Source: Chlorops oryzae
Taxonomy: Eukaryota > Arthropoda > Insecta > Diptera > Chloropidae
NCBI GenBank assembly: GCA_020466095.1
Contig: CM035807.1
Coordinates: forward strand, 65,281,050 to 65,345,049
Length of the DNA stretch: 64,000 nucleotides
Reading direction: 5' to 3'
Positions 1-64,000 of the stretch are shown here, in pieces (position 1 is the stretch's first letter; the number at the start of each line of letters is the position of its first letter). The translations under genes were made by a program, and so were the position numbers. The notes beneath the pieces are model-generated. The model worked only from the letters and a program-made list of their open reading frames with translations. It was not told the DNA's origin and made no database searches.

Positions 1-2
1 GC

Positions 3-158
3 CATCAGAGAATGCCTAATGCGAACAACCAAATACAATGCTTCATGTGCAAAGAAGTAGGCCATATAGCCCGAAATTGCCCACAACAGACGCAGCGTAG
101 CCAGACAATCCCCGCACCTAACACGGGAAACGCCCAGCGGCCCAGTCTCGGCCGGTAG
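3..158 (+). CDS. gag: gag C-terminus with CCHC zinc knuckle (partial)
   Basis: Reading from base 3 gives an open frame to the TAG at 156-158. It contains one CX2CX4HX4C knuckle (CFMCKEVGHIARNC, codons starting at 39), the nucleocapsid motif that binds genomic RNA in retroelement gag proteins. The tail after the knuckle is short and rich in Q, P and N. Matrix and capsid parts are outside the window. The pol frame opens 37 bases before this stop, in the -1 register. Confidence 0.85.
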   Translation, partial: HQRMPNANNQIQCFMCKEVGHIARNCPQQTQRSQTIPAPNTGNAQRPSLGR

Positions 159-3100
159 ACTGGAGTGCCCAAAAAGAAGTTTTAGAACGGCAAAACCCTG
201 CCCTGGGGAACAGCCACAAACCAGGGGCAGGAGGAGGGGGAGAGCCAGGATGCAAAGAAGATCCTTTGAAATGCCTAGGCGCAGAACGACTGGAGGAGCC
301 AGAGGGCCAAGAAGTGCCTTTGGACAGTCTGGGAAAAAGAAATCGATTACCAAAATGGGGAAAATCGAGAAGAGAAATTCCGACGGAGGAAATAGAAAAG
401 GAGATAAAGGAGAAAATGCTTATAGACATTGGTCAGGAGACTAATGCAATGAAACCAAGGAAAAAGGGCAAACGAGTGACTTTTAAGAGCACGGTCAAAG
501 TGTTTGTATACCCAATATGCAAGATGGAAGCTACGAAGACAAAGGAAAGATTGGAAAAATGGAAAGAAAACGCAAGACTATTGAAAAGGTTGTATATCAA
601 TGCATGGCTGATGTTTTTCTTTTTTCTAAGCGAGTTTTTCCAATTCACGAAACAATTTTTGGCGGGTGAACCCAATGGGCCAAAAGGAGATGAATGCGTT
701 GAATTATCCTGCGAGCAGGCTATCAACGACGGAATCGAAAGGGTAGAAGAACCGAATTGGATCGCTGCAACTGCGACTCGAGAGGACGATGCGTACATCG
801 AAATACCCTGTAGCCAGGCTATCGACGGCAGCATCACCCTATTGATCGATTCAGGGGCAGAGGCAAGTCTGGTTAAAAGAGAGGTGCTGATGGAAGACGT
901 TCCGATAAACCGAAAGGATACGAAGTCCTTGAGAGGGGCATTTGGAGGAAATTCGACTACGATTGGATCAATAAAATTGAAGCACAAGGCAATTCCAGCA
1001 TTGGAGATGGTGATGCACGTGGTGCCACGGAATAGCAGCCTGCCAGCAGATGGACTCCTGGGGAGAGACATGCTCTGGAACAGGACTATACTAGATTCCA
1101 TCAGAAAGGAGTTGACCTTCAAAGAAAAAGGTAATCTGGTAGCCACAATGCCTCTAAGGATAAGAGGAGAGAAAATCTATACCGCAGAGACGATTAGAAT
1201 CCCACCAAGATCCACGAGGATAGTACGAATAAATACAGGACTACTCACGGAGGAAGTAGTCGTGCAGAAAAAACTGTTAGAAGAACATATTTATATTGGA
1301 GAAAGCCTCACGAAACCCAAAAATGGTATTGGGTTCGTTACAATACTGAACGCATCGGAAAAGGACACCGAAATAAAAGAAGGAATGGAGGTAAAATATT
1401 CGTTATTGAAGGAGTACGAAATTTTGAGCATTTCAGAAATAAATGCACCGAGTAATAGTCAAGCTGACGAAAGGAAGAATATGCTAATCAATTCCCTAAA
1501 ATTAGAGGAGAATTTGAATGAAGAAGAAAGACAGTCCATAATTGCAATTTGCAAGGACTATTCCGATGTATTTCATCTAAAGGGCGATAAACTGAGTTTT
1601 ACAAATGTGCTCAAACATGAAATCACCACGGAAGCAGGAAAGGCACCGATCAATATAAGACAGTATCGCTTGCCGGAAGCACACAAGGAGGAAATAAATA
1701 AACAGGTAGGAGAAATGCTGGAACAAGGGATAATTGCTCCAAGCAAGTCACCATGGAACGCACCGATTATCCTAGTGCCGAAAAAGGCAGGTACAGACGG
1801 GAAAAAGAAATGGCGACTGGTGGTGGATTTCCGCCAACTAAATGAAATTACGGTGAAACAGGTATTCCCGATACCACGAATTGACGAAATCCTCGACCAA
1901 CTGGGTTGCAGTCGATATTTTACAACCTTGGATCTGGCGAGTGGATACCACCAAGTATTGGTAGATGAGCCAGCTAGAGGTAAAACAGCTTTCAGCACGG
2001 GTTTAGGACACTATGAATTCGTGCGAATGCCATTTGGACTCTCAGGAGCGCCAGCCACGTTTCAACGGATCATGAACAGTGTCCTGACTGGGCTACAAGG
2101 AGTCGACTGTTTCGTCTACCTGGACGATATAGTAATTTACGGGAGCAACCTGGAGCAACACGAACTAAGACTCCGAAAAGTACTGCAAGCTCTACGGGAG
2201 AATAGGCTAAAGATCCAAACGGAAAAATGTCAATTTTTACGAAAGGAGGTAGTTTACTTGGGACATAAGTGTTCCGACCAAGGTGTGCGACCAGATCCTG
2301 GGAAAGTAGAATGCGTGGAAAAATTCCCAATTCCAAAAAACAAAAAGGAATTGCAGGCTTTCCTAGGATTGGCGAATTATTACAGAAAATTCATACCGAA
2401 CGCAGCCAACCTTTTAATGCCACTAACATCACTATTGAAAAAGGACAGTGAATTTACGTGGACGAATGATTGCGAAAACGCGGTGGAGAAAATTAAAACT
2501 GCAATTACAAACCCACCACTATTGAAGTACGCGGATTTTTCTAAGCCATTCTTGCTAACAACGGATGCAAGCAACGAAGCGCTAGGAGCGGTACTTTCGC
2601 AAGGCGAGCCGGGCGACGACCAACCAATTGCGTTTGCAAGCCGAGCCTTGAGTGCAACAGAAAGAAGATACTCTACCATCGAAAAGGAATTCTTAGCCAT
2701 TGTGTGGGCGGCCAAAAATTTTCGTTGCTACCTTTTAGGGCGGCCATTTACAGTTTACACAGACCACAAGCCCCTAAAGGGTATAGCAAACTTAAAGGAT
2801 CAGACATCCCGATTGGCCAGATTCCGCCATAAGCTCTCGGAATTTGATTTCGAAATCTGTTACAAGGCTGGGAAATATAATTTAAACGCAGACGCATTGA
2901 GCCGATTACCATATGAAAATAATCTGGTCGCAGTAGTGACAAGAGCACAAACACAGTCCAAAATAGAGCAGAGCCATGAAAATACGGAGACAAATAAAAG
3001 CAAAGATGAATCGGAAGATACAAATCCCACAGATCACCCAGAGACAGAGGATTTAGCAGAATTTTTAACACAGAGAAAAGACATCGAAGAGGTGCTTAAA

Positions 3101-4132
3101 AATTTTCACGATGGGCCATTAGGAGGTCACAAAGGAGCTTTAAAAACATATTTCCGCATTCGACGACAGTACAAGTGGAACGGCATGCAGAGGGAGATTC
3201 GAAATTATATAAAAAACTGCGAGAAATGCCAGCGGAATAAATGCTCAAAAGTAGAAAGAATGCCCATGGTACTCACAGACATAGCTCATGGCCCCTTCTA
3301 CAAAGTTTATATGGATATGGTAGGCCCCCTACCGGAAACATCGAGAGGAAACAAATACATTTTAACATTCATAGACGATTTTTCAAAATTTTTCATCTGC
3401 ACAGCTATTCCGGATGCAGAAGCGGCAACAGTGGCAAAATCTTTTTTCAACGAGATAATATCAAAGTTTCAGATACCAAAGGTTTTAATCACGGATAACG
3501 GCACAAACTTTACATCGAAATTATTTAAGGAAGTTTGCAAAATTCTGGGAATCAAGAAATCCCAAACGTCACCATACCACCCCCAAGCCAATGGTGCTCT
3601 TGAAAGGAGTCACCGACCTCTTGCGGAATTTCTCCGAAATTTCGTCAAGGAGGATGGCACAAATTGGGATGAATGGCTGCACCACGCTATGCACGTGCAT
3701 AACAACACAGTACATTCATCCACAAAACAAACACCTTGCAAAATTATTTTTGGATTTGAAGCCGACATTCCACTCAACTTAAAAAGAAAACCGGAGCCAC
3801 TGTACAACACAGACGATTTTCCAAAAATATTAAAATATCAAATCCAGCGCACCCATCAGTTAGTACGAGAAAACCAAAAAATAGCTAAAGAGAAATCAAA
3901 ACGTTACTACGATAAGGGCTCGAAAGTAAGAGAATTTCAGACGGGAGACAAGGTGTGGCTAAAGAACCAAAACCGAAAAAATAAATTCTCACCCATTTGG
4001 GAAGGCCCTTATTCGATTGTATCAATTCCAACGCCGGTGAATGTAAAATTGAAAATCAAAGGAAAAGAAAAAACATTCCACAAAAACTTAATAAAGCGTC
4101 ATCATCAAAAAGAACAACAAACAAAACAATAA
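122..4132 (+). CDS. pol: pol polyprotein: protease, reverse transcriptase, RNase H, integrase
   Basis: The frame is open from 122 to the TAA at 4130-4132 with no internal stop. The codon at 266 is TTG rather than ATG, consistent with expression by -1 frameshifting from gag. Domains in order: retropepsin with DSG at about 848 (LIDSGAEASLV); reverse transcriptase with LDLASGYHQ and the catalytic YLDDIVIY near 2115; RNase H with TTDAS near 2560 and YTDHKPL near 2757; integrase with an HHCC zinc finger near 3110-3240, a D-D-E core (MDMVGPLP, TDNGTNF, GALERSH) and a C-terminal GPY/F module (WEGPYSIV) near 4000. All catalytic residues I can locate are present. It copies and integrates the element. 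The chromodomain found in some Ty3/gypsy lineages is absent. Confidence 0.95.
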   Translation, partial: HGKRPAAQSRPVDWSAQKEVLERQNPALGNSHKPGAGGGGEPGCKEDPLKCLGAERLEEPEGQEVPLDSLGKRNRLPKWGKSRREIPTEEIEKEIKEKMLIDIGQETNAMKPRKKGKRVTFKSTVKVFVYPICKMEATKTKERLEKWKENARLLKRLYINAWLMFFFFLSEFFQFTKQFLAGEPNGPKGDECVELSCEQAINDGIERVEEPNWIAATATREDDAYIEIPCSQAIDGSITLLIDSGAEASLVKREVLMEDVPINRKDTKSLRGAFGGNSTTIGSIKLKHKAIPALEMVMHVVPRNSSLPADGLLGRDMLWNRTILDSIRKELTFKEKGNLVATMPLRIRGEKIYTAETIRIPPRSTRIVRINTGLLTEEVVVQKKLLEEHIYIGESLTKPKNGIGFVTILNASEKDTEIKEGMEVKYSLLKEYEILSISEINAPSNSQADERKNMLINSLKLEENLNEEERQSIIAICKDYSDVFHLKGDKLSFTNVLKHEITTEAGKAPINIRQYRLPEAHKEEINKQVGEMLEQGIIAPSKSPWNAPIILVPKKAGTDGKKKWRLVVDFRQLNEITVKQVFPIPRIDEILDQLGCSRYFTTLDLASGYHQVLVDEPARGKTAFSTGLGHYEFVRMPFGLSGAPATFQRIMNSVLTGLQGVDCFVYLDDIVIYGSNLEQHELRLRKVLQALRENRLKIQTEKCQFLRKEVVYLGHKCSDQGVRPDPGKVECVEKFPIPKNKKELQAFLGLANYYRKFIPNAANLLMPLTSLLKKDSEFTWTNDCENAVEKIKTAITNPPLLKYADFSKPFLLTTDASNEALGAVLSQGEPGDDQPIAFASRALSATERRYSTIEKEFLAIVWAAKNFRCYLLGRPFTVYTDHKPLKGIANLKDQTSRLARFRHKLSEFDFEICYKAGKYNLNADALSRLPYENNLVAVVTRAQTQSKIEQSHENTETNKSKDESEDTNPTDHPETEDLAEFLTQRKDIEEVLKNFHDGPLGGHKGALKTYFRIRRQYKWNGMQREIRNYIKNCEKCQRNKCSKVERMPMVLTDIAHGPFYKVYMDMVGPLPETSRGNKYILTFIDDFSKFFICTAIPDAEAATVAKSFFNEIISKFQIPKVLITDNGTNFTSKLFKEVCKILGIKKSQTSPYHPQANGALERSHRPLAEFLRNFVKEDGTNWDEWLHHAMHVHNNTVHSSTKQTPCKIIFGFEADIPLNLKRKPEPLYNTDDFPKILKYQIQRTHQLVRENQKIAKEKSKRYYDKGSKVREFQTGDKVWLKNQNRKNKFSPIWEGPYSIVSIPTPVNVKLKIKGKEKTFHKNLIKRHHQKEQQTKQ
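125..163 (+). promoter_or_regulatory. -1 ribosomal frameshift signal between gag and pol
   Basis: The heptamer GGGAAAC lies at 125-131 and is read G GGA AAC in the gag frame, a classical X XXY YYZ slippery site. Ten bases later a perfect 7-bp stem (CCAGTCT 142-148 with AGACTGG 157-163) closes an 8-base loop. The pol frame is open from 122, just after a TAA at 119-121, and gag stops at 156-158, so slippage must occur within exactly this interval. The heptamer, spacing, stem and overlap all agree. Confidence 0.85.
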
Positions 4133-4475
4133 CACGTGCCTTACGGCGACAAAACAAAAAGAATATAAGTAATGCAATTTTTTTTAACGAACAAAAAATA
4201 TAATAATAGCACACGTTTAAAATACAATAACCTAAAGCACCGAAATATGTAATATGCCAACCAAGGCGTTTACGAGAAATGGGAATTCCTAAAGAAAAGG
4301 AAAAGAAAAAATTTTGTTTTATGCATGCACTTCACAATACCATTCAATCGGAATCGAACTCCCGTCAGCTGAAAATATCTTCAAATCGATACAAATCGCA
4401 ACCACTCAGTATATGCCGTAAAGCAAACATTTAAACCATCAAAAGTAACATACACGCAAGGTCGAGCGGAAAACG
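4133..4475 (+). other. A/T-rich spacer between pol and the protease ORF
   Basis: These 343 bases have no ORF of note. They probably hold the acceptor for a spliced message that places the protease ORF first. CGTCAG at about 4365-4370 is one weak candidate acceptor. Confidence 0.4.
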
Positions 4476-5291
4476 ATGTCTAGCAGAAATTGGAAAATGA
4501 ATTGGAATTTAGATGAAATTAATGAGACAAATTGGCTGAACGACGATCACGTCAACTCCCTCCTGCCATGGATAATGAGTAGGGCTAACAACAAGAAGAT
4601 TCACGTATTCGACACGCACTTTTATGCATGCGCAACCTCATCGAAGGAAAAATCAGTGCCGGAACAATTACGTTTGAACGGTTTTCTAAAAAGAGTGAAC
4701 ATATTCGAGTGCGAGAGCCTGGTGATCCCAGTACACGAGAGAAACCACTGGATGCTGGCAATCGTAACATGGCCAGCGATCTACGTACTGGACTCCCTTA
4801 AGCCGCACAATGCAAAGAATATCGCAGAAAAAATAAGGTCAATTGTGCAATGGGAGGCGAAAAGAAAATGTCCAGCAGACACCACGGAGTATTCGGAAGA
4901 TGCGATGCCGCTAATATATCCGGAATGTAGCCAACAACAAAACCTAAATGATTGCGGAATATATTTGCTGCGTTTTGCGGAAAAATACCGAGACGTTGTA
5001 AGTTCAGGACGAGCCTTTTTGCCCCGAGACGCCTTCGTGGAGGAAAGTAAAATTTCAAGAAAATTTCTAGACAAGGTGGTAAAAGAACACAAGATGATTC
5101 GAATGGAGTGGAATGCGACGGAAGAAGAGCAGATATTCATACAAAACGAAATTCGAAAAATTAAAGCAAACTGCAAACCAGGAGTTCGAAAATATGGTAG
5201 AGTAGTGTATAAAAATAAAATTTATTCAGTATTTGTCTCTCGTAAAGGGGACGTTAGGTATAAGAAATTGAAATGCGCAATAGGCAACTAA
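4476..5291 (+). CDS. Ulp1/SENP-like (peptidase C48) cysteine protease carried by the retroelement
   Basis: This is a complete 271-codon ORF with a real ATG in good context (AAAACGATG). Ulp1-family landmarks appear in the right order and spacing: the substrate-binding WLND (residues 20-23), catalytic His in NHW (His91), catalytic Asp in YVLDSL (Asp106), oxyanion-hole Gln in QQQ (153-155) and catalytic Cys in NDCGIYLL (Cys160). The family removes SUMO, NEDD8 or ubiquitin-like proteins, or cleaves di-Gly precursors. The last ~70 residues, basic and aromatic (near VYKNKIYSVFVSRKGDVRY), lie outside the core and are unrecognised. It sits between pol and env in the same orientation, is free of stops, and has A-rich codon use like pol and env. 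Substrate specificity cannot be read from the sequence. An adenain-like role in processing the element's own proteins is an alternative. Confidence 0.82.
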   Translation: MSSRNWKMNWNLDEINETNWLNDDHVNSLLPWIMSRANNKKIHVFDTHFYACATSSKEKSVPEQLRLNGFLKRVNIFECESLVIPVHERNHWMLAIVTWPAIYVLDSLKPHNAKNIAEKIRSIVQWEAKRKCPADTTEYSEDAMPLIYPECSQQQNLNDCGIYLLRFAEKYRDVVSSGRAFLPRDAFVEESKISRKFLDKVVKEHKMIRMEWNATEEEQIFIQNEIRKIKANCKPGVRKYGRVVYKNKIYSVFVSRKGDVRYKKLKCAIGN

Positions 5292-5431
5292 CCAAAAATA
5301 AGAAAAGAATTTTATTTTCTTTAATAAACATGAAATCAAAATGAAGAAGGATAGCGTTTTTTTTAATGTAATAACGATTTGGCGTTAAATTGGAGGAGCC
5401 TTTGTGGAAGCGACAACGGGCGTAGAGGTGT

Positions 5432-6967
5432 GTGCAAATTCAGTTTTCTTTTTCTTTTCAGGAAAAAATAATCATCTTTGGGTTAATAACAACAGTCACC
5501 TACGGACGACTTCAAATAACGCCAGTAGACGAACAAGGAGGATTTGTTCAGATCCACATAAAAGAAACAGAAATTATAGAGGATTTCTACACCGTGCTAC
5601 ATGTGATACACCCAGCCGAAATCCTAAAGGTCATCAACACAATCAACGAGTATGTCGATACGGTGGAAATAAAAAACAGAGAACTGCTGCTGGCAGAAAT
5701 TAGAACAATCAGATCAAAAATTAGCTCCATTATACCAAGGGAGAATGATCGATCTCGAAGAGGACTTCTGAACGCGGTAGGTACGGCCGCCAACTGGCTA
5801 TTTGGCGTCATGGACGATGACGACCGGAAAGAAATCCTAGAGCACTTGACATTGGCAGACCAGAATAGCCATAACGCCATAAAAGGGTTGAACGAACAAA
5901 TATACATAAACGATTTTTTCAACGAAACAATTTCAACGATAAAAAGGACGATGGAAAAGGATCTGGGCATGGTTAACGAAGTATTCACCACCGTAAAAAG
6001 ACAAAACGACGAAATCACTAAGCACCTCCGTTATCATGACCAAATGCTAAAACTAAAAAGCATAGAAGAAAAGGTCAACATCATCCAGGACAGTATCTCA
6101 TCAGCAAAAAACGGGGTGGCGCATCCCAACATACTAACGACAGAGGAGATAGAAAGATTCAAAATGGACTATTACAAAGTAAAACTGATCAGAGTGGGAG
6201 TGATGTCATATGCAAACAAAGCACTAATAATCGCAGTAAAAATTCCAAGAAACTTCCGGAAAATAGAAGTAAAATGGTTAACCCCTCTTCCTAACCTGAG
6301 TCACAAGGAAATTATAGAAAGAGACGAACAAATCACAACAATAGATAACACAACTTACAGTTTCACGGAAAACGCGGTACGAAAGGAACTGAAAAAGAGT
6401 AGAAACTGCGTTCTTCTTAACACATGTAGACTCCAGTATAACAACAAATTCTCCATACAATACATAGACGAATCAACACTACTAATAAAAAACGCGAGGC
6501 AAACGCAGATCACACACGATTGCGACAAGCGCAACATTACACTTAACAAGAACATACTCATATCCTTCTCCAATTGCACCATAATCATTCAAAACCAAAA
6601 TTTTACGAATACGCAGATCATAATGAACGAAAAATATTTCTACCAAGAAAACGAAAACAACAATATCAAATTCAACGACACCATTAACTTCGAAGAAATT
6701 CAAATAAAAAGTGTTAAAAATCGAAAACTCATTGAAGAATTAACATTACACAGGAATATATCATATGGCATAAGCACGACGCTCGTCATAGCAGCAATAA
6801 TAGGAGTCATATTCCTGTGTGTATGTCTCCGAAACAAAAGCGTGAACATAAGAAATAGCCTGGAACTCTCAGAAAGGCAACCACAAAGAAGAACAAGTAT
6901 TCGGACACTCAATAAACAATTTAGAGAAAAAGCAGCGAGCAAAGAGCCTAACGTCAACACAAATTAA
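5432..6967 (+). CDS. env: F-type envelope glycoprotein
   Basis: The frame runs to TAA at 6965-6967. The apparent start at 5432 is GTG, and its first ten codons are the polypyrimidine tract, so true coding begins at 5462 after splicing. Residue numbers here count from 5432. A signal-peptide-like stretch (IIIFGLITTVTYG) opens the protein. A furin-type RSRR lies at residues 107-110, followed by a glycine-rich hydrophobic segment (GLLNAVGTAANWLFG) like the cleavage site and fusion peptide of errantivirus and baculovirus F proteins. Several N-X-S/T sites follow. A transmembrane helix (TLVIAAIIGVIFLCVC, ~residues 446-465) and a ~45-residue basic tail end it. In the family this protein mediates membrane fusion. 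The frame is intact apart from the leader exon lying elsewhere. Confidence 0.88.
   Translation: MQIQFSFSFQEKIIIFGLITTVTYGRLQITPVDEQGGFVQIHIKETEIIEDFYTVLHVIHPAEILKVINTINEYVDTVEIKNRELLLAEIRTIRSKISSIIPRENDRSRRGLLNAVGTAANWLFGVMDDDDRKEILEHLTLADQNSHNAIKGLNEQIYINDFFNETISTIKRTMEKDLGMVNEVFTTVKRQNDEITKHLRYHDQMLKLKSIEEKVNIIQDSISSAKNGVAHPNILTTEEIERFKMDYYKVKLIRVGVMSYANKALIIAVKIPRNFRKIEVKWLTPLPNLSHKEIIERDEQITTIDNTTYSFTENAVRKELKKSRNCVLLNTCRLQYNNKFSIQYIDESTLLIKNARQTQITHDCDKRNITLNKNILISFSNCTIIIQNQNFTNTQIIMNEKYFYQENENNNIKFNDTINFEEIQIKSVKNRKLIEELTLHRNISYGISTTLVIAAIIGVIFLCVCLRNKSVNIRNSLELSERQPQRRTSIRTLNKQFREKAASKEPNVNTN
5444..5461 (+). promoter_or_regulatory. 3' splice acceptor for the env message
   Basis: A polypyrimidine run (TTTTCTTTTTCTTTTCAG) ends in AG at 5460-5461, directly before the segment encoding a hydrophobic leader. 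The env frame has no ATG upstream of the leader, so a spliced exon must supply the start. Errantiviruses such as gypsy make env from a spliced RNA. Confidence 0.7.
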
Positions 6968-6998
6968 AAGCGTATGGAATTATTAACCAAAACATCTT

Positions 6999-7004
6999 TT
7001 TATT
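6999..7004 (-). terminator. poly(A) signal for the opposite-strand gene
   Basis: TTTATT on the plus strand is AATAAA on the minus strand, about 50 nt beyond the stop of the 88-aa ORF. A/T-rich DNA makes chance occurrence common, so this is only supporting evidence. Confidence 0.35.
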
Positions 7005-7051
7005 TAAAAAATTTTTTTTTGTTTTATATTTTTACAATTTTGTTTTACAAT

Positions 7052-7318
7052 TTAGTCCCATGATTCCAAACAGAAATGAAATTTTTTAATGTGGGAGAAG
7101 TCCTTCAGGGACACCCAACGAACTGGTGGAATAGGAATCGGACGACGGGGTATCCCTAAAAAATCGTACTTAGCATCCAAGTACGGGAGATACAACTGCG
7201 GACCCGTGGGTAACAAATGGAGAAATAGATCCATACCTCTCAATGGGGGGGGCGGGACCACGTACCGCTCCTCACGAAGATAATAATCCTCAACAGTGTA
7301 GAAATCATTAAACGTCAT
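7052..7318 (-). CDS. 88-aa opposite-strand ORF of unknown function inside the retroelement
   Basis: On the minus strand an ATG at 7318-7316 opens 88 codons ending at TAA 7054-7052. The product is rich in aromatic, acidic and proline residues (VVPPPPLRG near residue 21, IPRRPIPIPP near 56) and ends in FCLESWD. It lacks the composition of a random antisense frame in A-rich DNA. One base before the ATG is a fly-type acceptor (TTATTTCGTTTCAG), 78 nt downstream of a perfect donor GTAAGT. A minus-strand AATAAA lies at 7004-6999, about 50 nt past the stop. These features suggest a convergent transcription unit facing env. I do not recognise the protein. Whether other copies of the element keep the ORF is the key test. 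Confidence 0.55.
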   Translation of the reverse strand: MTFNDFYTVEDYYLREERYVVPPPPLRGMDLFLHLLPTGPQLYLPYLDAKYDFLGIPRRPIPIPPVRWVSLKDFSHIKKFHFCLESWD

Positions 7319-7319
7319 T

Positions 7320-7397
7320 CTGAAACGAAATAAGGTATGGAAAAAGAAACACATAAAACAATATTCACCAAAAATATATGAGAAAAATTATACTTAC
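7320..7397 (-). other. putative 78-nt intron of the opposite-strand gene
   Basis: The minus-strand donor GTAAGT (7397-7392) and acceptor CAG (ending 7320) are 78 nt apart, a typical short fly intron. The pyrimidine-rich CCTTATTTCGTTT precedes the acceptor. The upstream exon (7398 upward) has no ATG and would be 5' UTR. Confidence 0.5.
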
Positions 7398-7498
7398 TCG
7401 AACAGAGTCAATATCGAACTTAAAAGAAATCGACGAAAACGCGACTATAAATAAGAAAATTTTGGAAAATTTTTTTTTTCCTTTTTCACACAATATTT

Positions 7499-7860
7499 CG
7501 GTTAAAAAAGCATTTGCAAGCAAAACACATGCTTGAAAATGGTCAATATCCGAAATAGAATTTGCTTGCACATGGTTAATTACCGAAGAAAACTGCGTCG
7601 GTTAAAAAAGCATTTGCAAGCAAAACGCATGCCTGAAAATGGTCAATATCCGAAATAGAATTTACTTGCAATATCGGTATCGAAAAAAATATTTTTTTTC
7701 TCGATCCCAAGGGCAAACATGCAGCCACATGTGCACCCGAACCGAACAAAAAGGGTAAAGAAAAAGCATTTGCAAGCAAAAATGCTTGCTTGCACATGGT
7801 TAATTACCTAAGTAAACTGCATCGGTGGGAAAAGCAATTGCAAGCAAACCGCATGTAGAA
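7499..7860. repeat. 100-bp tandem repeat block in the 3' region of the retroelement
   Basis: Two units start with CGGTTAAAAAAGCATTTGC at 7499 and 7599, exactly 100 bp apart and nearly identical for ~75 bases. Related pieces recur at ~7764-7855 (AGCATTTGCAAGCAAA and GGTTAATTACC motifs). The block lies just upstream, on the minus strand, of the putative first exon of the opposite-strand gene. It could be a promoter, enhancer or insulator-like array. Tandem sites also occur in gypsy, but the motif here is not one I recognise. Confidence 0.85.
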
Positions 7861-8144
7861 TATTTCCAATAACGCATTGACAGAGTTTTATATTTTTGTG
7901 TGTCTTCTACACAGCGATATTTCGGCAAAATCAGCACAAAACCTCAACCTTCATTAAAGGGGGGAAGGGGTAGTAGCACGTAGCACAAGTAATATAAAGA
8001 ATCATTCACTTTACATTTCTCGACTCCAAAATATGTGAAAAGGAAGTCAGCAAAGTCTAATCAAGAATTATATAAAAAACATAAGCAAATTTTATTATAA
8101 CAAAAAAAAAAAAAAAGGGGTAAAAATATAAGTACTTTGAATCG

Positions 8145-8175
<31 letters not shown>

Positions 8176-8721
8176 AGACAGAGAAAAAATATATATAAAC
8201 ATAAGTATTTTCATTTACTACCAAATTTAAGAACATGATGTATTAGAAACTGTAAGAGTACCAAAACAAAAAATAATATGTTAACGGTATTGACTATGTA
8301 AGCATTTCGTAGAACTAGAATATTTAGCCAGTAACACTGTTTGAATTGTATCCCGGAAAAACTAAAACACTTATTCATAGAGAAGCAAGAATTCACTGAG
8401 ATATCCACCACACTGCAGCGATAAATATGGATCAAGAAGCGGCAGTATCACAGCAGCGACAAAAATTTCAGCAGCATCGGTCTATCGAACACCGCTAAGA
8501 ACATCATCAAAGTCATATGGGTGAACAGAGTCTACACGCCCACTACAACAGCAAGTTAGCAACATTTAAGCAACAACATCAACAACACGAGCCGGAATTA
8601 ATAAAAACGTATTCAGCTCGCCTCATCTGTATCATCGAGACGAAACTAAGCATGAAATATGCCTGGCTACAACAACCGAATCCTTCAGACAGAAAACTAG
8701 TCGTGATGCTCACGACTTGCC
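7861..8721 (+). other. noncoding 3' region of the retroelement with poly(A) tracts
   Basis: This stretch contains long A runs at about 8102-8116 and 8146-8174 and short Q-rich frames near 8427-8640 that are interrupted by stops. No gene is supported. Confidence 0.6.
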
Positions 8722-8735
8722 GAAGAGGGGAGGGA
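8722..8735 (+). promoter_or_regulatory. polypurine tract
   Basis: GAAGAGGGGAGGGA directly precedes the LTR. This is the position and composition expected for the plus-strand DNA primer of LTR retroelements. Confidence 0.85.
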
Positions 8736-9452
8736 TGTTGTGAGTCAAAACCGTCACGTCACACGCTAACGTAACGCTGCCAGCTCTATCGTCAACGGCA
8801 CGCTATCAGCGCTAAGCCAAAAGCAGTGCAATAAATAATGCATCGTAAACAAATCCAACGGCACCGTTTGAGCTCGAAACCTAACACCTCGAACAACAAC
8901 AGCACGAGCGAGCATGAAATCGAACGCCTCAACAAAGCAACAACGGTCGGCGCTCGAAGTCATAAAAAGAGACACTGTTACCGGAGACGGCAACAACAAC
9001 AACAGAGTCGTGTAATGACAAACAGACCGTCGATATCAATGTCAACCGAGAATCGATCGTTCAAGGCCATCGATCGAAAGGGAAAGCAGGCAGACGAAAG
9101 GCGAAAGAACACGAGCCGCCGAGTCAGCATGTGGACCACACACAAACAAGGGATGTTTGTGGCATACGTTTGCTTGTTCGTATTGCATTTCGTTATGTAC
9201 GTCTTCTTGTGTGTGCACTTGGCTTGCATTAAACCGTACATATGTCGAATGGGTTTTGGAGTGATCGGCATGTTTAGCTGATTGTAAATACATGGCACGA
9301 CGAAAATAGAAGATAACGGCACTTATGCAATCGCCGGAAAACGCCGAAATGCAGAATAGACGGTGACCAAGGGACGCTAGCGGGGAGGTCAGCTGAGGAA
9401 GAAATCTATGACGCTAGCAACTATCGATATTGCGAACGGAGCAATATCGGAC

Positions 9453-9460
9453 TATAAAAG
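9453..9460 (+). promoter_or_regulatory. LTR TATA box
   Basis: TATAAAAG lies within the LTR about 180 bases before the first poly(A) signal, consistent with a U3 promoter. Confidence 0.65.
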
Positions 9461-9629
9461 CGAAGTTCGATTGACAAAATGGACTTATCATCGATTAGCA
9501 TTCGAAGTATTAAGAAGATCTCAACTTTGGCGCACCTACTTACGAGCCAGGACGACAAAGTGTGGATCTCAGTGTTAGCTAGGGAATTAGGGCAGTAAAG
9601 TAAGATAGAATAGAATTATTAAAGACTTT

Positions 9630-9659
9630 AATAAAGAAACATTATTGGAACAGAATAAA
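9630..9659 (+). terminator. LTR poly(A) signals
   Basis: AATAAA occurs at 9630-9635 and 9654-9659, 80-110 bases before the LTR end, as expected for R-region polyadenylation. Confidence 0.6.
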
Positions 9660-9740
9660 GTCAGTGTTTTAATTGGAAAAAGACTTTAGCTCATCGTTGG
9701 CGCATGATAGATGTCCTTTCTCCCCAGCAGACACGCAACA

Positions 9741-9748
9741 GTATTAAT

Positions 9749-9781
<33 letters not shown>

Positions 9782-11114
9782 TTATTCAAAAATCAAATAA
9801 AAAAACCAAAATGAGAAGAAAAAAATATAAAAAAACAAAACATTAATTTTAATCAAAAAAATTTAAAAAATTATATAATATATAGCGGAAATAGAGAGTA
9901 ATATTCTTGAACAAAATTCTGTTACCGTCCGAAATTTTTTTTTTTTTTTTTATTTCTTTTTGTACCTTTCTGTTGAGATCAGCAGTGAACCCTGCTTTTA
10001 CAAAAAAAAAATTTTTTTTTAAGTGAACCCTTCAATTTAGTGCGCCGGCTGTGAAAACCACTAGCAGACTGATTTCTGACTGCACCTGCTCTTCCTTTTA
10101 TACAAAAATCGGACTTACAGGAATCCCATAAGCTTTGCCTGGGGCCGATGTCATTGTTGTTGTCTATTTGTCGCGCCTTTTCTATGTTCTATTTCCTAAT
10201 TTCAAACTGGAAATTTCTGGTTTGATCTTCTTCTATGCGGATCCTATGCCTTTCCTAGAACACATACATGTATGGAATGCCTCCGGAGCTTTTGCATCCT
10301 AAATGCAACCGTGCGGGTTGAAGAAGCTCTTTTTGCTCTCTACTCCTTTTCCTCCTTGTTCTTATTTTCTTGCTTTCCTTATATTTTTCCTCATTCGTAA
10401 ACCAAATGGGAAGGACAACAAGACGTTGAAAGGCCGATCGGTTTCTCTGGTTGTCAAATATATTTATTTAACGTTTATTTCATATTTTGATTTGCCTATT
10501 TAATTTCAGGATATACGTTTTTTAGATGAATGTGGCGCGATGAGATTTAAAAGTGAGTATTTAAAGTGGAAAATTGATATAACAAAAGAAACAAAAAAAT
10601 TGTGTGTTTAAAAAAAACAAAAAAATTATATTTGTGTATAAAAAGAAAAGGAAGAGAATTTAATAGCAGTTTCAGTGAGTGTACCTTAAGTATATGGAAT
10701 AGGAATATGAGAGATTAACAAGAGTGAAAAGAAATTGTGAATGGTCATGAAAAAGAAAGAAATGTGTGTTATGTTTTCTTCTCGTTTTGCCTCTTTCTTT
10801 TTCCTTTTTTTTTTTTTTTTTTTTTTTGATTTTGCTGCAGATCAAAAGTAATTAGGGATGCTAGAGGCTTTTGCGTGCGGATGTTCTTCCTGCGTTCGTT
10901 CATGCGGACAAGGAGATTTTCTATCTTATAAATATTCTTTTTTTTATTTTAATTTTTTCAATTCAATTATCACAATTCATTTTTAATTCAATTCAATAAA
11001 TTCAATAAAAAAAATAAAATTCAATAAAAAAAATAATTAAGACTAAAAATTTCATTGTTACAAAAATATATATTGCTCACTGCCTTTGTTTCGCAGATGT
11101 TCCACGTCTCCTCC
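9741..11114. other. homopolymer-rich noncoding DNA
   Basis: Long T runs at ~9766-9780, 9935-9953, 10001-10020 and 10806-10827 read as A tracts on the minus strand. This would suit 3' untranslated sequence of a minus-strand retroposed element related to the ORF at 11115-11726. No coding frame is convincing. Confidence 0.4.
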
Positions 11115-11726
11115 TCAGTGCTTCTTCTGCTCTGGTTCCCCTTCTTCTGCAATGGGACGTTTCGTTGGTGCTTCTACTGGAGGTGCTGGTTTACTGGTCA
11201 CCTTCACATATCCGGATTTAGACACCCGAACCTGGTATAAGGTCTCGTTTACGCGTCGTTTAAATCGCAGAGCCTGTCTTGGAGTTCGATGCTGTAGTGC
11301 CACCCTTATTTCTTTTTGTAGGACTAGCGGAGTACCTGCCTCAACTTCTTCTACCAGTACTATGAAGTCGCGAACGTGAGTGTGTGTTTTCTGCTCGTCG
11401 GGCTGTAACCAGTCCAACTTTTCAATCTCCTCGTCGATGTAGATCTGGAGGACGTCTTCCCATTTTATCTCCGGAGATGGTGGTCGGTGTTTCGTAAAAA
11501 CCTCGGGCACGGTAGTCTCTGGCGCAGGCTCCACGTGTGTGAACGTTTGTTTGGGTGGTTCGCACTTGGGCCTCGGTTCCAGTCGCACCCTCTTCGTCTT
11601 GGGATCCTGCCTTTCCACGAATGTTGCCGGCAGCTCTTTCACTCGTGGTTGCGTCTCCTTAATCCGCTGGTACGCCTCCAGGCATCTCAATTTCGAGGTT
11701 GACCACTTTTCGTTTGAGTTCTCCAT
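11115..11726 (-). CDS. 203-aa unidentified protein, possibly of a retroelement
   Basis: This is an uninterrupted minus-strand ORF from ATG at 11726 to TGA. The ATG directly follows a good fly 3' splice site (CTAAT branch-like motif, then AACAATTCTACAG). The protein is hydrophilic: a K/R/P-rich N-terminal half (KTKRVRLEPRPKCEPPKQ), an acidic middle (WEDVLQIYIDEEIEKLDW), a more ordered region (RDFIVLVEEVEAGTPLVLQ) and a basic P-rich tail (APTKRPIAEEGEPEQKKH). I see no zinc knuckle, catalytic motif or membrane segment. It interrupts the BEL copy downstream of its protease region and is flanked by A tracts on its strand. It could be ORF1 of an unrecognised element or a retroposed host exon. Confidence 0.5.
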   Translation of the reverse strand: MENSNEKWSTSKLRCLEAYQRIKETQPRVKELPATFVERQDPKTKRVRLEPRPKCEPPKQTFTHVEPAPETTVPEVFTKHRPPSPEIKWEDVLQIYIDEEIEKLDWLQPDEQKTHTHVRDFIVLVEEVEAGTPLVLQKEIRVALQHRTPRQALRFKRRVNETLYQVRVSKSGYVKVTSKPAPPVEAPTKRPIAEEGEPEQKKH

Positions 11727-12009
11727 CTGTAGAATTGTTATTAGTGTGGAAAGGTAATTTTTTTTTTCTCTCTTTTTGTTTTTGTACCTTTATCGTCTTT
11801 GCTTGTTCTGTGTCTTGTCTTATTGTAGTGTCCAAAAAAAAATGTTCTTCCTTCTCATATTTTTTAATTTTTTTTATTTTTTATTTTTTTATCTATATAT
11901 ATTATATTTTTTTTTTTTTTTATGTATTTTATTTATTCATTTCCTTTTTTTTTTTTTTTTTTTTGCTCTCTTTTTCACGTTAAGAGTCTGCACACCATGG
12001 ATCGCCCGT
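11727..12009. other. T-rich junction between unidentified insertion and BEL copy
   Basis: Near-continuous T tracts occupy 11755-11965. BEL-like coding sequence resumes at about 12010. No gene is supported. Confidence 0.5.
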
Positions 12010-12614
12010 AACAAGCCATCTAAATTTGTAGATGTGATTGGAGCATAAAGTTGTTTGCAGTAGATGTGCTCTGGAAGAGGGCGAAGAGAGATTGAAATTT
12101 CCTCTTGTTCTCCAAATGATTTGAGTGACTCGTGAAGTGACTCCTGGTGGTCTCCGGAGGAGATTTGCTTCGTTAACGCCTCGAAAGATTTGCTGGCGAT
12201 TGGCCCACTCAAATACCATCCGAATACTGAATTTTGGGCAATTAGGCCCCCACCGATGTTCATCTTGATGTCCGACCGCAACAACTTCGGCATGATATCT
12301 GACCCAATGACCATATCGATGCGGGATGGATTCATAAAACAGGGATCGGCGAGCTCCAACGATGAGATTTCGTGGGGATGCGAATTGGAGAACCTTTTGG
12401 CCGGAAAGCCATTGGTCAATTTTGGCCACATCACGGCGTCGATTTCATCCTCGAACATAGAACGAGGCGATGCGAGCGTGATGGTGCACTTCTTTTTAGC
12501 GATTTGAGTGCATTGTCCACCCATGACAGATAATTTGCATACTTTAGGGGTCGTTGGCAAATTCAAATGCAGCTGCAGTCGATCAGTAAGAAATTTCCTC
12601 TGCGAACCTTGATC
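12010..12614 (-). pseudogene. pol: BEL/Pao pol, protease part, truncated
   Basis: Immediately after the gag-frame stop the minus strand reads DQGSQRKFLTDRLQL, the active-site region of BEL/Pao retropepsins. The body follows (VIGSDIMPKLLRSDIKMNIGG, NSVFGWYLSGPI) to TNLDGLLR. BEL pol should continue into reverse transcriptase, but here it breaks into unrelated T-rich sequence. The conserved block closely matches the second copy at 16820-17386. Confidence 0.8.
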
Positions 12615-14012
12615 TTAAAGCGCTCGAAGCGTTGGCAAAAGCGCCTGAGTCTGGCTGATAGAGACGTGTGCGTGTGCCTGTGACGGGGAGGGGATGCTCA
12701 CGGAGCTCGAAGCCTCTGGGTGCGCACGAAAATGCGGCGGTTGGCTCGTCGGAAACGGGCCCATCTCCGGGGGAGATGTCAATGGGGGGGTTGAGACTTT
12801 GTTGTCCGGTGTTGCAGCCGCGCTCGAAACATGCAACAAAGTGTGATGTCGTTGTTGGCATTTCGCACTGTTGTGTTGACTGGTGCAATTCGATCGTTGG
12901 TGACTGGCAGCGAGACAATTGAAGCAACGCCTTGGTTCTGTGATAATTTGAAAACGTTCCGCGACTGGAATCTTCAAAAATTGAGAACATTGGCGTAGAG
13001 GGTGATTTCCATTGCACAAGGAACACAATCTTGGTATTTGCTCTTGTGTGTGGAACGCGTAGGTCGATGAAGTTGGCTGGTTTGCTGATAGAACCGGCGC
13101 TTTTTCTTCCGTGAAGCTCGAAAGGCGTTCGACGACTTTATAACGATTTCTGAGAAACTCGTTCATCTGTTTCCAAGTCGGCAGCTCTCGATGCGATGAA
13201 AGGAACTGCTCCCAATGTGCGATCGTAGAGGCTGGCAGGCGGCTGGAGCAAATATGGGCGAGCATGACATCAAAAAAATCGACAACTCCTTGACTTTTCA
13301 TCAGGGTGATACAACCGTTGACCGTCGTTTGTATTTTCAAAATTCCCTCGCTGGTTTTGTTTTCAATAGGCGGCAGATCGAACAAGGTTTTTAATGGATG
13401 ATCGATTAAAATGCGCTTGTTCTCGTAGCGCGTCTTAAGAACCCCCCAGGCATGGATAAAATTCGAGCCGCATAATGGATATCCTTTAACAATCGCAGCT
13501 GCGGCGCCTGTCATTTTGTAATGCAGATAGTAGAGCTTTTGTACGGGTGGCAACCTTGGATTGTTGATGTTTAAGGCTGTGAACATATCACGAAACGCTG
13601 GCCACTCATTGTACCCTCCGGAAAAATTCGCGACGTCACAAGGGGGTACCCGAATAAAATTATCTTCTGGCGGCATCTCAGCATATTGGGGAGGCGCCCG
13701 TGAGCCCGTGTGGGAATGCATCCGTAACATATCCTTTAGCTGCGCTCGAGCAGTAACAGGGAGATCGCGACATTAATTATAAGTAACTAGAGCACTGGCG
13801 GCAACCTCAGCAGTCCATTCGTCATGTGCGAGAGCGCGGCTGTAAGTCTCTTGAACACGTTGCCAACAAGAGTCAGTTTCCTCAATTTTAACTTCGATGA
13901 GCGACTCGGTTTGATTTAAGGGATTGGAGCGCATATTCATGTCGCAGTAGCTCTTAAGCTGCTCCACCGCATCATTGAATTGTAAATTGAAAGCCATTTT
14001 GGAAGCAAACAT
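12615..14012 (-). pseudogene. gag: BEL/Pao gag
   Basis: The frame runs from MAFNLQF (~13997) with one internal TAA at 13775-13773, then on to 12615. The middle has the BEL gag signature (FSGGYNEWPAFRDMF, YLHYKMTGAAAAIVKGYP), followed by two zinc knuckles (CSLCNGNHPLRQC and CFNCLAASHQRSNC) and a serine/proline-rich linker. The frame continues into pol through TAA 12617-12615, one codon before the protease Asp. With an internal stop and no RT it cannot be autonomous. Confidence 0.85.
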
Positions 14013-14375
14013 GAAACTTTAACACAGAGCTCAAGTAACGCGATTCCGGAGTGAAAAAACGAAAAAATATTTAATAATATTTCAGCAAAATTAACAAATA
14101 TACTCGCCCACGCTTATATTTATGTTTACCAAACGCAAAATTATCCATGGCAATCTGGATGTACTAGGGTTTGTCGGGTGCGGAAGGGACCAATCGTAGG
14201 GCACGGTGATGATCGATGTCGTCTGAGCACCTTCAAGTCAGCCGGGATAAAGATATAAACAAACTGGAGAAAATATATGCAACCGTGGTAGCGAATCCTC
14301 AATGATTCCTGCGCTTCGCAACACCTCCACAAGACTCCTGGTACTCCGAATCCAATGTTAAAAAATTCCAAATTA
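14013..14375 (-). other. BEL copy 1 leader, proximal part
   Basis: This is noncoding sequence between gag and the foldback element. No other feature is seen. Confidence 0.4.
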
Positions 14376-15079
14376 CACAGTGCGACAATTTTCAGGTCAT
14401 CGGCTCGGGCCCAAACCAAACCAATTGCAAATGAAAGTACACATGTGAAATAGTAAAACCTTAACTGGTTTTTGGTCTGGCAGGCTACAATTTTTTTTTA
14501 CAGTGTATTAAAATTTCGCAATATTGGTCATATACCATACTAAAAAAATATGGTAAATCTAGTATAAATATTGATTTTTCTTAAAATTCGTCTGAGAAGA
14601 CTTTTAGTAAAATTCAATGACAAATTTTTTTGTAGTGTAACCACTTTTCTCCAGTAGGTTTAACCCATAGGTGCTTAATGTCTTTGACAACCCCCAGTGA
14701 AACTTTTCAAGGAATATTTTTGTGGAACATATTAACCCTTTAATACCCAGATTAAGAAGGCTTTTGAACAGTTTTTGGAAAACTAGGTTAAATAGTCACA
14801 TAACGGTGGGGTTTAACGGGTTAAAATATTCTACAAAAAAATTTTTCATTGAATTTTACTAAAAGTGTTTTCAGACGAATTTTAAGAAAAATCAATATTT
14901 ATACTAGATTTACCATATTTTTTAGTATGGTATATGACCAATATTGCGAAATTTTAATACACTGTAAAAAAAAATTGTAGCCTGCCAGACCAAAAACCAG
15001 TTGAGGTTTTACTATTTCACATGTGTACTTTCATTTGCAATTGGTTTGGTTTGGGCCCGAAAATTGCTGTCGCACAGTG
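14376..15079. mobile_element. foldback/TIR element with ~250-bp arms
   Basis: The two arms (about 14376-14634 and 14831-15079) are near-perfect reverse complements around a ~200-bp centre with no ORF. The termini are CACAGTGCGACA and TGTCGCACAGTG, flanked by TTA on both sides (14373-14375, 15080-15082). CACWGTG ends with a 3-bp duplication recall CACTA/EnSpm-type elements, but the class is inferred. It sits in the leader of BEL copy 1. Confidence 0.85.
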
Positions 15080-15806
15080 TTATTTAAGAAATTCCAGTAA
15101 GAAAGTATAGGTCAAATTCAATTGATTTGATAGAAATTCAAGTTTTTTAACCAATGCGCAAAGTCGATGTGATGCACGTAAATCAAAAACAACGTGCAGC
15201 CAGAGCGCAGGCAGAGCGACGGATCGTATGTATGAGGCCGTGTGTTCTAATTGAGTTCACCCACGTTCACTCGAACAGGCAATACGCGATCAACTTCTAT
15301 GTTCGAAGTTCGATGCAACGCACAGCGTTAGAACTGACCTACGCAACACAATGCACCTATGCCCTATGCGTCTATGCAGTTGGCCTGCCTCGCTGTCTGC
15401 TGGCCTTGAATTCGTATGAGATCTCGATGAAAAAACCAAAATCGAGACAATGTTTTGCTGCGTGTCCAGAAACCAAAAGCCACAAAAGAAAGGAGAAAAA
15501 ACCGCAACTCGTCCTCAAAGGGGAACGAGAAAACCAAATGCTGCTATGTGTTTGTTGTTTTGCACGATCGGCTGTGCACAAAAACCACGACCAAACGACA
15601 CACGGGCGTGCGAGTGAGACAGATGATTGATGTCGAGGAGGAAAGAGTTTGTCCCGCCGTTACGTTGTAATGCGTGACACGCGCTTTAATCTTGTCGTGC
15701 CCTTCAATTTGCACTAGGGCAAACAGAGGTCAAAGGCGACGTGCACGTGCCGGACTTTTTCGACCCTTTCTAACTATTATGGTCCACCAGAACCTTTTCC
15801 AGGCCC
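15080..15806 (-). other. BEL copy 1 leader, LTR-proximal part
   Basis: This is the 5' untranslated region of the minus-strand element. It shares scattered similarity with 19600-20300 of the second copy (for example GGTCCWCCAGAACCT). Frames here are not convincing. Confidence 0.5.
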
Positions 15807-15821
15807 CTGGCAGGATCGCCA
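15807..15821 (-). promoter_or_regulatory. primer-binding site, tRNA-Arg type
   Basis: The plus strand reads CTGGCAGGATCGCCA, identical to the acceptor end plus CCA of an arginine tRNA as I recall it, so the minus strand carries the complementary primer site. It lies three bases from the LTR end (ACA on the minus strand at 15827-15825). Confidence 0.75.
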
Positions 15822-15824
15822 AAA

Positions 15825-16230
15825 TGTCTGATCTCAGACTAAAGAGGATGTACCTGGTACTCCGCTGCTGACCCTGGGGGATGCGCGACGATAATTCGGG
15901 TTTAGTTTTGATGTTTAAGAAAAATTAAAGTTTTTTATTTTGTTTATTAATTCAATTAATATTTTGGATTCGTTTTTGATTTTAACTCCAATTTCATGCT
16001 TTCTTTTTGGAGTTTTAATTATTTCAATTCACCTTTTAATTTTTTTTTACTTTTCCAGTTTGGATTTTTTCTTTTAATTTTAACGTTTTTGCCGGCGCGT
16101 GGGCGAGTTGTTAACGCGAAGAGACTTCTTTTTTACAGTGAAGAGGGCAGCGCGCAGTGCTCCCAGGCAGCGCTGCCGGTTAGCGCAGTCGAACGCGAAA
16201 AAGGTACTCAATAAGATTGGTTATTTTGCC
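15825..16230 (-). repeat. BEL copy 1 5' LTR (outer edge approximate)
   Basis: It begins TGTCTGATCTCAGAC on the plus strand next to the primer site. The A/T-rich body is followed by G/C-rich sequence (16095-16205). The outer boundary near 16230 is inferred from where decayed coding sequence of copy 2 starts. Confidence 0.5.
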
Positions 16231-16235
16231 GTTCT

Positions 16236-16819
16236 TTAAAGCCCCGGCTTCAAAGTGGCTACGGCGAAAACCCAACATACTGCCCGCTTTGCGCTACGCA
16301 ACCGATGACTCGAATGGGGGGCACGGCTGGCGCAGACAGAGGCAAGGGGACATCCCGAGACGGAGCGGCGGTATGAGGTGGACAACTCGTGTCGGAACCT
16401 CTTTGGTGATACGCGGAGCGCATCAGGTGGCCAAAGTCTATAACTTTGACTCGTATGTCGGTAATCCAAAGCTCCGCCAGGATTGAATGGCCGGATGATG
16501 GTCGAAGACAGCCATCTACTGGCAGATTCATATTTGCATTCTTTACCACCGAGTAAATATGACGAGGCGATGTTTAGCAAAAGAATAACCAAACCGGTCT
16601 GCAGCACCGATCTAACATGAAGCACATCGTTCAGGAATAAGGAGGAAGAGGTAGTCTGCCAAGCGTTGGAAACGGCTCGTACCTTCGTGGATATATTCTC
16701 AAGCTTCATCATTGCATGGTGGGGAAGATCAAACGAACGGGGTTCATTTTCTCGTGGTGGCCGCCGAGCGGGTTTTTTTTTCAAGCTCCTGTTTTGCGTC
16801 AGCGCCCCGATTGGCGACG
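16236..16819 (-). other. sequence downstream of the BEL copy 2 break, unidentified
   Basis: After TNLDG the frame stays open on the minus strand to about 16236, but no longer reads as BEL pol. It is basic and serine-rich and I cannot match it. One alternate frame (NLPVDGCLRPSSGHSILAEL) may be another degraded pol piece. Confidence 0.35.
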
Positions 16820-17388
16820 AGCCATCCAAATTTGTAGATGTGATTGGAGCATAAAGTTCTTTGCAGTAGATGTCCTCTGGAAGAGGGCGAAGAGAGCTTG
16901 AAATTTCCTCTTGTTCTCCAAATGATTTGAGTGACTCGTGAAGCGACTCCTGGTGGTCTCCGGAGGAGATTTGCTTCGTTAACGCTTCGATGGATTTGCT
17001 GGCGATTGGCTCACTCAAATACCATCCGAATACTGAATTTTGGGCAATTAGGCCCCCACCGATGTTCATCTTGATGCCCGACCGCAACAACTTCGGCATG
17101 ATATCTGACCCAATGACCATATCGATGCGGGATGGATTCATAAAACAGGGATCGGCGAGCTCCAACGTTGAGATTTCGTGGGAATGCGAATTGGAGAACC
17201 TTTTGGCCGGAAGGCCATTGGTCAATTTTGGCCACATCACGGCGTCGATTTCATCCTCGAGCATAGAACGAGGCGATGCGAGCGTATTGTCCACCCATGA
17301 CAGATAAGTTGCATACATTAGGGGTCGTTGGCAAATTCAAATGCAGCTGCAGTCGATCAGAAAGAAATTTCCTCTGCGAACCTTGATC
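16820..17388 (-). pseudogene. pol: BEL/Pao pol protease part, copy 2
   Basis: It is closely similar to copy 1 (VIGSDIMPKLLRSGIKMNIGG, NSVFGWYLSEPI), with a small deletion after SVMGGQ. It begins one codon after a TAA that stands just before the aspartate of DQGSQ, as in copy 1. RT, RNase H and integrase are missing. Confidence 0.8.
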
Positions 17389-18282
17389 TTAAGGCGCCCG
17401 AACCGTTGGCAAAAGCGCCTGATTCTGCCTGATGGAGACGTGTAGGTGTGCCTGCGACGGGGAGGGGATGCTCAAAGAGCTCGAAGCCTCTGGTTGCGCA
17501 CGAAAATGCGCCGGTTGGCTCGTTGCAGACGGGCCCATCTCCGGTGGAGATGTCAATGGCGGTGAAGAAACTTGGCCATCCGGTGTTGCAGTATCATTTG
17601 GAAAATGCAGCAAGGTACGATGTCGTTTCTGGCACTTCACGCAGCGAAATGTACTATTGCACTTTGCCTTAAGATGACCGGCCGAGAGACAGTTTATACA
17701 TCGATTATGCTGCGAAACAGCTTGAACATATTCGTCAACCAACATCTGAAGAAATTTATCACATTGACGCAGAGTATGGTTGCCGCTTCATAAAATACAC
17801 CGTTCCGCATTTCGATCTAGAGTAAGCGACTCGTGTTTTGAAGAAGCCATTGGGTTGAAGGCTGGAGTTAGAGCTTTAAATTGTTTGAATTTGGAATGGC
17901 GCTCAAGAGCTTTACAGCGGCGTCTGATGACAGCATTAATTTCTTCCCAGGACGGAGGCTCTTGATGTAAAGAACATGATTGCGTTGGAGAAGCATATCT
18001 TTTTGCCCAATGCATATTGCTGAGTTGTGCTCTGGCTAAAACTTGGAGTTGTTGACATTCGTCCAAAGCGATCCGAGCAAGTGCGACGACTCCCACACTC
18101 CATTAACCTCTTTCACAAGCTACACTAAAGGCATTGTTGACGCGTTGCCAAGCGGTCTTGATGTCCTCCGCAACGATCTCCAGCAGCGACTCCGACCAAG
18201 TCCCTGGATCACAGCCAGCCGCATAAGGACGCAAACCCTTGAGATTCTCTAGCTAGAAGTTGAAATTCCAATTGAACGCCAT
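17389..18282 (-). pseudogene. gag: BEL/Pao gag, copy 2, deleted and interrupted
   Basis: It starts MAFNWNFNF (ATG at 18282) and soon meets a stop. It is recognisable through LARIALDECQQLQVLAR, a shortened centre, and a knuckle (CINCLSAGHLKAKC, 17.6-17.7 kb) followed by the same serine/proline linker as copy 1. Loss of most of the capsid region makes it nonfunctional. Confidence 0.8.
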
Positions 18283-18538
18283 GATGGTCGCAGAAAATTA
18301 TATACGTCTTAATCTTTTTATTATATACGTAGAATTGTATAGCGGCGAACACTGCCGGCTGTAGCGCACTGGAAAATCAAGAATTCACCTTTCGCAATGG
18401 ATGAAATTTGATCAAATCCGTAAGAGTCGAGGATGAACAAATTTTTGGTCAAAGCCTGTCGTAGCGCACTGCAAAGATAGACCTTTACCTTCGTAACACA
18501 CCGCAAGCCTCCTGTGAACCCCAATTTTAATTAAACAA

Positions 18539-19460
18539 CAAGTAAGAAAGCTAAAGTCGGTCAAGCCCGACTTCGAAATACCCAGCGTCCCGACATCATG
18601 AGCGCACTATGTTTTGCTTTTTTATTTGTGGGCGTGGCAGTGGGAGGGCAACATAAATTATTTCCCTACACCTTTCATTCGCCTTGGTGAACCTATGTTG
18701 CGAATTTGAAGCTTCTACGCCCTTTACTTCGGAAGTTACGAAAAATTTTCATTTGTGGGCGTGGCAGTGGGAGGGCAACATAAATTATTTCCCTACACCT
18801 TTCATTCGCCTTGGTGAACCTATGTTGCGAATTTGAAGCTTCTACGCCTTTTACTTCGGAAGTTATGAAAATTCTCTATTTATAGGTGTGGCAGTGGGCG
18901 GGCTACATAAATTTTTTTCCTACACCTTTCATTTGCCTTGGTCAACCTATGCTGCGAATTTGAAGCTTCTACGCCTTTTACTTCACAAGTTACGATAAGC
19001 CCTTATTTTTGGGCTTATTTGTGGGCGTGGCTCGAGGAGGGCGGCGTTCGTTTTTTGCCAGGATATGTCCCTTTTTGTAGTTTACCAGCTCACCAAATAT
19101 CAATGGAATGTGTTGAGTGGTTCGCAAGTTACAAGCATTTTTAAGAAAACACAATAAATTCATTTGTGGGCGTGGCAGTGGCCGGATGTTTCCCATTTTC
19201 ACTAAGGATCATACTCTGACCCCGATATACATGTGTGCCAAATTTCGACTTCATTGGTTCAGCCGTTTCGGAGGAGATCCGACCACGGACGGACGGACAG
19301 ACGGTCAGACGGACAGACGAACAGACGGACATGTCTAAATCGATTCAGTTTTTGATCCTGATCATTTCTATATATATTTTTCTATATCTTCGGAGCTTAA
19401 TTCTTCCTGTTACAAGATTTGCACAAAACTTATATACCCCGCTTACGCTGGGTATAAAAA
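18539..19460 (+). mobile_element. DINE-1/INE-1-like element, copy 1
   Basis: It begins ACAAGTAAGAAAGC and ends CGCTTACGCTGGGTATAAAAA. The interior has repeated GTGGGCGTGGCAGTGG blocks, a GACGGACAGACGG tetranucleotide tract (19280-19330) and TTTGATCCTGATCA before a TA-rich stretch. This matches fly DINE-1/INE-1 (Helentron-related) architecture. About 120 bp is tandemly duplicated near 18625-18870. It is noncoding. Confidence 0.8.
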
Positions 19461-20308
19461 TCAAATCGTTTCAATAGAACAATAAAATCGCGAAAATAAT
19501 CAAGTTCAAATAATTTTTTTGTTCGTAAAAATCTCCATTAAGAGTTTTGAGTTTCAATCACAACAGTTGCATGCACAGAATATCAGCGGAGTGCCAGCAT
19601 CACAGCATATGTTGATGTGGTGTTAAATGTCCAGAAGTTACACTCCAGCAGAGCAACGAAGCCAACATACAACACGCTTTGCTCTTATTGCTCTAGTCTC
19701 GCTAGCTCGAGAATACTCGATCGATATTTGCTCGATGTTCGATGTTCATTGTGCGTTCGCTGTCGCTAAAACTGATTGTCAGCAGATTTTTTCACACTAT
19801 AGCGAAACTGACCTACGCACTAAATAATTCGTATGTCTGCCTCTATACAATTGTATATACATATATACACCCGCATGAACACCAAGGGCGCTTGATATAT
19901 GGAGCAAAGAAAGAAAACCAATTCGCAAAGACTTTCAGAAAACCGATTAAGAAAAAGCAGTTCGTTGGCCGGCCGACTCCCTCTCTTCGTTCTCAACTGA
20001 AGGGAACGAAGAAACGACAATTAGAACGCGAGTCGCTAGGTCACTATGTTGTTGTTGTCACACTATTTGCCTTGCACTAGACCACCGTTTACGCCAAATG
20101 GCACAGGTGCGATAGCCCTGCAAAATATTGAAGCTGAAGGGAGTGGGATTGGCCACGCGTCTATTGCGTGATACGCTGCATGCGCTTTGACCGTTAGTCA
20201 ATGCCCTTGAAATTGCAACAGAGCGATTGGAGGTTAGAGGCGTGATGCACGTGGCTCACTTTCCCACTCCCCACAAAGATTGGTCCTCCAGAACCTGATT
20301 CCAGGCTC
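19461..20308 (-). other. BEL copy 2 leader
   Basis: This is noncoding leader sequence between the DINE-like insertion and the primer site, partly similar to 15150-15800 in copy 1. Confidence 0.45.
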
Positions 20309-20325
20309 CTGGCACGAGATCGCCA
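20309..20325 (-). promoter_or_regulatory. primer-binding site, tRNA-Arg-like, copy 2
   Basis: CTGGCACGAGATCGCCA on the plus strand parallels the primer site of copy 1 and is followed after two bases by the LTR boundary TGTTAGTGTG. Confidence 0.6.
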
Positions 20326-20327
20326 AA

Positions 20328-20980
20328 TGTTAGTGTGAGGGTCAACAATGAGGAGACGTACCTGTGATTGCTGGTCGGCGCGGAGTGGTCTCTGATTGCT
20401 GTTGGTTCTGCTGTTCCGTTGGTCGTGGTGTTGTTTAATTTTCCGGCGATTGCGCGATGCGAATAAAGATTTGAAAGTTGATTTTTTTATATTAATTTTT
20501 TTTATATTTAATTTGGGTTCTTTTGTTTCGTTTGCGATTTGAATTATTTGCGGAGCGGCGAAGCGCGTTTTAATCAAACTGATCGAAGACTTCTAATGAT
20601 GTCTCCTTCTCATCGGGAAGGAGCTTTCCCACGAGCTAGCGCTGTAGAAAAAATAAGAAGTACTCGCTAGGATGATTCTTTCGCCGTGCGTAAAGGCTCG
20701 GTTAGGCAGCGGCCGCGGCGAAGACCGAAGAGAGGGTTTTTTGCGGATGTAAAAAAATTTGTAGCTAAAGCATGCAGTCCTCATTTCATTTTGGGAAATG
20801 AAAGGTTTTTTGTTTCTTCTTGATAGCTGTTGAGAAATAAATAAGATCAATACCCTAAAAGTGGAATTGAGAGCCGCAGTCAAAAAATTGTCAACAAAAA
20901 TCGCGTTATTTTTGTTAAAAATTTTAATGAAATATGGTTTGTCGAAAAATATATTTTGCGTTATGGCCATATTCTTGATG
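20328..20980 (-). repeat. BEL copy 2 5' LTR (outer edge approximate)
   Basis: The inner boundary TGTTAGTGTGAGG lies next to the primer site. The sequence has the same A/T-rich then G/C-rich layout as the copy 1 LTR. The outer edge near 20980 is a guess. Confidence 0.45.
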
Positions 20981-21990
20981 GACTACTCCCCAAATTTTTG
21001 AAGATAAGTCCTTGGGAGTTAAGTCACGGGGTCAAAAATGTAATGGTTTAATAAAAGCCTTTCAAAACACAATTTAACTTTTAATTAATTGGTTAATATT
21101 CCTACCAAATGTCTTACCGTTCTTATACGTCTTGGAATGCTCTTTTTAAGTAATTTGAGACTTTAACGCCGGCCCCAAGTACATTCTGCATATTTAAACA
21201 TTCCACTTTGATTTTGTTTAACGCAATTAGCTCTTTATATGTTACTTCTTATTCCGGATGATGGTGGTCAATAAAGTTTTTAGGAAGCTCACATTTTCCA
21301 TTTGGCAATAAATTGATTCTTGTTTTACAGGACTCCTTGTAACACAAGTATTTTATTACATCCTTGTAAACAGATTTTCTTTTAAACATCATTTTTTGTT
21401 CAGAAACATAAAGCAGTTCACTGCTTTATGTTTCTGAACAAAAAAAACGCGCCTCAGAAACATAAAGCAGTTCACTGCTTATACGTTTTCCTGGAACTTT
21501 TTCGCAATCCATTTTCGGGAGGATCAATTCAGTATTCAGGATTCAAAATAATTATAAGTACGGCAAATACAAATAGTATACTAATTTCTTAAATTTTCGC
21601 CTTATATACCATTTTGTTTGGTTTCAAAGCTTACTACATATTTCGTTATTTTAAACTCCTAACCTTGCTACTAGATTAAAATACAAAAAAAAACAAAATT
21701 GATTGAAACGAGAAAGTGGAAGTGAAGCCCATTTTATAATAATTGAAAAGAAATAAAGCCCCAAAATATTCGGGGCTCTATTTCATACATAAATATATAT
21801 CTATATCATAATTTGAGGTGTTTTTTCCTTTTCTTTTAGGGCTTTTTTCCCAAAATTGGGATCTTATTTTTTGGGCTGTTATTGCTTTTGAAGTAACACC
21901 CCAATTCTGGGGCTTTATTTTTTTCTAGTTTTGCGCCTTAATTTCTGGGGCGTTAATTTAGGCCCCCCCTTAAACACTTCTTGATATTAA
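20981..21990. other. noncoding DNA with hairpin and GGGGCTTTATTT-type repeats
   Basis: No gene is seen. A perfect short hairpin lies at 21392-21445. From 21750 to 21970 the words GGGGCTTTATTT and CCCCAAAA recur in both orientations. Confidence 0.5.
21392..21445. repeat. perfect 25-bp inverted repeat with 4-base loop
   Basis: The left arm 21392-21416 and right arm 21421-21445 are exact reverse complements (CAGAAACATAAAGCAG core) around TTCA. A third partial copy of the core and loop follows at 21455-21480. Confidence 0.9.
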
Positions 21991-22076
21991 AAATTATTTA
22001 AACATATATGTCTGTGTCGGGTATTCTATTGTCAGGCTCGCCTGCCTATAACACCCTTACTTGTCTTATCTTTGAC
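21991..22076 (+). repeat. dispersed repeat fragment ending CTTACTTGT
   Basis: GTGTCGGGTATTCTATTGTC and an end in CTTACTTGT are shared with 55165-55229 and 55390-55440. It looks like the terminus of a DINE-like family. Confidence 0.6.
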
Positions 22077-23215
22077 ACTCTCGTTAGGTATTTTAAAATC
22101 ACCCATTTCAAACGGCAAAACACAGCAAATTAAGCTTTGGCGCTTAATAAAACAAGAAATGTTTAAAGTGAACTTACAACATTTGAGAATCGAATAAATG
22201 GTGAGAAGTTAGCAACAAAATTCATTAAATCCAACTTCTAAATCAACGTCCGCAATACTAAACAATTAACAAACAAAAAAATTTTTAAAATTAAAATTCA
22301 ATTAATTGCAATTGAATATAATGAAGATGAGTCTCATGCCGGGACTCCATCGACCCCAAAATCAAGCATGGGGTCAGCTTTAAATAACAAAATGCTACAG
22401 CGTTTCGACACCTTTTGTCTAATGGTTATTATATGTTAGGTAAGGGCTCTCTCATTCCAAAAATGTCATTGGTTTGGTATATCTAAGTAGCGTTTCCGAG
22501 ATATGGCCCAAAATGTGAAAAAAGACAATTTTATCTACTTTGAGCCATATTTAGGGCCATTTTTTGCTCATATTTCCACTTTTTTCACTCAATTATCGAG
22601 CCATATCTTAGAAAGCTTTAAAAGTTATCCGAATATTAGGCATTACAGTTTTTGCAAAAATCGTAACAAACATACTGCTCAGCCATCTAAAAACCAGCCA
22701 ACATACCAGCAATACGTCCAGCTCCAACCCTTTGTTAAAAAGATAAGTTTAATCTTTCCTACATATATTTTAATTCATACAATTCAATACTTATTTATCT
22801 CCATTTATCTTTAAATTATAACAAAGTAAAATAAACGTGAATTTGTACGAATATTTGCTTGATTCTACGTAAATTGATCACCAAATATAGGTGGACAAAG
22901 TTCAAAGATTTCAAAATCTCCAGCAAACGTGGTAAATGAAAAAGAAATGGACGCAGGTGGAAAAATAAATTTATTTTATGTCGGCTAATGCTCCTTATCT
23001 TAACAATACTTTCAATTGTAAGGTCTTACTAAAAACTGTACCCTATCCCGAGCGGTGCGGGGTACTATAGAGAGAATCGAAATGAAGTCACAACGCAAAC
23101 GCATATCGCTCAAATCGAGTTTTCAACGCTCAACGAAGGAAGAGCAACGACGATACACTCAACGTCAAACGTTTTTTGGCAGACCCTAGTACTGGAGGTA
23201 CCCTTAACAATGGAC
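22077..23215. other. unannotated A/T-rich DNA
   Basis: I see no gene or element boundary here. The frame at 22503-22814 has no recognisable domain and looks spurious. Confidence 0.5.
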
Positions 23216-23640
23216 CGATAAAAAAAAAATTTTTTGAAGGATGTTTATTGCTACAAAGGAAGCTTAAGTGCTAAATTTCGTTCAAGTCCCATTTCAATTT
23301 CGGGTGAAGGAGACAATTTTCGGAAACCGCCCTTCTGCCACTCCCACTTTTCCAAATATTTGGAAAACGTATTACTAGCCTTTAAATAAGATCCAATATC
23401 AAATTTCATTAAGATATCTTGAAAAACTTCGATCTTAGAGAAGTTTTTGTAATGTTCGTAACAGACTTTAGTACTGGAGGTACCGCTAAAAATGGTCCAA
23501 TTGGGTCCATTCGTTCTTACCCATATCCCCGTGAGCACGCATACTAGATTTTGTCAAGATAGCTCAACTCCTTCGACAAGATAACTGTATACAGACAGAC
23601 AGATGGACAGACGGACGGACATGTCTAAATCGAATCTCCT
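23216..23640 (-). repeat. dispersed DINE-like repeat, opposite orientation to the 54.8-kb copy
   Basis: It contains AAATTTCGTTCAAGTCCCAT and CTGCCACTCCCACTTTT, whose reverse complements occur at 54785-54880. It ends with a CAGACAGACAGATGGACAG tract (23590-23620). It is noncoding. Confidence 0.65.
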
Positions 23641-23999
23641 GGAATTACATATCCATTTGGAAACAACACCCAAATTCGGAAATAAAAAAAGACCCCAAAA
23701 AAGTGAATTTTTGGGGGATTATTTAAAATGAAAATAAATCCCCAAAAAATAATGAAAAAAACACCCCAAAAATACATAAAAACACCCAAAACTATAAATA
23801 TTTTTGAAATAGAAACTAGTTTTCAATATTTTTATTATTTTTATTCATTTGAAGAATCTGAATCATAATTATCTGCACTTGATGGAAGCATTTCTACACA
23901 ACATTACCTTCATACACCATTCGTGTGAGAAACGATAAGGCAACCAACTTTCCTTGTTTAAAAAGCAGACGCTTTCTCGATTTTTAAGATTCGCTTTAG
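23641..23999. other. low-complexity CCCCAAAA-rich DNA
   Basis: Repeats of AAATCCCCAAAAA-like words occupy 23650-23800. No gene is seen. Confidence 0.5.
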
Positions 24000-24009
24000 A
24001 TTTTTTTGC

Positions 24010-24270
24010 TTCTTTTTTTGTGATGAATTCCTCTACTCGCAACAATTTGCTAGAAATGCCGCAATTTGTGAAATTCCTCGTCACGAATTGCCTTCACAAA
24101 TTTAAAAAAGTTGCCGTGCTTTGTAATTAAACGACCCAAAACACCATTGTAAGCCTCAACTGCAGAGGTTGTGCGGAGGCTCTCATCATATACTGATACA
24201 TTGTCACATCCCACTGTTGGGATACGGGGATTAAAGGGTATGACGCCGTGGCACTTTGATTGGTACGCAC
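24010..24270 (-). pseudogene. possible MULE-like transposase fragment
   Basis: A minus-strand frame reads RTTSAVEAYNGVLGRL, then HGNFFKFVKAIRDEEFHKL, before a stop. R-T-x-x-x-V-E-A-Y/W-N followed by a phenylalanine-rich helix resembles the end of Mutator-like transposases and FLYWCH-associated proteins in insects. It is short and degraded, with no flanking TIR located, so this is tentative. Confidence 0.35.
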
Positions 24271-24921
24271 GTCATACAATCCAGTATTCCTTTAAATAAA
24301 AGATGAGATTGTCAGTTTGCAATCCTTTAATTTAATAAATATAAATCCCTATGTCTAACAAGGTTTCTTATGTATCCTAGCTCCTTTTAAATACTTGAAA
24401 ACTTCCCTATCCTTACTATTTACTCCAATCGCCGTGGCTTCTTGGTAAGTACGTGTGACAGAGCTGAGATGTCTTCGTTAATAACGTAAAGACCAATATG
24501 CCTTTCCATGGATTCGAGCTCCGCTTTTATAAGAACATAAGGCTGATCTGGTGCTTTCTCAGCGACCCTTTGACTTCATGCACTTTCTTCGGTCGCTTGA
24601 ATGTTGTCGTAGGTCCGTTCCCGAAAATACCTCAGAACATTCGACCTACATGGGGTTTATGGCTTATGAAGCGTCTCGTAAAGCCTCTCTAAGCAACTGC
24701 CAACCTTGGCCTTCCTGTGGCGAACCCTGTTAACACCGACAAGGCTCTGACGACCGAGCACATGGCGGGATAACCATGCAACATCAACTATAAATGAAAA
24801 GTTTATAGTGCTTACAAGCACCGAGGCAAGCCCGATTGCCAGAAGTGTCATAATAATAATATAACACAACTAAAGGTAGCAGCCCTACCATCGGGATAGG
24901 CAATATTGGACTAATCATTCA
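24271..24921. other. unannotated DNA before the RTE-like LINE
   Basis: The last ~250 bases may be the LINE 5' untranslated region. Nothing else is recognised. Confidence 0.35.
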
Positions 24922-25934
24922 TTGTTGCCGAAAAACTCACTGATTCAAGAATTCACAACTAGAAGAAATAATCGGACGGACTTTATGTTGACGACCCCAG
25001 GCAAACGTACACGGCTAAGAATAGGACAATGGAACGTTAGAACCTTGTATCAAGCGGGCAAACTCTCTATGCTATCAGCAGAATGCAACAAGCTAAAAAT
25101 CGATATTTTGGGAATCAGCGAAGCGAGATGGAACGGATGCGGAGCAATTACTAATAACAATGGCAATATGCTGCTGTTTTCAGGAATGCCGAATGAGAAT
25201 GATCCACATATTCGCGGAGTGGGTATATACCTAAGTAGTAAAGTTAAGAAATCGCTAATAACCTGGAAGGCACACACGGAAAGGATAATTAGTGCGAGAA
25301 TATGCGCGAAACATCGCAATATCACGTTAATACAATGTTACGAACCTACGGAAGAGGCCGAGCTGCGCTTATACTGATTGGCGACCTTAATGCCCAGGTA
25401 GGGGCTGATAATACGGGATATGAGCATATAATGGGTGTGCAGTCTCTGGGAAATCGAAACGAAAACGGCGATCTACTCGTAGAATTATGCAACAGTCATA
25501 ATCTGAAAATTGGTGGCTCAATTTTCCCAAATAAAACAATTCACAAGGTAACCCGGCATTCCCCCAACGGGCGTGTGGAAACCCAAATAGATCACATCTG
25601 TATATCGGGAAACGCCGGTAGCATGTTGTGTGATGTACGCAACAAACGCAGCGCGGAGATTAATAGCGACCACTATCTTTTAATCGCTGAGATGCGGATA
25701 AGAACACAGACTCACCGAAAAAATGGCGCACAAAGAAAACGAAACACTTATGATGTTGCAAAGCTAACAGATTCTCGCATCAAAGAAACATTTGTGTCCA
25801 GAATAAGAAGTGTGGAAGTCGATATATCCTGTGGGGGAGAGCCTGCCTGGATTGCTTTCAGTAGATCCCTTAAAAATATGTGCCAGGAAGTTCTAGGCAA
25901 GAAGAAATTCGATAAAAAAAGATTGGATGTCTGA
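24922..25934 (+). pseudogene. RTE-like LINE endonuclease domain (broken)
   Basis: The APE-type endonuclease opens with IGQWNVRTLYQAGKL and contains ISEARWNGCG. After a break and deletion near 25330-25350 it continues LILIGDLNAQVGADN and later INSDHYLLIAEM, the usual catalytic GDxN and SDH motifs. Related sequences are often annotated as craniofacial development protein 2-like in insects. About 20 residues between CYEPTEEAE and the GDLN strand are missing. Confidence 0.78.
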
Positions 25935-27795
25935 AAATACATGGAACAAGATTGAAGAAAGAATTAAAACCAAAATCAAGATGCTCGCGGAGAGGAGTGG
26001 AGCACAAAAACAAGTACTGAAACAGCAGTACACAAGACTTAATAAAGCGATTATTAAGCTTGTTCGGCAGGATAAACGGGAATATTATGAGGGGCTAGGC
26101 AATGAAGCCCAGAACGCGGCAGATAAGGGCGATATGAAGACTCTCTACGGTCTAACTAAAACTTTAAGCGGGCAACGCTTCTCTAAAGATAACACTCCCG
26201 TAGAAAAAGAAAATGGTACACTAGCCACGTCCAATGAAGAGCAGCTGATCACATGGAAGCAATACTTTGAGAAAACGCTCAACTCAATAAACGAAAGAAA
26301 CCAGCAGTCTAGTTTACAGAGCCGCAGACGACATAATGTAAATAGGCAAATTAGAACAGACCCGCCAGATATTTTAGAGATACAGGAAGCGATAATCTCT
26401 TTAAAAAGAGGTAAGGCTCTTGGATTGCATGGTCTTGCTGTGGAATGCTTTCAAGCAGATCCGGAACTAATGGCGGCCAAACTCCAACCAATAATCCGCC
26501 ACATATGGGAAACAGAATATATGCCATCGGAATGGAAAGAGGCAATTATTGTAAAAATCCCAAAGAAAGGCGATTTAAAAAAATTCTCAAACTGGAGAGG
26601 AATATCACTTTTGCCCACTATATCCAAAATTTTAATAAAAGTCATTATAGAACGCATAGCGAAGCACTTGGATGTTCTCATTAGAAAAAATCAAGCGGGT
26701 TTCCGGTCAGAGAGATCTTGCATAGACCTTACATGTACAATTAGAATTATCATCGAACAATGTGTTGAATTTAATTCTCCGCTGTACATTGCGTTCGTGG
26801 ACTACAAAAGAGCGTTTGACACATTAGAGCGCAATTGCATCTGGTCGGCCCTGGAAGCAAGAGGCATCCCTCTCAAGATAATAAATATATGACTGCAACA
26901 GCGGGGTGAAGCAAGGATGTGCCTTGTCACCATTGCTATTTATTACAGTTTTGGACGCAATATTTGAAACAGTTGAACTACAGAAAACAGGGATTGATTG
27001 GGGCGTACATAATAAACTGGGTGACCTAGAGTACGCAGATGATGTAGCAGTATTGAATTACAGATATCAAGATCTGCAACAAAAACTCAACACACTTTCA
27101 ACGGAGTCCAAAAAGGCAGGATTAATAATTAACAACGAAAAGACAAAAATTATGAGAATTAATGCTAATTCTAGTTCAGCGCTGACTGTTGAAGGTATGG
27201 AATTCGAAGAAGTGTGTAACTTTGAATACCTGGGCAGCCAAATAACGAGGAGCGGAGGCACATTAGCTGATATAGACACAAGAATACAGAAGGCCAGAGC
27301 TGCATTCGGTAGACTCAGAAATGTATGGAAATCGAGAGTCATCAGGCAGAGCACCAAAATCAAAATATTTAATGCATGCGTCAAAACAGTACTGCTCTAC
27401 GGCTCTATAACCTGGCATGTGGCAACCATAGCCTCTAGAAAACTGCAAACGTTTGTAAACCGCTGCTTAGGACGGATTTTGAGAATCTGGTGGCCAAGAA
27501 TCATATCTAACGAAAGACTATGGGAGATTTGTGGACAAACCCGTATCGTCGTCGAAAAACGTAAACAAAAATATAGATGGATAGGGCATACGCTCAGAAA
27601 ACAGACTGATGAAATACCGCATGCAGTCCTACAATGGAACCCTCAAGGCAGGAGAAATAGAGGCAGACCAAGAAGCACATAGCGAAGAAGTGTTCATGCT
27701 GAAACTGGAAAATCATTCAATGAGCTCAGGGCCATAGCTCGAGACCGATCTAATTGGAAGACATACGTAAACAATTTAACTGCTGAAGACTTATG
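25927..27795 (+). pseudogene. RTE-like LINE reverse transcriptase (broken)
   Basis: It continues from the endonuclease after a slip in an A7 run at 25914-25920. RT motifs visible: WKEAIIVKIPKKGD, NWRGISLLPTISK, NQAGFRSERSC, AFVDYKRAFDTL, GVKQGCALSPLLF, the catalytic YADDVAVL and FEYLGSQIT. Between IPLKIIN and CNSGVKQGC, near 26893, a stretch is lost together with a frame change. The C-terminal CFDP2-type end is present. Confidence 0.8.
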
Positions 27796-28342
27796 ACGAA
27801 TATATACCGATACATTTAGGAACTCAAATTGTGAATGGACAATATTTATAATTTTGTAAAATTGTAAATAGTCATAATAATAATTCGACCTACATAATAA
27901 TGTTAAGTTGCATATTACCGCGACTGGTGCTTTAGTATTCGCTCGTGGCTGCAATTATGCTAACTCGATCATTTCTCGGTTATTGCGTTGGTGCTTGTTC
28001 TTTGTTGTTGTTATTAACTTGCGCAATTCCACTGTTGGTTTTTAATGTACGGTGGCGGAGGAAAGAGGGGACAGGTAATAAGAAATGTTTGAGCATAATG
28101 CACAACGCCACCTTTAAGAAGAGAATGAAGAAAATAACACTAAGCTTCAAAAAATTATTCACCTTTTAAGTCCATTGGTTTTGAAAGTATTTTAAAAATG
28201 ACAAAAATGATCCGTTAGTGTCCATCAATAATACCGATGACCTTATATTTTCAAAGGCTGTAAAAATATGTAGAGATGGAAGTAGGGGTAGGGCCATAAA
28301 TTTTTGGTATGCCGTATAAGCCAATTTTGATTTGCGTATATA
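27796..28342. other. spacer between LINE and mariner
   Basis: No gene is seen. The frame at 27945-28169 has no recognisable motif. Confidence 0.45.
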
Positions 28343-28409
28343 ACAGGTTGGCTGATAAGTCCCCGGTCTAACGAAGAAAAACAAATTTTTTTGTCAAAAT
28401 TCGTTTTTA

Positions 28410-29450
28410 TTATTCAACATAGTTCCCTTCAAGAGCGATACAACGATTAAAACGACCTTCCAATTTTTTGATACCATTTTGGTAGTACGCCTTCGGTTTT
28501 GCCTCAAAATAGGCCTCAGTTTCGGCGATCACCTCTTCATTGCAGCCAAATTTTTTCCCTGCGAGCATCCTTTTGAGGTCTGAGAACAAGAAAAAGTCGC
28601 TAGGGGCCAGATCTGGAGAATACGGTGGGTGGGGAAGCAAGTCGAAGCCTAATTCATGAATTTTTGCCATCGTTCTCAATGACTTGTGGCACGGTGCGTT
28701 GTCTTGGTGGAACAACACTTTTTTCTTCTTCATATGGGGCCGTTTTGCCGCGATTTCGACCTTCAAATGCTCCAAACTCCGTTATATTAGTCTTTCCAAT
28801 TCCGTTTAAGCCCGACGTGAACAAATCTTTGAATCTGTTAATTAAATCGATCAAATTATTTTTATCGACACCGTTGAATTCACCGCACTCAATATCCTCT
28901 GTTATGATGTGGCATTGTTTCTCGTCTTCAAGTATTAATTGCGATTTTGACCTTCAAATGCTCCAATAACGACATATAATAGTCACTGTTAATGGTTTTT
29001 CCCTTCTCAAGATAATCGATAAAAATTATTCCATGCCCATCCCAAAACACAGAGGCCATTACTTTGCCAGCGGACTTTTGAGTCTTTCCATGCTTCGGAG
29101 ACGGTTCACCGATCGCTGTCCACTCAGCCGACTGTTGATTGGACTCAGGAGTGTAGTGATAGAGCCATGTTTCATCCATTGTCACATATCGACGCAAAAA
29201 CTCGGGTGTATTGCGAGTTAACAGCTGCAAACACCGCTCAGAATCATCAACACGTTGTTGTTTTTGGTCAAATGTGAGCTCGCGCGGCACCCAATTTACC
29301 ACGCTTGAATTTTGCATACCAATCAATTATTGTTGATTTTCCTGGGCAGAGTCCGGAAACTCATTATCAAGCCAAGTTTTTCCTTCCACTGTACTTTTTC
29401 CCTTCAGAAAACAGTATTTTATCAAAACACGAAATTCCTTTTTTTTCCAT
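28410..29450 (-). pseudogene. mariner transposase with deletion and insertion
   Basis: It starts MEKKEFRVLIKYCFLKGK (ATG 29450), shifts frame near 29345-29355, and jumps from the KFKRG region directly to WVPRELTFDQKQQ, losing about 65 residues of the DNA-binding domain. It then reads well through YVTMDETW, with the first catalytic Asp, and HQDNAPCHKS and YSPDLAPSDFF, giving the mariner DD34D triad. It ends ALEGNYVE at 28413. A ~190-bp insertion (28776-28966) splits LLEHLKVEIA. The surviving protein is very close to Himar1 as I remember it. Confidence 0.9.
28750..28966 (-). other. foreign insertion in mariner flanked by a 26-bp duplication
   Basis: GCGATTTCGACCTTCAAATG and the following bases occur at 28750-28775 and again, with one change, at 28941-28966. 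The 165 bases between them encode an uninterrupted minus-strand peptide containing LIDLINRFKDLFTSGLNG and KTNITEF, which looks like the inter-domain region between protease and RT of an LTR-retroelement pol. Confidence 0.7.
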
Positions 29451-29629
29451 TTTTTTCACAATAACAAAAGTTGCTTCACAAAAGACGCTCTATCTCACAA
29501 ACTAATTGACTTACAGACGTCAAATTTTGACACGAATCATTTGAAGGTTGCCACTATATGAAAATAATATGGATTTAATACTAGCGACGCCATCTATGTG
29601 TCAGACCGGGGACTTATCAGCCAACCTGT

Positions 29630-30699
29630 TACATACTTACACGTTCAAAGTAGTCAACCTTCGCCCTCATGAAGACTATTTTCTACATGGGCTCATAGTA
29701 TCTACCGGGGTAGATACAAAGCATTTTCATATAATTATATATGGGATTTTTATGCTTGAGCAAGAAAAGTAATTTAAAATGTTTGACATTTTAAAAGTAG
29801 TTGAAAAAGTAACGAAATAATTTTTACTTCAAAAAAAGGTATCGATTTTTCATGGGTAGTAACCAGACGTATAAAAATATTTTGCTCAGTGCTATCTGTA
29901 ACACACAACCACACGGAACGCAATATACCCTCGACGCAAACTATGTCGGGTATAAAAAACGTGTCAATCGGATCTACTGGAGCCACTGACTATTTCCGTA
30001 CCAATTTCCAATGGGATATCTCGACTTTTATTCAAATAATCCATAATCTTGGGAATATGAATATTGATTATTCAAATAATCCATAATCTTGGGAGTATGA
30101 ATATTGATTTCCTGAATAATCCGTAATACAAAAAGACTGATTATTCATTACTCAATCAATTCATAACATTTTTATCTAAAATTTCGATTTTTCAAGCAAT
30201 CACAATTTTTCTTTTTATAAGTATTTTCATATTTTCAATCCGAATTTTTTCACTTTGAAATATCATTTTTTCATTATGTATTCAGAAATTTTATTTTTGC
30301 AATTTGTGATTTCTTTTTATTCAATAATCAAGAATAAAAGAATAAAAATTTTTGGTCAATCCGCAATTAGTACCGATAATATTGCTGAAAATATTATTAC
30401 TGCCGATCCCTGTTGTAACACACGATGGATTCGCGAAAAGGGGTCAATATGTTAAAATTTTTTCGAAAATGTTGTTTAAATACTCTAGTTCTAAAAATCA
30501 CAAAACTATAATGTTGGGCCTATTTTCTGAAAGTATAAGATATATCCATGATTTTTTTTTTAAATCCGTTGATACGTTTCTCTTAAAGCGAAACTATTTA
30601 ACCATATTTCAGCGAACGATTGTTAAGATTATTATTAAGCTTTAATTTCATAAGCCAATCATATATTTGTCGTAAGAAAGAAATTCTAAATGCTTCATG
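29630..30699. other. Duox 3' flank with dispersed and tandem repeats
   Basis: A 40-bp unit (TTCAAATAATCCATAATCTT) is tandemly duplicated at about 30029-30108. The block 29960-30440 has an inverted relative at about 53840-54230. No gene is seen. Confidence 0.5.
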
Positions 30700-30705
30700 T
30701 TTATT
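30700..30705 (-). terminator. Duox poly(A) signal
   Basis: AATAAA on the minus strand lies 27 bases past the Duox stop codon. Such a short 3' UTR is possible but needs transcript support. Confidence 0.4.
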
Positions 30706-30731
30706 GCACGCTGCTCCTTCTAAAAAATTAT

Positions 30732-30860
30732 TTAGCCAAAGTTCTCGAAATGATGTATGAAATATGGAAGTTTTCGCGCCTTATTGACCTCATCGCAGGC
30801 AGACATGACACTTTTGGTCAGAGGTCTAGGACCGCAGGAGAAAACACCAATTTTGGAAAC
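30732..30860 (-). CDS. Duox: Duox last exon
   Basis: 43 codons including the stop: VSKIGVFSCGPRPLTKSVMS to HHFENFG. The acceptor is CGTTGTAG at 30861. GxFSCGP is the terminal nucleotide-binding motif of the NOX family. Confidence 0.93.
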   Translation of the reverse strand, partial: VSKIGVFSCGPRPLTKSVMSACDEVNKARKLPYFIHHFENFG

Positions 30861-33800
30861 CTACAACGAAAAGTGATATGATAGGGTTTTGGCATATAAG
30901 TAAACATACGTATGAATGTTTCTTCTGTACAAATTTGAGAAAGCTAGACATATCCGGGCGACCAAAATGATTGACTGCTTTGAGACCAGTGAATATAGAT
31001 GTCTTCGAAAGGCGTTGAAAGTGATTTTCACAAATGTACTACGGCAAGAAGAGAAATGTTTTTAGAACATTGAAATAAATTAGACGTCAGAACCAATATA
31101 AGGATACTCACCAGCATCGTTGTTCTCAAATCAAACTTATGGAAAAATTGCGTGATGAATATATGTATCTCTAGAACGTTCGTAACGTCTTTTTTCTCTA
31201 CATCGCGCAAAACGTCAATGAACCATTCAAAATGCTTATGCGACGGGCAAATCCAAAGAAAGTACACCTTTTTACAAGCAACGCCAGAATAGCGGTTCGT
31301 ACTTGTTCCAAAGACTAAGTCATTAAGGATTGAAGCATACGGTGTGACACCGATGCCACCTCCAACCATAACAGCTACTTCAAATTTGTACCAATCCTGG
31401 TTGCCACCACCGAATGGACCTTCAATGCGAATTTTGGGCTGCTCTTCTGGATTATAATTACATGGATCAAAGAAATTTCTAAGCTTCCAGGTCCATGGAC
31501 CTTGGGCTTTTATATGGCAACTTAAGAAATTCTCATGTGGTGCCGATGTTAGTGTAAAACTATGCATTTCATGTGGCTTAAAAGCAGTGCAGGACAAACG
31601 CACCCATTGACCTGAAAGGTATTTGAGGTTTGGAGGACGATAAAATTTTATCTTAATTACATCTGATGGCAGAAGATCGGTTTCAATGACATCCAGTGCC
31701 ATATACTTCGTACGCAGCGACACGATCTTGTCAAGTGTGTATATTATTCCTGGTCCAAGGAAGAATATCCAAAATCGTGGGGGACCGGTGAGACGCGCCA
31801 GTCCGTGAATGAGACAAAGCAGATAAAGCAATATATACAGTGAATGAACGTTCCAGAAAAAGTTGTAGGCCTTTTTTCGAATTGTTGGGTGCGCAAAGAC
31901 AAATATGGTGCACATTATAATAAATAACATTACCCCAGTAGTACCTAATCAGAGGATATGAAATTTAATTGAACTGAAAGCTCCAAAATAACAAGGTTCG
32001 TTATTACCAGTAATAGTTTGGAAGAGCCAAAAAGCTATATCGGGCTTGTAGTCGGAGGCAAAATGGACTTCACGTGTAAGGCAACGTAAATTTTCGTGCG
32101 ATTGGGTTGAAACGTGATAAAAGTTTACGATGTGACCTATCGTATGTAAGACCGAAAAAAATAGCGCTGTACAGGCTGCAATCTTATGAAACTGTATGTG
32201 GGAGTCCAGTGGTATGTATTGCTGTATTGGAAACTCTTTTAACTTGGTAATCAAATTTCTGAAAAGAAAAATTGATTTTTATATCTTTTGAAACACAAGT
32301 TCTTTCTTCCTTAATATAAGTAAAAAAAATGTTGATTCTAGGAGGTTTTGTTTGATCTGGTTGGTACAAAGGTTGATGAAACAACCAGTTAAGTTTTATT
32401 CGTAAGGGCTGAATACACGATATGGTTACTGACCAACAAATTTTGTCCCAATCGAAACCAAATCATGTAATTGCCAAACATACGAATGGCCATATGGCAT
32501 TTGGTCGCATTTGTTCACGTCGCAACCAAACGTGTGTTTGCAATGCAGCCATATCGTGTAACACCCCATCCAAATGTTGATGAAAAATTTTTTTGCGAAA
32601 TTGTGACCAAATATCATTTGGACGCAACGAAAAATGGCGGCATGCATATGTTTTGGGACGAATGGCGCATATCGTGTAAAAAACAACCATACGACTTGTG
32701 GCCAAATGAGCATGTGCAAAAAAATTTTAACCAAATGAAAGCAGCCAAACATTGGGTCAGTAACCATATCGTGTAATTAGCCCATTAGGCGCGTTTGCTT
32801 CTGTTCTGATTAAAATTTTTGTTCCCGAAAACAAAAAATTTTTATGAAAATGTTGATATTTTGAGACGATATCGTGGTCATAAACTAAAACTGGAACAGT
32901 AGCAAATGGGCCTTTGATTTTTATTTTTGGATCAGAAAATAACACTTATTCTTCTATTTGTAGTTATAACTCAAAAACAAAAAACCAAATAAGTTAACAA
33001 ATTTGACCTCGCTTTTATAGAAACTAGTCCTTCAGCAGAAAATGCTCTCTTTACGGAAACGTGGGTATCAGGCAGAGTTTGCAAAACTTTTGTAAATTCA
33101 TACACCGAGAGAAATAACAACAGGTAAATCAACTACTTAGAACAGTTATAATAAGAGCGGTCAAATAAACTGTATTCCGCGTTAAATGCACTGAAAAAGG
33201 CAGTCAAATGAACAGTTGAAAAACAGTTACTTTTTATGTTCAAATTCGCTTTCGTTCACTTAGACATATAAGTTCGCATTCTGATCAACCGTCTCCGGAG
33301 GTTTCGATAGCTCAGTGCTTTAAACTGTGACTCGACAGTCGTGAGCTTCGGGGTTCGATCCCTGCTGGCGGCGGGAATTTTTCTGGATTTTTTTTTTAAA
33401 TTACATTTTTTTTTTTGTTCAGAGTGAAGTTGTTTCGGAAGACAAAAATTTTCTCCTTAATTTTTAAGGTTTTAATTTATTTAATTTTTTTTGTACTGAT
33501 TCATTTTCAAGCAAAAAATTTTGGGAGTGAAACAATTCCTTAAGCACGTTCCCCAAAACTTGAGCAACCAAAAACTCAAGTGAGCATTTAACTGCGAGAC
33601 AGTTATATCAACCATCAGGTAGTTATATCCTTATTGACTGTGTTTGTACTGTTGAATTGACCGCTACTACACATAAGCTAACAATTAACGGTGCACTCGG
33701 TTATTTTAACCTGCTTTTTCAGTTAATATAACTACCTTTTTCTCTCGGTGTAGAAAAATGAATGAAAAATAAAACTTTACAAATAACAATACCCAACAGT

Positions 33801-36596
33801 CAATTTGTTTCGGACATATACTAAATAAGAGTAATGTTGTATTTTAATTATTATTTTACGCTAATGGAAAATTTCTACAAACGGTCAAGGGATTGGCCTA
33901 TAACTAAACACAGACTTATACTGATGACAAAACCTTTCTTAACGAATATTTACGAAACGCGAGTCAAGTTTAAAAATTTAAGTTTATATTAAGAATCAGC
34001 AAGCCAAATACTCTAAACAAAAAGCGGTTTGAAGTCCGAAACTCGCAAAAAGTTTGATTTTGTTGCGAAGTGTAAAATTTGGCTTTTGAGTAAAAAATAA
34101 AACTCAAACAATACATACGTTTTATTTTTAAAAAATAAAAATAAAACTTTGAGACTAGTTGTTTTTTATGTCATAGTAAGGAATGATGTTTTAAGAACAC
34201 AAAAGTTTTTAAAATTTTGAAATACTTTAAACCATATTTGAAAAAAAAATTGTTGTAAAAATGCAATGGTAGTAAAAATTTCTAACGCAATTCTCTCGAA
34301 ACTCTGGCGTGATGCAATTTTTTTGATATTTTTAAATTTTTCAGCACAAAAAAAATCGAACAGAAACACCACTGCAACTCAAAAGGGGAAAATAAAATTT
34401 CAATTTTGCAGGCCTGTGTGATTATTATTCTCTGATCAAAAAATAAAACTCGGAAAATCCTTTTTATTTTATTATCGATAACTAAAACTCTAAAAATAAC
34501 ACTTAAATTGTAATTTTTAAGATAACATATAGGTTGTGCAGTTATGGTCTCTGTTTAAATTTGATGAGAATTATGTTAATTGCAAATTAATTGGCAGTGT
34601 TGAAAAATATGTTTTAGTGTTATTTTTGTTAATGTACTACGTTTGGCACAGTGATTCTTCTTTCCACACACAATCAGTCTTAGAGAGACAATTTATGTAA
34701 CTAAACTAATCCAACAAAACCTCATAGCGACAAAGAAGAAAATATAGATCAAGCAAACAAAACTGACCTTGACATTGTAAGCAGCAGTAATGAATAGCAA
34801 AAAGATAAAGAAGCTGCTGAGCCACGAGTGATAGCAATTCCGACTCCCATAATATGACGTAAATCCGTGTGTTCAGACATGAAAGAGTAGTCTAAAAATG
34901 AAATAATTTTTATGAATTTAACATTGATCAAATATCTTCCTACTTACGTATGAATCGTTCCACAAAAAGTGCAATTGTAATGACGTAGAACAGAAATAAA
35001 TAAAAAATATTCTGTCTATTTTCTTCAAGGAACGTTACATACGCGTCCCATTTCTCCTGAAACCAATTACGTGGTTTTTCATGCATTGGCTCAATGTTAA
35101 ACGATGTCATACGGGCAACATTTGTCGAGGTATCGAGAAAGTTTTGTTTGGCTCCCTTGCAATCTAAGCCGATGGCCACAAAATCTCCTTTGTACTCTTT
35201 CATCATTAGTTTGAAGTCTTGATAGGTTAAATGGTTCTTATGCTCTAAACCTACGTCTTGAAACATTCCATCGATAAGCTCAGTGACTTTATCATCTCCC
35301 AAACTAGTCGTACGCGCCATTTCGACAAGCGAACGCATCATTTCGCTCAGTTCTCCCTTGTCGATTACGCCATTCCTATCGTTGTCGCACATATCAAATA
35401 TGATGCGGAGTTTATCATCGGTTTTCCCGCGAGAAAAAAGAACCACAGTTTCGAGAAATTCTTGGAAACTGATACGCCCGTCCTGGTCCTTGTCAACAAT
35501 GTTAAACATTTTACGCACAAACATGTCATTTGGTTTCATACCTAATGCTGCTGCAAACTCGGTCTTGGAGAGACTAGTACGCATTACTGTCATAACTTCA
35601 CCGTCAATCGACGCGTCTGAACGACGACGTCTTTCTCCTGGACGAAGTCCAAACGTTAGTGCATAGGCTTCGCGAAAAAAGTACTCCAGTCTTTTCTGAC
35701 GTCTTTCACGTGTTTCGGCGCGTGATAACATCACGTCACGATTTATTTCCACCAGCGACATTTCCTTCTTGTGTAAAATGAGAAAGTCCTCCAGCTTTTT
35801 TACAAATTTTCGGCGTGCACCATACGACTCAAGTTCAAGTACCAAATCGTGATCATTAGGTACACGGAGAAGAATGTACGGTTTCTTTTTTATGTGATTT
35901 GATGCCGATTCTTCGACTGTAACCAGATCAACATTTTTCAAACTAAAAGTCCTCAACTTTTCGCCCTTGCGGTCCACGGTATAAATAGCCGCCTCCGGTC
36001 CAAATTTTACTGTTATTAGTCGTTTATGGTTTGCATGAAGCCATTCACGTGCTACCATTTTATCAACAGAACCTTTGTGATTTGTTGAGCGCAAAGCTTC
36101 TTGGCGAATCTTCAGTCTACGTCGTCGACTATTTTGAAGTTTCACGACGCAATAGCCGGCACCGGCGCAAAGAACAGGGACAAAACCAAGAAACACGCAA
36201 ACATATATGAACATTAATTCAGAGCCTGAAAAGTAGTCGTAGCCCTCTAGATGCATACACGGCTCAAGTTCTGTTGCATTTAGTTGCATTGGCTGTGGAC
36301 ATGGGTCACCAGTATTCCATATGAAAACATTGCGTTGTATGTCACTCGGATTTATATCTGTGGCATTAACGATAACGTCCCACATACTGATCTTACGAAT
36401 TTCAGCTATTTCGTCTTTTGTAAATATTCCATTGCGTTCATTTTCAAACCAAAACCGATCAGCATCACGTATACGTAGAAACTGCTCTGTGATTACTGCT
36501 GTAAAAAGTTCTCCCGGCTGGCCGTAGGACTCAAGCATACCACCAACATAGACGTCCACGTCATCTAGTCGATTATGGTAAGCCGAAATAAGCATG
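30732..36596 (-). CDS. Duox: dual oxidase (Duox), six 3' exons; peroxidase domain not in view
   Basis: The exons on the minus strand are 36596-34948, 34891-34768, 32258-32008, 31944-31112, 31038-30910 and 30860-30732. All phases agree and give about 1038 codons ending FENFG-stop. Order: end of the peroxidase-like ectodomain (YHNRLDDVDVYVGG), first TM (LMFIYVCVFLGFVPVL), cytosolic region, EF-hands DKDQDGRISFQEF and DNDRNGVIDKGEL, ferric-reductase TM helices, FAD-binding HSFTLTSAPH, NADPH-binding GGGIGVTPYASIL and the conserved C-terminus. The enzyme transfers electrons from NADPH to O2 to make H2O2 at the membrane. In flies it serves gut immunity and cuticle cross-linking, and Ca2+ activates it through the EF-hands. 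No stops or frameshifts occur. About 500 N-terminal residues must lie upstream of 36596. Confidence 0.97.
30910..31038 (-). CDS. Duox: Duox penultimate exon
   Basis: 43 codons from YICENHFQRL to KKHSY, between acceptor GCCGTAG and donor GTATGT (30909-30904). They were found by extending Duox homology through short introns. Confidence 0.92.
31112..31944 (-). CDS. Duox: Duox exon: TM end, FAD and NADPH binding
   Basis: It encodes TTGVMLFIIMCTIFVFAHP, the FAD-binding region with HSFTLTSAPH, GGGIGVTPYASIL and FLWICPSHKHFEWF, ending FDLRTTML. The donor GTGAGT starts at 31111 and the next intron is 73 nt. Confidence 0.95.
32008..32258 (-). CDS. Duox: Duox exon: ferric reductase transmembrane part 1
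   Basis: It encodes NLITKLKEFPIQQYIPLDSH, then IAACTALFFSVLHTIGHIVN with candidate haem-ligand histidines, ending FWLFQTITG. The donor is GTAATA at 32007 and the intron is 63 nt. Confidence 0.93.
32406..32783. mobile_element. MITE with ~28-bp TIRs in a Duox intron
   Basis: The termini are GGGCTGAATACACGATATGG, continuing TTACTGACC, and the matching inverted end GGTCAGTAACCATATCGTGT followed by AATTAGCCC. The interior repeats CATATCGTGTAA near 32551 and 32668. It has no coding capacity. The target duplication is unclear. Confidence 0.85.
33103..33750. mobile_element. TIR element with embedded tRNA-like sequence (element A)
   Basis: The ends CACCGAGAGAAA and TTTCTCTCGGTG are exact inverted repeats flanked by TA (33101-33102 and 33751-33752). 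The 648-bp interior has AACAGTTA-type repeats, a tRNA-like sequence at 33301-33374 and T runs after it. There is no ORF. Confidence 0.85.
33301..33374 (+). tRNA. tRNA-like sequence (degenerate) inside element A
   Basis: TAGCTCAGTGC resembles a D-arm/A box, and GGTTCGATCCC, 41 bases further, a T-arm/B box. An ACTGT/ACAGT anticodon-like stem lies between. The acceptor and T stems do not pair properly and the anticodon loop has only six bases, so a functional tRNA is unlikely. T-rich sequence follows, as after pol III units. Confidence 0.45.
33751..34767. other. rest of the Duox intron
   Basis: This is A/T-rich intronic DNA with no further element recognised. Confidence 0.5.
34768..34891 (-). 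CDS. Duox: Duox exon: HYSFMSEHTDLRH region
   Basis: It is bounded by acceptor TTTTTAG (34892) and donor GTCAGT (34767-34762). It encodes SEHTDLRHIMGVGIAITRG and a TM helix ending LLLLTMS. The preceding intron is 56 nt and the following one 2509 nt. Confidence 0.93.
34948..36596 (-). CDS. Duox: Duox exon: end of peroxidase-like domain, TM1, EF-hands, TM2
   Basis: The acceptor TCAATTAG ends at 36597 and the donor GTAAGT begins at 34947. It holds ~549 codons with both EF-hands and ends ALFVERFI. The upstream junction is in phase 2 and its partner exon was not found in the window. Confidence 0.93.
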
Positions 36597-36871
36597 CTAA
36601 TTGAGATAAACGAGTAATTAGAAAATCCTTCATAAAACATAAATTAAAGTAACGGGGATACTATTTTTTAATGTAATTTTATAGATATGTATATGTTAAA
36701 GTAAGCATAGAAAACTATCTTTTCGTTTTGTTTTAAGTGTTTTTCTATTTACTTTGCATTTATGTATGACAACTCTTGACAGAACGAAATAGCAATCGCA
36801 AGCTATGCCGCTTTTTGAAGTCAAGACCTTTCGATTAAGAACAATAGTTTAAAAAAGTTTGTTAATATGGT
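36597..36871. other. DNA upstream of the Duox exon
   Basis: It carries the splice acceptor at 36597-36598. No upstream Duox exon is recognisable. Confidence 0.5.
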
Positions 36872-37344
36872 TTCCAGACTATTGCGTTAAACTGATTTTA
36901 GTACCTTAAGTAGACTTTAGTAGTGAGTTTAAACTGAGTTTAGGGTATTTAAATTCAGAAATAAACTCATGAGTTTAGGCATTCGTTGCTGCAACCCTTA
37001 CATTTCACTACCTTTTTTGACAACGACGAAAATACCTGTTTGCTTCTTTTTTCAAATCTTTAGAGATGAAATGAATTTTCGTTTGTTTTAATAATAAAAA
37101 AAAATAAAATTTCTTTCTCCCCACATAATCTTGTTTTCGCCCGGATTCGAACCTCAGCCTTTCGGGTTCCAAGGCGGAGGCTTATCCACTACACCACGAT
37201 ATCTTTTCGATCAATCAAAGCAAACATCTAATTTAAGTTTGAACAGGCGTGTGAGCTCGTAAACTCAGAATTTACAGTCTGAAAGGGTATTTTCTAAATT
37301 CAACTTAAGGAGCTAAATTCAGATTTTAAGTTGACAGTCTGGAA
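36872..37344. mobile_element. TIR element with embedded tRNA-like sequence (element B)
   Basis: It has ends TTCCAGACT and AGTCTGGAA with imperfect similarity inward (TTAAACTGATTTTAG against TTAAAATCTGAATTTAG). The interior repeats GAGTTTA motifs and carries a minus-strand tRNA-like sequence. No clear target duplication was found. Confidence 0.7.
37137..37202 (-). tRNA. tRNA-like sequence (degenerate) inside element B
   Basis: On the minus strand TGGTGTAGTGGATAAGC resembles an A box and D arm, and GGTTCGAATCC is a perfect B box. GCCTT/AAGGC could form an anticodon stem, but with a 9-base loop. Acceptor pairing fails. A T-rich run lies downstream on the same strand. Confidence 0.5.
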
Positions 37345-38033
37345 GTCATATAAGCAATTATTGTGCAGAAGAAAAGAGCTCTTCAGCTCCAAAAAAATCT
37401 TTTTATAAAATTAAAACAAAATTAATTAATTCTTTAACTGGCGCCTGAGCATGGACTTATTGTGCACGCGAAAAAGGACATACGGGCATTTCTACAGAAA
37501 TTTCAACCAAAACTTAAAAGTTAAGTGTGTTGCGAAGTCAAATTTTTTAACTTTTTAGAGCAAACTAGCCCGTCCACACTTTTCTGTGGGTTTTTTTATA
37601 TAAATCTAAATAACAGGTTCAAAATTTTATAAAAATGATCCTGATTGTAGTCGGCCCGTCCACATCTAAATTAAGGAATTATTCTCTTCTTCTTTTACTC
37701 CCTCCCTCCCTCTGATTCTCTCACCCCCTCTCGACCTCTCCCTCTCTCTCCGTCACTCCCTCTCTCCATCTCCCTGTTAATTACCAGGAGATTTAACTAA
37801 TAGCGCTAATTATACTTTTTGGTAGTCAATATGAAAAATATTCTATAAGCTCCTTAAGGGCAGTGTGAAAAAACTACCTGAAACAAATGTATGTGAAAGA
37901 ATTTATCCTTTTCTTTCACATGAACACTCGCATATGTTTTGACATACAGTTGTCTTGCTTTTTAATGGTAGGCATGCTGACTGTTTCACGAGTGAACTTT
38001 TAATATTAATTCCTAGGGTTATAATGTAATATA
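37345..38033. other. unannotated DNA with a CT-rich tract
   Basis: A polypyrimidine tract (CCCTCCCTCC, CTCTCTC) spans about 37679-37775. No gene is seen. Confidence 0.5.
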
Positions 38034-39497
38034 CACAGAAAGATTTTTGTGCGTAAATACAACCAACTTTTTAATCAATATAACAAATTCGTTGTTAAAA
38101 CTCAGCCTATCACACTTTTTTGATATTAACAAATCGTTTAATTGGGACAATTACTCAAAGTGTTAACACTCAATGAAATATTTCAAAAAACGATTTGTAA
38201 TATCAACAACCAAAAGTATTAAAAATCAACCAATTATTTTAAATAAATAAAAAAGGAAAAACTGCCTCTTATACATATTCCATAATAAAAATTTGAGTCT
38301 GCAAAGTCAGTTTACGAAAGATCATAAATCATAAACATATGTAATCTAACTTTTGATTATTGTGTGTCTTCTTATATGTAAGTCCGCATAAAGCTATTGA
38401 GAATTTTAGAAAAATATTTAAATACACTTTCAAAAATTAAAAAAAAAAGTTTCGTCAATATAACAAAAAAATTCAAACATCAGTTTTGTCGAGTGTTAAT
38501 ACCTTAGGTTTTCAATATGGCGACATGACATAAATCACAAATGACACATTTCACAAAAAAAATTACATAAGGCCCAAAAAATTAAACCCTAAATTTTATG
38601 ACGTAAAGGGCTCTACGCTTTAAAGCAGCAAGTAAATTTCCTATACCAAACACCTGTAGAAAAAACAAAGAAGTACTTTGCCTTACTTTCGCTACTTGAA
38701 CGCATACGCTAATTACAAGTAATCGGACTCTTAGGGTTGCATTTAAGTCATATATTTTCTATATTTCTTTCGACCTGCTATCGAAATTTTATCTCTGATT
38801 TCCTTTCTTCAAAATAATGAGCTCGTAACTTCCTTTCAATTTACTTTAACAGCGTTGAGCCCTAAAGGCCCAAAAAAAATGTCATAAGTCCCAAAAAAAA
38901 ATTACACAAGACCCAAAAATTTCATGGCGAAGTTGTGCCTTATGTCATATGACATAAGGCCCAAAAAAAAAATGACACAAGGTCCAAAATATTAACCTAC
39001 AAGTCCGCTAGGCGGACTCGGGGTCAAAAGAGTTGGAACCTTTAAACAGGGGGAAAATTGGGGGAAAATTAATTCGTTATGCACGAAAAGCTTTACGCTA
39101 TTGTGATGAGGGGGCTTCGCTCTCTTCGCACCCCCGCTTTCTGCACGGGTTTTTTTTTTTTTAATTCAAGTTTTTGTGTAACTTTGACCGCCGATTGACC
39201 GATTGATTGACTTTCACAGCTTTTCGTGCATAGGGACCTAGTTTTCCACCAACTTTTGCCCTGACCAAGGGTTTCAGCCCCACACTGCCTCTTAAAACTA
39301 AAATTTCCAAAAATGACATAAGGCCCAAAAATTTGGGTTTTATGTCATATGACATAAGGTCAGTTTTCTTCTTTGGGCCTTATGGCATAATGACATAAGA
39401 CCCCAATATTTTTATGACATAAAACCTAAATTTTTGGGCCTTATGTCATATGCCATAAAACCCTATTTTGTTTGGAAATTTTTTGGGCTTAATGTCA

Positions 39498-39627
39498 TTA
39501 TACCTTTTCCGAAGGAAAGGGTATATTAAGTTTGGCACGGAGTATGTAACATACCAAAGGAGTCGCGATAGATATAGACATATTTATATATTCTTGATCA
39601 GGGTGACAAGAGGAATCGATCTAGCCA

Positions 39628-39659
<32 letters not shown>

Positions 39660-41001
39660 GGTCACACTTAAGTTTTTCGTAATTAACTCCTAAGCCATGA
39701 AAGATATCATATTGAAATTTGGCATGGACTTGAACCAGGTAAATGTCCAAAAAAACTGCATACAAATTTTTCGTAGTCCCTCCTTGGGTCGTGGGAAGTG
39801 GTTCAGAAGTTTCAAAAATCACGATTTTTAAGGTTTTTCCTGGATAACTTTTTTACTATACATCCCAGCTTATTGAAATTTGGTGTGTGTATAGCTACCA
39901 TGTAGACTTAAGCTTTCGCTGAAAAAAAATTGCGACATCGCTATAACTATGGTCATCATCCTACATATAAGAAAAAAACACTTTTTCTCTTATTCTCATA
40001 TCTGTATACAAAAATGATTTTTTTTTGCTTCTTCTGATTGTGTATTTTGCCGCCAAATAAAGTCGTCACTTAAGGTTAAAATTTGACCATGACCACCATT
40101 CGCGAAATTCGCGAAAATTTTATTTTCACTATTTTGAATTGAGTATTTCGCTGCTAGACAAAATGTCCTCTAACGGTTAAAACTTGATCAAGACCACCAT
40201 TCGCGAAATTCGCAAAAATTTGATTTTCACTATTTTGAATTGAATATTTCGCAGCTAAACAAAATGTCCTCTAAGGGTTAAAAATTTATCAAGACCACCA
40301 TTCGCGAAATTCGCAAAAAATTGATTTTCACTATTTTGAATTGAGTATTTCGCTGCTAGACAAAATGTCCTCTAACGGTTAAAACTTGATTAAGACCACC
40401 ATTCGCGAAATTCGCAAAAATTTGATTTTCACTATTTTGAATTGAGTATTTCGCAGCTAAACAAAATGTCCTCTAAGGGTTAAAAATTTATCAAGACCAC
40501 CATTCGCGAAATTCGCAAAAAATTGATTTTCACTATTTTGAATTGAGTATTTCGCAGCTAAACAAAATGTCCTCTAATGGTTAAAACTTGATCAAGACCA
40601 CCATTCGCGAAATTCGCAAAAATTTGATTTTCACTATTTTGAATTGAGTATTTCGCAGCTAAACAAAATGTCCTCTAAGGGTTAAAACTTGATCAAGACC
40701 ACCATTCGCGAAATTCGCAAAAAATTGATTTTCACTATTTTGAATTGAGTATTTCGCAGCTAGACATATTATCCTCTAACGGTTAAAATTTGACCATGAC
40801 CACTATTCGCGAAATTTTTTTGCTTAATAATAATCTCGAGTTTTAGAAGCTAAATCGAAGTACAGATAAGGTATAAATAGATATCCAAGCTAGAACAACG
40901 AAAACGGCAAGAATATTCGTTAAGGTAATGTTTTAACATATTTTAGGCTGAGGAAAAGGTATGTGTGCAATCGGCTTTGCCGATGTAAACTTCTTTACTT
41001 G
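39498..41001 (+). mobile_element. DINE-like element with central 101-bp tandem array
   Basis: It starts TTATACCTTTTCCGAAGGAAAGGG, shown here only by its first bases, and carries TTCTTGATCAGGGTGACAAG and a GTCT tetranucleotide tract (39630-39660), as in INE-1/DINE-1. It ends CTTCTTTACTTG. A tandem array fills the centre. Confidence 0.75.
40040..40830 (+). repeat. 101-bp tandem array, eight units
   Basis: GACCACCATTCGCGAAATTC starts at 40091, 40192, 40293, 40394, 40495, 40596 and 40697, with a variant at 40798, so the period is exactly 101 bp. Two sub-variants (CTGCTAGAC/AACGG and CAGCTAAAC/AAGGG) alternate across the first four units. Confidence 0.95.
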
Positions 41002-41275
41002 TTTTTTTTTTTTGACTTATGTTATTTGTGCCTTATGTCATTTCGCCGTTCAATATCAAAAAAAAATTTCAAGCAAATGTTTTGTTAAGTGTTAATACTT
41101 TTGGTATTTATTACAACAAAATAATCAACCAAATTTTTGTTCAAACTTTAATATTACGAACATTTCCCGAATTTCGTGATTTGTTTAAAATTTTTAATTG
41201 GGACAATTAAAAAACCGATTCATCGAGTTTAACAAACGCCATTAATTGGAATTTTTCGTAGCCAGTTTTTCTGTG

Positions 41276-41774
41276 TAGTTAACAACAAAATTCGTTAGAC
41301 ATCACGAATATATCAGCAGTATTATCGGGCAGCCTTGTAGGTAGGTGTATGGAAAGCCTCAACGAAAAACCTCTTAGACATTCCTTTGAAAAGAGGTATC
41401 ACTTTTTGGCAAGCCTACCGGTAGAATATTTTAGGGCTAGCGTCAAAATTAAGTAATGCTGTGTAAAAGATAAAATTCTGTAAAGAGCTTCAAGTCCAAA
41501 AAAATTCGTTTGACTTAAAAATTTTTATTCCAGAGTGATGCTTCATATATTATATATAGTCCAAAAAATTCTTAACAAGTAGTCGGTATTAAAGCATGAA
41601 AAAACTTTACTTTTGCATAACACAAAGCCGCTTACATCAGCCGTCTCTTGTACGCATACGTAATTTAACAAAGGCTTTTATCCTACTCGCTCTCACTCAT
41701 ATCATACCCTAAACTTTTTATTTTATTGGTATTAGTGTTTATAAAATTTTTTACAACTGTATTAGTGTTTCAGG
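41276..41774. other. unannotated A/T-rich DNA
   Basis: No gene or element is recognised. Confidence 0.45.
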
Positions 41775-41972
41775 TACCCAGCAGAAAATGTTAGGCGGAT
41801 ATCCACGGTGAACTCCGCGTCTAAAAAGAGCCGTCCCAACTCCCTTTGTAAAGGAGTCGCGTGGTGAAATTTCTACAGAATGGCATTGCGCTTCACGGCG
41901 GACAAGTTCATCGGGGCGGCGCGAGAAAGTCCGCTGCAGCGAAAAAAGTATTTGAGAGCTGCATGTGCTCTT

Positions 41973-42611
41973 TTTATACCCAGCGTAAGCGGGGTATATT
42001 AGTTTTGTGCAAATCTTGTAACAGGGAGAATTAAGCTCCGGAGATATAGACAAATATATATAGAAATGATCAGGATCAAAAACTGAATCGATTTAGACAT
42101 GTCCGTCTGTCCGTCTGTCCGTCCGTCCGTGGTCGGATCTTCTCCGAAACGGCTGGACCAATCAAGTCGAAATTTGGCACACAGGTATATCGCGGTCCGA
42201 GTATGATCCTAAGTAAAAACGGGAGACATCCGCCCACTGCCACGCCCACAAATGAATTTAATGTTTTTTCAGTAAAATGCCTGTAACTTGCGAACCACTC
42301 AACAGATTCCATTGATATTTGGTGTACTAGTAAACTACGAAAAGGGACATATCCTGGAAAAAAATGAACGCCGTCCTCCTAAAGCCACGCCCACAAATAA
42401 AGGCTTATCGTAACTTGTGAAGTTAAAGGCGTAGAAGCTTCATATTCGCAACATAGGTGGACCAAGGCGAATGAAAGGTATACGAAAAAATGTATGTGTC
42501 CCGCACACTGCCACGCCCACAAATAGAGAAGCAAAACATAGTGCGCTCATAATTTCGGGACGCTGGGTAATTCAAAGTCGGGCTTGACCGACTTTAGCTT
42601 TCTTACTTGTT
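41973..42611 (-). mobile_element. DINE-1/INE-1-like element, copy 2
   Basis: On the minus strand it begins ACAAGTAAGAAAGC and ends CGCTTACGCTGGGTATAAA, as do the copies at 18539 and 59549. It has GGACGGACGGACAGACGG, GATCCTGATCA and GTGGGCGTGGC blocks. It is nested in element C. Confidence 0.85.
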
Positions 42612-42775
42612 TTTCTCTCTCGTTGTCTGTTTTTAGAACCCGTTTGACAACTCTCTCTCTCTCTCTCCTGAGTTCAGGAAGGAAACTCGAGTTTCGAGGG
42701 AGGATTCTCTCATCGCGTTTTTTCGTGTATTTCGAATTTTTCTAAAAATCTCTTTATCGTCAACAATTATTGTTT

Positions 42776-42850
42776 GGCTCGGGCAGGGGTCGAACCCGCG
42801 ATCTTCGGATTATGAGGCCAGTATGCATGCCATACGCTACATCTCGCAAA
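42776..42850 (-). tRNA. tRNA-Met(CAT)-like sequence (degenerate) inside element C
   Basis: The minus strand reads CCTCATAATCCGAAGATC, close to the elongator tRNA-Met anticodon arm, with CAT at 42814-42812. GGGTTCGACCCC forms a well-paired T arm. The D arm (TGTAGCGTATGG) is altered and the acceptor ends do not pair, so this is a tRNA-derived relic or tRNA-like domain. Confidence 0.55.
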
Positions 42851-43050
42851 TGATCTCCTGACGCTAAAACCTTATTTAAATTTAAGCAGCTAATGAGATT
42901 GAAGCACGATGATTTCAAAATGGAAATGACAATCGGGAATTAATTTTTCGCTCCACCTCGCTGACACTGTCATGCTGAGCATTTCTTCGAGGCGTCCGCT
43001 CTGAAAGACGCGCGGACTTGTTCACCGCCGACATAATATTCAGCTGGGTA

Positions 43051-44629
43051 GGCATATGCCTACATATGTACAAGACATATGTCTTGCAGGGTACTTTGCG
43101 ATCGGTGTTAATAATCTCCTCGCTGTATTCTTTTTATATATTATTTATTATTATATATATATTATATATACATTATATATTATACGAAAATTAAAAAGTA
43201 ATCATGTTAATATGAACTATATACGATAAAATTTAATATAATCTCTCAGCCGCGAAAACTATAGGTTTAGATTAAAATGTCATTAAATTTCGCTACGCCT
43301 ACATATTCGTAAACAAAAATAATGTTTCATTTATGTAGGAGTAGTACTTAGGGGTGCAACTCTGTCGCCAAATACTTTTATTGTCAACTCTTGGCCGAAC
43401 CGAATTCTGTATAACAATTTTCTGTATGCCAGTAGAATAGTTATCATAAGCATTATCGAAGCAACCGTCAAAGAAGAAAGACGTAACAGCCATTAAGCTG
43501 TCTTTTTTTTTTGTATATTACCGTAAGGCAACCAAGCCAAAATTGTCCATTTTATTAAATAATTAATAAAAGACGCTAAACTCCATTAAGAGTAAGTCTT
43601 ATCATTTATTTTGTACGACGGCTGGAACGATACTACATTTATAAATCGTTCCATGTTTTAATTACGTAAGCCCTAAAAGTATGCCCCATTTCTTGTCTTA
43701 TTGAGTTTTTTTTTGAAATATTGCAAGTGACTTTTGAAATTCAAATCGATGTAACTTACAGAAAAGGTATTAGAAGGTGAGTTTTTTTCAATTGAAAGTA
43801 AAGACTCGTACCTTTCATTTTTGTATAGTAAGAGGGCTAAGCAAGGCAAAGCACATAAAGTTTTTTCCAACAAAAACAAATGAGAAGTTGATATTTTTTA
43901 CTTTAATTTCTGGCAAATTATAATAATTATTATTTTCACATAAAAATTGTTCTATATTTGGACTACAATTTTACAATAACATTCCCTTGATTTTGTTAGT
44001 TGTTTTAATAAAAAAATTTTATTTTCATAAAAAAGAATGTTGAATTCCTCAAATCCAAACATTTCTTTAAAAAAGCGAATCATTAACATTTTGGGCTGAA
44101 GTTTATTTTACGGGCGTTTCTGGTACAAAGTTGGTACATATATGAAGAATGAACTCCTAATTCCAAATCTGCAATTAGATTTTGGGGGTCGCAATTAGCT
44201 TAAGAGTTATAACCATTTGAAGTTTGTATGAGAAATGTATACCTACAAACTCACTAACAGCTATTACGTAGCGCTGCCAGATTTAATATTTTTAATCCAA
44301 CTACCAATTAGTAGATTTTTTAGCTCTTTGTATTTCAGATATTGAATACCAAAGAAAATGTCGCGTCTGTAACCACTATGTCTCGTCCCTAACCATTATA
44401 CATATAGAGAAAAAGTTTTGCGTCCGTAACCATCAATACGGCGCAATTATTAAAGTTAACAATTTCAAAATCTGCTATTCACTCGGTAGTCCTAAAAAGG
44501 ACCGATTTGTAGGCGTTTGAGGGGTGCAAGTGTCGCTATCAGCATCATCCTCCACCGGGAGTACAGTTTTAAAATTTGCATTATTATAATTGCAGGTCAT
44601 TCGATTAATTTATACACTTGTATAATAAT
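43051..44629. other. unannotated DNA
   Basis: It contains an AT/TATA microsatellite at about 43130-43190. No coding frame with a recognisable domain is present. Confidence 0.5.
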
Positions 44630-44959
44630 CAGGGACCGCATTAGTTATAAGATTTATTATTTAAATTACAATTTCATTGTTATTTCAAAATTCTTTGAAG
44701 GAAATTAAAAAATAAATATTATTTCATAATTTTTTTCAACATATTACACAATAAGACTCATTTTCTAATACTAATTTAAAAAATTAAAAATATCTATTAA
44801 ATTGTAATATTTATTTATAGATCATAGAATAACCCTTACATTTTGATTTTTATTTCAAAGTCAGAAAATAAATCTTATTTTACGATACTTATTTTGGAAT
44901 CGAAAAAAATAATTATTTCGGATAATTATTTAAAAAATCAAAAATAAAAATTGATATGA

Positions 44960-46085
44960 CAAAATTTTCGAACAAAACGACATATTGCGCAAAATTTTAA
45001 TGTATGCGTACTATGAGCTCTTATACCCACTAGCGTTTCCAGGCCTAAATCATTGCAAGGCTGTTGGCCTAACTGGTAAAAGCTCAGACATTACCCCTAC
45101 ACAGTAGCGGCCATTGGGGTCGGGGTGGGGCGACCGATCGGAGCGCCAGATAGAAAGGGGCGCCGGCGCTTTTTAACTTGCTAGTGAATTCCCTAAACTT
45201 ACCAAAATATTAATAAAGATATTGGCAGCACTGGAGTGGATTGCAGCATGTCGTTTAATCTTTGGTGAATGCCCGGAAATGGAGAAGGACAGTATCTATC
45301 TCTTTTTAACATATCAATTGCAAGAGTTGGGGATGTTTATGATAGAGCGAAATGCACTGCTGATTTAAATTCTTGAACAAGTTTGCCACCTGCACAATTG
45401 CAAAAGCACCAAGCCAACTAAAAATGAGCCAATTTTACTAGAAAAGAGGTTGTATTTATTTTAAGTAAAAAAAATGCCAGTTTTAATACCAACTTTCGAC
45501 CAGTAGTTGATGAACATTTCTTATTTTAAATTGGGAATGAACTAATTTATCTAACGGAAAATGCCAATAGCCAAATACAAAGAAAAAACTACCGCGCCAA
45601 TTGAAAAATAAAGCTGCCGATTTGGATCGAAAACGCCAAATGTGGCAATCGTGGCCATAAATCATCGTTTAAGGGTAGATCTGATATACAATCGATGTTC
45701 GCGACCATCGATTTTGCGATGGTTTTAAGCCAAAACATAGATTTTCATAAAAAAAGTAAAAATATTGTATTGGAGATCATTAGCACTATTTCTATATGAA
45801 CTTTTCTTTTAATAAAAATAAAGATTTCGAAAACTTCCCTTTTCTAATAACTAAAATTCTTATAAAAAAAAAACAATACTTTTTTAAATAAAAAAATTAA
45901 AAACTCGAAAACTTAACTTATTTTCGTGCTTATGGTACTTTTTTCGCGAAAACTTTTAGTTTACGGGTGAAAATGTACGAGTTGCCCCCGTTTTAGTTGT
46001 AACCCTACTAAATAAAAAATAAACTGTAAATAAATTGTTGTCTCTTATATCGATTGCCTTTTTGTGAATTTGTTTGAATTGCAGT
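44960..46085. other. interior of the split hAT-like element, left part
   Basis: This is noncoding, with G/C-rich GGGGCGCCGGCGC words near 45160. No transposase is recognisable. Confidence 0.4.
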
Positions 46086-46156
46086 TAGGGGGCGCCGACC
46101 CGTGCGGGTGGGTACCCATCGGGCACGTCCCGAGGTGGCGGATAGGGGGTGCCTAC

Positions 46157-46815
46157 TAGGCCATAGCATCAAATGTGTTTGAAATTCAAACGAATTTACT
46201 TTTCTAAACACACTCTGCTTAATCCTAAATACAAGCGAAGAGCAAAGCCAGTAGATGCAAACGCATAACGAAAACAAATCCAAAATCAGTTCTGCTTTGC
46301 TCTGAGAGGATTTTTATTTATTCGCATTTGTGCAAAGCAAAGAGAGCAAATTAAATTTCGTGAGAAGTAAAGCCAACAAGAAACGGGAAGAGTATTTGGA
46401 GGCTTTATCAAATCGTTTGTAACGTTTGTTATTTTCAAAGCGTTAGCATAGCTTTATATAGCTTTATATAACTATATATAGCCTTATATAACTATAAATA
46501 GCTATATATGTAGCTATTAATAGCTACATATGTGGCTACGAACAGCTATGAATAGAAACAAATTCAACAAATTATAAGCAAACTGCTCAAACACCAACAG
46601 CAATAAATGCGAGAGTTTGTATTTACTCTGTCTTATTCTCTCAGCTATTTAACTTTGTTTGTGTTATACCGATCTCATGCCGGAGTTTATTGGATTTGTT
46701 ATGCGTTTCCATTTGCTTTGTTTTGTGTTTGTGAGAGGAAGCGGAATAAAGCAAATTGTCGAAAAAAGAGAGGGTAATTTGAAGAGTTTGTAATAGGTAT
46801 TTATGCTACGGCCTA
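46157..46815. mobile_element. hAT-like nonautonomous element inside the LINE 5' UTR
   Basis: The TIRs TAGGCCATAGCATCAAAT and its near-inverse (ATTTATGCTACGGCCTA) are flanked by a perfect 8-bp duplication GTGCCTAC (46149-46156, 46816-46823). The interior has TATAGC-type simple repeats (46440-46550). It is noncoding. Confidence 0.9.
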
Positions 46816-47179
46816 GTGCCTACTCAGATTGAGTAGATGGTTTACGGAGTTATAGCGCCTTGGTGCAAAGCTCCGTCGCGGACCAAACCCCCCTCTTTAG
46901 GTAACAGGGTCGATGATGCACGCAGGCTATGCTTGAACGGCAACGACCTTGGCCTTTTCTTTTGGACACCTGATTCAGACTTGACGTCTTGGGCTGGCAA
47001 CTGTGGTATTCTGTTACCTAAGTCGGTCGGGGTCATACCCTACCGAAATGGCTTTCGGGCTAATGCCACAGTTGTCTCCGTCCCGGTAAAACCTTGGCAG
47101 GCCTCGTGGTACGTTCCTTATCCGTCGCCGTTAAGTTGGTGGTGCAGTTGCGGTTGACTTTCGTCCTGCTTAACGCTGG

Positions 47180-48509
47180 TTGGCTCTGAACATGTGTCCC
47201 ATAAGGGCACATGTCAACCCTCGCATGGACCTCTCTGCTTCGGCACAGATACCCATGGACCTATATAGGCGACTGCACTTCGGATTAAGGATAGCGGCCA
47301 CGAGGGGGGACCCTTTTCACATGAATATCAACAACAAAAATAACACTAAACAAACATTAAAGAGCGGAGGAAGGTCTTCAGCACTGGGGCTTTCGACCGC
47401 CTCTTCTTCTTCGGCTTTGAAGCCAAACGCAAATCCCAGGGGATCTTCTACAGGAGTTACCAGTGGAAGCTTTCCCCCCAAACCAAAGCCATTGCTAGCC
47501 AAAGCAGGCAGGGCTTCAAAACCCCCGGAATCACCAGCAGTGGTGATTCCGGCAGCCCAGTCGTTGCTGCATCTGCCGAGTACGACTGGCACTACCCCTG
47601 CAGGAGGCTCTCTGGACCAGGGAGTCAGCACCAGCTAGGGTCTTGCTCGAGTGGAGGCAACCTCTACTGGGAATTCCTCTGCCAAGACTTTGGCAGGAGG
47701 AAATCCCAGAAAGAGGATGCCACCTTCGAAAAAGGCGTATTCGGACAGACGCATGTCCGAAAAAATTGCTGAAAAATACAGGAACATTCAGAGAGCAGCT
47801 TACTGCGCAGCAAGCTGAATCTCTGGAGTGAGCCCGTAAGGTACAGGCGGAAGCCTTGAAGGTGGGACTTGCCTCGAAGAGGCAAAGGTCTCAGGAGGAG
47901 GAACCTCCTCAGGTGAAGAGACCTAAAGTCCACCCTTCGAGGTCTTATAGCGAGGTGACCAAAAATAGCCTGATCCTGGGCGTACTTGACAGCAGCGTCG
48001 CGGAGGGTAGGATACCCAAGGAGAAGTGGAAGTGGGTGGAGATGGCCCTCGCTTCCGTCTTCTTCCAGGTTTTGGAAGAAAATCCAGGGCCTCCTCCCTC
48101 CTGCGACGATGCTGGCTGGCATCAATGGCAGGTGAAATTGGTCGCCTGCTCAAATGAGCGATCGGTTGCCTTGTAAAAGGCAGCCATCGCGAAAGTAGGG
48201 GAGGTGTGGCCGGGAGCCAAGCTAGTGGCGGTGGACCAAAAGGATATTCCTTCTCGTCCAAGAGCTCGAGCTTGGATCCCGACCACACCTTCCGAACCGG
48301 AGCATATCCTAAAAATGTTTAGGGTATGCAATCCAAGTCTTCCAACCCACAACTGGAAGCTAGCTAAGCTAAAGGAGTCGGTGGGACCAACTCGGCAAGT
48401 TGTACTCGTACTAAACGCCGAGTCCCTGAAACCTCTTGCGGAGTCGGAGGGGATCGTATCCTACGGCTTCAGTAAGGTAGCGCTGAAAGTGTACCGGACT
48501 GATGCCTGA
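47180..48509 (+). pseudogene. LINE ORF1 (DUF4780-like), broken
   Basis: The first part (47180-47638) is S/P/K-rich. The frame then shifts and has stops at 47829-47831 and 48174-48176. The conserved C-terminal part reads SYSEVTKNSLILGVLDSS, WVEMALASVFFQVLEE, WPGAKLVAVDQKDIPSRPRA and VVLVLNAESLKPLAESEG, resembling the DUF4780 region of LOA-type ORF1 proteins. It would bind RNA. Confidence 0.75.
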
Positions 48510-48708
48510 GGACAGGGTCCCACCAGTAGTGGTAAGGAAGGGTGCATCGCTGCCGAAAACTCGGCAGTGATTAGCGTGACCGCAGGGGTGGTGAACACCC
48601 TGGGTTCCTCCGTAGCATCTGTGGAAACCACGGGAGTGGAGGAGGGACCCCAATCTGCGGTCGGCGCAGGCACCACGTCGGAATCTCTCACCCGGAAACC
48701 TCGGTGCG

Positions 48709-51700
48709 GTGTGGAGGTGGAGACCGCAGCTGATGACTCCCTTCAGTCTTCTGTGGAGACTGCAGAGCGAAGGGAGTCCATATCCACAGCTGGGTCGATT
48801 ACCAGCCTTACGCGCCTCTTCGAGGATGACTCCCTGGCGTCGAGCGACGAGGCGGACACAACGATGGTGGAGATTGCTGGAGTACATAAGGGTACTTCAG
48901 ATTAATCTCCACCACTCGAAGGCGGCCGCCGCTAATCTGCTTATTCACCTCGAGCAAGGTGGAGCCGATGCGGTGCTGGTCCAGGAATCATGGGTATGGA
49001 ACAACCGGATCTGTGGAATTGGAACCTCAAATTATAATATTTTCTGTCAGACTGGTTCAGGTAAACCAAGGTCATGCATTCTAGTTAAGAAAAATTTTAA
49101 CGCTTTCTTCCTGCAAAACTTTAGTGATCACGACACGGTCGCTGTATGCAAAGAGGCTGGTGGCAGGAGGACCTGGCTGGCCTCGGCCTATATGGTCCAC
49201 GATGTAGAGGCTCCCCCTCCCGTTTTAAGAGGACTCTTGGCGGAAGCAAAAATCATGGGCATTGGTGTGGTGGTGGGGGCTGATGCAAACGCGCACCACA
49301 CAATATGGGGCAGCACGGACACAAATGAAAGGGGTGAGTCACTTTTTGATTATTTATGCAACGAAAACGTAGGCATATGCAATAGGGGGGAAGAACCCAC
49401 CTTCATAACAGCTAACCGGAGAGAAGTGCTGGACATCACACTGACATCTCTTCTGGACGAAAATTTTGTTACTGACTGGAAGGTGCTGGAGGAACACTCC
49501 TTCTCCGACCATCGGAATATACAGTTCACTGTGAATGCTGGAACACAGCAGGTCAAGGTTCTGTCGTACAGGAACAACCGTAACACGAACTGGAAAACTT
49601 TTAGTGAGACTATTGGGCCTTTTCTGATAGACACTCCGCGAACACCTACTAACTCTGAAGAATTAGAGTGTATGGCAGATAGTCTAACTACCGCGTACAG
49701 GGAAGCTCACAATGTGGCCTGCCCTATAATCAAACGCTGTGGGAAATCTAAGCCGCATTGGTGGAATGAGGACATCCAATGCCTCAGAGCATCGTGCAGA
49801 AGGTTGTTTAATAGGGCCAAGAGCTCGAATGAAGCAGAGGACTGGCAGGTATACAGGGCTAGCCTTGGCATATATAAGACTGAGATTAGGAAATCTAAAA
49901 GGACTTCATGGAGGGCTTTCTGCGAATCAGTGGAAAGCAGTTAAAAGCTACATGATTTCGTAAAATTCTGTCAAAAAGAGCTCCTGCGATTGGTTATATT
50001 AAGACTGATAATGGCGGGTGGGCTACAAGTAGCGAGGAATCCCTCGAGCTTCTGATGGATAAGCACTTTCCTCCAGCTCAGGAGCAAGGGACTAGTCTGA
50101 TCCCATCGAACCTGGCGGAGAATAGTTTGCTGCTGTCCGATACAGTCAATAAAAACAGGGTTATATGGGCTGTCAGATCCTTTCAGCCATATAAATCACC
50201 TGGCCTAGACGGTATTTTCCCTGCACAGCTACAGAAAACGCTCAGTATGGCGCTTAAGTGGCTCCAGACGATCTTCACTGCCTGTGTCCGCCTGGGACAC
50301 ATCCCTGGGTGATGACTAGGGTTGTTTTCATTCCTAAAGCGGGATAAAGATCACACACTTCACCTAAGGACTTTCGTCCCATTAGTCTCTCCTCCTTTCT
50401 CCTGAAAACCCTGGAGAGACTTCTTGAGATATATATTAGGAACAAAGTTCCCAAAAGTAGGCTATCCAACTCCCAGCATGCATATACGAGGGGGAAGTCG
50501 GTGGATACGGCTCTTTACTGCTTGATAAATCAATTGGAGGGCTCCTTGACTCACAAAGAGTTCTTACTGGGAGCCTTCCTAGACATTGAGGGAGCCTTTA
50601 ATTACGTACATCCGGAGGCCATCACAAGTTCTCTTGTTAGTCTGGGCATACCGGGCAGATTGGTCGAGATGATTCATGGACTGCTTACGGACAGAACTGT
50701 CGTAGCGGAATGGGGAAGCTCGGTAAGGACGCGAAGGGTCAGAAGAGGAACTCCCCAAGGGGGAGTATTATCACCTCTTCTGTGGCTCATCGTAATCCTA
50801 GAAAGGCTTGATTCATATGGATGCCGCACGGTTGCCTATGCAGACGATGTGGCGCTATTGGTAAGAGGAAAGCATTTAGACACCCTCAGTAGTCTAATGC
50901 ACTCCTATCTAAAAATCGTGACAACCTGGGCCAGGGACTGTGGGCTTGCTGTTAATCCGAGCAAGACTGAACTGGTTCTTTTCACAAGGAAGCACAAAAT
51001 TCCGGATTTCCGGGCACCATCTCTGGATGGTGTCCCCTTAACCGTCACAGACAACGTGAGATATTTGGGTCTTCTAGTTGAAAGGAAACTAAACTTGGAG
51101 ACGGCGATTGAAGAGCGCATTAGGAAGGCTGAGATAGCGTTCTACTGTTGCAAACAGGCCATTGGTAAGCGATGGGGGCTGGCCCCCAAAGCTGTGTACT
51201 GCATCTTCACTGTGGTGACCAGACCCATACTGCTGTATGGCTGTGCTGTCTGGTGGCCTGCGTTGAAGATAACCTCGATTTGCAAAAAACTAGACAAGGT
51301 TCAACGTTTAGCTCTCGTGGGTATCACGGGAGCACTTGGATCTACACCCACGCTCGCCTTAAGTGCGATGCTCAATATTATACCCCCCGACATAGCGGCG
51401 AAGCGAGTGGCTTTGACCACTGCTTTGCGTTTGAGGGAAGCTGGTGTAAGAAATAGAACTTCGAACCTTCCAATGCCCGTTCTTTTGGGCGACATGCCGG
51501 AGACTACGGACTACTGTGTACCAACGGTTAGTCTGGAAAAGACCTTCCAGACTTCTATACCCTTGAGAGAGGACTGGAAAGGGGGGTCCTTCCGGGATGG
51601 GAATCGTCTGATCTTCTTTACAGATGGTTCTAAATTGGAAGGTAGGGTTGGAGGAGGTGTTTCCTATAAAATGCTTAATGTGAATCTTAGTTTTAGACTC

Positions 51701-53089
51701 CCCGATCACTGTAGCGTCTTTCAGGCAGAAATAGCCACATTTAGCAAAGCAGTTAGATGGCTGCGTCGGAACGTGATAACTTACACAAGAGTTAGTATTT
51801 TTACTGAAAGTCAGGCAGCAATTATTTCACTCGACTCCTTTGTGGTCAATTCAAAATCGGTCAATAAGTGTCTGTCCCTTCTCTCTGAGATGGGAAAGTA
51901 CTTCCAAATAGAGATCGTATGGGTACCTGCACTGAGCGAACGTAACCATGATTTTTTTAAAAGGGCGCATTGTTATTCACAGTCCTTTTGATTTTCGAGC
52001 AGAACACAAATTTCAAAAGGAAAATTGTTGAGTCAACAACATTTTTGGTTGAATTGAAAGGAAATATGTTTAATTACATTTCTTTTCGTTCGGTATAATT
52101 CTCATTTGTTTTATAAAATAACACATATAAGATATGTATTCATCTTAGAATTTTTCAAGCATTGCGAAAGCAGTCACCAAAACGGAGTGACGAAATCGGA
52201 TGAAGTCCATCCGATGGCTATTTTTTGGGTCATGTTCAGCAGAGTGCTCTATGGCCATTTGCTTTGAACGTTAATTAATTTTTTTTTTGACATTTCTTCT
52301 TGTATAGGTATTTTTTTTTGAATTTTTAAAAAAATATCTTGTCATTTCAACTATGTCCGTGGTTGGTTCAACAATTTAAATTTAAATCCATTTTTGAAAA
52401 TTATCATTTCAATTCAACCTGAAATATGGTTGATTCAAAAGGAAAATTTTTTATTTTTTCAACAAGAAAAATTGGTTAAAATTAAAAATATTCCTTGTTG
52501 AAGCCGTTTTGTATGTTTTTCCTTTTGATTTAACCAGTTTTCTGGTTGATTTTTTTCTCTGTGTGGACATAGCGATATTCATGGGAACTGTACAGCTGAT
52601 GAGCTGGCCAGACACGGCACCACTCTGACGGCTCCACGAACAGGCGAGCAAACAGAGGTTCCTCTTGCTACCTGTCGACTTCTCATTGAGGAATGGGCCA
52701 ACAGGTCCTTTCAAGAGAGATGGGAAATCGAAGGTTTTTGTGAGAAAGCTAGACTAACTTGGCCACGCATAGGGCATAAACGGACTGAGGAATTACTCAG
52801 GATGTCAAAAACGCGTCTTTCGATGACAGTCGGACTGTTGACCGGTCACTGTCTCCTAGGTTCCCATGCCAGAAGGCTACGGGCAGCTGCCTTCGGTTTT
52901 TGCATGAGTTGTCAGGATGAGGAGGAGGAGGAAACTCCCCAGCACCTTCTCCTGCACTGCCCAGCCTTTGCTAAACTGAGATTTAAAACCTTGGGATATT
53001 ACTTCTTTCACTCCCTATCAGAACTCGGGGAACTTAACCCTGTGAGCATAGCAAGCTTTATTGAGCGAACAAAATGGTTTATTAAATAG
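48709..53089 (+). pseudogene. LINE ORF2: APE endonuclease, reverse transcriptase, RNase H, broken
   Basis: The endonuclease runs from RVLQINLHHSKAAAANLL (~48890) with VLVQESWV and SDHRNIQF. The frame breaks near 49940 and 50310. RT follows with AFLDIEGAFNYV, RRGTPQGGVLSPLL and the catalytic YADDVALLV (near 50840). RNase H begins FFTDGSKLEG (near 51615) and reaches WVP at 51927. A 634-bp insertion interrupts here. The frame resumes GHSDIHGNCTADELARHG at 52566, then a C-terminal Cys-His region (CQDEEEEETPQHLLLHCPAF) to the TAG near 53089. Confidence 0.88.
51930..52563. mobile_element. CACnGAG-type MITE inserted in LINE RNase H
   Basis: The ends CACTGAG and CTCTGTG are flanked by TG on both sides (51928-51929, 52564-52565). 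Removing the element and one TG restores the RNase H reading WVPGHS. The interior consists of TTGATTCAAAAGG and GTTGAATTGA-like words, with no ORF. Confidence 0.85.
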
Positions 53090-53163
53090 GTGTCCTGTAT
53101 CCGTGGGTAACACAATGAAACTTCCTTGGTCTAAGTGCGCCACCTTCCTGGTGGGCGGCCCCT

Positions 53164-53184
53164 ACAACCTAACCTAACCTAACC
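53164..53184 (+). repeat. (CCTAA)n tail of the LINE
   Basis: Four AACCT pentamers directly precede the right target duplication, so they are the LINE's own 3' tail. The unit is the complement of TTAGG. Confidence 0.9.
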
Positions 53185-53718
53185 TAGGGGGCGCCGAAGA
53201 AATCTCGCCCAGGGCGTCGGGAACGCTAAGGCCGGATCTGCCACTACAATACCGGTCCATCTCCTTTTTCCCCATGCGATTTCCTACTTACGTATTGAAT
53301 GAAAAGGAGCTGCATATTCAGGCAGGAATTTCCCAAGTAATTTGCAGAAATAATTATTACTTTTGATTTCAAAATACGTATCGTAAAATAGGACTTATTT
53401 TCTGACTTTGAAATAAAAATCAAAATATAAGACTTATTCTTTGATTTAAAAATAAATATTACGATTTAAGAGATATTTTTCAGTTTTTATATTAGTATAA
53501 GAAAATAAGTCTTATTTTGTTATATGTTAAAAAAAATTAGAAATTAATGATTAAATCTGAATTTTTAAATAAAAATTGCAGATCAAAGTTTTTTTTTTGT
53601 TTAGGTATTTCATAAAAACCCAATAACTTGGGTGTATCTCAAGTTTCTGTAGAACAAATTATGCCCAATGATTTTTTCGGTAAAAAATCAATGTCAAAAT
53701 TATTATTTTCGATCCCTG

Positions 53719-54770
53719 ATAATAAGAGCTACAAAAAATCTTAAATTCTTAGATTCTTAAACAGGTGGCAGCACTTGAAACATTTGCAAACATTTTCCTT
53801 AAAAAAATTCAAAGCTACCTAGTCTGGCGGCGCAAACAATGTTGAAAATTGGGGGAAATTTAAGGGATTTTCGGCAATTTTTAAATCGCGATTCCTCTTT
53901 AACTAGGTGCGATGTCCCAAAACTGATTACAGATTTGGAATTAATTTTTTTGCACATTTGCCAAAAAAAAAAAAAAAAAATTCGCAGAAACGCCCGTAAA
54001 GTTAACATGTTTCGAAATATAAAAATAATTATGAAAAAAAAAATTGTGATTTTTAAAATATATCAAAAATCATATTCCCAAAATTGCGGAATTTTTGAAT
54101 AATCAATAATCAAATTAAAAATATTACGGATTTTTTGAATAAAAGTCGAGATATCCAATTAGAAGTTAGTATGGATATGATCTGCGGCTCCAGATGATTC
54201 GTGAGATTCGATATTTTCCAATGTAATCCATTTATGCTTACTTTACATATTTTTGATATAAATAAAGCTTAAAGTTCAGTTGGAACTTCAGATTGTATTT
54301 ATATGCGAAACCTTTTGCTTTTCCATTCTCAATAATTGGCTTATCTCCGCCGTATAAACATAGAGATATTGGGCGCTAGCCGCCAAAAATATTTGCGAGT
54401 CTTGCCGCTCAGCTATATAAAGAAATAAAAAACTTTAAAATCAAAATATAAATCTATCTACGCGAAGTATAACTACAATGCGATAATTTCCGGCTGGGTT
54501 ATTAATAGGCAATCATTTAACTAAAAGAAGTTAAACAACTTTATCTTGATATGTTAAGCCAGGGGTTTCCAAAATTTTTCGGACGCGGAGCCCTTGAAAG
54601 ACAAAAATTTTTTAGGAGCCCCAGCCTTATTTGTTACATATGGCACTATTCGCCGGAGTACACTTTGGGAACCGCTGTGTTAAACTATGATTTGCTTACA
54701 AAAACTGCTCTAAAACCGGATTCTGATGAAATGTGAGAGTTAAACAAATTAAAGCCAAGTTATTCAATTT
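53719..54770. other. unannotated DNA with a repeat shared with the Duox 3' flank
   Basis: About 53840-54230 is inverted relative to 29960-30440 (TTTTATTCAAATAATCC against TTTTTTGAATAAAAG, and GATATCTCGAC). No gene is seen. Confidence 0.5.
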
Positions 54771-55440
54771 TCAAAAATTGTAAAAGTGGGCGTGGCCGAA
54801 GGGCGTTTTTCGAAAATTGCCTCCTACATCCGAAATTCAAATGGGGCTTGAACGAAATTTGGCACTTATGTTTCCTTTGCAGCCATAAACATCCTCTCTA
54901 AAAATTGCTGTGATAGGTCCATTAATAATGATACCTCTAGTACTAGGGTCTGTAACAAAAACCTCAAAGCTAACCCAAAATCTGACTTTTTCCAAATATT
55001 TAAATTAAACTTAGAATTTGCGGGTATATTTAAGCCTGCGATTAGAATTCAAAAAAATTGGAAAAGTGAGCGTGGCAAAGGGGCGTTTTTCAAAAATAAA
55101 TTTAACAAAAGTCGATATATGGGGCCCCTTATGGCCTAAAATACCTCTTGATATTAAAAATTATTTGAACATGTCTGTGTCGGGTATTCTATTGTCAGGC
55201 TCGCCTGACAATAAAACTCTTACTTGTTAATCCTCCGAATAGTATTCGAATAAATGGTTTCCACAAAGAAATTTAACATAAGCCGATATATGTATGGGGA
55301 CCCTTATGGCTTTAAGAATCTAGAATTTTCTTTCCTAATGGTCATGTTTTTTTGGGCGCGGTTTAAATATTATTCAAACATTTTTGTCTTTGTCGGGTAT
55401 TTTATGGTCAGGCTCGCCTAACTATAACACCCTTACTTCT
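54771..55440 (+). repeat. DINE-like dispersed repeat fragments ending CTTACTT
   Basis: GTGGGCGTGGCCGAAGGGCG, GGGGCTTGAACGAAATTTGG and an end CTCTTACTTGT (55229) match the reversed copy at 23216-23640. A second end (CGGGTATTTTATGGTCAGGC, then CCCTTACTT) follows at about 55395-55440. Confidence 0.65.
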
Positions 55441-56105
55441 TTTATTTCATGCTCGCGCTCTAGTTCGACAGAATTGAACGAGAAAAATTAAACACACAAA
55501 AAACGTCCAGAAATTATAACCTCAGGTTTTTTTCCACGACTAATTAGCGGTTAATTAGCGGCTAATTAAAAGAGAGTTATAAAATTAAAATTTATTCGTA
55601 TATGTGTACTGCTAAGTTTATATGAAATTAGCGCAACATCGCGCAGAATAAAACCTATTCGGCGGAAAACATATTTTTTCCACGATTAATTAGCGGTTAA
55701 TTAACGGCTAGTTGTAGGATAGTTTACAAATTTAAATTACAAAAGTGCTTCGCTAAGTTTATATAAATCCAAAACCCTTTTGGTATGGAAAAAAATTGTA
55801 TATTAGAAACTTTGTTTTAATCAAAAATTTTACACCCCTATTATCAAATATCTGTAGTTTATATAAGAAAAAATTTTCTTATAAACGGTTTTTTTTATAA
55901 CAAAAAATATTCTTATAAACGGGTTCTTATATAAGAAAAAACCGGATATAAGAATGAAATTTCTTGGCAAAATCGACGTTCTTATATAGCGAAACTACTG
56001 TATCCAAAAACTCTATCGCCAACAAAGACATTTTTATAACAGAGATGTAAAATGCCCATTTAAGTGCCCCGATAAAGATTTGATAATATCCTTAATTAGA
56101 TATGG
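55441..56105. other. unannotated A/T-rich DNA
   Basis: TTAATTAGCGGTTAATTAGC-like words repeat near 55540-55570 and 55683-55710. No gene is seen. Confidence 0.45.
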
Positions 56106-56548
56106 GGTCATTCCATTATCGCGGGTGCAAAATTTACACGCATGTTTTAGTTTAGTGTAATTTAATAAAAATTATTTTTAGTTATTTTAGCTCACAAGTA
56201 TTTTAAAATAATACTTTTAAAGTTTGGAGAACGATTCAAATTGCCATCGCGGGTGCAACAAATTTGACCCAACGTTTCTAGATCAAAAACAAAAAACTCA
56301 TAATTTTTTTAATTGTGATACATTTGATGTGTTACGCCTTAATATTTGATTAGATGTTTATTTAACAAACTACAGTAAATGAAAAGTCTAAACAAAAGAA
56401 AAATAAGCATTGAGTAATTCATTTTTATATTAATCGCGGGTGCAACATTATATTATCGCGGGTGCAATCAGTCTTTTTTCCGGTCTCAAAAATTTCTTTT
56501 TAAAACAGCAATTTGGACAGTAGAAGTTTCAGGACATGCTTATGGTAA

Positions 56549-56815
56549 TTATTTTGAAGCTTGAAAAGACGTTGGTGAAGTTTCGTCATTTATAAATTCA
56601 GTATCTGAATCACTTCTAAAATCGAAAACGCTCCATCTCTTTTTAAGGGATAATAAAGATTTTCTGTGATCCGAAACTGAAGGCACAGATTTATCAGGAG
56701 GCGGAGTTACTTTTCGTATTTTGAGATTCGAAAGAGGCTCTAGGTCGTCATCACTCCAATCACTTTCTGTATTAGTGGTGAATGAATGCTTGGTATATGT
56801 TGCAGCCCTTCCCAT
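56549..56815 (-). CDS. short acidic unidentified ORF
   Basis: 88 codons from ATG 56815. The product is S/D/K-rich (SDWSDDDLEPLSNLKIRKV, DFRSDSDTEFINDE). A neighbouring frame upstream (VNEKVAMLDEQWEGLQHI) may be its continuation after a frameshift. It looks like the C-terminal tail of a transposase-like protein. I do not recognise it. Confidence 0.35.
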   Translation of the reverse strand: MGRAATYTKHSFTTNTESDWSDDDLEPLSNLKIRKVTPPPDKSVPSVSDHRKSLLSLKKRWSVFDFRSDSDTEFINDETSPTSFQASK

Positions 56816-56964
56816 TGTTCATCCAACATGGCTACCTTTTCATTAACTTTTATTTTTGCCACATTATTAAAGAAGATGTTCTTAGAAAGACTGCGAGCTT
56901 AATCATAAAATTCTAGGGAACTGTTGATGATGGCTTTCAGGTTATATTACACAGGTATACAAGG

Positions 56965-58927
56965 TTTTGGACCAGAGAAACTGGATAGCGACCCTATAGG
57001 AATTTTTCGTGCTGATTCCGAATCTGGTACCCGTTTTTCTCTATCACGTCAAGTTTTTGAGAAATCGTTAAATAACGGTTTTTGACATTTTTACCTATAG
57101 TCTATGTCAATAATGAGGTCGTAGACCCTATATGCCTTAACCGATTTCAAAGTTTTTGGTACTCATATGAAAGAGGAATGACAACGCAACATATCCTTTA
57201 TACACAAATTTGGAATTAATTCAGTAACTTGGAAGCTATAGGGCAAAAAACGCGATGCTGATTTCCAATTTTTAGCGATTTTGTTTAAAAACTTGAAATT
57301 CAAATGGTTATAATTTCCAAACCAAGGCTGGTATTCCAGGTCTTAATACTTTGAATGAAAGAACAATCAATTGAAAAAGTTTTGAGCCTAAAACAAAAAA
57401 AATCCGTTGCGTCGTTCTAATTTTATGAGTATTTTCGCTGAAAATGACAAAAACGAATTTTTTTTTTGGTATATTCTTCGCTCGTTCATATGTATATTTC
57501 AGTTCGAATTGTGTATGTTGGTAAAACTGGCTTAAAAAACATAAAACTTAAATTCTATTTTAAACCTATCTTTAAAGCTAAAACCAATTTAAACTTTAAA
57601 AATGAACAGAATTTGAACTGAGCCTTTTGTATTGTTTACTATCTGTTTCGCGTATAAGGGACCAGCAATAGTCACTCAACATTCCTTCATCCCAAAAGCC
57701 CTTATAATTTTTTTCAATTCTCTGTAGGTCCTGGTGAATGCGCTCTCCTTGTTCGTCGCTAGTTTTGCCCAAGTTTTCTAGGAAGAAATCCAAATGTGAG
57801 TGGAGAAAATGTATTTTTAGTGACATCCGAACTCCCATTTTTCGATAATTTTTCAATAGTCCTCCAACTATTTTTATGTAGTTGTCGCTTTTTTTATTTC
57901 CCAAAAAATTTCCCACAACGTCTTTAAATGATGACCAAGCAGCTGCTTCTATAGGTGACAGATGTTTCGAAAAGTGTTCATCACGCATGATTTTTCTGAT
58001 GTCTGGTCCAATAAAAACACCTTCTTTAATTTTGGCATAGGAAATTTTCGGAAAAAATTTAATCAAATATTGGAAGGCTGGTCCATCTCGCTGCAGCGCC
58101 TTTACGAAATTTTTGAATAGACCCAGCTTGATGTGTAAAGGAGGTAGGAAAATTCACCAGGACCTACAGAGGATTGAAAAAAATTATAAGGGCTTTTGGG
58201 ATGAAGGAATGTTGAGTGACTATTGCTGGTCCCTTATACGCGAAACAGATAGTAAACAATACAAAAGGCTCAGTTCAAATTCTGTTCATTTTTAAAGTTT
58301 AAATTGGTTTTAGCTTTAAAGATAGGTTTAAAATAGAATTTAAGTTTTATGTTTTTTAAGCCAGTTTTACCAACATACACAATTCGAACTGAAATATACA
58401 TATGAACGAGCGAAGAATATACCAAAAATAAAAATTCGTTTTTGTCATTTTCAGCGAAAATCCTCATTAAATTAGAACGACGCAACGGATTATTTTTGTT
58501 TTAGGCTCAAAACTTTTTCAATTGATTGTTCTTTCATTCAAAGTATTAAGACCTGGAATACCAGCCTTGGTTCGGAAATTATAACCATTTGAATTTCAAG
58601 TTTTTAAACAAAATCGCTAAAAATTGGAAATCAGCATCGCGTTTTTTGCCCTATAGCTTCCAAGTTACTGAATCAATTCCAAATTTGTGTATAAAGGATA
58701 TGTTGCGTTGTCATTCCTCTTTCATATGAGTACCAAAAACTTTGAAATCGGTTAAGGCATATAGGGTCTACGACCTCATTATTGACATAGACTATAGGTA
58801 AAAATGTCAAAAACCGTTATTTAACGATTTCTCAAAAACTTGACGTGATAGAGAAAAACGGGTACCAGATTCGGAATCAGCACGAAAAATTCCTATAGGG
58901 TCGCTATCCAGTTTTTCTGGTCCAAAA
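56965..58927. repeat. near-perfect 775-bp inverted repeat with 412-bp spacer
   Basis: The left arm 56965-57739 and right arm 58152-58927 are reverse complements with only scattered differences (starting TTTTGGACCAGAGAAACTGG, ending GGTCCAAAA). The spacer is 57740-58151. A transcript across it would fold into a very long hairpin. Confidence 0.95.
57596..58151 (-). pseudogene. fragment of a widespread uncharacterised arthropod protein family
   Basis: The minus-strand frame is open from the spacer edge (FLPPLHIKLGLFKNFVKALQ) through AKIKEGVFIGPDIRKIM, KIHFLHSHLDFFLENLG, DEQGERIHQDLQRIEKNYKG and MLSDYCWSLIRE to the stop at 57596. The codon at 58066 is TTG, not a true start. Similar HSHLDFF...DEHGERFHQD proteins are common, unnamed, in arthropod genomes and often linked to mobile DNA. 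The last ~48 codons lie in the left palindrome arm and are repeated in reverse at 58152-58295. Confidence 0.65.
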
Positions 58928-59065
58928 GTTGGCCTTTATTTGTAAACTTGTGTTATTAGTCAAGGCATATCAAAATAACAAAATATGTAGTAAATCGCAC
59001 AAAAAGGTTAAATGCCAAACAGTTGCACCCGCGACCTGACATCAAAATCGCGGGTGCAACCAATT

Positions 59066-59548
59066 TAAGTTATCGATTATTTTAACATGGATATCACTAC
59101 ATGTAGTGAAAAGTGCACTTTTAAAAATGATTAATTTATGTTTAGTCTTTATTTCTGTAAATAAAGTACACTTTTACACCTTTCGTATCACGGGTACATA
59201 TACGTACATTTTTTGCAACGCGAGAATAAATTAATATTTCTCCTTCAATTTAGGCGGTAAAATGTAACCTCAAACGGCTGTTTTGTGACAGTTTTGATGG
59301 GTATGACTTCAAAGTTTTGCCAGGCTTTTCGAAAAGTAATATTTTCAAACGCGCCAATAAATGAAATATGGAGTGAAATCAAATAAATTTAATATTAAAT
59401 TTCGACTTTCTTCTTTGCACTATTTACAAAAAACAAAAACAACTTATATCGTAATTAAAATATTAATATCGGAAATCGTGTATAGCCGAATCGCCCTATG
59501 GGCATTTCCGCAAGTCCTGAACGTATGTTTGCACGCTTTGATGTAAAA
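59066..59548. other. unannotated A/T-rich DNA
   Basis: No gene is recognised. The frame at 59361-59546 has no domain. Confidence 0.45.
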
Positions 59549-60600
59549 ACAAGTAAGAAAGCTAAAGTCGGTCAAGCCCGACTTTAAAATACCCAGCGTC
59601 CTGACATTATGAGCGTACTATGCTTTGATTCTCTATTTGGAGGCGTGGCAGTGGGAGGGCAACATAAATTATTTCCCTGCACCTATGTTGCGAATTTGAA
59701 GCTTCTACGCCTTTTACTTCGGAAGTTACGAAAAATCTTCATTTGTGGGCGTGGCAGTGGGCGAGCCACATTAAGTTTTTTCCTACACCTTTCATTCGCC
59801 TTGGCCAACCTATGTTGCGCATTTGAAGCTTATACGCCTTTAACTTCGGAAGTTACGAAAATTCTCCATCTGTGGGCGTGGCAGTAGGCGAGCTACATAA
59901 ATTTTTGTTCCTACACCTTTCATTTGCCTTGGTCAACCTATGGTGCGAATTTGAAGCTTCTACGCCATTTACTTCACAAGTTACGATAAACCCTTATTTG
60001 TGGGCTTATTTGTGAGCGTGGCTGGAGGAGGACGGCGTCAATTTTTTTCCAGGACGTGTCCCTTTTCGTAGTTAACCAGTACAATTAATATCAATGAAAT
60101 GTGTTGAGTGGTTCACAAGTTACAAGCATTTTACTGAAAACACATTAAATTAATTTGTGAGGGTGGCAGTGGGCGGATGTCTCCCATTTTTACTTTGGAT
60201 CATACTCGGATCCCGATATACCCGTGTGCGAAATTTCGACTTGGTTGGTCCAGCCGTTTTGGAGGAGTTCCGAACACGGGCGGACGGCCAGACGGACGGA
60301 TGGAAGTACGGACTGACAGACGGACGGACGGGCGGACGGACAGACGAACGGACGGACGGACAGACGAACGGACGAACGGACGGACGGACGGACGAACGGA
60401 CGGACGGACGGACGGACGGACAGACGGACGGACGGACGGACGGACAAATGGACGGACAGACGGACAAACGGACTTGTTTAAATCGATTCAGTTTTTGATC
60501 CTGATCAAATATATATATATATGTCTATATCTAAGGAGCATAGTTCTAGCTGTTACAAGATTCGCACAAAATTAATGTACCCTGCTTACGCTGGTTTTTA
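59549..60600 (+). mobile_element. DINE-1/INE-1-like element, copy 3, with expanded GACG/GACA tract
   Basis: It starts ACAAGTAAGAAAGC and ends near CTGCTTACGCTGG (60595). It has several GTGGGCGTGGCAGTGG blocks and GATCCTGATC, like copies 1 and 2. The tetranucleotide tract is expanded to about 200 bp. Confidence 0.85.
60278..60474 (+). repeat. GACG/GACA tetranucleotide microsatellite
   Basis: About 49 imperfect tetranucleotide units (GACGGACGGACAGACG style) lie inside the DINE-like element. All frames through it are low-complexity and not genes. Confidence 0.95.
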
Positions 60601-60921
60601 AAACGTGGGTAACAAATTAACTTTAGGGGCGTTTCTAGGATTTTTTGGTGTTGCACGTAAAATGACCCCCTGAGTCCAAATGTGCAGCGATTATGTAGCC
60701 GAGCTTTTAGCCAAATCGCGAATGTATCAATATTACCAAATACCCTTTTTTCCCCAACAACGCTAGCTCAACTGAGAGTTAGAAATTCTAGCTCTAGCAT
60801 AAAAGAAAGAACCCGGCACGAAGAACGAACAAAAATCACGCGCTCGCATCGTCGGAGCTTACGCACAAATTAAATTCACCTTAAGTTCGCGAAATAAAGT
60901 TTAAGCCCAAATAACCTATGA
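60601..60921. other. unannotated DNA
   Basis: No gene or element is recognised. Confidence 0.4.
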
Positions 60922-63316
60922 CAGTGGCGTAGCGTGTGTTATTGCCGCCCGGGGCCGCCCCATTTTTCGGCGCCCCGTATTTTTTTATTAGTGCAAATTA
61001 TATGACTGCAAACCTAATTTAAGATTATATTTAAAAAATAAAATATGTTGCGTGAAATGTTATGCACTTTTTAAGCCCCGCACTCCTCCCTCTTGTTTTA
61101 TTTATTTTTTTTCAATAAAAAGGCCACGATTTTGCAATTATTAAAAATGTACTTTTCTGAAGAAAGAAGGAGCAAAAGAAATGAACTGCTCACGTGAAAA
61201 GATCTCTCTAATGCCCTCAACTATTGCATTTAACTGAATTGAGCTGTGGCGAATTTTGCATTTATCGCTGCATTTAACCTGAGTTCAGCCTCTTTAAATG
61301 CAGCTTCTTCAAATTGCAACTTTCGTTTTTGCTGCTAAAATCAGATTTTAATTTAAATGCTAAATTCAGTTAAATGCAATAGTCTGTAAGTAGTGGCGTA
61401 ACTTCACCTTGCGGGGCCCGGCAGAATTTTTTTTCCTGGGCCCCCTCTATCCAGAGACCAACATATATTTAATATATTATATTATAATTAGGGCAACAGA
61501 AAATATTTACAGAAAATTTACTTTAAAATATTTTTTTTTTGAGTCGAAAAAATTTGTTTTTATCAAAATATTTTTTAATATGGCGAAATATTTTCTTAAA
61601 TATTAAAATATGTACGATAAAAAGAAAATTTTTCTCCGCAGTAGGCGTATTGACTTGATGAAACGTTTTTCGTTTCTAATTGCTTTTCGTCCTATGGTTC
61701 TGATCGGTCCAAAATTAACTAAAATATCGTGCAACTATTTTTAATGAAGGATTTGATATCGGTCTTTCGATGGCGGATTTACCGAATAGAGTAGAACATA
61801 TGCAGCTGCCTAGGGCGGCATATTTTCGGGTTTAAATTCTGGCCGTCAATAAAAGAAAGAGCGAATTTGGCTGTTGTCTGAGGCGGCAAAGTCGTAAATT
61901 GTCTTAATCCGCCCTTGCGGTCTTTTGTATCTAAGCACATTTGGAAATCGTTTTTGAACACAATTAATTTCTTTATATATTTTTTTTTTTGAGAGCACCA
62001 TCAATATCATCCATTTTCAATGGAATTTGCAGCTGCAAACTTTAGGTTAAAACAAAAGAAGTTTCCTAGATGGGACCTCCACTTAATTTTTTTATAGTTT
62101 ATTATTTGGCCGTGAAAGAAGCGTATGTTGTGCAGGCATGGACGTAAAAGTATAGCAAAAGCTTTTACCAATGGAAAGCTCTAGGATCCAGTTAATATTA
62201 AAAAGTAAAAAAATTTTTCTAAAATCTTTAGTTTATTTTATTGCAATGAATAATAACATATTTTTTGCATAATATGCAAAAAAAAGTCCCGAGCCGTCAG
62301 TCCGAAGAACGTTCGGGTACTCCGCTTCGATGCGGCAAAAAAGCTCGAAATATATTCCTTCACTTTCGGCATCACAAAAATTGTGGCTAGTTTGAAGAAG
62401 TCGAAACAATTTTTTTTTTTTACTGTAAAATTAATGGCTGGGAATTGAAATTTTAAAATATTTTTCGTTTGACACAGTGCGTGGGGCCCCTGGGTTAGGG
62501 GCCCGGGAGATTTTCACCCCTAAGACCCCCGATAGTTACGCCACTGTCTGTAAGCAGCAAAAATGTCCCTTAAGAATTTTTTTGTTTTGATTTAAATCAA
62601 TTTGCCCCTATTTATTATATTTTAGTTTAGTTTAGTTATTATATTAATTGGTAAAACATGAATGCATGGCATTATTAAATTAATTGCCGTCAAATTTTTA
62701 TTTATTTAAGTTAATTTGCTCATATGTTTATATATCACGAAATTTGTTATATACTCAAGTTTTGTATTTGACATTAAATTTATTTAATCTTAAAAAGTTT
62801 TATTTTGCCGGGAAAAATCCCAACTATTTATTAATTTTTATATTAAAGCTAAATAAACGCTTGAGAATTCAAATAAATTCCTTCAAACACATATCTACGC
62901 TATCTTATTACCCTATTTTTGTCATCAGCACATCCGCTCTCAGTCAAATCACGTTAAAAATGAGCCTTTTTACCTACACACTATACAAACGGCTTGTACA
63001 AACATCACCCAAAATCTAAATTTTTTTATCTACACGCCCATGTACGCGCAAGCACATAAACAGGTACACACTACACAACATGCTTGTATAAACATGGATT
63101 TGTGCAAATGCTTGTATGGTGTATTTGAGCCTTTATGTTGCGAAATATCGATACTCCTATTTTTTTTATCGATATCGATGGAACTCAAATCTCAAGTTCA
63201 ATGGCTGAATGTACACTATTCTAATTGTTCAAATTTCGGCGACGCTCGCCGCCCCTTGACATGTGCCGCCCGGGGCTTTCGCACCGCATCCCCCGCCCTC
63301 CCTTGCTACGCTGCTG
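60922..63316. mobile_element. hAT-like TIR element, outer
   Basis: The ends CAGTGGCGTAGCG and CTTGCTACGCTGCTG are inverted. Flanks ACCTATGA (60914-60921) and ACCTATGT (63317-63324) match at 7 of 8 bases. CCGCCCGGGG lies just inside both ends. It has no recognisable transposase and contains a second hAT-like element. Confidence 0.75.
61391..62546. mobile_element. hAT-like TIR element nested in the outer one
   Basis: The ends TAGTGGCGTAACT and AGTTACGCCACTG are flanked by a perfect 8-bp duplication TCTGTAAG (61383-61390, 62547-62554). GGGGCCC-rich subterminal sequence occurs on both sides. The 1156-bp interior is noncoding. Confidence 0.92.
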
Positions 63317-64000
63317 ACCTATGTAGGTACATATTTCTGAAAATCCAAAATTACCAAAAATAAACAAAAACCACAATCTCCTAGTTAAGTGTGCCAAGAA
63401 GGCGATTTTATATATCCTTACCTTAATGTAGAAAGGCTGTAGTAAGGCAGCTAAAAGTAGCTAGTATTGAGCCAGAGAAAATTTTGGTAGATTGCTGCAA
63501 AATTCGGTAGTTTTTCTATCAAAACTTAAACCTGGTCACTGAGACTAATATGTTACTGTTTCCTGAATTTAAGTCAAGTGTAATAAGATCATTTGCTTGC
63601 AAAAGTAATAAGAAAAAATTGTGCTTCGAAAAGTATGTAGATGTTAGACCCGGTACGATAGAATCGGTAGTGTCAAATCGGACAATACATGCGGTAGATC
63701 TTACGCATATTCGGTAGATGTGGCTACACTGCTTGTCTCTCTGGCCATCGATAACCAGAAGATGAGAAGACAAAGAGAGTGTAAGAGGAAATAAGTAGAA
63801 AAGCGGCCACAATTTGACTCTGGCATTTTTCCTCGTTTGAATTCTCTTATTAAAGATAATATAACCTTTGGTGCGCTCGGTTCGAGCAAAAGTCTTAGAG
63901 GCTCGAAAAAGAATAAAATTGTATAAGTGCTGAAAGCAAAATTTTGAACGTCGTGAAATTTTATTTCCTGACGGAGTTCATTAAGTTTTTCCTCAATCGA
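63317..64000. other. possible host promoter region at the right edge
   Basis: GTGGCTACACTG (63719-63730) followed by CATCGATAA (63747-63755) resembles the fly core-promoter pair Motif 1 and DRE. No coding frame is convincing before the window ends. Confidence 0.3.

Follow-up and report, generated by a model that had tools for sequence, protein, structure and literature searches.

A SENP-like C48 protease gene kept in an env-bearing Ty3/gypsy element family of Chlorops oryzae, and the enzyme cargoes of its relatives

An errantivirus-like retroelement in the genome of Chlorops oryzae carries, between pol and env, a separate gene that by its sequence encodes a SENP-like cysteine protease of family C48. 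This gene belongs to the element family, where it is kept in many copies and in several lineages, and, judging from the codon changes between copies, it is maintained as a working protein, under purifying selection and with its active site preserved. Related elements have acquired other enzymes as cargo and, with the C48 gene counted in, this happened at a few recurring places. We propose, with a confidence that falls just short of an even chance, that the protein works as the accessory deSUMOylase of an env-bearing Ty3/gypsy element, and that it would act on host proteins, most plausibly weakening SUMO-dependent silencing.

The gene was found in the window, by which we mean the whole analysed stretch of 64,000 nucleotides (C2:65281050-65345049 of the 442-Mb genome G000), and the parts of the element in the window are the following:

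1..158, + strand: 3' part of gag, truncated by the left edge of the window and bearing a CCHC knuckle; its frame, number 3, ends with the stop codon 156-158
122..4132, + strand: pol, with retropepsin, RT, RNase H, H2C2 and integrase (rve) by Pfam; the frame is open from about 122 and the ORF is listed from 266
4476..5291, + strand: predicted Ulp1/SENP-type (C48) protease gene, 271 aa, from the ORF, Pfam and the alignment to PDB chains, besides copies, gene order and selection
4530..4988, + strand: predicted C48 catalytic domain, residues 19-171, with H91, D106, Q154 and C160 (Pfam stretch; conservation in 45 copies)
5088..5288, + strand: C-terminal basic domain of the C48 protein, residues 205-271, from structure prediction
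5460..5461, + strand: putative splice acceptor (AG) of the env mRNA, in phase with env and the top acceptor in 3900-8100 by a crude score
5462..6967, + strand: env of the Baculo_F type (Pfam 39.6 bits, cut-off 24.1; translation)
8722..8735, + strand: polypurine tract before the 3' LTR, seen in the sequence
8736..9740, + strand: 3' LTR, 1005 bp, TG...CA, identical to the 5' LTR
9741..9744, no strand: target-site duplication GTAT, repeated beside the 5' LTR

Gag, a pol in the order PR-RT-RH-IN, LTRs and a target-site duplication were all found in this element, with pol overlapping gag in the -1 frame and with a retropepsin that scored 21.0 bits in Pfam (RVP) against a cut-off of 20.7. The 5' LTR lies outside the window, at G000:C2:65277929-65278933, and the start of gag is likewise to the left of the window (L029). 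There are zero differences between the 5' and 3' copies of the 1005-bp LTRs (TGTTG...CAACA), GTAT stands on the outer side of both, and the length of the element by LTR coordinates is 12,861 bp. Since the two LTRs are identical, the insertion is recent, and the element is a complete one. Its env gives a Baculo_F match above the cut-off, a furin-like RSRR site and a C-terminal membrane span were read by eye in the product, and the acceptor at 5461 was predicted from sequence in phase with env. By these features the element is of the env-bearing Ty3/gypsy type, errantivirus-like, with an env whose mRNA is predicted to be spliced. The errantiviruses gypsy and ZAM have, as this element does, gag, pol, an F-kind env, LTRs and a 4-bp duplication, and the accessible part of PMC12992720 ascribes gag, pol and env-F to the insect retroviruses of Drosophila. 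In contrast to gypsy and ZAM, the element, which measures about 12.9 kb, adds a C48 gene, which stands in the pol-env gap here and behind env in other lineages, and also a likely antisense gene.

The stretch 4476-5291 (+) is a single ORF, complete with ATG and stop and 271 codons long, in the ORF list and its translation, whereas the longest open frame on the strand after 2000 single-base shuffles of 4133-5431 was of 148 codons. A first, sequence-only reading had placed this complete frame between pol and env on the same strand, and the ORF list together with the Pfam matches on its flanks bear this out. The same reading had named WLND, His91, Asp106, QQQ at 153-155 and the Cys160 of NDCG, in Ulp1 order, and the translation has all of them at these very residues (W20-L-N-D23, H91, D106, Q153-Q155 and N158-D-C160-G). 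Its assignment to Ulp1/C48 also withstood the profile search, given that Peptidase_C48 of Pfam matched residues 19-171 with 59.9 bits against a cut-off of 20.7, and seven members from other subfamilies all scored above the cut-off as well (52.5-62.9 bits).

By sequence, the ORF matches the PDB chains of SENP7, SENP2, SENP1, SENP5 and Ulp1, and a profile built from nine C48 members found SENP7 as its top match among PDB chains (98.3 bits, 4.6e-27), followed by SENP2 with 73.2 bits, the SENP2/1 matches all lying at ~73 bits. Sequence comparison makes H91, D106, Q154 and C160 of the ORF coincide with the corresponding residues of SENP2, which we take to be its active site. The catalytic His, Asp, Gln and Cys follow one another in the same order in SENP6/7, SENP1/2 and Ulp1, all of family C48. 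In contrast to SENP and Ulp1, however, the ORF is encoded by a retroelement and is short, with a C-terminal basic domain without known match, and it lacks the large insert of SENP7, which aligns to it in two stretches. Structure prediction gave this basic domain (residues 205-271) one helix and three strands with a mean pLDDT of 75.7, and comparison of its fold gave no clear match; the model of the whole 271-aa protein was poor, with a mean pLDDT of 35.8. The domain is common to the groups with the order pol-C48-env and less clear in the other arrangements. That the modifier would be SUMO rather than another one is assigned by similarity. As to expression, a search for a strong splice acceptor of C48 had a negative outcome, the acceptor-like sites upstream of it being weak, and no other signal pointed clearly to its expression.

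The genome of the window itself was searched in six frames, and at least 142 C48 matches were scored of 749 candidates, with identities from 100% to about 34%. These fall into groups, with eight full-length matches at 97-100%, and then others at ~82-86, 62-70, 46-49 and 34-44%. The top 26 match rows align over 260 residues or more at 82-100% identity; 18 of them are free of internal stops and the other 8 contain one or two. Many of the lower-ranked rows are open, too, and many are fragments. Flanks were taken at 28 loci (L001-L028), picked from the C48 matches to cover the identity groups and mostly with open frames. In all of the 23 loci L001-L023, at 46-100% identity, integrase, C48 and env follow in this order on one strand, although integrase or env is partly matched or broken in some of them. 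C48 stands behind env in sense in L024 and L025, and behind env in antisense in L026 (G000:C1:90018872) and L027 (C2:50839393). With wider flanks, L028 and one further C1 locus read RT-IN-env-C48, all in sense, the env of L028 being absent from its first flank and present in the wider one; in L024 and L026, too, the wider flanks put RT-IN-env next to C48. Altogether, env lies beside C48 in 29 of 29 loci chosen by C48 match, arranged as pol-C48-env in 23, as env-C48 in sense in 4 and as env-C48 in antisense in 2, with the latter six being more diverged.

For the study of conservation, 47 C48 copies were fetched, and because they were selected for openness, the share of open ones cannot be carried over to the genome: 45 of the 47 gave a match that stays open over 190 residues or more, the exceptions being L006, which has a stop, and L028, with a shorter match. 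These 45 open copies amount to 44 distinct ones. Trp92 and Gln154 are present in all 45 of them, His91 in 44 with a Gln in the remaining copy, Asp106 in 43 with Glu in 2, and Cys160 also in 43 with Tyr in 2.

The ratio dN/dS was estimated by the Nei-Gojobori method, with limits taken from a codon bootstrap. Eight between-subfamily pairs of C48 gave values of 0.11-0.21 with bootstrap upper limits of 0.17-0.32, two of the eight having a dS above 1.4, near saturation, and it is this range that argues for purifying selection on C48. Four further pairs from remoter groups have a dS that is saturated beyond estimate or very high. The 10 close pairs are noisy, with 0.06-0.37 in eight of them, 0.82 (11 changes) in L026/L027 and 1.79 (8 changes) in L017/L018, which is what would be expected if the changes after insertion were neutral. 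Between the window copy and L009, dN/dS is 0.12 for env and 0.08 for integrase, and C48 evolves faster than integrase. The sequence-only reading had held that the C48 gene is part of an env-bearing LTR element and that the intact frame suggests selection, and it would have counted a lack or breakage of the frame in other copies as a refutation; the order kept in 23/23 loci, the frame free of internal stops in 18/26 top rows and the dN/dS of the eight between-subfamily pairs agree with it on these three points.

The subfamilies may also have traded parts. Between L001 and L009, which belong to two of them, dS is 0.44 in C48 vs. 0.11 in env and 0.15 in integrase, and the C48 divergence is patchy, with the ends and the leader far above the pol and env flanks and the middle not. 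This suggests an exchange of pieces between C48 subfamilies.

A chance landing of an Ulp1-bearing transposon or of a host exon would make the ORF no working part of the element, and both DNA transposons and non-LTR elements are known to contain Ulp1 domains (accessible parts of PMC2836005, PMC4640811 and PMC3212892). We nevertheless consider such an accident highly improbable, given the identical order in 23 of 23 loci, the dN/dS well below 1, the many genomic copies, and the fact that the flanks of the ORF share merely short low-complexity matches. A nested Ulp1 DNA transposon was looked for and rejected, there being no other + strand ORF of at least 80 aa between pol and the env frame, and no terminal repeats beyond the low-complexity flank matches. 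It is likely that the C48 gene was captured by the element.

The kin of the element were sought with its RT region, which found 7841 proteins at E <= 1e-10, and the best 120 of these, which include proteins named 17.6-like Pol of ants, were used. The window element falls inside a 32-row clade both in the 121-row RT tree (96) and in a more careful 54-row tree (97/94), and within that clade it forms a set of four together with P0002, P0004 and P0012 (98/89). Both P0002 and P0004, which are metagenomic gypsy-type Pol proteins, carry a tyrosine phosphatase as their C-terminal part (230 and 238 bits), while the linker between RNase H and integrase holds a ubiquitin-specific protease in P0016 (116 bits), a G-patch in P0030 (32.9 bits) and a doubtful tegument-like domain in P0026. 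The latter (Herpes_teg_N) is in the database's own list, yet it reached 19.1 bits against a cut-off of 25 in our scan and is uncertain; the stretch matches PDB chain 8add with 43.1 bits. An extra domain is thus present in 5 of the 31 other clade rows, one of the five being uncertain, and the remaining 26 have none in the precomputed domain lists. Since P0016, P0026 and P0030 are single records, an assembly error is possible in any one of them, whereas the phosphatase is seen in two.

The metagenomic gypsy-type Pol proteins P0002, P0004 and P0016 are the nearest RT relatives among the best 120, they lie in one supported clade with the window element, and each has an extra enzyme, but their cargo is a C-terminal phosphatase in the first two and a linker ubiquitin-specific protease in the third, with no C48. 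Nor was C48 found anywhere among the best 120 of the 7841 RT relatives, these being Pol records in which a C48 gene outside pol is invisible. The identity between P0002 and P0004 is 41% in the phosphatase, 84% in RT-RNase H and 64% in integrase. After addition of the RT of the two other arrangements, one eight-row group (99/96) held the phosphatase carriers together with all three arrangements; a clade of the window element with just P0002 and P0004 was not rejected (p 0.52), a value that does not show it.

The phosphatase of P0002 and P0004 is a full domain, receptor-type-like, in which the C(X)5R motif was seen by eye. A Macro match in P0057 (25.5 bits, cut-off 22), at residues 721-815 in the RNase H-integrase linker, was set aside as clade cargo because this protein sits in the other large RT group, where the linker is often of 170-200 aa; 17 further linkers resemble the P0057 stretch (phmmer, E <= 0.1).

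SENP-type C48 enzymes cut SUMO from proteins. In the mechanism that we favour, the element-encoded SENP-like protease would act in trans in the cell expressing the element, it would there remove SUMO, or a modifier resembling it, from proteins of the host, and the loss of SUMO would, most plausibly, weaken the SUMO-dependent transcriptional silencing, guided by Piwi, that keeps elements of this type in check in the gonad. Both the SUMO removal and the anti-silencing role are drawn from homology and from the published need for the SUMO machinery in Piwi-guided heterochromatin formation and transposon repression in fly ovaries (accessible part of PMC8733420).

The enzyme might instead serve the element itself, by deSUMOylating or cutting the Gag, integrase or Env that the element encodes while it assembles or integrates. 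In other viruses, cysteine proteases with a related fold do process viral proteins, and C48 is encoded beside pol and env and retained with both of them in 23 of 23 loci, but pol already has a retropepsin, and related elements carry an unrelated phosphatase or ubiquitin-specific protease instead. Such unrelated enzymes in its kin fit host targets better than one processing step, and we regard a role in the element's own cycle as unlikely. The targets could also be host proteins without any relief of silencing, the enzyme stripping SUMO, ubiquitin or another modifier so that immune signalling, DNA repair or turnover would be altered in favour of spread or integration. The tyrosine phosphatase and the ubiquitin-specific protease of the kin point to signalling and turnover and not to chromatin alone, and a repair role was proposed for Ginger transposons (accessible part of PMC2836005); against this stand the best matches of the ORF, which are SENP-type SUMO proteases, and the known part of SUMO in transposon silencing (PMC8733420, in its accessible part), and we consider this possibility somewhat unlikely.

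Returning to a deSUMOylase that weakens silencing, a selected and element-borne enzyme of this kind, if true, would be a candidate anti-silencing factor, and the idea is directly testable given that the pathway it would target, with SUMO, Su(var)2-10 and Panoramix, has already been elucidated in flies. A wider proposal, which we hold as plausible though somewhat below an even chance, is that of an insect endogenous retrovirus clade with exchangeable modifier-erasing accessory genes in recurring slots, where the SUMO protease would be a selected counter to SUMO-dependent silencing and the insect counterpart of lentiviral accessory genes. The slots would be the RNase H-integrase linker, the C-terminus of pol, the gap between pol and env, and the place behind env on either strand, and the exchangeable cargo would be the SUMO protease here and the tyrosine phosphatase and ubiquitin-specific protease in close kin. 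Such an exchange of modifier erasers within one retroelement clade, if true, would imply that accessory genes in the style of retroviruses have an origin in insects separate from that in vertebrate retroviruses.

Ulp1 domains in mobile elements are, of course, already on record in Ginger1 DNA transposons (PMC2836005), in MULE/KIU (PMC13317346), and in NeSL and Utopia non-LTR elements besides Cryptons (PMC4640811, PMC3212892), each according to the accessible part of the source. In plants, KIU-bearing Vandals lead to hypomethylation of related elements, an anti-silencing effect, in which, according to the accessible part of PMC13317346, it is not known what the Ulp1 portion does. Ginger1, MULE/KIU (VANC), NeSL/Utopia and Crypton thus resemble the present case in that a mobile element carries the C48 domain, but those carriers are DNA transposons, non-LTR elements or tyrosine-recombinase elements, all without env, and in Ginger1 and NeSL/Utopia the C48 is a fused domain whereas the window element has it as a separate gene. 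No env-bearing LTR element with a C48 gene was found in the literature searched, the coverage of which was partial and without Chary and Hayashi 2025 (envelope-carrying retrotransposons, eLife 108449), a work that may bear on novelty. We are dealing, therefore, with a cargo of known type, for which we found no earlier report in this type of element.

Besides the C48 gene, a likely antisense gene was observed between env and the 3' LTR, at 7052-7397 (-) of the window, with an 88-aa ORF running from 7318 to 7052, an intron of 78 nt that has GTAAGT at 7397 and tttcgtttCAG ending at 7320, and an AATAAA at about 6999, beyond the ORF. The 88-aa ORF has no Pfam match, and we know of no named relative of its protein. 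Of 13 pieces taken from other copies, 5 contain the gene, and these belong without exception to the 97-100% and 85% groups; the intron signals are retained in 3 of the 5, the ones checked in full, and the dN/dS of the gene against L064 is 0.38 on 22 changes. Just upstream of it, 7462-7855 contains repeats of ~70 nt, as three copies and a partly overlapping pair, which are possibly the regulatory region of the antisense gene. In L026 and L027, the C48 gene in antisense behind env occupies the place that this small gene has in the window element. Elsewhere in the window, a long ORF at 34940-36640 (-) resembles by eye part of a dual oxidase and is presumably a host gene near the element.
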